A DNA stretch of 36,484 bases. Source: Thermoleophilaceae bacterium (lineage in GTDB: Bacteria > Actinomycetota > Thermoleophilia > Solirubrobacterales > Thermoleophilaceae). The translations under genes and the position numbers were made by a program. Of this stretch, positions 1 through 36,484 are shown one piece after another. Position 1 is the first letter of the stretch. Each line of letters begins with the position of its first letter. The notes beneath the pieces were generated by a model, which was given only the letters and a program-made list of their open reading frames with translations, ran no database searches and was not told where the DNA came from. The stretch lies in assembly GCA_036378175.1 (NCBI GenBank), contig DASUWY010000036.1, positions 1 through 36,484 of the forward strand, read 5' to 3'.

Positions 1-1952
1 TCGATCGTCTGGCGCAGCCACACGCGCTGCTCGTGGTCTGAGATGGGCTCGATCTCGTAGGCGATCGTGCCGCAGTAGGTCTCCTGGAGATGGGGCAGCG
101 CCTCGGCGAAGGTCTCGCCCGGCACGGCCACTCGGAGCACCGTGGTCGGGATCGCGCGCATCAGCTCGGGGGTGAGGTGGACGGTGGCGGGGTCGAGCGC
201 CGGGTCGCCCACCGGCTCCGAGCCGAGCGGGTCGAGGCGCGCCGCCAGGTGACCGTGCATCCGGTGCGCCTTGACGATCGAGGTGGCGGCCTGCACGGCC
301 TGGAGCAGCGCCTCGTCGGGCGCGCCCGTGAGCGCGGGCGTGACCCCCGAGGGCGCGGGCTCGGCGGCGGTCACCGGCCCCGCGCCGTCGCCGCCCGGCG
401 CGGCGTCCACCGGCACCTGCAGCGCACCGAAGAGCTTGTCGTAGAAGCCGTCCTCGCCTTGGAGCAGCTGGTCGATCCGCCGCAGGAATGCGCCGGACTC
501 CGCGCCCTGGATCACGCGGTGGTCGTAGGTGCTCGTCATCGTCATCACCTTCTGGACGCCGAGCTCCTTGAGCTTCTCGGGCGCCACCGCGCCGAAGCCC
601 GCCGGATAGCCGATGGCCCCGGTGGCCACGATCGTGCCCTGGCCGGGCATCAGCCGCGGCACGGACGCCACGGTGCCGATGCCGCCGGGATTGGTGAGCG
701 TGATGTTCGCCCCCTGGTAGGCCTCGGGCGGAAGCGTGTTGTCGCGCGCACCCGCCACGAGCTCGTCGTAGCGCGCGACGAATGAGCTGAAGCCGAGGCT
801 GTCCGCGCGCTGGATCACGGGCACCACCAGCGAGCGCGAGCCGTCCTTTCGCTCAACGTCCACGGCCAAACCGAGACTCACGCCGGCGGGCTCCACCCGC
901 TGCGGCTTGCCGTCCACCTCGGCGTAGGCGTGCGCCATCACCGGCATCTCGCGCGCGGCCTCCACGATCGCCCACGCGATCAGGTGGGTGAACGACAGCT
1001 TCTTGCCCGCGCCCTTCAGGGCCTTGCGGCGGGCATCGAGCTCGTCCACCGTCAGGTTCCTGAAGCTCGTGGCCGTGGGGATGGAGCGGCTCTCGTTCAT
1101 GAAGCGCGCCAGGGTGGCGGCCGGGCCGCGCATGGGCTTGGCGGTGGCGTCGTCGGGCGACAGGGCCGGGGCGGCTGCTCCGTTGCCGCTCAGCGCGGCC
1201 GCCACGTCCTCCTTCGTCACTCGCCCGCGCGGGCCGCTCCCCTGGATGGCGTCGACGTTCACGCCGTGCGCGCTTGCCATTCGCGCCGCCACCGGTGTGG
1301 CGTTCTTGGCGCCGTTGCCAGTGGGTGCGGGCTGCGGACGGCCCTCGAGCGCGGCGGTCTCCGCGGTGGGAGGCGAAGGCGCGGCAGCGGCCGCCGCAGG
1401 AGCCCCAACTCCGGTCCTGATGCGGCAGAGGACTGTGCCCGTAGGCACCGTCTCGTCGGCCTGAACGAGGATCTCCTCGAGCGTCCCGGCCACCGGCGAG
1501 GGCATCTGGGCATCGACCTTGTCGGTGGAGATCTCCACGATCTCCTCCTCAACCGCCACCGGATCCCCAACCTGCTTGAGCCACTCGAGCACCGTCCCCT
1601 CGGTCACCGAGTCGCCCATTTGAGGGAATTCCACGTCGACGAGCTCGCCAGACGAGCCTTCATCCTGCGACCTGCCACCTGCCACCTGCGACCCGCCGTT
1701 CTCAGAGACCTCAATTTCAGCCAGCACAGTCCCGACCGGCACGGTCTCGTCCGGCTGGACCAGAATCTTCATGAGCGTTCCGGCGACGGGCGCAGGCACC
1801 TCGGTGTCGACCTTGTCGGTCGAGACCTCGACTAACGGCTCGTCCAGATCGACTGGATCCCCCACCTGCTTGCGCCACTCGAGGATCGTTCCCTCTGTCA
1901 CCGACTCGCCCATCTGGGGCATGGTGATCTCGACGGTTGTTCGTGTGGCCAT
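1..1952 (-). CDS. 2-oxoglutarate dehydrogenase E2-E1 fusion with two N-terminal lipoyl domains (partial, 3' end off window)
   Basis: 650 residues are visible from ATG at 1952; the reading frame is open to the left edge. Domains in order: lipoyl domain 1 (about 1-82, STDKVD motif, lipoyl Lys47), lipoyl domain 2 (about 104-180, Lys145), Ala/Pro linker, peripheral-subunit-binding domain (about 218-255), E2 acyltransferase core (about 273-510, ending in the YDHRVIQG active-site region at 476-483), then the start of an E1 domain (from about 545, with GHLAARLDPLG at 567-577). The DHRxIQG form and the E2-to-E1 join are those of Mycobacterium Kgd and Corynebacterium OdhA, which make succinyl-CoA from 2-oxoglutarate. 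Those proteins, as I recall, lack lipoyl domains, so this version is unusual. The E1 ThDP-binding part lies outside the window. No strong Shine-Dalgarno; a TAGAGT -10 candidate lies 15 nt upstream. The linker between the lipoyl domains contains a heptamer repeat (1664-1691). Confidence 0.93.
   Translation of the reverse strand, partial: MATRTTVEITMPQMGESVTEGTILEWRKQVGDPVDLDEPLVEVSTDKVDTEVPAPVAGTLMKILVQPDETVPVGTVLAEIEVSENGGSQVAGGRSQDEGSSGELVDVEFPQMGDSVTEGTVLEWLKQVGDPVAVEEEIVEISTDKVDAQMPSPVAGTLEEILVQADETVPTGTVLCRIRTGVGAPAAAAAAPSPPTAETAALEGRPQPAPTGNGAKNATPVAARMASAHGVNVDAIQGSGPRGRVTKEDVAAALSGNGAAAPALSPDDATAKPMRGPAATLARFMNESRSIPTATSFRNLTVDELDARRKALKGAGKKLSFTHLIAWAIVEAAREMPVMAHAYAEVDGKPQRVEPAGVSLGLAVDVERKDGSRSLVVPVIQRADSLGFSSFVARYDELVAGARDNTLPPEAYQGANITLTNPGGIGTVASVPRLMPGQGTIVATGAIGYPAGFGAVAPEKLKELGVQKVMTMTSTYDHRVIQGAESGAFLRRIDQLLQGEDGFYDKLFGALQVPVDAAPGGDGAGPVTAAEPAPSGVTPALTGAPDEALLQAVQAATSIVKAHRMHGHLAARLDPLGSEPVGDPALDPATVHLTPELMRAIPTTVLRVAVPGETFAEALPHLQETYCGTIAYEIEPISDHEQRVWLRQTI
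1664..1691. repeat. Four tandem heptamers (CCTGCGA/CCTGCCA), 28 bp
   Basis: The units are CCTGCGA, CCTGCCA, CCTGCCA, CCTGCGA. They lie within the E2-E1 coding sequence and encode residues 88-97 of the linker between the lipoyl domains. A second 28-bp, four-copy heptamer run of the same type (GGTCGCA) is at 3664-3691. Confidence 0.9.
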
Positions 1953-1963
1953 TGGGCTCGCGG

Positions 1964-2542
1964 ATGAACTCTAGAGAACGCGACAGGAGTTCCCGCCGGG
2001 CATACACTGAGACCCGACCCGCGGAGAGTTCCACGAGCACTCGCCATCATCCTCTTCGGCCCGTCGCGGCCCTGCTGGCTGCGGTTGCGGCGGCCGCCCT
2101 GTGCGCGCCCGCGTTCGGCGCGCCCTCGGACCCTCCCCGGATCACGAACGCGACGCTGAGCCCGGCCCGGTTCGCCGTAGACCCCAACGGACCGTCGGAG
2201 GTGCAGGCGGGAGTGGCGCGCGGCACCACCTTCCGCTACGAACTGTCGAAGAAGGCTGAGGTGTTCTTCTTCCTCGACCGCGCCGTGCCGGGCCGGCTCG
2301 TGGAAGGCCACTGCCACCGCGCGACCCGCCACAACCGGCATCACCGCCGCTGCGCGCGCTACGTGCGATCCGGGAGCTTCAAGCAGGCGGGGATCCAGGG
2401 AGCGAACGCGAAGCCGTTCTCCGGCCGGATCGGGACGCTCAAGCTCGCGCCCGCCCGCTACCGCGTCAAGCTCGTGGCCGTGGACGACATGGGCAATCCT
2501 TCGTCCAGCAAGCCCGTGCTGCGCTTCACGATCGTTCGCTGA
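1964..2542 (+). CDS. Secreted protein with one C-terminal beta-sandwich-like domain
   Basis: 192 residues from the first ATG. A basic region is followed by a hydrophobic stretch (PVAALLAAVAAAALCAPAFG, about residues 33-52) that looks like a signal peptide with cleavage after an Ala. The mature part has a pattern of YELSKKAEVFFFL then, near the end, VKLVAVDDMGNPS and a closing strand. The same scheme is found in the C-terminal domain of the cupredoxin at 20059-20802. A His/Arg/Cys-rich stretch lies in the middle (about residues 122-137). Function unknown; an extracellular or surface protein is likely. The start is uncertain: no Shine-Dalgarno precedes 1964, and a possible -10 (TACACT, 2003-2008) would put the mRNA start near 2015, after which there is no ATG, GTG or TTG in frame before the signal peptide. 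Confidence 0.7.
   Translation: MNSRERDRSSRRAYTETRPAESSTSTRHHPLRPVAALLAAVAAAALCAPAFGAPSDPPRITNATLSPARFAVDPNGPSEVQAGVARGTTFRYELSKKAEVFFFLDRAVPGRLVEGHCHRATRHNRHHRRCARYVRSGSFKQAGIQGANAKPFSGRIGTLKLAPARYRVKLVAVDDMGNPSSSKPVLRFTIVR
1968..1973 (-). promoter_or_regulatory. -10 candidate (TAGAGT) for the E2-E1 fusion
   Basis: On the minus strand TAGAGT ends 15 nt before the ATG at 1952. A start site about 7 nt downstream would give a leader of roughly 9 nt. It lies inside the first codons of the divergent secreted-protein ORF, so either the two genes overlap in control or that ORF starts later. Confidence 0.35.
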
Positions 2543-2581
2543 GCGGGCGCGCGGCTGGAAGCGTGAGAAGCTTCCACCGCC

Positions 2582-4177
2582 ATGGAGACCACCACGAGGC
2601 GGCGCAAGCACTGGGGCTGGGGTTACGAGGACCAGCAGCCCGGGCCCGAGCAGGTGCGCGAGGCCGCGGCGGGCATCCGCTCGCACCTCGGCTTTGAGCC
2701 GCTCGAGGCAGAGGAGCCGGTGCCGCTCTCCGAGGTGGAGCTCCCCGCGCCACGGCTGGATCCGCCCGCATCGCTCGCGGATCTCTGCTCCGTGGATGCG
2801 CATGACCGCGCCTCGCATTCCTACGGCCGCTCGTACCGCGACATCGTGCGCGCCTTCCGCGGCTGCTTCGATCACCCGGTGGATGTGGTGGCGCGCCCGC
2901 GCGAGGAGGACGACGTGCGACGCCTGCTCGAATGGTGCGCGGACGCCGGCGCGGCGGCCATCCCGTACGGCGGCGGGACGAGCGTGGTGGGTGGCGTTGA
3001 GCCTGCGGTGGGCGATGGCTACGAGGGTGCAGTGTCGATCGACCTGTCGGAGCTTGGGCGTGTGCTCGAGGTGGATCATGTGTCGCGGGCGGCGCGGATC
3101 CAGGCGGGCGCCAGCGGCCCGCAGCTCGAGGATCAGCTGCGCGAGCACGGGCTCACGCTGCGCCACTTTCCGCAGTCGTTTGAGTTCTCCACGCTCGGTG
3201 GCTGGATAGCCACGCGCGCGGGCGGCCACTTCGCCACGCTCTACACGCATATCGACGACCTCGTGGAGTCGGTGCGGGCGCTCACGCCGCAGGGCGTGTG
3301 GGAGTCCCGGCGGCTGCCGGGATCGGGCGCGGGCCCGAGTCCCGACCGCCTGCTGATCGGATCCGAGGGCATCCTCGGAGTGATCACGGAGGCGTGGGTG
3401 CGAGTGCAGGCCCGGCCCACGTTCAAGGCGTCGGCGCCGGTGCACTTCGAGAGCTTCTTCGCGGGCGCCGAGGCGGTGCGGGCGCTGTCGCAGGCGGGGC
3501 TCCATCCGTCGAACTGCCGGCTGCTCGATCCCGGTGAGGCGGCTGTCACCGGCTCGGCCACGGACGGAAAGGCACTCCTCGTACTCGGGTTCGAGTCGGC
3601 CGATCATCCGGTGGAGGCGTGGATGGAGCGCGCGCTCGAGTGCGTCGCCGCCTACGGCGGGCGGGTCGCAGGTCGCAGGTCGCAGGTCGCAGCGGATGGC
3701 GTGGGTACGTGGCGCCAAGCCTTCCTCGCCGCGCCCTACCTGCGCGACACGATGGTCGCGGCGGGGGTCCTGTCCGAGACGTTCGAGACGGCGATGACGT
3801 GGGATCGGATGGAGGCATTCATTCGTGATGTGCAGGCTCGTGCGCGGGATGCGCTTCACGAGGCGTATGGCGCCGGCACCGTCACTGTCCGCTTCACGCA
3901 CGTGTATCCGGACGGGGCCGCGCCGTACTTCACGCTGCTCGCGCCCGCGCGCCGCGGTTCGGAGCTCGACCAGTGGGATGAGGTGAAGGCTGCGGCGTCG
4001 GAGGCCGTGATCGCGGCGGGCGGGACGATCACGCACCACCACGCGGTGGGGCGCGACCACCGGCCCTGGTACGACCGCCAGCGCCCGGAGCCGTTCGCCG
4101 ATGCGCTGCGGGCGGCGAAGAAGGCCCTCGACCCGAGCGGGATACTCAACCCCGGCGTGCTCGTGGATCCCGCGTGA
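2582..4177 (+). CDS. FAD-binding oxidase, alkyldihydroxyacetonephosphate synthase-like
   Basis: 531 residues. It has the layout of the VAO/PCMH flavoprotein family: an N-terminal segment with the HSYGRSYRDIVRAF motif typical of alkylglycerone-phosphate synthases, an FAD-binding domain with PYGGGTSVVGG (about 128-138) and TLGGWIATRAGGH, then a cap domain with a His-His-His stretch (485-487) and the closing FADALRAAKKALDP...NPG motif. In eukaryotes the family swaps the acyl chain of acyl-DHAP for a fatty alcohol to begin ether lipids, and its HHH stretch is needed for activity. Bacterial homologues are often annotated only as FAD-binding oxidases, so the substrate here is open. The MBL hydrolase gene overlaps its stop by 4 nt (GTGA), so the two are probably co-translated. 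A four-copy heptamer repeat (3664-3691) lies inside the coding region. Confidence 0.88.
   Translation: METTTRRRKHWGWGYEDQQPGPEQVREAAAGIRSHLGFEPLEAEEPVPLSEVELPAPRLDPPASLADLCSVDAHDRASHSYGRSYRDIVRAFRGCFDHPVDVVARPREEDDVRRLLEWCADAGAAAIPYGGGTSVVGGVEPAVGDGYEGAVSIDLSELGRVLEVDHVSRAARIQAGASGPQLEDQLREHGLTLRHFPQSFEFSTLGGWIATRAGGHFATLYTHIDDLVESVRALTPQGVWESRRLPGSGAGPSPDRLLIGSEGILGVITEAWVRVQARPTFKASAPVHFESFFAGAEAVRALSQAGLHPSNCRLLDPGEAAVTGSATDGKALLVLGFESADHPVEAWMERALECVAAYGGRVAGRRSQVAADGVGTWRQAFLAAPYLRDTMVAAGVLSETFETAMTWDRMEAFIRDVQARARDALHEAYGAGTVTVRFTHVYPDGAAPYFTLLAPARRGSELDQWDEVKAAASEAVIAAGGTITHHHAVGRDHRPWYDRQRPEPFADALRAAKKALDPSGILNPGVLVDPA
3664..3691. repeat. Four perfect tandem heptamers GGTCGCA, 28 bp
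   Basis: Four exact copies of GGTCGCA within the FAD oxidase gene, encoding an Arg/Gln/Val/Ala-rich loop (about residues 361-370) between conserved blocks. It matches in length, copy number and heptamer type the run at 1664-1691. Confidence 0.93.
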
Positions 4178-5184
4178 GCGCGGCGAGCCCGCAGCGCAAG
4201 CGCAACCTCCCGCGCGCCGATCAGATCGTGCGCGGGCTCTGGCGCCTGCGGCTGCCGATCGTGGCGTGGCCGGGGGTGCCGCATGTGAACGCGTTCGCGA
4301 TCGCGTCGGGCAGCGGCGTGGTGCTGGTGGACACGGGGCTCGCGGAGCCGGGTGGCCTCGGGCGGCTCGAGCAGGCGCTCGACCAGGCCCGGCTCTCGCT
4401 CGAGCACGTCCGCCTGCTCGTGTGCACGCACGCGCACTCGGATCACTACGGGCTGGCCGCGCCGATCATGGAGGCCTCCGGCTGCGAGCTGTGGATGCAC
4501 CCGCGCCACGAGCACATGACGCGCGCTGCGCAGGACCCGGAGCGCGCCCTCGAGCGGCGCATCGAGGTTGCGCGCCAGAGCGGGGTGCCCGAGCAGGCGC
4601 TGCGCGAGTATCAGGCGGCCCGCAAGGACGAGGGCTTCGGGATCGTGAAGATCGTGATGCCGGACCGTGACCTCGTCCCCGGCGTGACGGTGGAGACGGA
4701 CCTCGGAGCCTGGGACGTCCACTACACGCCGGGCCACGCGCCCTCGCATGTGGTCCTGCACCAGCCGGAGAGGCAGCTACTGATCTCGGGCGACCATCTG
4801 CTCGGCCGCGTCTCCCTCTACTACGACTACGGCTGGACGCCCGATCCCACCGGCGAGTTCCTCTCGAGCCTCGAAGTCGTGGACGAGCTCGACGCCCAGC
4901 TCTGCCTGGCCGGCCACGGTCGGCCGTTCCGCGACGTCCGCGGCCACCTCGAGGCGAACCGGACCACGGTGGCCGAGCGCGTGGAGCGCGTGCGGGCGGC
5001 GATCGCGGACGAGAAGCGCACGCCCTTCGAGATCGTTCCCTACCTGCTTGGCGAGGACGTGGAGCTCACGCCGATGATGGTGAACTGGGGACTGTCCGAG
5101 ACCCTCTGCTACCTCCGCCACCTCGAGAAGCTCGGCGAGGTGGAGAAGGTGGACGCGGACCCGGAGCGCTGGCTAGCCGCGTAG
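4174..5184 (+). CDS. MBL-fold metallohydrolase
   Basis: 336 residues from GTG at 4174, which overlaps the oxidase stop (GTGA). The metallo-beta-lactamase zinc motif THAHSDH gives His86, His88, Asp90 and His91. Further ligands are likely in TPGHAPSHVV (about residue 190), SGDHLLG and AGHGRPF. After the MBL domain comes a C-terminal segment of about 80 residues, helical and charged, of the kind seen in glyoxalase II-like or RNase Z-like hydrolases with a winged-helix end. The substrate cannot be told from sequence. The tail overlaps the convergent LLM gene by 12 nt (5173-5184). Confidence 0.9.
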   Translation: MSAASPQRKRNLPRADQIVRGLWRLRLPIVAWPGVPHVNAFAIASGSGVVLVDTGLAEPGGLGRLEQALDQARLSLEHVRLLVCTHAHSDHYGLAAPIMEASGCELWMHPRHEHMTRAAQDPERALERRIEVARQSGVPEQALREYQAARKDEGFGIVKIVMPDRDLVPGVTVETDLGAWDVHYTPGHAPSHVVLHQPERQLLISGDHLLGRVSLYYDYGWTPDPTGEFLSSLEVVDELDAQLCLAGHGRPFRDVRGHLEANRTTVAERVERVRAAIADEKRTPFEIVPYLLGEDVELTPMMVNWGLSETLCYLRHLEKLGEVEKVDADPERWLAA

Positions 5185-6027
5185 TCCGGGCACCACGTCA
5201 GCCACGAGCCGCTCCACCTGCTCCACGCTTTGCGCCGGCAGGATGATCGCGCTGAGTCGCAGCCGCTCCGCCCAGCCCGCGAGCGTCTCCACCCAATGCT
5301 CCGGCGGCCCGTCGAGTGGCCCTTCGCCGCGCGCGCCATCGGTGAGCTCGCCGCTCACGTTGTAGATCCCGAGCACGTCAGCCGGATCGCGCCCCGCCTT
5401 CTCGGCCGCCTCGTCGATGCGCCCCCGCGCCTCCTCCACCGCGTCCGGCTTCATGTAGCCGAGCGATGGAACCCAGCCGTCCGCCAGGCGGCCGGTGAGC
5501 CGCAGCATCCGCGGCTTGTAGGCGCCGAGCCAGATCGAGATCCGGTGCGCGGGCGGCGGCCCGGGCTCCCATCCGCTGAGCGGGTAGTGCTCCCCCTGGA
5601 AATCCACTCGCTCCTCGCCACTCCAGCCGGCGCGCAGGATCGAGATGGCCTCCTCGAGCGCGTCAACCGCCTCTCCCGGTGTGCGCCGGGGACCACCCAT
5701 CGTGGCCACGCGGTCGGCGAGTGCGCCGGCGCCGAGCCCGAGCTCGAAGCGGCCGCCGCTCATCACGTCGAGCGACGCCGCCTGCTTCGCGAGCATCGCG
5801 GGGTGGCGGAGCGGCAGGTTCGCCACGTCGGGAAAGAAGCTCAGGCGCTCGGTACGCGCGAGCAGATCGCCGATCAGCTGGAAGGTGTCGAGGAAGCGGC
5901 GCTGGTACGGGTGGTCCTGGATCCCGATCAGGTCGAGTCCGCCGTCCTCGGCGGCGGCGACCATGGCGACAGCATCGCCATACGAGTCTGCGGAGGGATT
6001 GACGAAGAGGCCGAGCTTCAGCGCCAC
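5173..6027 (-). CDS. LLM-class (luciferase-like) F420-dependent oxidoreductase
   Basis: 284 residues from GTG at 6027, which shares a base with the metF stop (TAGTG). It begins with LKLGLFVNPS, followed by the family's GIQDHPYQRRFLDTF, TERLSFFPDVANLPLRHPAMLAKQ and SGGRFELGLGAG blocks, then IWLGAYKPRMLRLTGRLADGWVPS; this is the TIM-barrel of bacterial luciferase-like monooxygenases that use F420 or FMN. Substrate unknown. The same superfamily includes Mer, the F420-dependent methylene-tetrahydromethanopterin reductase, which performs the reaction analogous to that of its operon partner MetF. Tail-to-tail overlap with the MBL gene. Confidence 0.88.
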   Translation of the reverse strand: MALKLGLFVNPSADSYGDAVAMVAAAEDGGLDLIGIQDHPYQRRFLDTFQLIGDLLARTERLSFFPDVANLPLRHPAMLAKQAASLDVMSGGRFELGLGAGALADRVATMGGPRRTPGEAVDALEEAISILRAGWSGEERVDFQGEHYPLSGWEPGPPPAHRISIWLGAYKPRMLRLTGRLADGWVPSLGYMKPDAVEEARGRIDEAAEKAGRDPADVLGIYNVSGELTDGARGEGPLDGPPEHWVETLAGWAERLRLSAIILPAQSVEQVERLVADVVPGLRG

Positions 6028-6923
6028 TACACGGGCTCGGCCACGCGGTCCCACGGGTGCGCGGCGCGGAGCGCGGCGAGGATCGCGCGCGTGGCCGGCG
6101 AGCGGTTGAGCGTGTAGAAGTGGATGCCCGGCGCGCCGCGCGCGAGCAGGTCGCTGCACTGCAGCGCGGCGTACGCCACGCCCAGCTCCGCCACGGCCTC
6201 GGGATCCTCGGCACGCTCGGCCAGCTCGCACTCGAACGTCTCCGGCAGGGTGGCCCTGCACATCTGCGTGATGCGCTTGATCTGCCCGAAATTCGTCACG
6301 GGCATGATCCCCGGGATGATCGGCACGGTGATGCTGGCGGCGCGCGCCTCCTCCACGAAGCGGAAGTACAGCTCGTTGTCGTAGAAGAGCTGCGTGATGA
6401 GGAAGCCAACCCCGGCCTCCACCTTCTGCTTGAGGAAGTGGATGTCGTGCGCCATGTCCGGCGCCTCCGGGTGCACCTCCGGGAAGCATGCGGCGCCGAT
6501 CGCGAAGTCGTAGTTGTCCGAGATCAGCTTCGCGAGCTCGGTGGAATAGCGCAGGCCGCCGGGGTGCGGCGTCCATTCGGTCTCGCCTCGCGGCGGATCG
6601 CCGCGTAGCGCGAGCACGTTCTCGATGCCCGCCGCCTCGATCCCGTCGAGGATCTCCCGCAGCCGCTCCACCGGCTCGCCCACGCAGCTCAGGTGCGCCA
6701 TCGCCTCGATGCCGAGCTCCTGCTTGATCCACTTCGTGATCTCCACGGTGCGGTCGCGCGTGGTGCCGGCGGCGCCGTATGTGACCGACACGTAGCCAGG
6801 CTGGTCGTCCTTCAGCTCCCACAGCGTGCGCTTGAGCTGCTCCATCCCCTCGTCCGTCTGGGGAGGGAAGAACTCGAACGAGAAGACGGGCCGTTGCTCT
6901 TCGAGAAGGTGGTCGATTCTCAT
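6027..6923 (-). CDS. metF: Methylenetetrahydrofolate reductase
   Basis: 298 residues from ATG at 6923. Reduces 5,10-methylene-THF to 5-methyl-THF for methionine synthesis. It shows the MetF hallmarks: FSFEFFPP near the N-terminus (catalytic Glu), YVSVTYGA, ALRGDPPRG, and GVGFLITQLFYDN (FAD barrel), with IMPVTNFGQ. Length fits the short bacterial form. The start is in doubt: ATG 6923 has no Shine-Dalgarno and is immediately preceded by a 62-bp hairpin (6924-6985). An in-frame GTG at 6977, 10 nt after a TACGCT -10 candidate, would add 18 residues encoded by the palindrome. The conserved protein begins at MRIDHLLEE, so I annotate the ATG. The stop overlaps the LLM start by one base. Confidence 0.93.
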   Translation of the reverse strand: MRIDHLLEEQRPVFSFEFFPPQTDEGMEQLKRTLWELKDDQPGYVSVTYGAAGTTRDRTVEITKWIKQELGIEAMAHLSCVGEPVERLREILDGIEAAGIENVLALRGDPPRGETEWTPHPGGLRYSTELAKLISDNYDFAIGAACFPEVHPEAPDMAHDIHFLKQKVEAGVGFLITQLFYDNELYFRFVEEARAASITVPIIPGIMPVTNFGQIKRITQMCRATLPETFECELAERAEDPEAVAELGVAYAALQCSDLLARGAPGIHFYTLNRSPATRAILAALRAAHPWDRVAEPV

Positions 6924-6985
6924 GGTGACCGGTGACTGGTGACTGGTGGTGAGCGCTGGTGACCAGTCACCAGTCACCGGTCACC
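6924..6985. repeat. Perfect 24-bp inverted repeat (hairpin) at the metF start
   Basis: Arms 6924-6947 and 6962-6985 are exact reverse complements of 24 nt, with a 14-nt loop (6948-6961). Each arm contains tandem heptamers (GGTGACT twice). The element touches the A of the metF ATG and would lie at the very 5' end of the metF transcript if the -10 at 6988-6993 is right. Confidence 0.95.
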
Positions 6986-6987
6986 CA

Positions 6988-6993
6988 AGCGTA
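6988..6993 (-). promoter_or_regulatory. -10 candidate (TACGCT) for metF
   Basis: The minus strand reads TACGCT two bases before the hairpin. Transcription would begin about 7 nt further on, inside the first hairpin arm, next to the in-frame GTG at 6977. Confidence 0.4.
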
Positions 6994-6995
6994 GG

Positions 6996-7292
6996 TCACG
7001 GCAACCGGCTCGGACCCTCGATGTCGAGTCCAGTGGCCACCCTTGTGACGCCCTGCACTTCATATTGAACATCAACCGAGTCGTTCCTGCGATACGTGCC
7101 GGCGATCGAGAGGAACATCAGCAGCCAGCGCCAGAAGCCCAGCCGGCCCTCTTTGGCCAGCGGTTTGGTGAACACCAGGTGGTGCTTCTGCACCGTGTAG
7201 TCGCTGCCCTCGGTCTGGCGGACACCGTTCACGAACACCGTGAACGGCGGCTCCGCGTCGGCGGGGAGCTTGACCAGCCAGCGGTCCTCCAT
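6996..7292 (-). CDS. Small protein of unknown function
   Basis: 98 residues. The start at ATG 7292 is supported by a strong -10-like TATAAA ending 8 nt upstream. Sequence begins EDRWLVKLPAD and contains FTVFVNGVRQTEGSDY and a hydrophobic, aromatic segment (RLGFWRWLLMFLSIAGTY, about 55-72), then NDSVDVQYEVQG. It looks like a beta-rich domain with a possible membrane-interacting segment. I do not recognise the family. It precedes metF on the same strand, with the metF hairpin in the gap. Confidence 0.65.
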   Translation of the reverse strand: MEDRWLVKLPADAEPPFTVFVNGVRQTEGSDYTVQKHHLVFTKPLAKEGRLGFWRWLLMFLSIAGTYRRNDSVDVQYEVQGVTRVATGLDIEGPSRLP

Positions 7293-7300
7293 CGGTCCCG

Positions 7301-7306
7301 TTTATA
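7301..7306 (-). promoter_or_regulatory. -10 candidate (TATAAA) of the 98-aa gene
   Basis: The minus strand reads TATAAA, 8 nt before ATG 7292. It is the most AT-rich hexamer in the neighbourhood. The predicted leader is very short or absent. Confidence 0.5.
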
Positions 7307-7351
7307 GCGGGGCTTGACGGGGCCGGGGGCTCGGGTGTGTACTAGACGGGA

Positions 7352-7573
7352 GTGCTCAGGCCGGCCCGCCCGAGCCTCGTCTCGCACATGTTTGGACCGC
7401 TCGTTCTTCTGACGTCTCTGGCTCTGGTGACCCAGGGCTCCTGGGAACTGTTCATGCGGAACGAGCCGATCGGCGCCGTGCTGATCGCGATCGGCTGCCT
7501 GGTGGGCTCGGTCGGCGCAACGGTGGCGTCGTATGTGCGGGAGATCGAGCGCCGCAAGCGTCGCGGCCGCTAG
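7352..7573 (+). CDS. Small membrane protein, two TM segments
   Basis: 73 residues from GTG 7352; ATG 7388 is the alternative start (61 residues). Two hydrophobic stretches (about residues 15-28 and 41-60), separated by a short polar turn with MRNEPIG, and a basic tail RRKRRGR. It looks like a helical hairpin in the membrane. No family recognised. Its stop interlocks with that of the convergent gene (CTAG at 7570-7573). Confidence 0.6.
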   Translation: MLRPARPSLVSHMFGPLVLLTSLALVTQGSWELFMRNEPIGAVLIAIGCLVGSVGATVASYVREIERRKRRGR

Positions 7574-7911
7574 CGCGCGCTGAGGGCTCTCCGCAGCGCG
7601 TCGAACGGGCTCTCGCCGGGGCGCTCCTCGATGAGCTTGCGCCGTACGCGGCCGGTGTAGCTCTCCATCGAGCCGTCGCCGCGCACGTCCACCCCCGCAC
7701 GGAGGCGCGACGGACCGGCGAGCTCCACGCGCCCCACAACCTGCTGGATCGGGTCGAACTTGCGGATCTTCGCGTCCACCGTCTTTGCATTCGCGCCGTC
7801 CGACAGCTCGCGCGCCCGGGCCTCGAGGGAGGAGAGAGCCTCGTCGAGCGAGCCGAGCTTCGCGCGCTCGACCTTGGCCCCGCTGCGAACGACCAGGCGG
7901 TAGGAGCTCAA
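7570..7911 (-). CDS. Unknown protein translationally coupled to moaA
   Basis: 113 residues from TTG 7911, which overlaps the moaA stop (TTGA). Charged, with an N-terminal strand SYRLVVRSG, a predicted helix SLDEALSSLEARAREL, then the region QQVVGRVELAGP and GVDVRGDGSMESYTGRVRRK, which reads as a beta hairpin; C-terminal SPFDALRRALSAR. No family recognised. The tight coupling suggests a role near molybdenum-cofactor use, or simply shared expression. Confidence 0.7.
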   Translation of the reverse strand: MSSYRLVVRSGAKVERAKLGSLDEALSSLEARARELSDGANAKTVDAKIRKFDPIQQVVGRVELAGPSRLRAGVDVRGDGSMESYTGRVRRKLIEERPGESPFDALRRALSAR

Positions 7912-8897
7912 CCGCCGATCGCGCTCATCGTGCGCGGCGGCTGGCGGAAGCCGGCCTCGCCCACGTGGTGCTTGAGCTCCTTGCGCCACACGGCGTCGCG
8001 GATGATCTTCTCGAGCTCGGCCTCGGACGCGCCGGCCCGGAGCGGCTCGCGAAGGTCCGTCTCGTGCAGCGAGAAGAGGCAGGTGCGGAGCTTGCCCTCC
8101 GCCGTGATGCGCACCCGGTTGCAGTCGGCGCAGAAGGGCTCGGACACCGGGTTGATGAAGCCGATCTCGCCGTTGCCGTCCGCGAAGCGGAACACCCGCG
8201 CGGTGGCGGACGGTTCGCGTGGCAGCTCCTCGATCGGATAAACGCTGTGGATGATCTGACGAAGCTCCTCGCCGGTGAGCACCGAGTCGGGCGTCCAGTT
8301 CTGGTCGGCGTCGAGCGGCATGAACTCGATGAAGCGCACCTGGAAGGCGGTCGAGCGCGCGAACTCCGCGAACGGGATCGCCTCCTCCTCGGTGAAGCCG
8401 CGCATGGCCACCGCGTTCACCTTGATGGGATGCACCTCCGGGTGCTTCGCCAGCTCCTCGAGGCCGCGCAGCACCTGGGGCAGCGAGTCGCGCCTCGTGA
8501 TGTGGAAGAAGCGGTCGCGCTGCAGCGAGTCGATCGACACGTTCACGCGCGAGATGCCCGCATCCACGAGCGCCGCGGCGTCGCGCTCGAGGAGATAGCC
8601 GTTCGTGGTGAGCGACAGGTCCTTCAGGCCCTCGACCGCGGAGAGCATTCCCACGAGCCGCGGGAAGTCGCGCCGCACGAGCGGCTCGCCGCCGGTGAGG
8701 CGCACGTCCTCGATCCCCATGCCCACCATGAGCCGCACCACCCGCTCGATCTCCTCGAACGAGAGCACCTCGGAGCGCTCGAGCCAGGGCAACCCGTCGG
8801 CGGGCATGCAGTACTGGCAGCGGAAGTTGCAGCGATCGGTGACCGAGACCCGGAGGTCCGAGATGCGGCGCCCGTGACCGTCTACCAGCGGCTCCAT
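7908..8897 (-). CDS. moaA: GTP 3',8-cyclase (molybdenum cofactor biosynthesis protein A)
   Basis: 329 residues. Radical-SAM enzyme for the first step of molybdenum cofactor synthesis (GTP to 3',8-cyclo-GTP). N-terminal 4Fe-4S motif with Cys23, Cys27 and Cys30 (CNFRCQYC), the LTGGEPLVRRD block, and a second C-terminal cluster motif (FCADCNRVRIT, then CLFS). It ends in Gly-Gly as MoaA should (the GG tail takes part in catalysis). Full length. ATG 8897 is preceded by a TAACCT -10 box with a 6-nt gap and no Shine-Dalgarno, so the mRNA is probably leaderless. No other moa gene is in the window. Confidence 0.97.
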   Translation of the reverse strand: MEPLVDGHGRRISDLRVSVTDRCNFRCQYCMPADGLPWLERSEVLSFEEIERVVRLMVGMGIEDVRLTGGEPLVRRDFPRLVGMLSAVEGLKDLSLTTNGYLLERDAAALVDAGISRVNVSIDSLQRDRFFHITRRDSLPQVLRGLEELAKHPEVHPIKVNAVAMRGFTEEEAIPFAEFARSTAFQVRFIEFMPLDADQNWTPDSVLTGEELRQIIHSVYPIEELPREPSATARVFRFADGNGEIGFINPVSEPFCADCNRVRITAEGKLRTCLFSLHETDLREPLRAGASEAELEKIIRDAVWRKELKHHVGEAGFRQPPRTMSAIGG

Positions 8898-8903
8898 TAC
8901 TTC

Positions 8904-8913
8904 AGGTTAGCCT
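8904..8913. promoter_or_regulatory. Shared bidirectional -10 element (AGGTTAGCCT) of moaA and the hydroxyacyl-CoA dehydrogenase gene
   Basis: It fits ANNNTANNNT. The minus strand gives TAACCT, 6 nt from the moaA ATG. The plus strand gives TAGCCT (8908-8913), 27 nt from the ATG at 8941, leaving room for the AAGGAG ribosome site at 8931-8936. Confidence 0.55.
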
Positions 8914-8940
8914 CCACCCGAAGCCTGAGGAAGGAGACCA

Positions 8941-9785
8941 ATGCGTGTGAGCGTGATCGGCGGCGGCTTGATGGGGTCGGGCATCTCGGAGGTGTGTGCC
9001 CGCGCGGGGCTCGACGTAACCGTGGTGGAGTCCGACGAGGAACACGCGTCGCGTGCGCGTGAGCGGATCGAGCGCTCGCTGGACCGCGGCCTCCGCGCCG
9101 GCAAGATGGACGAAGCCGAGCGCCGCGCCGCAAGCGAACGCGTTGTCTACACCGCCGCGCTCGAGGACGTGGAGGGATCCGACGTCGCGATCGAGGCGAT
9201 CATCGAGTCCGAGCCCGCCAAGCGCGACGTGTTCCGCAAGCTCGACCAGCTGCTCCCCGACGCGCGCTTTCTCGCGAGCAACACGTCGTCGGTTCCGATC
9301 ATGAAGCTCGCTGCCGAGACCACGCGACCCGAGCGGGTGCTCGGCATGCACTTCTTCAACCCGGTGCCGGTGCTCCCGCTCGTGGAGCTGGTGCGCTCGA
9401 TCATGACGTCGGCCGACACCATCGAGAGAGCGCGGGGCTTCGCGGAGGACACGCTCGGCAAGACGTGCATCGACTCGCAGGACCGCGCCGGCTTCATCGT
9501 CAACGCGCTGCTGATTCCCTACCTGCTTTCAGCGATCCGCATGTACGAGTCAGGCTTCGCGTCCAAGGAGGACATCGACCACGGGATGGTGCTGGGCTGC
9601 GCGCACCCGCTGGGCCCGCTCGCGCTCGCCGACCTGATCGGGCTCGACACGCTGCAGGCCGTGGCCGAATCGCTGTACGAGGAGTTCCGCGATCCGGCGG
9701 CCGTCGCGCCGGCGCTGCTCAACCGGATGGTGGAGGCGAATCTGCTCGGCCGCAAGTCCGGCCGCGGCTTCTACGACTACTCGCG

Positions 9786-9789
<4 letters not shown>
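8941..9789 (+). CDS. 3-hydroxyacyl-CoA (3-hydroxybutyryl-CoA) dehydrogenase
   Basis: 282 residues. NAD(P)-dependent oxidation/reduction of 3-hydroxyacyl-CoA and 3-ketoacyl-CoA in fatty-acid or butyrate metabolism. N-terminal Rossmann motif VIGGGLMGSG (5-14), LASNTSSVPI, the catalytic His137 in GMHFFNPVP, then a C-terminal helical domain with DRAGFIVNALLIPYL and GMVLGCAHPLGPLALADLIGLD. The length is normal for the single-domain Hbd/FadB2 type. Clear Shine-Dalgarno AAGGAG just before ATG. Its stop interlocks with that of citrate synthase at CTAG (9786-9789). Confidence 0.96.
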
Positions 9790-11123
<1,334 letters not shown>

Positions 11124-11195
11124 GGCGTCTCCTGTCGATCCGATCTCGTGAGATCAGATTGTTGCGAATGACGGCGCCCCGGCGCTGTAGGGGTT

Positions 11196-11447
11196 CTAGC
11201 CGCCCTTGTGCCCGGCCACGGGAGTGCCCTTGGGAGGGCCGTGCCGCTCGCCGGACTTGTACTTCGCGCCCGCTGCCGCGCCGACGATTCCCGCTGCGAA
11301 GAGCAGGACCGAGATCACCATCAGGAGCGGCAGCGCCTTGCCGGGGAACTTGTTGCTGAGCAGCCCGAGGATCGAGATGGTCAGCGCGAAGATCACGCCG
11401 AGGGCGCCGGTCAGATAGAAGTAGTCGAAGCTCCCGGTGACGAGCAT
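11196..11447 (-). CDS. Small membrane protein, two TM segments
   Basis: 83 residues. Two hydrophobic helices (about 10-31 and 37-60) and a polar tail rich in Gly/Lys/His (KYKSGERHGPPKGTP). A TACGCT -10 candidate lies 9 nt before the ATG. Function unknown. About 70 nt separate its stop from the citrate synthase start, so co-transcription is possible. Confidence 0.7.
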   Translation of the reverse strand: MLVTGSFDYFYLTGALGVIFALTISILGLLSNKFPGKALPLLMVISVLLFAAGIVGAAAGAKYKSGERHGPPKGTPVAGHKGG

Positions 11448-11456
11448 GCGCGCGGG

Positions 11457-11462
11457 AGCGTA
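11457..11462 (-). promoter_or_regulatory. -10 candidate (TACGCT) of the 83-aa membrane protein
   Basis: Nine nt before ATG 11447 on the minus strand; no Shine-Dalgarno in between. Confidence 0.4.
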
Positions 11463-11464
11463 TC

Positions 11465-11743
11465 TCAGTCGTGGGACGGGGAGAGGCGTCGCCCGCGGGC
11501 GCGCATCCGCTGCGGAGCGCGCGGCGGGGGATCGGCGTGCGGGCCACGGCGCGGTGGCCGCGGGCGGGGACGGCGGCTCGGCCTGTGCGGGTGGCGGTCG
11601 TTACCCCCGCCGTTCCCGCCGTGGGTCGGCTCGACCTCCTGCCGGGCGGCCCACCAGACGAGGTAGAGCAGCGCCGCGATCGGGATCTTCAGGACGAGCA
11701 TCATCCATATGAACATCCACGCTCCCCCGGACATCCCATGCAT
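11465..11743 (-). CDS. Small membrane protein with a Pro/Arg-rich tail
   Basis: 92 residues from ATG 11743, chosen because GAGGGG lies about 8 nt upstream. One hydrophobic helix (about 7-29, WMFIWMMLVLKIPIAALLYL), WWAARQE at the membrane edge, then a 60-residue tail of Pro, Arg, Gly and His that is probably disordered. No family recognised. The tail may be overcounted if a stop further upstream was lost, but the frame is open and the ribosome site is good. Confidence 0.55.
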   Translation of the reverse strand: MHGMSGGAWMFIWMMLVLKIPIAALLYLVWWAARQEVEPTHGGNGGGNDRHPHRPSRRPRPRPPRRGPHADPPPRAPQRMRARGRRLSPSHD

Positions 11744-11801
11744 CGTACCCCTCGTTGCAAGCGCGCAACCATGCACCTGGCGAGCGCGGTACGAGGGCTG
11801 A

Positions 11802-12731
11802 CTAACGGGTGGGGATGCCCTCGATCGCCGTGATGTGGCGGAACTCGTCGAAACGCTCGTCGATCTCTTCGCGCGTGAGGCGGCTCACGCGCTCCGTGCC
11901 GAACTCCTCGACGTTGAAAGAGGCGAGTGTGGAGCCGTACGTCATGGCGCGCCGGAGCTCGCTGTCGTCCTCCGCGGCACCCTCGCCCTGCGACGCCAGG
12001 TAGCCGAGGAAGCCGCCCGCGAACGAGTCGCCCGCGCCGGTGGGGTCGATCACCGTCTCGAGCGGATATGCAGGCAGGGCGAAGAACCCGCTCTCGGTGA
12101 ACAGCGCGGCGCCGTACTCGCCTTGCTTCGCGATCACCACGCGCGGCCCCATGTCCATGACCTTGCGCGCGGCGCGCACGAGGTTCGGCTCCTCCGTGAG
12201 CATGCGGATCTCGGCGTCGTTCATGAACACGAGGTCCACCACGCCGATGGTCTGCACGAGCGAGTCGCGCGCGGTATCGATCCAGAGGTTCATTGAGTCG
12301 AGGCCTGCCATCTGCGCGCCATCGCACAGCTCCCGCACCCTGCGCTGGAGGTCGGGCTGGATGTTCGCCAGGAAGAGCGTGCCCGCCGACCGCGATGCCT
12401 CGGACAGCTTCGGATCGAACTCGCCGAAGACGCCCAGCTGGGTGTCCTCGGTGTGGGCGGTGTTGAGGTCGTACTCGTAGCGGCCGCGCCAGAAGAAGGT
12501 CTGACCGCCCTCCACGCGTTCGATGTCCTCGGTGTTCACGCCGCGCGAGTGGAGCACCTCGTACTCGGCGTCGCCGAAGTCGTCGCCCACCGGCCCCACC
12601 ACGCGCACGTCGGTGAAGAAGCTCGCGGCAAGCGAGAAGTGCACGGCAGAGCCGCCGAGCATCCTGTCCCGCTCGCCAAACGGGGTCTTCACCGCATCGA
12701 AGGCGATCGATCCCACCACAACCAGGCTCAT
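11802..12731 (-). CDS. PfkB-family carbohydrate/nucleoside kinase
   Basis: 309 residues. Ribokinase-fold kinase: N-terminal VVVGSIAFDAVKTPFG, the glycine-rich LGGSAVHFSLAA, and the C-terminal signature VIDPTGAGDSFAGGFLGYLA with the catalytic Asp and anion hole. The substrate is not evident; an adenosine-kinase-like or sugar kinase is possible. ATG 12731 is placed where the fold's first strand begins. Divergent from the quinone oxidoreductase, with only 30 nt between start codons. Confidence 0.93.
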   Translation of the reverse strand: MSLVVVGSIAFDAVKTPFGERDRMLGGSAVHFSLAASFFTDVRVVGPVGDDFGDAEYEVLHSRGVNTEDIERVEGGQTFFWRGRYEYDLNTAHTEDTQLGVFGEFDPKLSEASRSAGTLFLANIQPDLQRRVRELCDGAQMAGLDSMNLWIDTARDSLVQTIGVVDLVFMNDAEIRMLTEEPNLVRAARKVMDMGPRVVIAKQGEYGAALFTESGFFALPAYPLETVIDPTGAGDSFAGGFLGYLASQGEGAAEDDSELRRAMTYGSTLASFNVEEFGTERVSRLTREEIDERFDEFRHITAIEGIPTR

Positions 12732-12742
12732 AACGGCCGGGG

Positions 12743-12752
12743 AGACTAACCT
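12743..12752. promoter_or_regulatory. Shared bidirectional -10 element (AGACTAACCT) between kinase and oxidoreductase
   Basis: It fits ANNNTANNNT. The plus strand gives TAACCT, 9 nt before ATG 12762; the minus strand gives TAGTCT, 11 nt before ATG 12731. With 30 nt between the genes, both promoters must use this spot. Confidence 0.55.
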
Positions 12753-12761
12753 GCCGCCCGC

Positions 12762-13712
12762 ATGCGTGCCATTCAGATCGCGGAATTCGGGGGCCCCGAG
12801 GTGATGCAGCTCGCCGATCTGCCTGTGCCCGAGCCGGGCGACGGCGAGGTGCTCCTTCACGTGAGCCGCGCCGGCATCAACTTCGCGGACACGCACCAGC
12901 GAGAGAACTCGTATCTGGCGACGTTCGAGCTGCCGCTCGTTCCGGGCACCGAGGTGGCGGGGACGCTGCCGGACGGGCAGCGCGTGGTGGCGATGACAGG
13001 CACCGGCGGCTACGCGGAGTACGCGGTGGCGCCTGCGTCGCAGTGCTTCCCGATTCCGGACGGGGTGGACGATGGCGTGGCCCTCGCGCTGCTCGTCCAG
13101 GGGCTCACGGCGTGGCACCTGTATCGCACGTCGGCGCGGATCCGGCCGGGCGAGAGCGTGGTTGTGATCGCTGCCTCGGGTGGTGTGGGCAATCTGGCGG
13201 TGCAGCTTGGGAAGCCGTTTGGCGCCGGACGGGTGATCGCAACGGCGTCCTCTCACGAGAAGCGCGAGCAGGCGCTGGCGCTGGGGGCGGATGCGGCGCT
13301 CGACCCGGGCCTCGACGAGCTGGGCGCCGCCATCCGCGAGGTCAACGGCGGCCGCCGGGTGGACGTGGTGCTCGAGATGGCGGGCGGGAAAGTCTTCGAC
13401 GAGTGCCTGAGCGTGCTCGCGCCGTTCGGCCGGCTCGTCACCTACGGCATCGCGAGTCGCGAGCAGAACACCGTGCGCAGCGGCGCGCTGATGCGCGGCA
13501 GCCAGTCCATCGTCGGCTTCTGGCTCATGCACTGCCTGGGACGCGAGGACATGATGCGCGAGCCGCTCGAGGATCTCTTCGCGCGCGCGGCGCGCGGCGA
13601 GCTCAAGCCGCTGGTGGGCGAGACGTACGCGCTCTCCGACGTGCGCCGCGCCCATGAGGACCTTGCCGCGCGGCGCACGAGCGGCAAGCTGCTGATCGAT
13701 CCCAGCCTCTGA
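12762..13712 (+). CDS. Zinc-independent quinone oxidoreductase / MDR-family alcohol dehydrogenase
   Basis: 316 residues. Medium-chain dehydrogenase/reductase of the NADPH:quinone reductase type: N-terminal MRAIQIAEFGGPEVM, GINFADTHQRE, PLVPGTEVAGT, then a Rossmann domain with VVVIAASGGVGNLAVQLGK and a closing ARRTSGKLLI. No structural-zinc Cys cluster. Probably reduces quinones or enones with NADPH; the substrate is unknown. Confidence 0.92.
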   Translation: MRAIQIAEFGGPEVMQLADLPVPEPGDGEVLLHVSRAGINFADTHQRENSYLATFELPLVPGTEVAGTLPDGQRVVAMTGTGGYAEYAVAPASQCFPIPDGVDDGVALALLVQGLTAWHLYRTSARIRPGESVVVIAASGGVGNLAVQLGKPFGAGRVIATASSHEKREQALALGADAALDPGLDELGAAIREVNGGRRVDVVLEMAGGKVFDECLSVLAPFGRLVTYGIASREQNTVRSGALMRGSQSIVGFWLMHCLGREDMMREPLEDLFARAARGELKPLVGETYALSDVRRAHEDLAARRTSGKLLIDPSL

Positions 13713-13733
13713 CTTACTAGATTCCAGTCCCCA

Positions 13734-15152
13734 ATGCCGTCCTTTGCCGACCTAGGGCTGTCTCAGCCCCTGCTTGAAGCCCTGCATCACCTCGGGTACG
13801 AGTCGCCCACTCCGATCCAGGAACAGGCGATTCCCGAGCTGCTTCAGGGCCACGATGTGATCGGCCAGGCGCAGACGGGCACCGGCAAGACCGCCGCGTT
13901 CGGGCTGCCGCTGCTCGACTACATCGACACCGATGTCGACGAGGTGCAGGCACTCGTCCTCACACCCACGCGCGAGCTCTGCATCCAGGTGACGCAGGCG
14001 CTGCGCGCGTACGGTCAGCGCCGCGGCATCGAGGTGGTGGCGGTGTTCGGCGGCGCGCCGATTCGCAACCAGGTGGCCCAGCTCAAGCAGGGTGCGCAGG
14101 TGGTGGTGGGCACGGTCGGCCGCGTGAAGGACCTGATGAACCGGCACGAGCTGATGCTCACCGACACCCGCTACGTGGTGCTCGACGAGGCGGACGAGAT
14201 GCTCGACCTCGGCTTCTTCGAGGACGTGGAATGGATCCTCTCGCGCGCTCCCTCCGGGCGTCAGACCGCCCTCTTCTCCGCCACGATGCCGCCCGAGATC
14301 AAGCAGCTCGCCGAGAAGCGCATGTTCGATCCGATCACGATCAAGGTGCGCGCGGCGCAGCTCACGATCGACACCGTCGACCAGTCGTACGTCGAGGTGT
14401 CCGACCGCGAGAAGCCCGACGCCCTCGCGCGCGTGTTGAAGGCTGAGAACCCCGAGCAGGCGATCATCTTCGCCCGCACGAAGATCGGTGTGGACCGGCT
14501 CGCGCGCCGCCTCGACGATCTCGGCCTGCGGGTGAGGGCGCTCCACGGGGACATGTCACAGGGGTCGCGCGACGGGGTGATGATCGCCTTCAAGGGCGGT
14601 CGCGAGCGGCTGCTGGTGGCCACCGATGTGGCGGCCCGCGGCCTGGATATCTCCGGCGTCACGCACGTCGTGAACTACGACATTCCGAACTCGCCTGACG
14701 TCTACGTCCACCGGATCGGGCGAACGGGACGTGTGGGCCGTTCCGGCCGGGCCATCACGCTCATCACGCCAAAGCAGCGCCGCGAGCTCGAGGCGATCGA
14801 GAAGCACGCCAAGACGACGATCCATCCCTGGTCCGAGAAGCCGGCCGTGACCGTCAACGGCGACCGGGAGACCCGCCGGCCGCGTCACACGAAGCCACGC
14901 AAGGCGACCACGGACGAGTGCGTGAAGCTGATCGTGCTCGGCGGGCGCGCGCAGGGCATCGAGCCGGCGGACGTGATCCAGGCGATCGTGGACAACTCGC
15001 GCCTCGAGGGCGAGGACATCCGCAACGTGCGCGTGCTCGAGCGCTTCAGCTTCGTAGAGGTACCCGCGGCGCGCGCGGGCGAGGTAATCGACAAGGTCAC
15101 CGGGAGCGCCGTCCGGGGAACCAAATTGCGGCTGGAGGTAGCCAAGAGATGA
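13734..15152 (+). CDS. DEAD-box ATP-dependent RNA helicase with DbpA-type RNA-binding tail
   Basis: 472 residues. Q motif ([10 protein letters not shown]), Walker A AQTGTGKT (46-53), [12 protein letters not shown] (151-154), [25 protein letters not shown] and HRIGRTGR are all present. The C-terminal 80 residues ([21 protein letters not shown] ... [12 protein letters not shown]) match the DbpA/CsdA RNA-binding domain, so a role in ribosome assembly or RNA remodelling, as for DeaD/CshA, is likely. The cyclophilin gene follows with an ATGA overlap. Confidence 0.96.
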
Positions 15153-15607
15153 GCCAGGCGACGATCCACACGAACCATGGGCCCATCGAGGTCCAGCTCC
15201 ACGACGACGACGCGCCCAAGACGGTCGAGAACTTCCGCAAGCTCGCGGGCGACGGCTTCTACGACGGCGTGATCTTCCACCGCGTGATCCGCGACTTCAT
15301 GATCCAGGGCGGCGATCCCACCGGCACCGGCACGGGTGGCCCCGGCTACACGTTCGAGGACGAATTCAACGACCACAAGATCGTCCGCGGCGCGCTCGCC
15401 ATGGCCAACGCCGGGCCTAACACCAACGGCTCGCAGTTCTTCATCGTCACCACCGCCGAGGCCCCGTGGCTCGACGGCAAGCACACGGTGTTCGGCAAGG
15501 TGGTCTCCGGCATGGAGACCGTCGACGCGATCGAGGGCCAGCCCACCGATGCCCGCGACAAGCCACTCGAAGATGCGAAGATCGAGCGGATCGAGCTCGA
15601 CTCCTAG
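15149..15607 (+). CDS. Peptidyl-prolyl cis-trans isomerase (cyclophilin type)
   Basis: 152 residues. The cyclophilin core is clear: [58 protein letters not shown] and [12 protein letters not shown]. No signal peptide, so cytoplasmic. ATG 15149 overlaps the helicase stop (ATGA), with GGAGG upstream. Accelerates proline isomerisation in protein folding. Confidence 0.96.
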
Positions 15608-15616
15608 GAGGAGCCC

Positions 15617-17152
15617 ATGGCCATAGTTGAGGCAACACCGGCGAGCGAAGCCACATTCCAGGTCGAGAATCCCGCCACCGGCGAGACGATCGCGAGCGTG
15701 CCCAATCTCGACGCCGGCGGCGTCCGCGATCTCGTGGCGCGCGCCCGCGCCGCGCAGCCGGCTTGGGAGGCGCTCGGCTTCGACGGCCGCGCCAAGGTGA
15801 TGTACGAGATGCGCCGCTGGGTGGTGGAGAACCGCGACCGTATCGCCCAGACGATCTCCGAGGAGAACGGCAAGCCGCCGGACGAGGCGATCCTCACCGA
15901 GGTGTTCTACGTGTGCGACTCGCTCGGCTTCTGGGCGAAGAAGGGGCCCAAGTACCTGGCGGACGAGCGCATCCGCACGCACTCGCCGCTCCTGCTCGGC
16001 AAGAAGGTGATCACCCGCTACCGCCCGTACGGCGTGGTGGGCGTGATCGGACCCTGGAACTACCCGCTCACGAACAACTTCGGTGACGCGATTCCGGCGC
16101 TCGTGGCCGGCAACAGCGTGGTGCTCAAGCCCAGCAGTGTGACCCCGCTCACGTCGATGCTGATGGCCGAGGGCTTCCGGGCCGCCGGCGGCCCCGAGGA
16201 CGTCTTCACCATCGCAACCGGCACCGGTGGCACGGGCGCCGAGGTGGTGAAGCACGCGGACATGATCATGTTCACGGGCTCCACCGAGGTGGGGAAGAAG
16301 ATCCTCGCCCAGGCGGCCGAGCGGATCACCCCGGTGTCCCTCGAGCTCGGCGGCAAGGACCCGATGATCGTGCTGCGCGACGCGGACGTGGAGCGCGCGG
16401 CCAATACCGCGGTGCAGTGGGCGATGTCCAACAGCGGCCAGATCTGCATCTCGGTGGAGCGTGTGTACGTGGAGGAGCCGGTCTACGACGAGTTCGTCTC
16501 GAAGGTCGTGGACAAGGTGAGCGCGCTGCGGCAGGGCGTGCCCGCCGCGCCGGGCGCCGTGGACGTGGGCGCCATGACCTTCCCCTCACAGCTCGACGTG
16601 GTGGAGCGCCACGTGAAGGACGCCGTGGACAAGGGCGCCAAGGTGCTCACCGGCGGCAAGCGCGGCGAGGGCCCGGGCCTCTTCTATGAGCCCACCGTGC
16701 TCGTGGACGTGGACCACACGATGGCGTGCATGACGGAGGAGACCTTCGGCCCGACGCTTCCCATCATGAAGGTGCGCGACGAGGACGAGGCGATCCGCCT
16801 AGCCAACGACTCGCCCTACGGCCTCGACTCGAGCGTCTTCACGCGCGACGTGGACAAGGGCGAGCGGGTTGCGCGCCAGATCGAGGCGGGAGCGACGTGC
16901 GTGAACGATGCGCTCACGAACTACCTCGCGCAGGAGGCACCGTTCGCCGGCGCCAAGGAGTCGGGCATGGGCGCCCGCCACGGCGCACCCGGCATTCGCA
17001 AGTACTGCCGGACCCAGACGATCCTGGTCACGCGCTTGGCCGCGAGCAAGGAGCCGACGATGTTCCCCTACACGGCGGGCAAGGCGAAGATGCTCGGCAA
17101 GGCGATGGAATTGATGTTCGGGCGCAAGGGGAGGAAGAAGAATGGCGGCTGA
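15617..17152 (+). CDS. NAD(P)-dependent aldehyde dehydrogenase
   Basis: 511 residues, with a good ribosome site (AGGAGGAG) before the ATG. Family marks: GVVGVIGPWNYPL, FTGSTEVGKKI (cofactor), LELGGKDPMIV (general base Glu), catalytic Cys277 in GQICIS, and EETFGPTLPIM. The C-terminal tail after residue 460 is longer than usual and basic (ends RKGRKKNGG). Closest in feel to broad-range or succinate-semialdehyde dehydrogenases; the exact substrate is not determinable. The OsmC gene overlaps its 3' end by 11 nt. Confidence 0.94.
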   Translation: MAIVEATPASEATFQVENPATGETIASVPNLDAGGVRDLVARARAAQPAWEALGFDGRAKVMYEMRRWVVENRDRIAQTISEENGKPPDEAILTEVFYVCDSLGFWAKKGPKYLADERIRTHSPLLLGKKVITRYRPYGVVGVIGPWNYPLTNNFGDAIPALVAGNSVVLKPSSVTPLTSMLMAEGFRAAGGPEDVFTIATGTGGTGAEVVKHADMIMFTGSTEVGKKILAQAAERITPVSLELGGKDPMIVLRDADVERAANTAVQWAMSNSGQICISVERVYVEEPVYDEFVSKVVDKVSALRQGVPAAPGAVDVGAMTFPSQLDVVERHVKDAVDKGAKVLTGGKRGEGPGLFYEPTVLVDVDHTMACMTEETFGPTLPIMKVRDEDEAIRLANDSPYGLDSSVFTRDVDKGERVARQIEAGATCVNDALTNYLAQEAPFAGAKESGMGARHGAPGIRKYCRTQTILVTRLAASKEPTMFPYTAGKAKMLGKAMELMFGRKGRKKNGG

Positions 17153-17579
17153 GAGCACGGCAAACGCGGTCTGGGAAGGCGACCTCGCCCATGGGGGCGG
17201 TCGCGTTGCACCCGGCAGCGGAGCGTTCGACGAGCAGGACGTCACCTGGGCGTCGCGCACCTCGCGCTCGGCCGGGAAGACCTCTCCCGAGGAGCTGATC
17301 GCGGCGGCCCATGCCGCCTGCTACGCGATGGCCTTCTCGCACACGCTCGCCGAGGGCGGACACACGCCCGAGCGCGTGGAGGTGAGCGCCACGGCCACCT
17401 TCGAGACCGAGGGCGGTCCGCGCATCTCGACCATGGCGCTGACCGTGCGCGGCCGCGTGCCCGGGATCGACGAGTCCGCCTTTCAGGAGGCGGCCAACGC
17501 GGCCAAGGACGGCTGCCCGGTGTCGGGCGCGCTGAAGGGCAACGTCGAGATCACGCTCGACGCGACCCTCGAGGGCTAG
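17142..17579 (+). CDS. OsmC-family (Ohr-like) peroxide-reducing protein
   Basis: 145 residues. OsmC/Ohr proteins reduce organic hydroperoxides with a Cys pair. Seen here: TSPEELIAAAHAACYAMAFSHTL with Cys60, and DGCPVSGAL with Cys125, the two expected redox residues. The length is normal. It overlaps the aldehyde dehydrogenase by 11 nt and, at its other end, the convergent PTH2-like gene by 29 nt. Confidence 0.93.
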   Translation: MAAESTANAVWEGDLAHGGGRVAPGSGAFDEQDVTWASRTSRSAGKTSPEELIAAAHAACYAMAFSHTLAEGGHTPERVEVSATATFETEGGPRISTMALTVRGRVPGIDESAFQEAANAAKDGCPVSGALKGNVEITLDATLEG

Positions 17580-18162
17580 GCACCAACGCAATCACGGTTT
17601 CGGTGCCGGGCGCCACCTGCGTGTGCCCGGCATCGCTGACCACGACCCCCTCGGGGTGGTCGCGGAACTCGTCCCAGCCCTCGCTGAGCAGCTCGCCGGG
17701 GCGGCCGGCCGCGCGCCATTCGTCGAAGCGGTCCCGGTGCCGGGTGCCGAACTGCTCGACGCACATGAGCGACGCGTGCCCCGCCTGCGCCATCGCCTTG
17801 CCCGCCGTGCGCATCACGCCGGGCTGGATCACGTAGGTCATCGCCGGCTCGCGCTCGTCCTGCTCCTCTTCCTTCGGCCGTGGAGCGTCCGTGAAGGGCT
17901 TGAGCGCTTCCAGCAGCGATGAGCGGTCGGACCGGCGGCGTGGTGGCAGGCAGAGGAGCACGTCCTGCTGGACGGCGCAGGGCTCCTCGTCGCGCACCCG
18001 AACGAAGTCCGCCTCGTCAGCCCTGAGCGCCACCTTGCGCGGCCGATCGTGCCACTCCTCGAACGGGCCGAAGCGCTCCACGCAGCCCACGGCCGCCGCG
18101 CCCGCGGACGCCATCGCCCGCTCGAGCGAGAAGGGCACGCCCGTGCGAACGACGTAGTACAT
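17551..18162 (-). CDS. Tandem PTH2-like (archaeal-type peptidyl-tRNA hydrolase) protein
   Basis: 203 residues from ATG 18162. It contains two copies of the PTH2 start: MYYVVRTGVPFSLERAMASAG (residues 1-21) and, after an acidic linker of about 40 residues, MTYVIQPGVMRTAGKAMAQAG (from about residue 103), each followed by a Cys-Val-Glu-x-Phe-Gly segment. The second copy ends with SDAGHTQVAPGTETVIALVP, close to the DAGxTQxxPGTxTV end of PTH2. The first copy lacks this end and has a different strand (VQQDVLLCLPP), so it looks degenerate. PTH2 frees tRNA from stalled peptides in archaea and eukaryotes; catalytic activity here is unproven. An in-frame TTG at 18213 lies in a terminator-like A/T tract, so I prefer the ATG, although its ribosome site is weak. 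Confidence 0.75.
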   Translation of the reverse strand: MYYVVRTGVPFSLERAMASAGAAAVGCVERFGPFEEWHDRPRKVALRADEADFVRVRDEEPCAVQQDVLLCLPPRRRSDRSSLLEALKPFTDAPRPKEEEQDEREPAMTYVIQPGVMRTAGKAMAQAGHASLMCVEQFGTRHRDRFDEWRAAGRPGELLSEGWDEFRDHPEGVVVSDAGHTQVAPGTETVIALVPSPRGSRRA

Positions 18163-18198
18163 GACCCATGGGTCGTCCGCATCCCTCTGCGCGTTGGC

Positions 18199-18293
18199 TA
18201 CCGACTCAGACAAAAAAATTGACCACCCGTCAAACGAATTGACCCCCAGTCAAACGAATTGACCCCCAGTCAATCGCTTTGTCTAAGTCGGTA
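18199..18293. repeat. Nested palindrome: three 15-bp dyads inside a 16-bp inverted repeat
   Basis: Outer arms 18199-18214 and 18278-18293 are 16-nt inverted repeats with one mismatch. Inside are three TTGAC-N5-GTCAA dyads at 18219-18233, 18239-18253 and 18259-18273, set at an exact 20-bp period with ACGAA spacers. The last two units are identical over 20 bases. This stretch fills most of the gap between the HAD gene and the PTH2-like gene. Confidence 0.95.
18212..18233 (-). terminator. Possible intrinsic terminator downstream of the HAD/kinase pair
   Basis: On the minus strand the third dyad (TTGAC-N5-GTCAA) is followed directly by seven T. The stem is only 5 bp, so it is weak on its own; the two preceding stems may help. 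Confidence 0.4.
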
Positions 18294-18312
18294 GCGCGCG
18301 CGGAGGAGGTGG

Positions 18313-18918
18313 TCAGCGCAGCTCGAGGCCGAGGAGTCGCTCGAGTTCGGGCAGCGTTGAGTCGGCGCCGCGATGGAGGATGCCGGTGATTCCGACTGCC
18401 TCGGCGCCGTCGATGTTCTCGCGCAGGTCGTCCACGAAGACGCACTCGCTTGCGGGCAGGTCGAGCTTCGTGAGAGTGAGCTCGAAGATCTCCGGGCTCG
18501 GCTTGTGGAGCCCCACCTCGCCGGAGATCACGATCTCGTCGAAGATCGAGCGCCAGTCGGCCACGTCATAGCTCGTGCCGCCCCACGAATTGGAGATCAC
18601 GGCGGTGCGGATGCCGGCGTCGTGCGCGCGGCGCATGGCCTCGATCATCGGCTCGTCGGGACCCACCCCGGCGAACAGTCGCTCAACGAGCCCCTCGGTC
18701 CGCGTCACACCGAGGTGTGGCGCGAAGCGCGGCTCGAACTCCTCCACCGTGAGGTCGCCGCGCTCGAGCGCGCGCAGCTCGGCCAGCGCCTCGGGGTTGT
18801 CGCGGAAGGTGCGCTTGACGGTGTCTGCCGGCAATCCCTCGGCAGCGCAGAACGCCTTGAAGGATTCGAAGACGTTTGTGGTGAGAACGCCGCCGAAGTC
18901 GGTGAGGAGGCCCTTCAC
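18313..18918 (-). CDS. HAD-superfamily hydrolase
   Basis: 201 residues from GTG 18918, which overlaps the upstream kinase stop (GTGA). HAD motif I is TDFGGVL with the nucleophilic Asp but Gly at the +2 position, as in YihX- or ACAD10-type HADs; motif II ISNSWGG, motif III Lys in HKPSPEIFELTL, motif IV FVDDLRENI. Probably a phosphatase with a helical cap. Tight coupling to the kinase-like gene copies the HAD plus APH order of the N-terminal half of vertebrate ACAD10. The substrate is not known. Confidence 0.92.
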   Translation of the reverse strand: MKGLLTDFGGVLTTNVFESFKAFCAAEGLPADTVKRTFRDNPEALAELRALERGDLTVEEFEPRFAPHLGVTRTEGLVERLFAGVGPDEPMIEAMRRAHDAGIRTAVISNSWGGTSYDVADWRSIFDEIVISGEVGLHKPSPEIFELTLTKLDLPASECVFVDDLRENIDGAEAVGITGILHRGADSTLPELERLLGLELR

Positions 18919-19994
18919 GAGGCGGGCGGCGGGCGCTCGGTGATCCCGAGCGCCGCCTCGGCCAGCATCGGCACGCCCTTGTCGAACAGCTTCAGGTACT
19001 CGTCGTCGGTCGTGCCCATCATGAAGCGCTTGTAGTTGCCCTCCATGAACACCGCCGCCTTCCAGAGCGCGAGCGCCTGGTACCAGCGCAGGTCGGACAC
19101 CGAGCGGCCGGAGAGCTCCGCGTAGCGGGCCACGAGCTCGTCCCGGGTCGGGAAGCCCTCGCCGTGCGTGACGGTGGTGAGGTCGAACATCGTGCCAGTC
19201 GGGTCGTCGCGCTCCGACCAGGTGGCCGTCATGTAGCCGATGTCGGCGAGCGGATCGCCGATCGTGGCCATCTCCCAGTCGAAGATCGCCACGAGCTGCG
19301 CCGGCGCGGCGTCGGCGAACATCGTGTTGCCGAGGCGGAAGTCGCCATGGACGATCGTCGCCTCGGGCGACTCCGGCTTGTTCTCCGCGAGCCACTGGTA
19401 CAGCTCCTCGACGAGTGGCAGCTCGCGCGTCTTGTTGTGCTCCCACAGCCCGGTGAAGCGGCGCAGCTGGCGGTCGAGATAGCCGGTGGGCTTGCCGAAG
19501 CCCTCGAGGCCGCAGTCGCGCCAGTCGAGCGCGTGCACCTCCGCGAGTGCGCGGATCAGCTCGTCGGCGATCTGCGCGCGGCCTTCAGGGTTGTCCAGGG
19601 CGGGCGGGATCGTGTTCGTGATCACCGTGCCGCGCATGAACTCCATCACGTAGAACGGCACGCCGAGGATCGACTCGTCATCGCTCGCCGCGAGCACGCG
19701 CGGGGTGCGAATGCGGCCCTCCACGGCCCGCAGGAGACGCGCCTCGCGCAGCACGTCATGCGCGGACGGCGGCAGCGGCGGGCGGGGCGGGCGGCGCAGC
19801 ACGAAGGTTGCCTCGCTGCGCCGGATCAGATACGTCACGTTCGAGTGGCCTTCGCCGATCCGCTCGGCTTCCACTGGCCCGCTGCCAAGTCCATGCTCGT
19901 CCAGGAAGGCCTCGAGCGGATCTCGGACGATGAGCGGCGGCAGCTCCTGCTCGGCTGCCTGGGCCGGGGTGTCGACGATCTCGAGCGACGCCAT
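18915..19994 (-). CDS. Aminoglycoside-phosphotransferase-like kinase (ACAD10/11 N-terminal type)
   Basis: 359 residues. APH-fold kinase: ERIGEGHSNVTYLI and FVLRRPP (nucleotide loop and Lys/Arg region), EFMRGTVI hinge, catalytic loop IVHGDFRLGNTMF and the metal-binding Asp in IFDWEMATIGDPLAD, then YMTATW. These fit the APH subgroup fused to acyl-CoA dehydrogenase in ACAD10/ACAD11, and LvaA of the levulinate pathway, which phosphorylates 4-hydroxyacyl-CoA. No dehydrogenase gene lies next to it. True antibiotic resistance is unlikely. ATG 19994; a weak AAAGGA lies further upstream. Confidence 0.9.
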   Translation of the reverse strand: MASLEIVDTPAQAAEQELPPLIVRDPLEAFLDEHGLGSGPVEAERIGEGHSNVTYLIRRSEATFVLRRPPRPPLPPSAHDVLREARLLRAVEGRIRTPRVLAASDDESILGVPFYVMEFMRGTVITNTIPPALDNPEGRAQIADELIRALAEVHALDWRDCGLEGFGKPTGYLDRQLRRFTGLWEHNKTRELPLVEELYQWLAENKPESPEATIVHGDFRLGNTMFADAAPAQLVAIFDWEMATIGDPLADIGYMTATWSERDDPTGTMFDLTTVTHGEGFPTRDELVARYAELSGRSVSDLRWYQALALWKAAVFMEGNYKRFMMGTTDDEYLKLFDKGVPMLAEAALGITERPPPAS

Positions 19995-20058
19995 TGGGAG
20001 CGCGGAATCCTTTCAATTCGCGGGAAGAACTGCGCGGGCGGGGGCGTCTCTGCGGGTA

Positions 20059-20802
20059 ATGGCCCCACGCGCCCGGTCCGTCGCGATAGCGGCCGCCTGC
20101 TGGCTCCTCACCTTGGCAGGCGCCGCTCGTGCCGTGGATGACCACTCGGTGAGCGTCAAGAGCTTCTCGTTCACCGACGCGTCTTCCGGCACGTCCACCA
20201 CCGTCATCCCCGAGGGGGACTCGGTCACATGGCGTTGGGACGGCCCCGGGACGAACCATTCGGTCACGTCCGACCCCGGCTCGGCGATGACCTTCGACTC
20301 TGACGCGACCAATCCCACGCACAGCCACCCGGTCGGGGACACGTTCACCGTGGTGTTCCCCACCTCCGGGTGCTTCCAGTACCACTGCTCCGTGCACGCC
20401 TCGATGCACGGTCAGGTGCAGGTGGGCACCGGGGTCTGCCCGCCCCCGCCCCCGCCAGGCGGAGCGGACGGCGGTGGAGGCGGTGGTGGCGGAAACGGAC
20501 CGCCGCCACCCCCGCCTCCAGCGCCGCCCGTGGTGGACACCACCGCGCCCGCCTTCAGCGCCGTAAGGGAGAGGTCGAAGAAGCTCGTGTTCACGCTGTC
20601 GGAGCCCGCGAAGGTCACGATCAGGGTGCGCAGGGCACACAAGCTCGTGAAGACCTTCCACGTGTCCGGCAAGCGGGGGTCGAACAGCTTCAGGCTCACG
20701 CACCGCGGCCTCAAGAAGGGCGTGAGGTACGCGGCCACGATCACTGCCGTGGACGGCGCCGGCAACGTCTCGCCGGCCAGGCACGTGACCCTGAAGCTCT
20801 AG
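20059..20802 (+). CDS. Secreted cupredoxin (plastocyanin-like) with Pro/Gly linker and C-terminal beta domain
   Basis: 247 residues. Signal peptide (SVAIAAACWLLTLAGAARA), then a type-1 copper domain (about 28-115) with ligands His in TNHSV and Cys, His, Met in the run GCFQYHCSVHASMHG. A Pro-rich and Gly-rich linker (about 130-158) leads to a C-terminal domain with LVFTLSEPAKVTIRV and TITAVDGAGNVSPA, which resembles the domain of the secreted protein at 1964-2542. Likely an extracytoplasmic electron carrier or copper protein anchored by the second domain. Start: ATG 20059 just before the signal peptide; longer upstream frames are antisense to the kinase gene. Confidence 0.9.
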   Translation: MAPRARSVAIAAACWLLTLAGAARAVDDHSVSVKSFSFTDASSGTSTTVIPEGDSVTWRWDGPGTNHSVTSDPGSAMTFDSDATNPTHSHPVGDTFTVVFPTSGCFQYHCSVHASMHGQVQVGTGVCPPPPPPGGADGGGGGGGGNGPPPPPPPAPPVVDTTAPAFSAVRERSKKLVFTLSEPAKVTIRVRRAHKLVKTFHVSGKRGSNSFRLTHRGLKKGVRYAATITAVDGAGNVSPARHVTLKL

Positions 20803-21233
20803 ATCTCGTCCAGATGGCGGACGTTGTCCACGTCCGACGCGTCGTCGCTCGGCGCTCCCTCGAACCACGCGTCGAGGATCTCCTCGAGGAGCGCCTCGCT
20901 GGTCGTGCGCAGAGACAGCGCGAGCACGTTGGCGTCGTTCCACTTGCGCGCGCCGGCGGCCGTCTCGGAGTCGCCGCACAGCGCGGCGCGGATCCCCGGC
21001 ACCTTGTTCGCCGCGATCGACGCTCCGGTGCCGGTCCAGCAGCACACGATGCCCTGCTCGGCGCGCCCCTCGGCCACGTCGCGAGCCGCGGCCTCGCTCG
21101 CCCACGCCCAGTCGTCGCGCTCCGAATCGTTCAGCGCGCCGTGCACGATCGGGTCGTGGCCGCGCTTGCGGAGTTCCTCCACCACGGCGTCGGCCACGCC
21201 GGTTCGTTCGTCTGCGGCAACAGCGATTTTCAC
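20799..21233 (-). CDS. rpiB: RpiB/LacAB-family sugar-phosphate isomerase
   Basis: 144 residues from GTG 21233. Ribose-5-phosphate isomerase B-type fold: starts VKIAVAADE, contains GIVCCWTGTGASIAANK (family: active-site Cys followed by GTGxGxxxxANK), IRAALCGD and RKWNDANVLALS. I prefer GTG 21233 over ATG 21242 because the family begins at this strand and a TACGAT box ends 7 nt upstream, overlapping that ATG. Interconverts ribose- and ribulose-5-phosphate or a related sugar phosphate. Stops interlock with the cupredoxin gene at CTAG (20799-20802). Confidence 0.88.
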   Translation of the reverse strand: MKIAVAADERTGVADAVVEELRKRGHDPIVHGALNDSERDDWAWASEAAARDVAEGRAEQGIVCCWTGTGASIAANKVPGIRAALCGDSETAAGARKWNDANVLALSLRTTSEALLEEILDAWFEGAPSDDASDVDNVRHLDEI

Positions 21234-21240
21234 GAACCGC

Positions 21241-21250
21241 ATCGTAGTCT
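21241..21250. promoter_or_regulatory. Shared bidirectional -10 element (ATCGTAGTCT) of rpiB and the Fpg/Nei gene
   Basis: It fits ANNNTANNNT. The plus strand gives TAGTCT, 7 nt before GTG 21258; the minus strand gives TACGAT, 7 nt before GTG 21233. The arrangement is symmetrical, and both mRNAs would be leaderless. Confidence 0.65.
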
Positions 21251-21257
21251 TGAAGCT

Positions 21258-22106
21258 GTGCCCGAACTTCCCGAAGTTGAGATCACCGCCCGCCGCCTGA
21301 ACCGCGAGCTGAGCGGCCACACGGTCGAGTCGGCACTCGCGCCCGGCATGGTGACGATGAAGACGTTCGACCCGCCGCTCGACGCTCTCGCCGGCCGCGA
21401 GATCACCGGCGTCCGGCGCGCCGGCAAGATGCCGATCGTCGAGTTCGGCGACCTCTCGCTGCTCATCCACCTGATGTCGGCAGGGCGGCTCCAGCTCTTC
21501 GACAAGCGGGCGTCACTGCGCGACAAGCGCTCGCGCATCCTCGTCCGCATCGACGACGGCCGCGAGCTGCGGCTTCGCGAGTTCGGCACGCAGCAGCGCG
21601 CCTGGGGCAAGCTGCTTCCCACGGAGAAGGTGGACGAGGACGAGGCGGTTGCCACGCTCGGCCCAGAGGCCTGGCCGGCTCCGCCACTCGACCAGTTCGC
21701 CGAGCTGATCGACCAGCCGCGCCACCTCCACCCGCTGCTGCGGGACCAGCGCGTGATCGCCGGGATCGGCCGCTCCTGGGTGGACGAGATCCTGTGGGAG
21801 GCCGAGCTCTCGCCCTTCGCGCAGGGCAATCAACTGGACGAGGAACAGGTGTCGCGCCTGCACGGCGCGATCGACGACGTTCTCGGCCGCACGCTCGCCC
21901 ACTACGAGGAGGTGGTGGGCGACTCGCTGCCCGACAAGGCGCCGATGCCGCTGAAGGTGCACGCCAAGCAGGGCGAGCCCTGTCCGCGCTGCGGCGAGAC
22001 GCTCTGCGCCGTCTTCTTCAAGGACCACGTGACCACGTACTGTCCCGCGGAGCAGACGGGCGGGCGGGTGCTGAAGGACCGCCGCCTGTCGAGGTTGCTC
22101 AAATGA
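21258..22106 (+). CDS. Fpg/Nei-family DNA glycosylase with altered zinc finger
   Basis: 282 residues from GTG 21258. The mature N-terminus PELPEVE provides the catalytic Pro and Glu, with Lys57 in RRAGKMPIV and the H2TH region (QRVIAGIGRSWVDEILW). Removes oxidised bases and cuts the strand. The C-terminal finger keeps CPRCG (Cys242, Cys245) and Cys262 but has Glu265 (CPAEQ) where the fourth Cys (CPxC) is expected; Cys250 might substitute. The tail TGGRVLKDRRLSRLLK extends beyond the usual end. Bcp peroxiredoxin follows with an ATGA overlap, so oxidative-damage repair and peroxide removal are co-expressed. Confidence 0.92.
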   Translation: MPELPEVEITARRLNRELSGHTVESALAPGMVTMKTFDPPLDALAGREITGVRRAGKMPIVEFGDLSLLIHLMSAGRLQLFDKRASLRDKRSRILVRIDDGRELRLREFGTQQRAWGKLLPTEKVDEDEAVATLGPEAWPAPPLDQFAELIDQPRHLHPLLRDQRVIAGIGRSWVDEILWEAELSPFAQGNQLDEEQVSRLHGAIDDVLGRTLAHYEEVVGDSLPDKAPMPLKVHAKQGEPCPRCGETLCAVFFKDHVTTYCPAEQTGGRVLKDRRLSRLLK

Positions 22107-22561
22107 TTGCCGCCGGAGACCGCGCTCCAGACTTCGCCCTGCAGAATCAGGACGGCCACACCGTCAAGCTGTCCGACTTCGAGGGCAGGACGGTGATTCT
22201 CTACTTCTATCCGAAGGCCGACACGCCCGGCTGCACCACGCAGGCGTGTGGGATCCGCGACCGCAGCGGGGAGTACGAGGCGGCCGGCGCGGTGGTGCTC
22301 GGCGTCTCGCCTGACGAGCCGGGTGCGCTCCGCAGGTTCGCCGACAAGTACGACCTGCCCTTCACGCTGCTCTCCGACTCGGAGCACCAGGTGGCTGAGG
22401 CCTACGGCGTGTGGGCTGAGAAGTCGATGTACGGGCGCAAGTACTGGGGCAACCTGCGGGCGACCTTCGTGATCGACGGCGGTGGGAGAATCAGCCATGT
22501 GTTCCCGAAGGTGTCGCCGAAGACTCACGACGACGTGGTGCTGGAGGCACTCACCGGATGA
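22103..22561 (+). CDS. bcp: Peroxiredoxin of the Bcp/PrxQ type
   Basis: 152 residues. Thiol peroxidase: APDFALQNQDG, then YFYPKADTPGCTTQACG with peroxidatic Cys44 and resolving Cys49, the classic spacing of Bcp. GRKYWGNLRATFVID is also typical. ATG overlaps the glycosylase stop (ATGA), and its own stop overlaps the next start. Cytoplasmic. Confidence 0.96.
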   Translation: MIAAGDRAPDFALQNQDGHTVKLSDFEGRTVILYFYPKADTPGCTTQACGIRDRSGEYEAAGAVVLGVSPDEPGALRRFADKYDLPFTLLSDSEHQVAEAYGVWAEKSMYGRKYWGNLRATFVIDGGGRISHVFPKVSPKTHDDVVLEALTG

Positions 22562-22839
22562 CTTCCGAGCAGAAGTTCACCGCTGACCAGGCGCGGGAGG
22601 TGGGCGAGAAGATCGGCATCGACTGGGCGAACGCTCCTTTCGACGTCGAGCAGTTCCGGATGGGCATGGACGTGGAGCTCGAACACGGCGCGCACGACCC
22701 GGCCACCAATGTGACGGACGACGACGAGATCACCACGGGCAAGATCGCCCTCGCCCATCTGAACGAGTTCCCGGACTACTACACGCGGCTCGCGAAGATG
22801 GAGGCCGAGGCCGAGCGCGACTGGGCTAGCGGCGCGTAG
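22558..22839 (+). CDS. Small conserved protein (resembles DUF5661)
   Basis: 93 residues. ATG overlaps the bcp stop (ATGA). Contains IGIDWANAPFDVEQFRMGMDVELEHGAHDP and GKIALAHLNEFPDYYTRL, the conserved blocks of a small soluble protein family I recall as DUF5661. Function unknown. Tail overlaps the convergent methyltransferase by 14 nt. Confidence 0.88.
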   Translation: MTSEQKFTADQAREVGEKIGIDWANAPFDVEQFRMGMDVELEHGAHDPATNVTDDDEITTGKIALAHLNEFPDYYTRLAKMEAEAERDWASGA

Positions 22840-23563
22840 CGAGAAAGGCCGAATGGCCGCGGCCGAAGTGCACGGCGCTGCCGTACGCGCCGAGCTGGCG
22901 CGCCTCGAAGCCCGCGCCCTCGAGCCCCTTCAGCACGTCCTGCACCTCGTAGAGGCGCAGCCGGTGTAGCTCGTCGCTGCGGCGGAAGCCGCCGTCCACC
23001 TGCCTGAACACCGTGATGCGGCGCTCGAGCGTGCGCGCCGCGTGGTCCTCGGACGCCTCCAGGCAGAGCATCCAGTCCGGCCCCTCGCTCCAGTCCCGGC
23101 GCGGGCCGCCGCGCTCGCGACCGGGCTCGGCGATGTCGAAGAGGAACAGCCCGCCCGGCTCGAGCGACTCGAAGACGCGCTGGAAGATGACGCCGAGCGC
23201 CTCGTCGCCCGCCCGCTCGTCGAACGCGTAGTTGAAGCACTCGCCGATCGCTGCCACCGCCACGCAGGGAGGTAGCTCGGCATCGAGCAGGGAGGCATTG
23301 AGGAACGTGGCCTGAGGCGCGCGAGTGCGCGCTATCTCCACCAGGTCGGGCGATACCTCCACGCCGAACAGGTCGTATCCGTGCTCGGTCACCAGTTGAG
23401 CGGTGATCCCGCTCCCCGAGCCGAGCTCCACCACCAAGCCGCTCTCGAATCCCTGGCGCGCGAGCAGCCTCAGCAGCGTCTCGCCGCCCGCTCGTGCGAG
23501 GTGGCCGAACGCCTGGTCGTGCACGTACGCGAGGTCGCGACCGTAAAACGAGTCGGAATTCAC
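22826..23563 (-). CDS. SAM-dependent methyltransferase (class I)
   Basis: 245 residues from GTG 23563. SAM-binding motif I VVELGSGSGITAQL, the acidic end of strand 2 (LFGVEVSPDLVEIAR), motif with AVAAIGECFNYAF, and SLEPGGLFLFDIAEPG. The C-terminal sheet fits small-molecule methyltransferases; the substrate is unknown. A TACGAT box ends 7 nt before the GTG and there is no Shine-Dalgarno, so probably leaderless. Confidence 0.9.
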   Translation of the reverse strand: MNSDSFYGRDLAYVHDQAFGHLARAGGETLLRLLARQGFESGLVVELGSGSGITAQLVTEHGYDLFGVEVSPDLVEIARTRAPQATFLNASLLDAELPPCVAVAAIGECFNYAFDERAGDEALGVIFQRVFESLEPGGLFLFDIAEPGRERGGPRRDWSEGPDWMLCLEASEDHAARTLERRITVFRQVDGGFRRSDELHRLRLYEVQDVLKGLEGAGFEARQLGAYGSAVHFGRGHSAFLATRR

Positions 23564-23570
23564 GGCGCCA

Positions 23571-23576
23571 ATCGTA
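23571..23576 (-). promoter_or_regulatory. -10 candidate (TACGAT) of the methyltransferase
   Basis: Minus-strand TACGAT, 7 nt before GTG 23563. Leaderless geometry. Confidence 0.5.
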
Positions 23577-23585
23577 CGGAGGCGT

Positions 23586-23591
23586 TAGCGT
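23586..23591 (+). promoter_or_regulatory. -10 candidate (TAGCGT) of the patatin-like gene
   Basis: Plus-strand TAGCGT, 6 nt before ATG 23598. Leaderless geometry; a GGAGG lies too far upstream (about 17 nt) to be the ribosome site. Confidence 0.5.
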
Positions 23592-23597
23592 CGCTCT

Positions 23598-26174
23598 ATG
23601 CAGGACCGCGGGATGTACCAGGAACTGCGTCTGGCCCTCGTTTTCAACGGCGGCGTGAGTCTCGCAGTGTGGATGGGCGGGGTGGCCAAGGAGATCGATC
23701 GCTTCCGTTCCGCCTTCGCACGGCCCGACAGCCAGGAGATCGAGCCATACAGGTCGCTGCTCGACGCGCTGCGCACCGAGGTGGTCACCGACGTGATCGC
23801 GGGCACGAGCGCCGGGGGCATAAACGGCGCGCTGCTCGCGTATGCGGTGGCCAACGGCAAGTCGCTCGAGTGCGCGGGGCCTGACAGCATCCGCTCCACC
23901 TGGAGGCAGCTGGCATCGCTCGACAACCTGCTGGTCACCGAGGGCGAGCCCACCTCGATGCTCAGCTCGGACGTGCTGTTCGCGGGCTGCGCGAACGTGC
24001 TGGCGGAGCTGGAGAACGCGCCGGCCGACCTCGATCCGGGCGTGTCGCGCCAGGTGAGGCTGACGGTCACCGGCACAGACGCGTACGGCTACACCAACAC
24101 CGGCTGCGGCGTTCCCGCGCGCGACCACCGGCTGTGGATGGCCTTCCGCCACGTGGACCGCCCGGCGGAGCGCCTGCTGCGGCCGGAGCTCGTGAGCGCC
24201 ATCGGAAAAACGGTGGGGCGCGATGCGGAGCCGAGCGGATGGCCGTTTCCGGCGGAGCCGTCGCCGCGTGATCTCGACGGCGCGCACACGGCGGCGTACC
24301 TCGCCCGCGCCGCGCGGACCACGTCCTCGTTTCCGATCGCGTTCGCGCCCAGCGAGCTGCCGCTGAACTACACGACCACGCGCGCCGACGGAGCGCCGCC
24401 GCTCACCGCCACGCCGCCGATGGCGGACGTGCTCACCACACCCTCGGGCCGAGAGCAGATCGAGCCGCAGATCGATGGCGCGGACGATCACGCCGCCGTC
24501 TACGCGATCGACGGCGGCCTGTGGGACAACTCCCCCTTCTCCGCGGTGCTGCGCGGGATCGACCGCACGCCGTCCGCCCGTGATGTGGACCGGATGCTCG
24601 TGTACGTGGTCGGCACTCCCCGCCCCGACATCCCGCCGGCGCCCAACAAGCCGCCCGGTCTCGCCAGCGCGATGGCGCATGCCATGGCGCTGCCCTCGAA
24701 CGTGTCGTTCGCCAACGACGTGGAGCGTATCGACGCCGACCTCCACCGACAGAGCACCCGGCGCGAGGACATCCTCAAGCTCCTCGTGGACGGCCGCCCC
24801 GACCTGTTCGCGCTCGCCGACGAGGTCTTCCCCGTCTACTGCGAGCGCAACCCGGAGGTGAAGGCGCTGGGCCCGGACATGCCACCGCCCACCGGGTCGC
24901 TCGCCGACTGGTGTGCGACCGCCGCGAGGTGGTGCTGGGGCATCGAGCCCGTCCGCGGCGCGGTGGAGCAGGCGCGCGGCCTGATGCGGGCCGTGCTGCG
25001 GGATTTCGCCGGCGAGCTCGAGCTCACGCCGGGTGAGCGGGATACCGTGGCCCGCCTGATCGAGACACGCGAGCACCTGTCGCAGCTTGCCTGGGTGCTC
25101 GACGATCTCGCGGACGTCGTCGGCTCCGGCCCGCTCACGGACGCGCACAAGGAGGTGTGTGCGCTCACCATGGAGGAGTTCGCGCGCGCAGTGAGCGAGC
25201 GGCATCGGGCGATCGAGGCCCGCGTGGGCGACCGCGCGAACCCGACGGCCGCGCTGCGGGCCGCATGCGGTCTCACGGAGGGGGGCTGGGAGATGGTGGT
25301 GAAGCGCGCGCTGGCGGTGCAGGTGGGCCTGCAGTCGCTCTCGGCCGATACGCGCGAGCACAAGGTCGACTACCGGCTCACGGCGATCCAGCCGGACGGT
25401 GAGTGGCCGCTCCCCGCGGATGTCGACGAGCGGCCGGACGTGCCACGGCCCCCGCTCGGCGGCGCTTACCTCGGGCACTTCGGCGGCTTCATGCGCGAGA
25501 GCTGGCGCCTTCACGACTGGATGTGGGGACGCCTGGACGGCGCGGCCCGCGTGGTGGACGCGCTGCTTGACGAGCGGCAGCTGCGACGCCTCGTCGGCGG
25601 GTCGAACCCGGAAGCCGCCACCCGCGCGCTCGCGTCGCGCCTCGCGGAGGTGGCGGTCCCGGACGGCGGCCAGCTCGAGCGGGCGCGCCGGCTCGCGTTC
25701 GAGGCGTACGAGGCGCGCGGGATGCCGGTGACGGAGAATGCGGGGCCGGCGGCGCCCGACGGTCGCGTGGAGAGCTGGCGGGAGGCGCTCGCGGGCCATT
25801 ACGCGGACGAGATCCGCGACGTGAAGGTGGACCTCATGCGCGCCGACATCAGGCGCCGCATCCAGTTGCCGATCCTCGAGGAGGAGATTCCCGGGCTGGT
25901 GGAGTCGGCACAGAAGCCGGAGCTCGACACGGCGGCGCTCCTGGCGAGCCGCGACTGCGGTCTGCGGGTGCTCGTGCCCGACACCCTGTCGGCGAAGCCG
26001 GAGTTCCCCGAGCTCCTCGTGGATGGCGAGAAGGGCCTCGCGAACGTGTTCTACGGCCTCCACATGAAGCGGGAGGGCGAGCTGATGCGGGCCGCCACGA
26101 GGGCGACCGGCGTGCTGCGGTCCGCGCTGCGCGTTTTCGCGCTCGCGCGGCACTACTTCAAGCGGCAGCGCTAG
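23598..26174 (+). CDS. Patatin-like phospholipase with large C-terminal domain (DUF3376-like)
   Basis: 858 residues, much longer than plain patatins (about 300-400). The N-terminal patatin fold has the oxyanion-hole region NGGVSLAVWMGG (17-28), the nucleophile Ser71 in GTSAGG, and the catalytic Asp305 in IDGGLWDN, giving a Ser-Asp dyad. The insertion between them contains the FPIAFAPSELPLN block. Residues from about 480 to the end form a mainly helical region of a kind seen in actinobacterial patatins annotated DUF3376. Neither signal peptide nor clear TM segment, so cytoplasmic or membrane-associated lipid acyl hydrolase. Stop interlocks with the GNAT gene (CTAG, 26171-26174). Confidence 0.9.
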   Translation: MQDRGMYQELRLALVFNGGVSLAVWMGGVAKEIDRFRSAFARPDSQEIEPYRSLLDALRTEVVTDVIAGTSAGGINGALLAYAVANGKSLECAGPDSIRSTWRQLASLDNLLVTEGEPTSMLSSDVLFAGCANVLAELENAPADLDPGVSRQVRLTVTGTDAYGYTNTGCGVPARDHRLWMAFRHVDRPAERLLRPELVSAIGKTVGRDAEPSGWPFPAEPSPRDLDGAHTAAYLARAARTTSSFPIAFAPSELPLNYTTTRADGAPPLTATPPMADVLTTPSGREQIEPQIDGADDHAAVYAIDGGLWDNSPFSAVLRGIDRTPSARDVDRMLVYVVGTPRPDIPPAPNKPPGLASAMAHAMALPSNVSFANDVERIDADLHRQSTRREDILKLLVDGRPDLFALADEVFPVYCERNPEVKALGPDMPPPTGSLADWCATAARWCWGIEPVRGAVEQARGLMRAVLRDFAGELELTPGERDTVARLIETREHLSQLAWVLDDLADVVGSGPLTDAHKEVCALTMEEFARAVSERHRAIEARVGDRANPTAALRAACGLTEGGWEMVVKRALAVQVGLQSLSADTREHKVDYRLTAIQPDGEWPLPADVDERPDVPRPPLGGAYLGHFGGFMRESWRLHDWMWGRLDGAARVVDALLDERQLRRLVGGSNPEAATRALASRLAEVAVPDGGQLERARRLAFEAYEARGMPVTENAGPAAPDGRVESWREALAGHYADEIRDVKVDLMRADIRRRIQLPILEEEIPGLVESAQKPELDTAALLASRDCGLRVLVPDTLSAKPEFPELLVDGEKGLANVFYGLHMKREGELMRAATRATGVLRSALRVFALARHYFKRQR

Positions 26175-26941
26175 AGGCGGGTGAACTCGTAGCGCCTGCC
26201 AATCGGCTCGAAGCCGAGGCGGGCATACATCTCCTTGGGCCAGTCCTCATCGTCCGCGACGAGGAAGGTGACGCGGTCGCGTGACTCGATCGAGCGCCGC
26301 GTGGCGGCGGCCACCACCGCCTTCGCGTAGCCCCGCTGGCGGTAGCCCGGGTCGGTGACGACATCGTCAATCTGGGCCAAGCCGTCCTCCTGATACATCA
26401 CGCACCAGGACACGAGCGCCCCGTCGGCCTCCACGGCAAAAGAGCTCGAGCTCACCGCGACGGCCGCCGCGAGCTCGAGCGCCGCGGCCACCTGCCCCGC
26501 CGCGCCCTGCCCGAGGTCTTCCTCGAAGGCGCGGATCCGTGGGTCGCGCAGCGCCTCCGCCGGCACCTCGCGGACGTCGTGCGGTGGCCGCGGCGGCGGG
26601 TCGCCGCGGTGGACCATCACCACGTGCCGTGCCCGGCGCCACGACAGCTCCGCAAACCCCGGCGACAGCCGCTCCCCGGCGGCCTCGTTCGGCACCAGGA
26701 CCTTCCGGTGCGAGAGGCCCGCCGGGCGCTGCAGGCGGTCGGCGGCGGCCGCTAGTTCGTCCGCGGTCACACTGTCGAAGCCGCGTTCCAGACGCAGCAG
26801 GTTCTGGTCGTGCACGCGCGGCATGTCGAGCCGAAACAGCGCGGTGCCCCATTCGAACGACTCCCGCCGCTCCGCGCAGCGGTCCTGAAGCGCGGCCTCG
26901 AACGCCCAGGTTTCAGCCAATTCGCCCACCGCTGCGCACAC
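26171..26941 (-). CDS. GNAT-family N-acetyltransferase
   Basis: 256 residues from GTG 26941 (GTG 26929 is possible). The C-terminal half is a GNAT domain: SFAVEADGALVSWCVMY, IDDVVTDPGYRQRGYAKAVVAAA (acetyl-CoA loop QRGYA) and MYARLGFEPIGRRYEF. The N-terminal half may be a degenerate second GNAT copy, giving the two-domain form common in actinobacteria. Substrate unknown. Confidence 0.85.
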   Translation of the reverse strand: MCAAVGELAETWAFEAALQDRCAERRESFEWGTALFRLDMPRVHDQNLLRLERGFDSVTADELAAAADRLQRPAGLSHRKVLVPNEAAGERLSPGFAELSWRRARHVVMVHRGDPPPRPPHDVREVPAEALRDPRIRAFEEDLGQGAAGQVAAALELAAAVAVSSSSFAVEADGALVSWCVMYQEDGLAQIDDVVTDPGYRQRGYAKAVVAAATRRSIESRDRVTFLVADDEDWPKEMYARLGFEPIGRRYEFTRL

Positions 26942-27006
26942 TAGCCCGAGACATAGAGCGTTTACCGCGCGCGCATTCGGTGAAAGAAGTCGGCAGGAGG
27001 GATTCC

Positions 27007-27249
27007 TTGCTGTTCATGTTTTTCGTTTTCGCAGTCGGGTTCGCGTTCGTGGCCCTGGCGCTGGTTCGGATCTCCGGCAACGACGGTCCGGACGAGGGCG
27101 GTGGGGACGACGGGCCGCCGCGGCGCGGCAGGCGCGGGCCGCGGCCAAGGCCGGGAGGTCCCGAGCCTCTCTGGTGGCCGCAGTTCGAGCGCGAGTTCCG
27201 CGCCTACGTCAGCGCGCAGGGCAAGCGCATCTCGGGCGTCGGCTCCTGA
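27007..27249 (+). CDS. Small membrane-anchored protein
   Basis: 80 residues from TTG 27007, chosen because AGGAGG lies 6 nt upstream (26995-27000); GTG 26980 and ATG 27016 are alternatives. One TM helix at the N-terminus (LFMFFVFAVGFAFVALALV), then a Gly/Asp/Pro/Arg-rich disordered segment and a short C-terminal helix WWPQFEREFRAYVSAQGKR. No family recognised. It sits 21 nt ahead of the PLP decarboxylase. Confidence 0.6.
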   Translation: MLFMFFVFAVGFAFVALALVRISGNDGPDEGGGDDGPPRRGRRGPRPRPGGPEPLWWPQFEREFRAYVSAQGKRISGVGS

Positions 27250-27258
27250 CACGCTGGT

Positions 27259-27264
27259 TAGGAT
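27259..27264 (+). promoter_or_regulatory. -10 candidate (TAGGAT) of the PLP decarboxylase
   Basis: TAGGAT, 6 nt before ATG 27271, with no Shine-Dalgarno in between. Leaderless geometry. Confidence 0.5.
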
Positions 27265-27270
27265 CGGCTC

Positions 27271-28686
27271 ATGGCCGATCCCCTGCACGACCTGAGCGAG
27301 GTGCACCGGGCGCTTGAACTCGCAGCCGAGCTCGCGCACGGCTATGTGAAGGGCGTGGGCGACGACCCCGTACAGCCGCCGGGCAGCGACGAGCGCGTGC
27401 AGGCGCTCACGGGGGAGCTTCCCGAGCGAGGCGAGGGATCGCTCGCGCCGCTGCGCGAACTGGGCGAGATGGGCAACCGCTTCGCCACGCGCTCGAGCGG
27501 CGGCCGCTTCTTCCACTTCGTGATTGGCGGCACCACTCCCGCGGCCCTGGCCGCCGACTGGCTCACCTCGGCGCTCGACCAGAACAACGGCCTGTGGGCG
27601 GCGTCGCCGCTCGGCGCCCGCATGGAGACGCTCGCCACCGAGTGGCTGCGCGATCTGTTCGAGCTGCCGCCCGAGTTCAGCGGCGTGCTCGTGACCGGCG
27701 GGACGATGGCGAACTTCACCTGCCTCGCGGCCGCCCGTAGTTGGTGGGCCGAGCGCCACGGCCTCGACATCGACGAGGACGGCCTCGGCGGTGCCCCGCC
27801 GATTCCCGCCTTCACCACCGACCACATCCATCCGAGCGCGAGGAAGTCACTGGGCTTGCTGGGCGTGGGCCGCTCCGCCGTGAGGCGATGCGAGAACCTC
27901 GATCAGCTGGAGGCCAGCCTGAGCGAGCTCGATGGCGCGCCGTCCATCCTCGTGGCCACCGCCGGCGAGCCCAATGCCGCCGCCTTCGATCCGATCGCGG
28001 AAATGGCCGACCTGGCCGAGCGCTACGGCGCCTGGCTGCACGTGGACGGCGCGTTCGGGCTCTTCGCGCAGCTGTCGCCTCGCACCCGGCATCTCACGGC
28101 AGGGGTGGAGCGCGCGCATTCGGTGTCCTCGGACGGCCACAAGTGGCTCAACGTTCCGCATGACTGCGGCTTCGCGTTCGTGCGCGAGCGGCGGTATCTC
28201 CTCAGCGCCTTCGCGGGCGGTGCGGCATATCTGCCGGAGTACGAGGACGAGCGCCCGTCGCCGGGGTACATCAGCGCGGAAGGGTCGCGCCGGACCCGTG
28301 CCTTCGCCGTGTGGGCCACCCTCAAGGCGTACGGGCGCGAGGGCTACCGCGAGATGGTGGAGCGCCACGTGGGGCTCGCGGAGCAGCTCGCGGCCCGCGT
28401 GGACGCCGAGCCGGAGCTCGAGCGCCTGGCGGAGCCGCAGCTCAACGTCGTCACCTTCCGCTGGCGGCCGGATGGGGTGCCCGAGAGCGAGCTCGATGCC
28501 CTCAACTCGCGGCTGGGCGCCGAGCTGCTGCGCGACGGCCGGGTGTTCGCCGGCACCACCCTCTACGAGGGCAGGGTCGCGTTCAGGCCGGCGATCGTGA
28601 ACTGGCGAACGCAGGAAGCGGACGTGGAACTGCTCGTGGACGTGCTGCTCGAGCTCGCCCCAGCGCTCCTCGCCCGGGCGGGCTAG
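27271..28686 (+). CDS. Group II pyridoxal-phosphate-dependent decarboxylase
   Basis: 471 residues. Aromatic-amino-acid/glutamate decarboxylase family, fold type I: GVLVTGGTMANFTCLAAAR (cofactor phosphate region), HVDGAFG (Asp to the pyridine N), and the Schiff-base Lys291 in SSDGHKWLNVPHDCG. The missing Tyr/His loop detail does not allow the substrate to be named; an aromatic amino acid or a PLP-dependent side activity is possible. The stop interlocks with the next minus-strand gene at CTAG (28683-28686). Confidence 0.9.
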   Translation: MADPLHDLSEVHRALELAAELAHGYVKGVGDDPVQPPGSDERVQALTGELPERGEGSLAPLRELGEMGNRFATRSSGGRFFHFVIGGTTPAALAADWLTSALDQNNGLWAASPLGARMETLATEWLRDLFELPPEFSGVLVTGGTMANFTCLAAARSWWAERHGLDIDEDGLGGAPPIPAFTTDHIHPSARKSLGLLGVGRSAVRRCENLDQLEASLSELDGAPSILVATAGEPNAAAFDPIAEMADLAERYGAWLHVDGAFGLFAQLSPRTRHLTAGVERAHSVSSDGHKWLNVPHDCGFAFVRERRYLLSAFAGGAAYLPEYEDERPSPGYISAEGSRRTRAFAVWATLKAYGREGYREMVERHVGLAEQLAARVDAEPELERLAEPQLNVVTFRWRPDGVPESELDALNSRLGAELLRDGRVFAGTTLYEGRVAFRPAIVNWRTQEADVELLVDVLLELAPALLARAG

Positions 28687-28958
28687 GTGCCGAATCCCTC
28701 GCGCGCCTCGCGCACGAGGGTGACGGCCTCGGGGAACAGGCGTGACATCGCGCTCCGCAGCTCGTTCACCTGCTCCTCGCTATTGCCCTGGAGGTTGAGG
28801 CGGTTGATGCCGGCGACGGTCATGTCGACGGCGAGCTTGATCGCGTTGTCGGCCCATGTCATGCGCTGCCCCGCCTGCATCTGCTCGGCCAGCTCGGCCA
28901 TCCGGCGGCGCAGCTCCTCGGGGTCGCCAAAGATTCCGAAGGGATCCTCTGAGGACAT
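28683..28958 (-). CDS. Small acidic/helical protein of unknown function
   Basis: 91 residues. Begins MSSEDPFGIFGDPEELRRRMAEL, predicted mainly helical with Gln/Glu/Arg repeats, no TM segment. No family recognised. ATG 28958 is preceded by TAGAAT with a 6-nt gap, so probably leaderless. The TAG of that box is also the stop of the upstream secreted protease gene. Confidence 0.75.
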   Translation of the reverse strand: MSSEDPFGIFGDPEELRRRMAELAEQMQAGQRMTWADNAIKLAVDMTVAGINRLNLQGNSEEQVNELRSAMSRLFPEAVTLVREAREGFGT

Positions 28959-28964
28959 GTCCTG

Positions 28965-28970
28965 ATTCTA
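28965..28970 (-). promoter_or_regulatory. -10 candidate (TAGAAT) of the 91-aa gene
   Basis: Minus-strand TAGAAT, 6 nt before ATG 28958. It overlaps the stop codon of the secreted protease gene. Confidence 0.55.
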
Positions 28971-30509
28971 GGCGGCGAAGCGACGCGGCTTGGCCGGGCT
29001 GCCATGCGCCGCCTTCCCGTGCAGGTTTATGCGCACGTGGCGCTTCACCACCTGGCCGCGCTGCCCGGTGGTGGAGAACACCCGGAAGACGATCTGGTGC
29101 CGGCCGCCCTTGAAGCTCCGCGGCAGGTGAAGCCGGAGCCGGTTGAGGCCGGACCTGAGGTTGTAGCTGCCGCGCACGTAGCGAGACTTGAGCAGCACCT
29201 GGAGCATCCCGCGGCCGGTCGAGCGCACGTTGAAGCGCAGGAACGGGCGGCTGCGGGCCACGTGCGCGAGCCTGGGGATACTGACCCTCACGCGCGGCGG
29301 GGCTGCGTTGCGCAGCTTGACCGGAGTGACGGTCATCGTCGCGTGCGTGGTGAACTGCTTGGCGTCGTCCGCCGGCGTGGTGCCCGGATTCGGCACGCCG
29401 AGCACGGCCACCGAGCCGACGCAGTTGGTCCACGGCACGCTGGCCGAGGCGGTGCTGCCGCTGACGCTCAGCTGCTGCACCCCGAAAGCGTCCGAGATGC
29501 TCGGGGCCGACGCGCTCCCCGGTGGCAGATCCACGCTCACGTTCAGCGTGGCCGCGCCGCAGCCCGCGGAGGACACACGCGTATCTCCGCTGTAGAAGTA
29601 GACGTAGTTGGCGGCGAGGTGGTCGACGCTGAGGGTCTGGGCTGGGAGCGTGCCGCTCACCGCGCCGGTGTACATGCCTGCCGCGGCGTGCGGGAACTTG
29701 CCGCTGCCGGCGAGGCCCGGGAACGTGTAGGACGCGCCCGTGTTGGCCGCCGTGAAGCCGTTGAAGGCCTGGGCGAGGCCGGCGCCGTGTGCCGCCAGCA
29801 CCTGGTCGACCGCTCGCACGTCCGTGGCGGGGTCATCGCCCGCGGCAAGCGCGCGGGCCTTCTGGAAGAGCTCCTTCACGATGCCCGGCCCGTAGTGCTC
29901 CGACAGGTAGTCGAAGAAGAGCCAGCGCGAGTACGAGTAGTCGTTCGTCCCGCAGGGGGACGTGGGGATGCAGTCGAGCGGCTGGTCCGGCGCCCCCCAG
30001 TAGGTGAAGAGCCAGCCGGTCCCGCCGGACACGTTGGCGCCCGCCCACTCGGCCGTGCCCTCCTTGAGGAACTTCGCGCCGTGTGCGTAGATCGCGTACT
30101 GGAGGATGTGGAAGAACTCGTGGGCGGCCGTCTCGGCGTTGGTCACCGCGGACGGGTCGATCACGATGTAGCCGCTCGAGGTGTCGGCCGCGGGGTTGTC
30201 GCGGACGGACTCGCCGAGGTGGCCGCCGGTGTCCGCCACGTACACGTCCACGCGAGAATCGCTGTCGGGAATGGGCGGATTGAAGCCCCAGGAGCCGACC
30301 TCGGTGGCATATGCGGTCTCGAGGTTCGATGAGAGCGCCTGAGCGTCGCCGAGCGCGCTCGCGGGCGGGTAGTGCACGGCGAAGTGCGGGCTGTCTAGCT
30401 CGTCCCATCCGGTGGTGTCCGGGCGGGCGGCCGAAGCCGGCGCCGCGAGCACCAGAAGGGTTAGAACGGAGATCGCCCCTGCCGCGAGGCGCCTGATCCC
30501 GTAGGACAT
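28968..30509 (-). CDS. Secreted putative zinc metalloprotease with C-terminal beta domain
   Basis: 513 residues from ATG 30509. Signal peptide (ISVLTLLVLAAPASA, about 13-27), then a domain with AAHEFFHILQYAI giving the HExxH zinc motif (His130, Glu131, His134) and a downstream FLKEGTAEWAG (Glu150/Glu154 as possible third ligand), the layout of gluzincin-type proteases. A middle part of about 190 residues is rich in Ser/Ala/Gly. The C-terminal 90 residues (RVSIPRLAHV ... IVFRVFSTTGQRGQVVKRHV) resemble a beta-sandwich, perhaps for surface or cell-wall attachment. Protease activity is inferred from the motif only. TACCGT ends 6 nt before ATG. The longer frame upstream is antisense to the CBS gene and is not used. 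Confidence 0.85.
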   Translation of the reverse strand: MSYGIRRLAAGAISVLTLLVLAAPASAARPDTTGWDELDSPHFAVHYPPASALGDAQALSSNLETAYATEVGSWGFNPPIPDSDSRVDVYVADTGGHLGESVRDNPAADTSSGYIVIDPSAVTNAETAAHEFFHILQYAIYAHGAKFLKEGTAEWAGANVSGGTGWLFTYWGAPDQPLDCIPTSPCGTNDYSYSRWLFFDYLSEHYGPGIVKELFQKARALAAGDDPATDVRAVDQVLAAHGAGLAQAFNGFTAANTGASYTFPGLAGSGKFPHAAAGMYTGAVSGTLPAQTLSVDHLAANYVYFYSGDTRVSSAGCGAATLNVSVDLPPGSASAPSISDAFGVQQLSVSGSTASASVPWTNCVGSVAVLGVPNPGTTPADDAKQFTTHATMTVTPVKLRNAAPPRVRVSIPRLAHVARSRPFLRFNVRSTGRGMLQVLLKSRYVRGSYNLRSGLNRLRLHLPRSFKGGRHQIVFRVFSTTGQRGQVVKRHVRINLHGKAAHGSPAKPRRFAA

Positions 30510-30515
30510 GAGTCC

Positions 30516-30521
30516 ACGGTA
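30516..30521 (-). promoter_or_regulatory. -10 candidate (TACCGT) of the secreted protease
   Basis: Minus-strand TACCGT, 6 nt before ATG 30509. Leaderless geometry, no Shine-Dalgarno. Confidence 0.5.
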
Positions 30522-30595
30522 AGCGGGGGGTCGCTCAAGGTCAATCGAACACACCTTTTCGTGCAGGGGGAGCGTCCAGATCGCGGCGCGGTGTT

Positions 30596-30601
30596 TATAG
30601 T
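30596..30601 (+). promoter_or_regulatory. -10 candidate (TATAGT) of the CBS-domain gene
   Basis: TATAGT, 7 nt before GTG 30609. Leaderless geometry; the nearby GGAG is too close to the GTG for a standard ribosome site. Confidence 0.55.
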
Positions 30602-30608
30602 CGGAGCG

Positions 30609-31055
30609 GTGCGAATCAGCGAGGTGATGACCGAATCGGTCGTGACCGCCGACTGCTCGGCCACGCTGCGCGAGGTGGGGGAGCTCATGCGGGACCGCAA
30701 CGTTGGATCCGTGGTGATCTGCGAGACCGGCTACCCGGCCGGCCTGATCACGGATCGCGACGTCGCGCTCGACGTTGCCGCCGATGGTGTGAGCATCGAT
30801 GAGCAGGTCCGCGAATTCGCCACACGCCCGCTCATCACCTGCGAGAGCCAGATGGACATCGAGGAGGCGGTGGCGCTGATGGTCCAGCACGGAGTGAGGC
30901 GCCTGCCGGTTATGAACGGCGACCACCTCGTGGGCATCGTCACGCTTGACGACCTGGCGGTGCGCGCCGGGGACCTTCATCTCGTCCAGCAGATGACCGC
31001 GGACGTGGCGAAGGCCGCCCTCCCGCAGTTCTTCTTCCACCAGCGAGGCGGCTGA
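30609..31055 (+). CDS. CBS-domain pair protein
   Basis: 148 residues from GTG 30609. Two CBS motifs: VMTESVVTADCSATLREVGELMRDRNVGSVVI ... GLITDRDVA, and ITCESQMDIEEAVALMVQHGVRRLPVMNGDHLVGIVTLDDLA. Bateman modules bind adenosyl nucleotides and act as energy or ligand sensors; with no enzyme domain attached, it probably regulates in trans. The stop abuts the next ATG (TGATG). Confidence 0.92.
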   Translation: MRISEVMTESVVTADCSATLREVGELMRDRNVGSVVICETGYPAGLITDRDVALDVAADGVSIDEQVREFATRPLITCESQMDIEEAVALMVQHGVRRLPVMNGDHLVGIVTLDDLAVRAGDLHLVQQMTADVAKAALPQFFFHQRGG

Positions 31056-31270
31056 TGACGCAGCTGAGTCCGGAGCAGCGGCGCACGCGCGCCCAGGTGG
31101 AGACCCTCATCCGGCTGATGTCGCCGGCGCTCAACGCGGTGCTGGCGGTGGGTGAGCGGATCTCCCGGATCGTGGAGCCGGTGGACCACGAGTACTACCC
31201 GCCGCGCACCGGCCAGGTGGAGCCGCCGCCTCCCGCCGCCGCGGTGGAGCGGGGCACGGCCGGGGAGTGA
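31055..31270 (+). CDS. Small protein of unknown function
   Basis: 71 residues. ATG 31055 overlaps the stop of the CBS gene (TGATG). Helical N-terminal half (RTRAQVETLIRLMSPALNAVLAVGERISRIVEP) and a Pro-rich tail. No family recognised. Apparently translated with the CBS protein, so a partner role is possible. Confidence 0.65.
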   Translation: MTQLSPEQRRTRAQVETLIRLMSPALNAVLAVGERISRIVEPVDHEYYPPRTGQVEPPPPAAAVERGTAGE

Positions 31271-31277
31271 TCGGCGA

Positions 31278-32165
31278 ATGACGGTAACGCCAGAGGAGCG
31301 CAACGAGCCCACCCTGCCGGCCGGCGACGGCCAGCTCGAGTGGGAGGCGAGGCTGGGCTCGCGCATCGGGATCGCGGCGCTTGCCGGGGCGCTGTTCGTG
31401 GTGGCGAGCTTCCTCGTTCAGCTGCCGCTGCTCAGGGACAAGACGAAGAACGAGGCTGGCTACCTGCTGTCGGTGCACAAGCACGCTACGGCCTACGTGG
31501 TGAGCGGCCTGCTGCAGATGGTCGCGTTCTTCGTGGTGGCCGCCGTGCTCTGGTACCTCTACCGCGCGACCAAGCACCGCCGGCCCCAGACACCGGTCGC
31601 GGGACTGATCTTCGGCGTGGTGGGGCCCGTCCTGTTCGGGATCGCGAGCGCTATCGGCCCGTTCATCATCAGGCACTTCGCAGCCGAGTTCGCCGCCGGC
31701 GTGAACCACACGAACCAGCACGCGAAGGACCTCGTGAAGGGTGGCTCCGCGGAGGTGCTGAACATCATCACGCCGATCGCGGCACTGTCGCTCGTGTTCG
31801 GCATGGTGATGAGCAACGTGAACGCCATCCGCACCGGCCTGCTGGGCACGTTCGCCGGCGTGATCGGCGTGATCGCCGGGGTGCTCTACCTCCTGCCGCT
31901 CGGGCCGCCGCAGCTCTTGCTCTTCTTCTGGCTGCTGTCGGTGGCCCTCATCCTGCTGAACCGCTGGCCGGGCGGCCGCGGGCCGGCATGGGAGTCGGGC
32001 GAGGCGATCAAGTGGCCCACCGCCGCGGACCGCCGCGGAGTGGCTGCCGCCTCGGCCAACGGCGCCAGTGCGGACGCAGCGCCAGCCGAGGATCAGGAGG
32101 CGGCGGCTTCACCGAGCCCCCGCACCTCACGCAAGCGCAAGCGCAAGCAAGGCCGCAAGCACTGA
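31278..32165 (+). CDS. Six-TM membrane protein with basic C-terminal tail
   Basis: 295 residues. Hydrophobic helices at about 29-49, 72-95, 106-130, 160-184, 190-211 and 214-233; between helices 1 and 2 is a soluble loop LLRDKTKNEAGYLLSVHKHAT. The tail is Ala-rich and ends in a strongly basic cluster (SRKRKRKQGRKH). No family firmly recognised. Part of the CBS-small-protein-membrane-cupin run on one strand. Confidence 0.85.
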   Translation: MTVTPEERNEPTLPAGDGQLEWEARLGSRIGIAALAGALFVVASFLVQLPLLRDKTKNEAGYLLSVHKHATAYVVSGLLQMVAFFVVAAVLWYLYRATKHRRPQTPVAGLIFGVVGPVLFGIASAIGPFIIRHFAAEFAAGVNHTNQHAKDLVKGGSAEVLNIITPIAALSLVFGMVMSNVNAIRTGLLGTFAGVIGVIAGVLYLLPLGPPQLLLFFWLLSVALILLNRWPGGRGPAWESGEAIKWPTAADRRGVAAASANGASADAAPAEDQEAAASPSPRTSRKRKRKQGRKH

Positions 32166-32167
32166 CG

Positions 32168-32557
32168 GTGGGCATTCGCGTAGTCCGCCCCGACGAGTTC
32201 GAGTGGATCACGCGGCCGCATGAGCCGGATGAGCCGGCGCGGCACGTGGCCGAGCTGAGCGACGTCGCCGGGTTCGCGGACGTGCGCGGGAACGTGTGGC
32301 GCTACGAGCCCGGCGCGAAGGGGCGCCGCCATCGGCACCCTGTACAGCAGGAGATCTTCGTGGTGTTGCGCGGCGCGCTCACGATGTACGTCGGAGATCC
32401 GCCTGAGCCGCAGGAGGTACCCACCGGCGGCGTGATCACGGTCGACCCCGGCACGGCATTGCAGATCGTGAACCACGGCGACGAGGAGCTACTCGTCTAC
32501 GCCCACGGCTATCCGCCGGAGTCGGAGCACGCGGAGATACTCGAGTCCGCGATCTGA
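32168..32557 (+). CDS. Cupin-domain protein
   Basis: 129 residues from GTG 32168, directly after the membrane-protein stop. Cupin motif 1 is RRHRHPVQQEIFVVLRGAL (His, His, Glu) and motif 2 is GTALQIVNHGDEELLVY. One jelly-roll domain, likely metal binding; ligand or substrate unknown. Confidence 0.88.
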   Translation: MGIRVVRPDEFEWITRPHEPDEPARHVAELSDVAGFADVRGNVWRYEPGAKGRRHRHPVQQEIFVVLRGALTMYVGDPPEPQEVPTGGVITVDPGTALQIVNHGDEELLVYAHGYPPESEHAEILESAI

Positions 32558-32712
32558 GCGGGAAGAGCCCGTCCTCGATCACGCGCTTCACCTTTTCCCC
32601 GCTATACAGGGAAAACGTGAAGAGTGATGCAATCGGCCAAGCGGTCGGCGCTTCTCGCGAGGACGGCCGCCCCGCCCTCATTGCTTCCGTTGGCGCCGCG
32701 GGCGCTGAGCCG
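32558..32712. other. Intergenic gap between convergent cupin and TrpB-like genes
   Basis: 155 bp, the longest non-coding stretch in the window. It holds one clear inverted repeat (32586-32622) and nothing else I can recognise: no RNA gene and no supported ORF. Confidence 0.8.
32586..32622. terminator. 14-bp inverted repeat with one mismatch between convergent genes
   Basis: Arms 32586-32599 and 32609-32622 pair at 13 of 14 positions around a 9-nt loop. Position suggests a bidirectional transcription end, but there is no run of T after either arm; it may instead be a dispersed palindromic element. Confidence 0.45.
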
Positions 32713-34077
32713 CTAGGCGATGGCCGGCGCGTCCGGCAGGCGCGCCAGCGCGGCCTCCATCTCCTCCTCCGAGAACTCGATGTCCTCGAGCTTGCCCGCC
32801 AGATAGTCGTCATAGGCGGACATGTCGAAGTGGCCGTGGCCTGACAACCCGATCAGGATCACGCGCTCCTCGCCCGCCTCACGCGCGGCCAGCGCCTCGT
32901 CCACGCCCGCGCGGATCGCGTGCGCCGGCTCAGGGCCCGGCACGATGCCCTCGGTGCGGGCGAAGTTGACCGCCGCCTCGAACGCCGGGTTCTGCGCATA
33001 GGCGCGTGCCTCCACCAGGCCCGCCTTCACGAGACCGCACAGCATCGGAGCGTCGCCGTGGTAGCGCAACCCGCCGGCGTGCACCGGCGGCGGCACGAAG
33101 TCGTGGCCGAGCGTGTACATCGGAAGGAGCGGCGTCATCCCCACGGTGTCGCCGAAGTCGTAGCGGTAGGCGCCGCGGGTGAGGGTGGGACAGGCAGCGG
33201 GCTCCGCGGCGAGGAAGCGCGTCTTCGCCTCGCCGCGCAGCACGCGCCGGATGAACGGGAACGACAGCCCGGCGAAGTTCGACCCCCCGCCCACGCAGCC
33301 CACCACCACGTTCGGCTCCTCGCCCGCCATGCCCATCTGCGCGATCGCCTCCTGGCCGATCACCGTCTGGTGCAGGCACACGTGGTTGAGCACCGAGCCG
33401 AGCGAGTAGTTCGTGTCGCCGTCCTTCGCCGCGACCTCCACCGCCTCGGAGATCGCGATGCCGAGCGAGCCAGTGGGGTGCGACGCCTGCGAGCGGCCCG
33501 CATCCGTGGTGTCGCTGGGGGAGCGGTGAACGGTGGCGCCCCACGTCTGCATCATCGAGCGCCGGTAGGGCTTCTGGTCGTAGCTGGCGCCGACCATGTA
33601 GATCACGCACTCGAGGTCGAAGAGCCTGCACGCGAGCGCAAGCGCCGAGCCCCACTGGCCGGCGCCGGTCTCCGTGGACAGCCGCTTCACGCCCGCCTGC
33701 TTGTTCTCGTACGCCTGCGCCACCGCGCTGTTCGGCTTGTGCGAGCCGGCGGGGGACACGCCCTCGTACTTGTAGTAGATGTGCGCCGGCGTATCGAGCG
33801 ACTTCTCGAGACGCCGCGCGCGGTACAGCGGGGTGGGCCGCCACAGCTTGTAGACGTCGCGCACCTGGTCGGGAATCTCGATCTCCGGCTCCATCGACAC
33901 CTCCTGCTGGATCACTCCCATCGGGAAGATCGGCGTGAGGTCGTCTGGGCCCGCAGGCTGCATCGTCTGCGGATTGAGCGGCGGCATCGGATCGCCCGGC
34001 AGGTCGGGCAGGAGGTTGATCCAGTGCGTGGGGAGCTCCGCTTCAGGCAGCGTGAACTTCACCGTGTCTGTGCTCAT
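32713..34077 (-). CDS. TrpB2-like PLP-dependent tryptophan synthase beta chain
   Basis: 454 residues from ATG 34077, with AGGAG about 8 nt upstream. Fold type II PLP enzyme with the Schiff-base Lys114 in [23 protein letters not shown], and the glycine-rich [11 protein letters not shown]. The longer N-terminus and the [15 protein letters not shown] block mark the TrpB2 group, which uses indole (or O-phosphoserine in some archaea) and does not need TrpA. No other trp gene is in the window. Confidence 0.93.
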
Positions 34078-34161
34078 TCGCAAGCTCCTTTGGCGGGGGA
34101 GGCGCGATTCTATGCCGCACACCGCAACGAGAAGAGGAGCCCGTGAAGTGCCCCCCGGGCG

Positions 34162-36120
34162 CTAATCCTCGCCCGCCGCCACCTTCTCCTTGATCGCCTC
34201 CGTCACCGACGGGTCGCGCAGCGTGGTCACGTCGCCGAGCTCGCGGCCCTCGGCGATGTCCTTCAACAGCCGCCGCATGATCTTGCCGGAGCGTGTCTTC
34301 GGCAGGTCGTCGGCGGGGATGAAGCGCTTGGGACGCGCCAGCTTGCCGATCTTCTTCGCCACGTGCTCGCGCAGCTCGTCGGTGAGGCTGTCGTCCCAGT
34401 CGCCGCTGCCCTCGAGGGTGACGAAGGCCACGATCGCCTGGCCGGTGTCCTCGTCCTGTGCGCCGATCACGGCACACTCGGCCACGCGGTCATGCGAAAC
34501 CACGGCGGACTCGATCTCCATCGTCGACATGCGGTGGCCTGACACGTTGATCACGTCGTCCACCCGGCCGACGATCCAGAAGTAGCCGTCCTCATCGATC
34601 TTCGCGGCGTCGCCCACGTTGTAGACGTCGTTGCCGTACTTCGACCAGTAGGTGTCGACATACCGCTCGTCCTCCTTGTAGAGCGTGCGCAGCATTCCCG
34701 GCCACGGCCGGCGCAGCGTGAGGAAGCCTCCGCCTTCGTCCACCACCTCGCCCTCCTTGTCCACCACCGCGGCCTCGATGCCAGGGAACGGCTGAGTGGC
34801 GGAGCCTGGCTTCGTCTTCGTGATGCCGGGCAGCGGCGTGATCATGATGTGGCCGGTCTCCGTCTGCCACCAGGTGTCCACGATCGGGCAGCGCTCACCG
34901 CCGATCACCTTGTGGTACCAGACCCACGCCTTCGGGTTGATCGGCTCGCCGACCGACCCGAGCAGCCGCAGCGACGAGAGATCGTGCTTCTCCGGGTACT
35001 CGCGTCCCCACTTGATGCAGGCGCGGATCGCGGTTGGCGCCGTGTAGAGGATCGTGACCTTGTACTTCTCCACGATCTCCCACCAGCGGTCCTTGTCCGG
35101 GTAGTCCGGAGCGCCCTCGTACATCACGGACGTCACGCCGTTGGCCAGCGGGCCATAGACGATGTAGCTGTGCCCGGTTACCCAGCCGATGTCGGCCGCG
35201 CACCAGTAGATGTCGTCGTCCGGCTTGAGGTCGAACACGGCCTTTGTCGTTGCGTACACTCCGGTGAGGTAGCCGCCGGTGGTGTGCAGGATGCCCTTCG
35301 GCTTCGCAGTCGAGCCTGAGGTGTAGAGGATGTAGAGCGGGTGCTCCGCCTCGAGCGGCTCGGCCTCGCACTCGGCGTCGGCCTTCTCCACAGCCTCGTG
35401 CCACCACAGGTCGCGCCCGTCCTTCATCGGGCAATCCTCGTCGGTGCGCTTCACCACGATCACGTGCTCGAGCGCCGGGAGGTCGTCGAGGATCTCGTCC
35501 ACGCCCGCCTTCATCGGGGTGGGCTTGCCGCGGCGCAGCGTGGCGTCGGCGGTGATGAGCGCCTTGGCCTCCGACACCTCCATGCGCTCCCTGACGGACT
35601 CGACGGAGAAGCCGCCGAACACGACGTTGTGCGTCGCGCCGATGCGCGCGCAGGCGAGCATCGCGGCGGGCGTCTCGGGGATCATCGGCATGTAGATGCC
35701 GACCACGTCGCCCTTCTGCACGCCCAGATCCTTGAGCACGTTCGCGAAGCGCTGGGTCGTCTCGAGCAGCTCGGCGTAGGTCACGTCGCGGCGCGTGTCG
35801 TCCTCGACGATCCAGTGGTAGGCGACCTTGTCGCCCTTGCCCGCTTCGACGTGGCGGTCGAGGCAGTTGTGCGAGACGTTGAGCTTGCCCCCCTTGAACC
35901 ACTTGGCCCACGGCGGGTTCCACTCCAGGACCGTCTGCCAGGGCTCGAACCAGTCGAGCTCGTGCGCCCACTTCTCCCACCACGCCTCGAAGTCTCTCTC
36001 GGCCTCGTTGTAGATGGCGGGGTCGGCGGCGTTCGCCTGCTGCCTGAAGTCGTCGGGTGGCGGGAATGTGTCCTCGGTCTTCAGCAGGACTTCGAGGTCA
36101 CGTTCCTCAGCGGTGCTCAT
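34162..36120 (-). CDS. acs: Acetyl-CoA synthetase (AMP-forming)
   Basis: 652 residues, the usual length. Adenylating enzyme turning acetate, ATP and CoA into acetyl-CoA. Marks: ILYTSGSTAKPKGILHTTGGYL (P-loop), DIGWVTGHSYIVYGPL, TWWQTETGHIMI, and the acetylation-site Lys613 in KTRSGKIMRR, so activity is probably controlled by reversible lysine acetylation. AGGAGGG precedes ATG 36120. It starts one base after the rpe stop, so they form an operon. Confidence 0.97.
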   Translation of the reverse strand: MSTAEERDLEVLLKTEDTFPPPDDFRQQANAADPAIYNEAERDFEAWWEKWAHELDWFEPWQTVLEWNPPWAKWFKGGKLNVSHNCLDRHVEAGKGDKVAYHWIVEDDTRRDVTYAELLETTQRFANVLKDLGVQKGDVVGIYMPMIPETPAAMLACARIGATHNVVFGGFSVESVRERMEVSEAKALITADATLRRGKPTPMKAGVDEILDDLPALEHVIVVKRTDEDCPMKDGRDLWWHEAVEKADAECEAEPLEAEHPLYILYTSGSTAKPKGILHTTGGYLTGVYATTKAVFDLKPDDDIYWCAADIGWVTGHSYIVYGPLANGVTSVMYEGAPDYPDKDRWWEIVEKYKVTILYTAPTAIRACIKWGREYPEKHDLSSLRLLGSVGEPINPKAWVWYHKVIGGERCPIVDTWWQTETGHIMITPLPGITKTKPGSATQPFPGIEAAVVDKEGEVVDEGGGFLTLRRPWPGMLRTLYKEDERYVDTYWSKYGNDVYNVGDAAKIDEDGYFWIVGRVDDVINVSGHRMSTMEIESAVVSHDRVAECAVIGAQDEDTGQAIVAFVTLEGSGDWDDSLTDELREHVAKKIGKLARPKRFIPADDLPKTRSGKIMRRLLKDIAEGRELGDVTTLRDPSVTEAIKEKVAAGED

Positions 36121-36121
36121 C

Positions 36122-36484
36122 TCACCCTCCTATCGCGTTCGCGATCTCTAGGTATGCCTTTCCCGGGTCGGGATTTCCGAACACGGCGGAACCCGCGACG
36201 AACAGCGTTGCGCCTGCCGTGTGGCAGCGCGGCGCCGTGGTCGAGTCGATGCCGCCGTCGACCTCGAGCGGCAGCCCCGGCGGCAGCAGCTCGCGCAGGC
36301 GCTCGAGCTTGCGCACCGAGTGCTCGATGAACTCCTGGCCGCCCCAGCCCGGGTTGACGGTCATGCAGAGGAGGTTGTCCACCTCGTCGAGCACGTCGGC
36401 GATGGTGTCGGCCGGCGTCGCGGGGGTAAGCGCCAGGCCCGCCATGCAGCCCGTCTCGCGCACCGCCTTGAGCGCATAGTGCAC
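36122..36484 (-). CDS. rpe: Ribulose-phosphate 3-epimerase (partial, 5' end off window)
   Basis: The last 120 or so residues are present. LALTPATP, MTVNPGWGGQEFIEHS and LEVDGGID are Rpe motifs, with an active-site Asp in the last. Interconverts ribulose-5-phosphate and xylulose-5-phosphate in the pentose-phosphate pathway. The usual NPGFGGQ is NPGWGGQ here. The true start lies beyond the right edge; the GTG at the very edge is not the start. Only one base separates its stop from the acs ATG. Confidence 0.93.
   Translation of the reverse strand: MHYALKAVRETGCMAGLALTPATPADTIADVLDEVDNLLCMTVNPGWGGQEFIEHSVRKLERLRELLPPGLPLEVDGGIDSTTAPRCHTAGATLFVAGSAVFGNPDPGKAYLEIANAIGG

What the first reader, a model, noticed from the sequence alone, without database searches (positions are those of the whole stretch)
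18199..18293. Three TTGAC-N5-GTCAA dyads at exact 20-bp period, nested in a 16-bp inverted repeat
The units are spaced at about two helical turns with identical ACGAA spacers, and the whole block is framed by near-perfect 16-nt arms. That nested symmetry suggests a cooperative operator for a dimeric regulator, or a structured RNA / terminator block after the HAD-kinase pair (seven T follow the last dyad on the minus strand). It is not explained by any gene.
Basis: partly seen in the sequence, partly recalled or inferred. Interest (0 to 1): 0.65.

Follow-up and report, generated by a model that had tools for sequence, protein, structure and literature searches.

The report
Dispersed palindromic repeat element between genes
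The block is one of eight copies, in this actinobacterium's genome, of an undescribed short mirror-image DNA element that sits mostly just behind genes and recurs in changed form in related species; it is a new family of a known general kind (ERIC/BOX-like intergenic repeats), not a switch for one gene.

Summary
Three TTGAC-N5-GTCAA dyads lie at exact 20-bp steps inside facing 17-nt arms (18198-18294), where chance expects none. The single-locus operator or terminator reading does not hold. The own genome has 19 such dyads, all in eight intergenic elements framed by the same arm, CTACCGANTNAGNCAA, and a profile search finds no ninth. A species of the same genus (Thermoleophilaceae MAG GZL_HY_2_bin.6) has five elements of the same architecture with another arm, CCCGCCGATTCG[GT]CAA. 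Three of those five sit in the same gene neighbourhoods, including the one in this window. Weaker 77-79-bp relatives with yet other arms occur in several further genera of the family. Copies prefer gene 3' ends; the neighbours (enolase, nadA/nadC, recR, tilS/hpt) form no regulon. Arm letters are nearly fixed within a genome and replaced in concert between species. Arm mismatches are not compensated, and wobble pairs are not enriched on the transcribed strand. This favours recognition as DNA by a trans-acting protein over a pure RNA-structure role. I file it as an undescribed dispersed palindromic intergenic repeat that works like ERIC/BOX/MITE elements. Mobility is inferred: no target-site duplication or transposase-bearing copy was found.

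The parts
18198..18294 (.). whole element, 97-bp form (arm, N4, three dyads with 5-bp spacers, N4, arm)
   Evidence: profile model R1 matches 18198-18294 on both strands at 60-65 bits
18198..18214 (+). left arm CTACCGACTCAGACAAA (terminal inverted repeat)
   Evidence: exact match to the genome-wide arm pattern
18219..18233 (+). dyad 1 TTGACCACCCGTCAA
18234..18238 (+). spacer ACGAA
18239..18253 (+). dyad 2 TTGACCCCCAGTCAA
18254..18258 (+). spacer ACGAA
18259..18273 (+). dyad 3 TTGACCCCCAGTCAA
18278..18294 (-). right arm, CTACCGACTTAGACAAA on the minus strand
   Evidence: exact match to the genome-wide arm pattern
18184..18306 (.). extended imperfect palindrome including weakly conserved outer flanks
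   Evidence: folds; arm alignment
18313..18918 (-). HAD-type hydrolase whose 3' end lies 18 bp from the element
   Evidence: Pfam PF00702
17551..18162 (-). PTH2-like protein gene whose start lies 35 bp beyond the element
   Evidence: Pfam PF01981

Best explanation
The block is one copy of a dispersed, non-coding, imperfectly palindromic intergenic repeat element. The element has a terminal arm, an array of TTGNN-N5-NNCAA dyads at 20-bp steps (12 bp around a 7-bp mini-unit TTG[T/A]CAA in the longer form), and the facing arm. Copies of 97, 129-130 and 206 bp occur in this genome, 128-129 bp in its sister species and 77-79 bp in other genera. Shown: the copy number, the fixed architecture, near-identical arm letters within a genome, concerted replacement of those letters between species, and residence at gene 3' ends. 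Inferred: the arms (and probably the dyads) are recognised as double-stranded DNA by a trans-acting, lineage-specific protein, most likely a transposase- or recombinase-like enzyme that spreads and homogenises the copies. Where the neighbouring gene is read through, the copy would be transcribed as a long hairpin in the mRNA tail, as reported for ERIC-type repeats.
For: Census: 19 of 19 exact dyads lie in eight arm-framed loci, and a profile search finds exactly eight copies in this genome and five in the sister genome. Nine copies from the two species share one 129-bp layout with only single-base indels. CTACCGA and the following T, AG and CA letters are almost invariant across 16 arms, while dyad cores vary. 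In the sister species all ten arms read CCCGCCGA[TC]TCG[GT]CA(A/C); six of twelve arm pairs differ from this genome on both sides. Three copies are at the same sites in both species, confirmed by syntenic flanks of 72-98% amino-acid identity. At other sites one species lacks the element: C45, C61 and C51 in the sister, C9 and C185 in this genome, so copies are gained or lost. The generic pattern gives 53 hits in 7 of 31 genomes of the family against 1 for the control. Context: 7 of 24 copies lie between converging genes against 2 of 72 background gaps (p = 0.0007). Wobble mismatches (G-T 63, A-C 55 by my tally of the 13 tandem-context copies) give no sign of RNA-strand selection.
Against: No target-site duplication or clean empty site was found: the C61 comparison shows extra sequence beyond the arm, and C45 and C9 have unrelated sequence. 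No gene-bearing copy with the same arms was found. Three of five sister copies being at shared sites points to long residence or strong site preference, which simple random hopping does not explain. Shared-site pairs are not clearly more alike inside than other pairs.
Confidence: 0.5

Rival explanations
1. The elements are fixed multi-site landing pads for a DNA-binding protein of the cell (for example a nucleoid-organising, segregation or insulating factor). The arms and the 20-bp-phased dyads are its sites, and both changed in concert when the protein's specificity changed.
For: Phased dyads two helical turns apart; arm letters nearly invariant within a genome and replaced as a set between species; arm mismatches not compensated (position 8 unpaired in 4 of 8 copies); three sites shared between species; housekeeping neighbours without regulon logic.
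Against: Copies are absent at several orthologous sites; copy number is low (5-8) and most family members have none detected. No candidate protein is known.
Confidence: 0.25
2. The element acts mainly as RNA: a long hairpin behind genes that ends or protects transcripts, in both directions between converging genes.
For: Strong folds on both strands (z down to -12); 3'-end bias; several copies start 9-39 bp after a stop codon. At the C51 site the sister species has a different simple hairpin (GGCTGAAGGATT...AATCCTTCAGCC) right after the same stop codon. One distant copy (G014) keeps pairing through changed letters.
Against: No intrinsic-terminator match; no wobble bias on the transcribed strand; within-genus pairing of inner dyads is only weakly above shuffles; identical arm letters in all copies of a genome are not needed for a stem; some copies lie between two 5' ends.
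Confidence: 0.2
3. A cooperative operator for a MarR- or TetR-type dimeric regulator controlling the PTH2-like gene.
For: Superficially similar 20-bp-phased TTG-N9-CAA arrays lie next to what reads as a MarR-type gene and a hydrolase in another family of the order (L147, L149); the element is 35 bp from the PTH2-like start.
Against: Seven further copies in the same genome sit at unrelated, mostly 3'-end sites; no sigma-70-like promoter match; hits in that other family are at the level of the pattern control.
Confidence: 0.04
4. Chance low-complexity palindrome or assembly artefact.
For: The assembly is a draft in 89 contigs.
Against: No dyad in shuffles, zero in the reversed control, independent assembly of the sister MAG with the element at the same site.
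Confidence: 0.01

Closest known systems
ERIC / IRU / RU-1 elements (enterobacteria, 127 bp)
   Same: Short, intergenic, imperfectly palindromic, of nearly equal length to the 129-bp form, with terminal inverted repeats and a predicted long hairpin transcript.
   Different: ERIC has TA at its ends and target-site duplications (PMC2229807); here the sister species has CG where this genome has TA in the arms, and no duplication was seen. ERIC is not described there as an array of 20-bp dyads.
BOX elements of Streptococcus pneumoniae (boxA-boxB(n)-boxC; from own knowledge)
   Same: Modular: two end modules enclosing a variable number of internal repeats.
   Different: Internal unit here is a 20-bp dyad, not a module of about 45 bp; ends are inverted copies of one arm; no sequence relation tested.
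RUP, NEMIS/Correia, YPAL and other bacterial MITE-like repeats
   Same: Small, intergenic, inverted repeats, several copies per genome.
   Different: Defining mobility marks (TSD, transposase with the same ends) were looked for in part and not found here.
REP / BIME / REPIN sequences with RAYT
   Same: Extragenic palindromes arranged in regularly spaced groups.
   Different: REPs usually exceed 100 copies per genome (abstract of PMC2817692); here 5-8 copies. RAYT presence was not tested.
MarR-type operator arrays
   Same: TTG/CAA half-sites and 20-bp phasing.
   Different: No regulon, mostly 3'-end positions, long facing arms on the copies.

Membership tests
ERIC/MITE-type miniature inverted-repeat element | non-coding, below about 200 bp, several intergenic copies per genome | tested here: met
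   8 copies of 97-206 bp here, 5 of 128-129 bp in the sister species, in intergenic gaps by my gene calls; one copy (C78) overlaps a called 3' end by 12 bp
ERIC/MITE-type miniature inverted-repeat element | terminal inverted repeats | tested here: met
   facing 16-17-nt arms on every copy in the genus
ERIC/MITE-type miniature inverted-repeat element | 5'-TA-3' at the termini | tested here: inconclusive
   CTACC arms here carry TA, but the sister species carries CG at the aligned place in all ten arms
ERIC/MITE-type miniature inverted-repeat element | target-site duplication / clean empty site | tested here: inconclusive
   five filled/empty comparisons, none clean; no duplication seen
ERIC/MITE-type miniature inverted-repeat element | transposase-bearing relative with the same ends | tested here: inconclusive
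   no arm with 0-1 mismatch outside the eight pairs in the draft genome; draft assemblies can lack transposons
Intrinsic (rho-independent) terminator | G+C-rich hairpin directly followed by a T-run | tested here: not met
   0 matches in 17900-18600
Regulator operator (MarR/TetR type) | sites before functionally linked genes or the regulator gene | tested here: not met
   neighbours are enolase, recR, nadA/nadC, tilS/hpt, HAD/PTH2, enoyl-CoA hydratase, mostly at 3' ends
REP/REPIN | cognate RAYT transposase | not tested
   no protein search for RAYT was made
Rfam RNA family | match to a curated covariance model | tested here: not met
   only a chance-level hit, 13.2 bits, E 2.5

The most novel reading that the evidence does not exclude
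A chromosome-wide set of a few multi-site DNA landing pads, unrelated to regulation of the adjacent genes, whose arm sequence is rewritten at all loci in concert as its unknown binding protein or recombinase changes specificity, while some sites, the palindromy and the 20-bp phasing persist.
Probability: 0.25. Interest if true: 0.7.

Novelty: new variant of a known kind. Interest (0 to 1): 0.5.

Why it matters
It gives a repeat family in a little-studied actinobacterial order that, in two related species, sits at some of the same sites yet has had all its end sequences replaced together. That makes a general question testable: are small bacterial palindromic repeats kept by an enzyme that spreads them, by a protein that binds them, or by the transcripts they end? 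It also warns that phased dyads near a gene start need not be an operator.

Tried and rejected
Rfam, phage records, IMG/VR viral contigs and plasmids gave no relative. Literature searches found no description of this repeat in Thermoleophilia or Solirubrobacter. The single-operator idea was dropped after the genome census and neighbour annotation; an intrinsic terminator. RNA-strand selection was tested by wobble counts and not supported. Inner pairing models (TTG-N9-CAA or CAA-N5-TTG hairpins) were compared: both keep 90-92% of cells paired, most of the covariation is in the outer arm, and within-genus inner covariation is weak. A TA target duplication (IS630-like) was considered and not supported, because the sister species has CG there. 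Shared-site element pairs were tested for closer interior sequence: no clear signal. Arrays in another family of the order (MarR and TetR contexts) are set aside as probable ordinary operators, at control-level frequency.

Full report
Observation. The block exists as described, with arms of 17 nt rather than 16. Three TTGAC-N5-GTCAA dyads start at 18219, 18239 and 18259, separated by ACGAA, and are framed by CTACCGACTCAGACAAA (18198-18214) and the complement of CTACCGACTTAGACAAA (18278-18294). Shuffles of the window contain no such dyad. The structure is not a single curiosity: the genome (G000, 4.29 Mb, 89 contigs) has 19 exact dyads and the reversed control pattern has none.

A dispersed element. 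All 19 dyads fall in eight loci, each framed by the arm CTACCGANTNAGNCAA in facing orientation: C12:6512-6640, C12:59907-60003, C36:18198-18294 (the window), C45:59086-59215, C51:55266-55362, C61:70607-70735, C68:69201-69329 and C78:808-1013. At up to 3 mismatches the arm pattern returns only chance-level extras (55 hits in all against 64 for the control). A covariance model built from nine copies finds exactly these eight loci and no others in G000. Copies are 97 bp (three dyads), 129-130 bp (dyad, dyad, TTG[T/A]CAA mini-unit, dyad, dyad) and 206 bp (C78, where the model places two overlapping hits, as if two elements were fused).

Relatives. The only other genome of the genus held is G001. 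Its contig C140 has the length and gene content of JAICJR010000092.1, Thermoleophilaceae bacterium GZL_HY_2_bin.6. It has five elements of 128-129 bp, with arms CCCGCCGATTCG[GT]CAA. Four G000 and five G001 copies align over 130 columns with only single-base indels; the TTG, CAA and TTGTCAA landmarks are nearly invariant, the G/C cores are not. In 31 genomes of the family the generic pattern CAA-N5-TTG-N9-CAA-N5-TTG gives 53 hits in seven genomes against 1 for the control. The further copies (G011, G016, G003, G228, G006, probably G014 and G031) are mostly 77-79 bp with their own palindromic arms, for example CTACGACAA, CTACGGCAA, GATTGTGCGCAA and CCATTGAAAT. Their model E-values are weak (0.003 to 0.4), so homology outside the genus rests on shared architecture more than on score. 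A stricter two-unit pattern in 396 genomes drawn across the phylum found only G000; other members of the family were not in that draw.

Same sites, changed sequence. Three G001 elements lie in the same gene neighbourhoods as G000 elements, with neighbours 72-98% identical in protein sequence: the window's HAD | PTH2-like gap (18 bp after the HAD stop in both), the gap behind enolase, and the C68/C241 gap. At other sites one species lacks the element: tilS | hpt, nadA | nadC and C51 in G001; C9 and C185 in G000. At C51 the sister instead has an unrelated simple hairpin directly behind the same stop codon. No clean empty site and no target-site duplication was seen. Element interiors at shared sites are not clearly more alike than at unshared sites.

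DNA or RNA. Both strands fold far better than shuffles, as any palindrome would. Three observations favour recognition at the DNA level. Arm letters are almost fixed across the 16 arms of G000 and the 10 arms of G001, while six of twelve arm pairs differ on both sides between the species. Arm mismatches inside G000, such as C against G at arm position 8 in four of eight copies, are not compensated. On the transcribed strand G-T and A-C mismatches are about equal, 63 to 55 by my tally of the tandem-context copies. The inner dyads show only weak covariation within the genus (p about 0.01); these rows are related, so this is not strong either way. The scan of the window block finds neither a promoter-like nor an intrinsic-terminator-like site.

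Position. Of 24 copies with called neighbours, 7 lie between converging genes, 13 between genes in the same direction and 4 between diverging genes. Among 72 other gaps of 60 bp or more in the same loci only 2 are convergent (Fisher p = 0.0007; 0.004 for the genus alone). Gene calls come from a simple codon-usage caller, so single cases may be wrong: the G001 C241 gap was called divergent through a small ORF and was counted as same-direction by synteny. The neighbours are not a regulon: enolase, RecR, TilS/phosphoribosyltransferase, NadA/NadC, enoyl-CoA hydratase, HAD, PTH2-like.

Interpretation. The best reading is an undescribed, lineage-restricted family of dispersed palindromic intergenic repeats. 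It works like ERIC/BOX-type elements; its arms are recognised in trans by an unknown protein, most likely of the transposase or recombinase kind. Presence and absence between species and concerted arm identity fit this; the shared sites and the lack of duplications do not fit simple recent hopping. A fixed landing pad for a cellular DNA-binding protein, and a 3'-end RNA role, remain serious rivals. Defining MITE marks (TSD, autonomous relative) were not shown, so I do not claim membership of that class. Published comparison: PMC2229807.

Noticed in passing
L176 (G001 C263:9300-10493), gap behind the orthologue of the C51 gene: Where this genome has the C51 element, the sister species has an unrelated perfect 12-bp hairpin (GGCTGAAGGATT...AATCCTTCAGCC) right after the same stop codon.
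   Followed up: partly
L149:1480-1580 and L147:1-60 (G158, G154; another family of the order): A 20-bp-phased TTG-N9-CAA array lies between a MarR-like regulator start (identified by eye) and an alpha/beta-hydrolase-like gene, probably an ordinary operator with look-alike architecture.
   Followed up: partly
L139:808-1013 (G000 C78): 206-bp copy with six or more dyads and irregular spacers; the model finds two overlapping elements, suggesting fusion or internal duplication.
   Followed up: partly
L143:8819 (G001 C116:28818): Lone TTGACTGGGGGTCAA with partial flanks and no arms, possibly a decayed copy.
   Followed up: no
window 17551-18162 (-): PTH2-like protein appears to hold two PTH2-like segments (MYYVVRTG... 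and MTYVIQPG...), only the second matched by Pfam PTH2; possible internal duplication.
   Followed up: no
L135:9047-9310 (G000 C45): The element sits between tilS and a phosphoribosyltransferase gene (hpt-like) that are only a few tens of bp apart in the sister species.
   Followed up: partly
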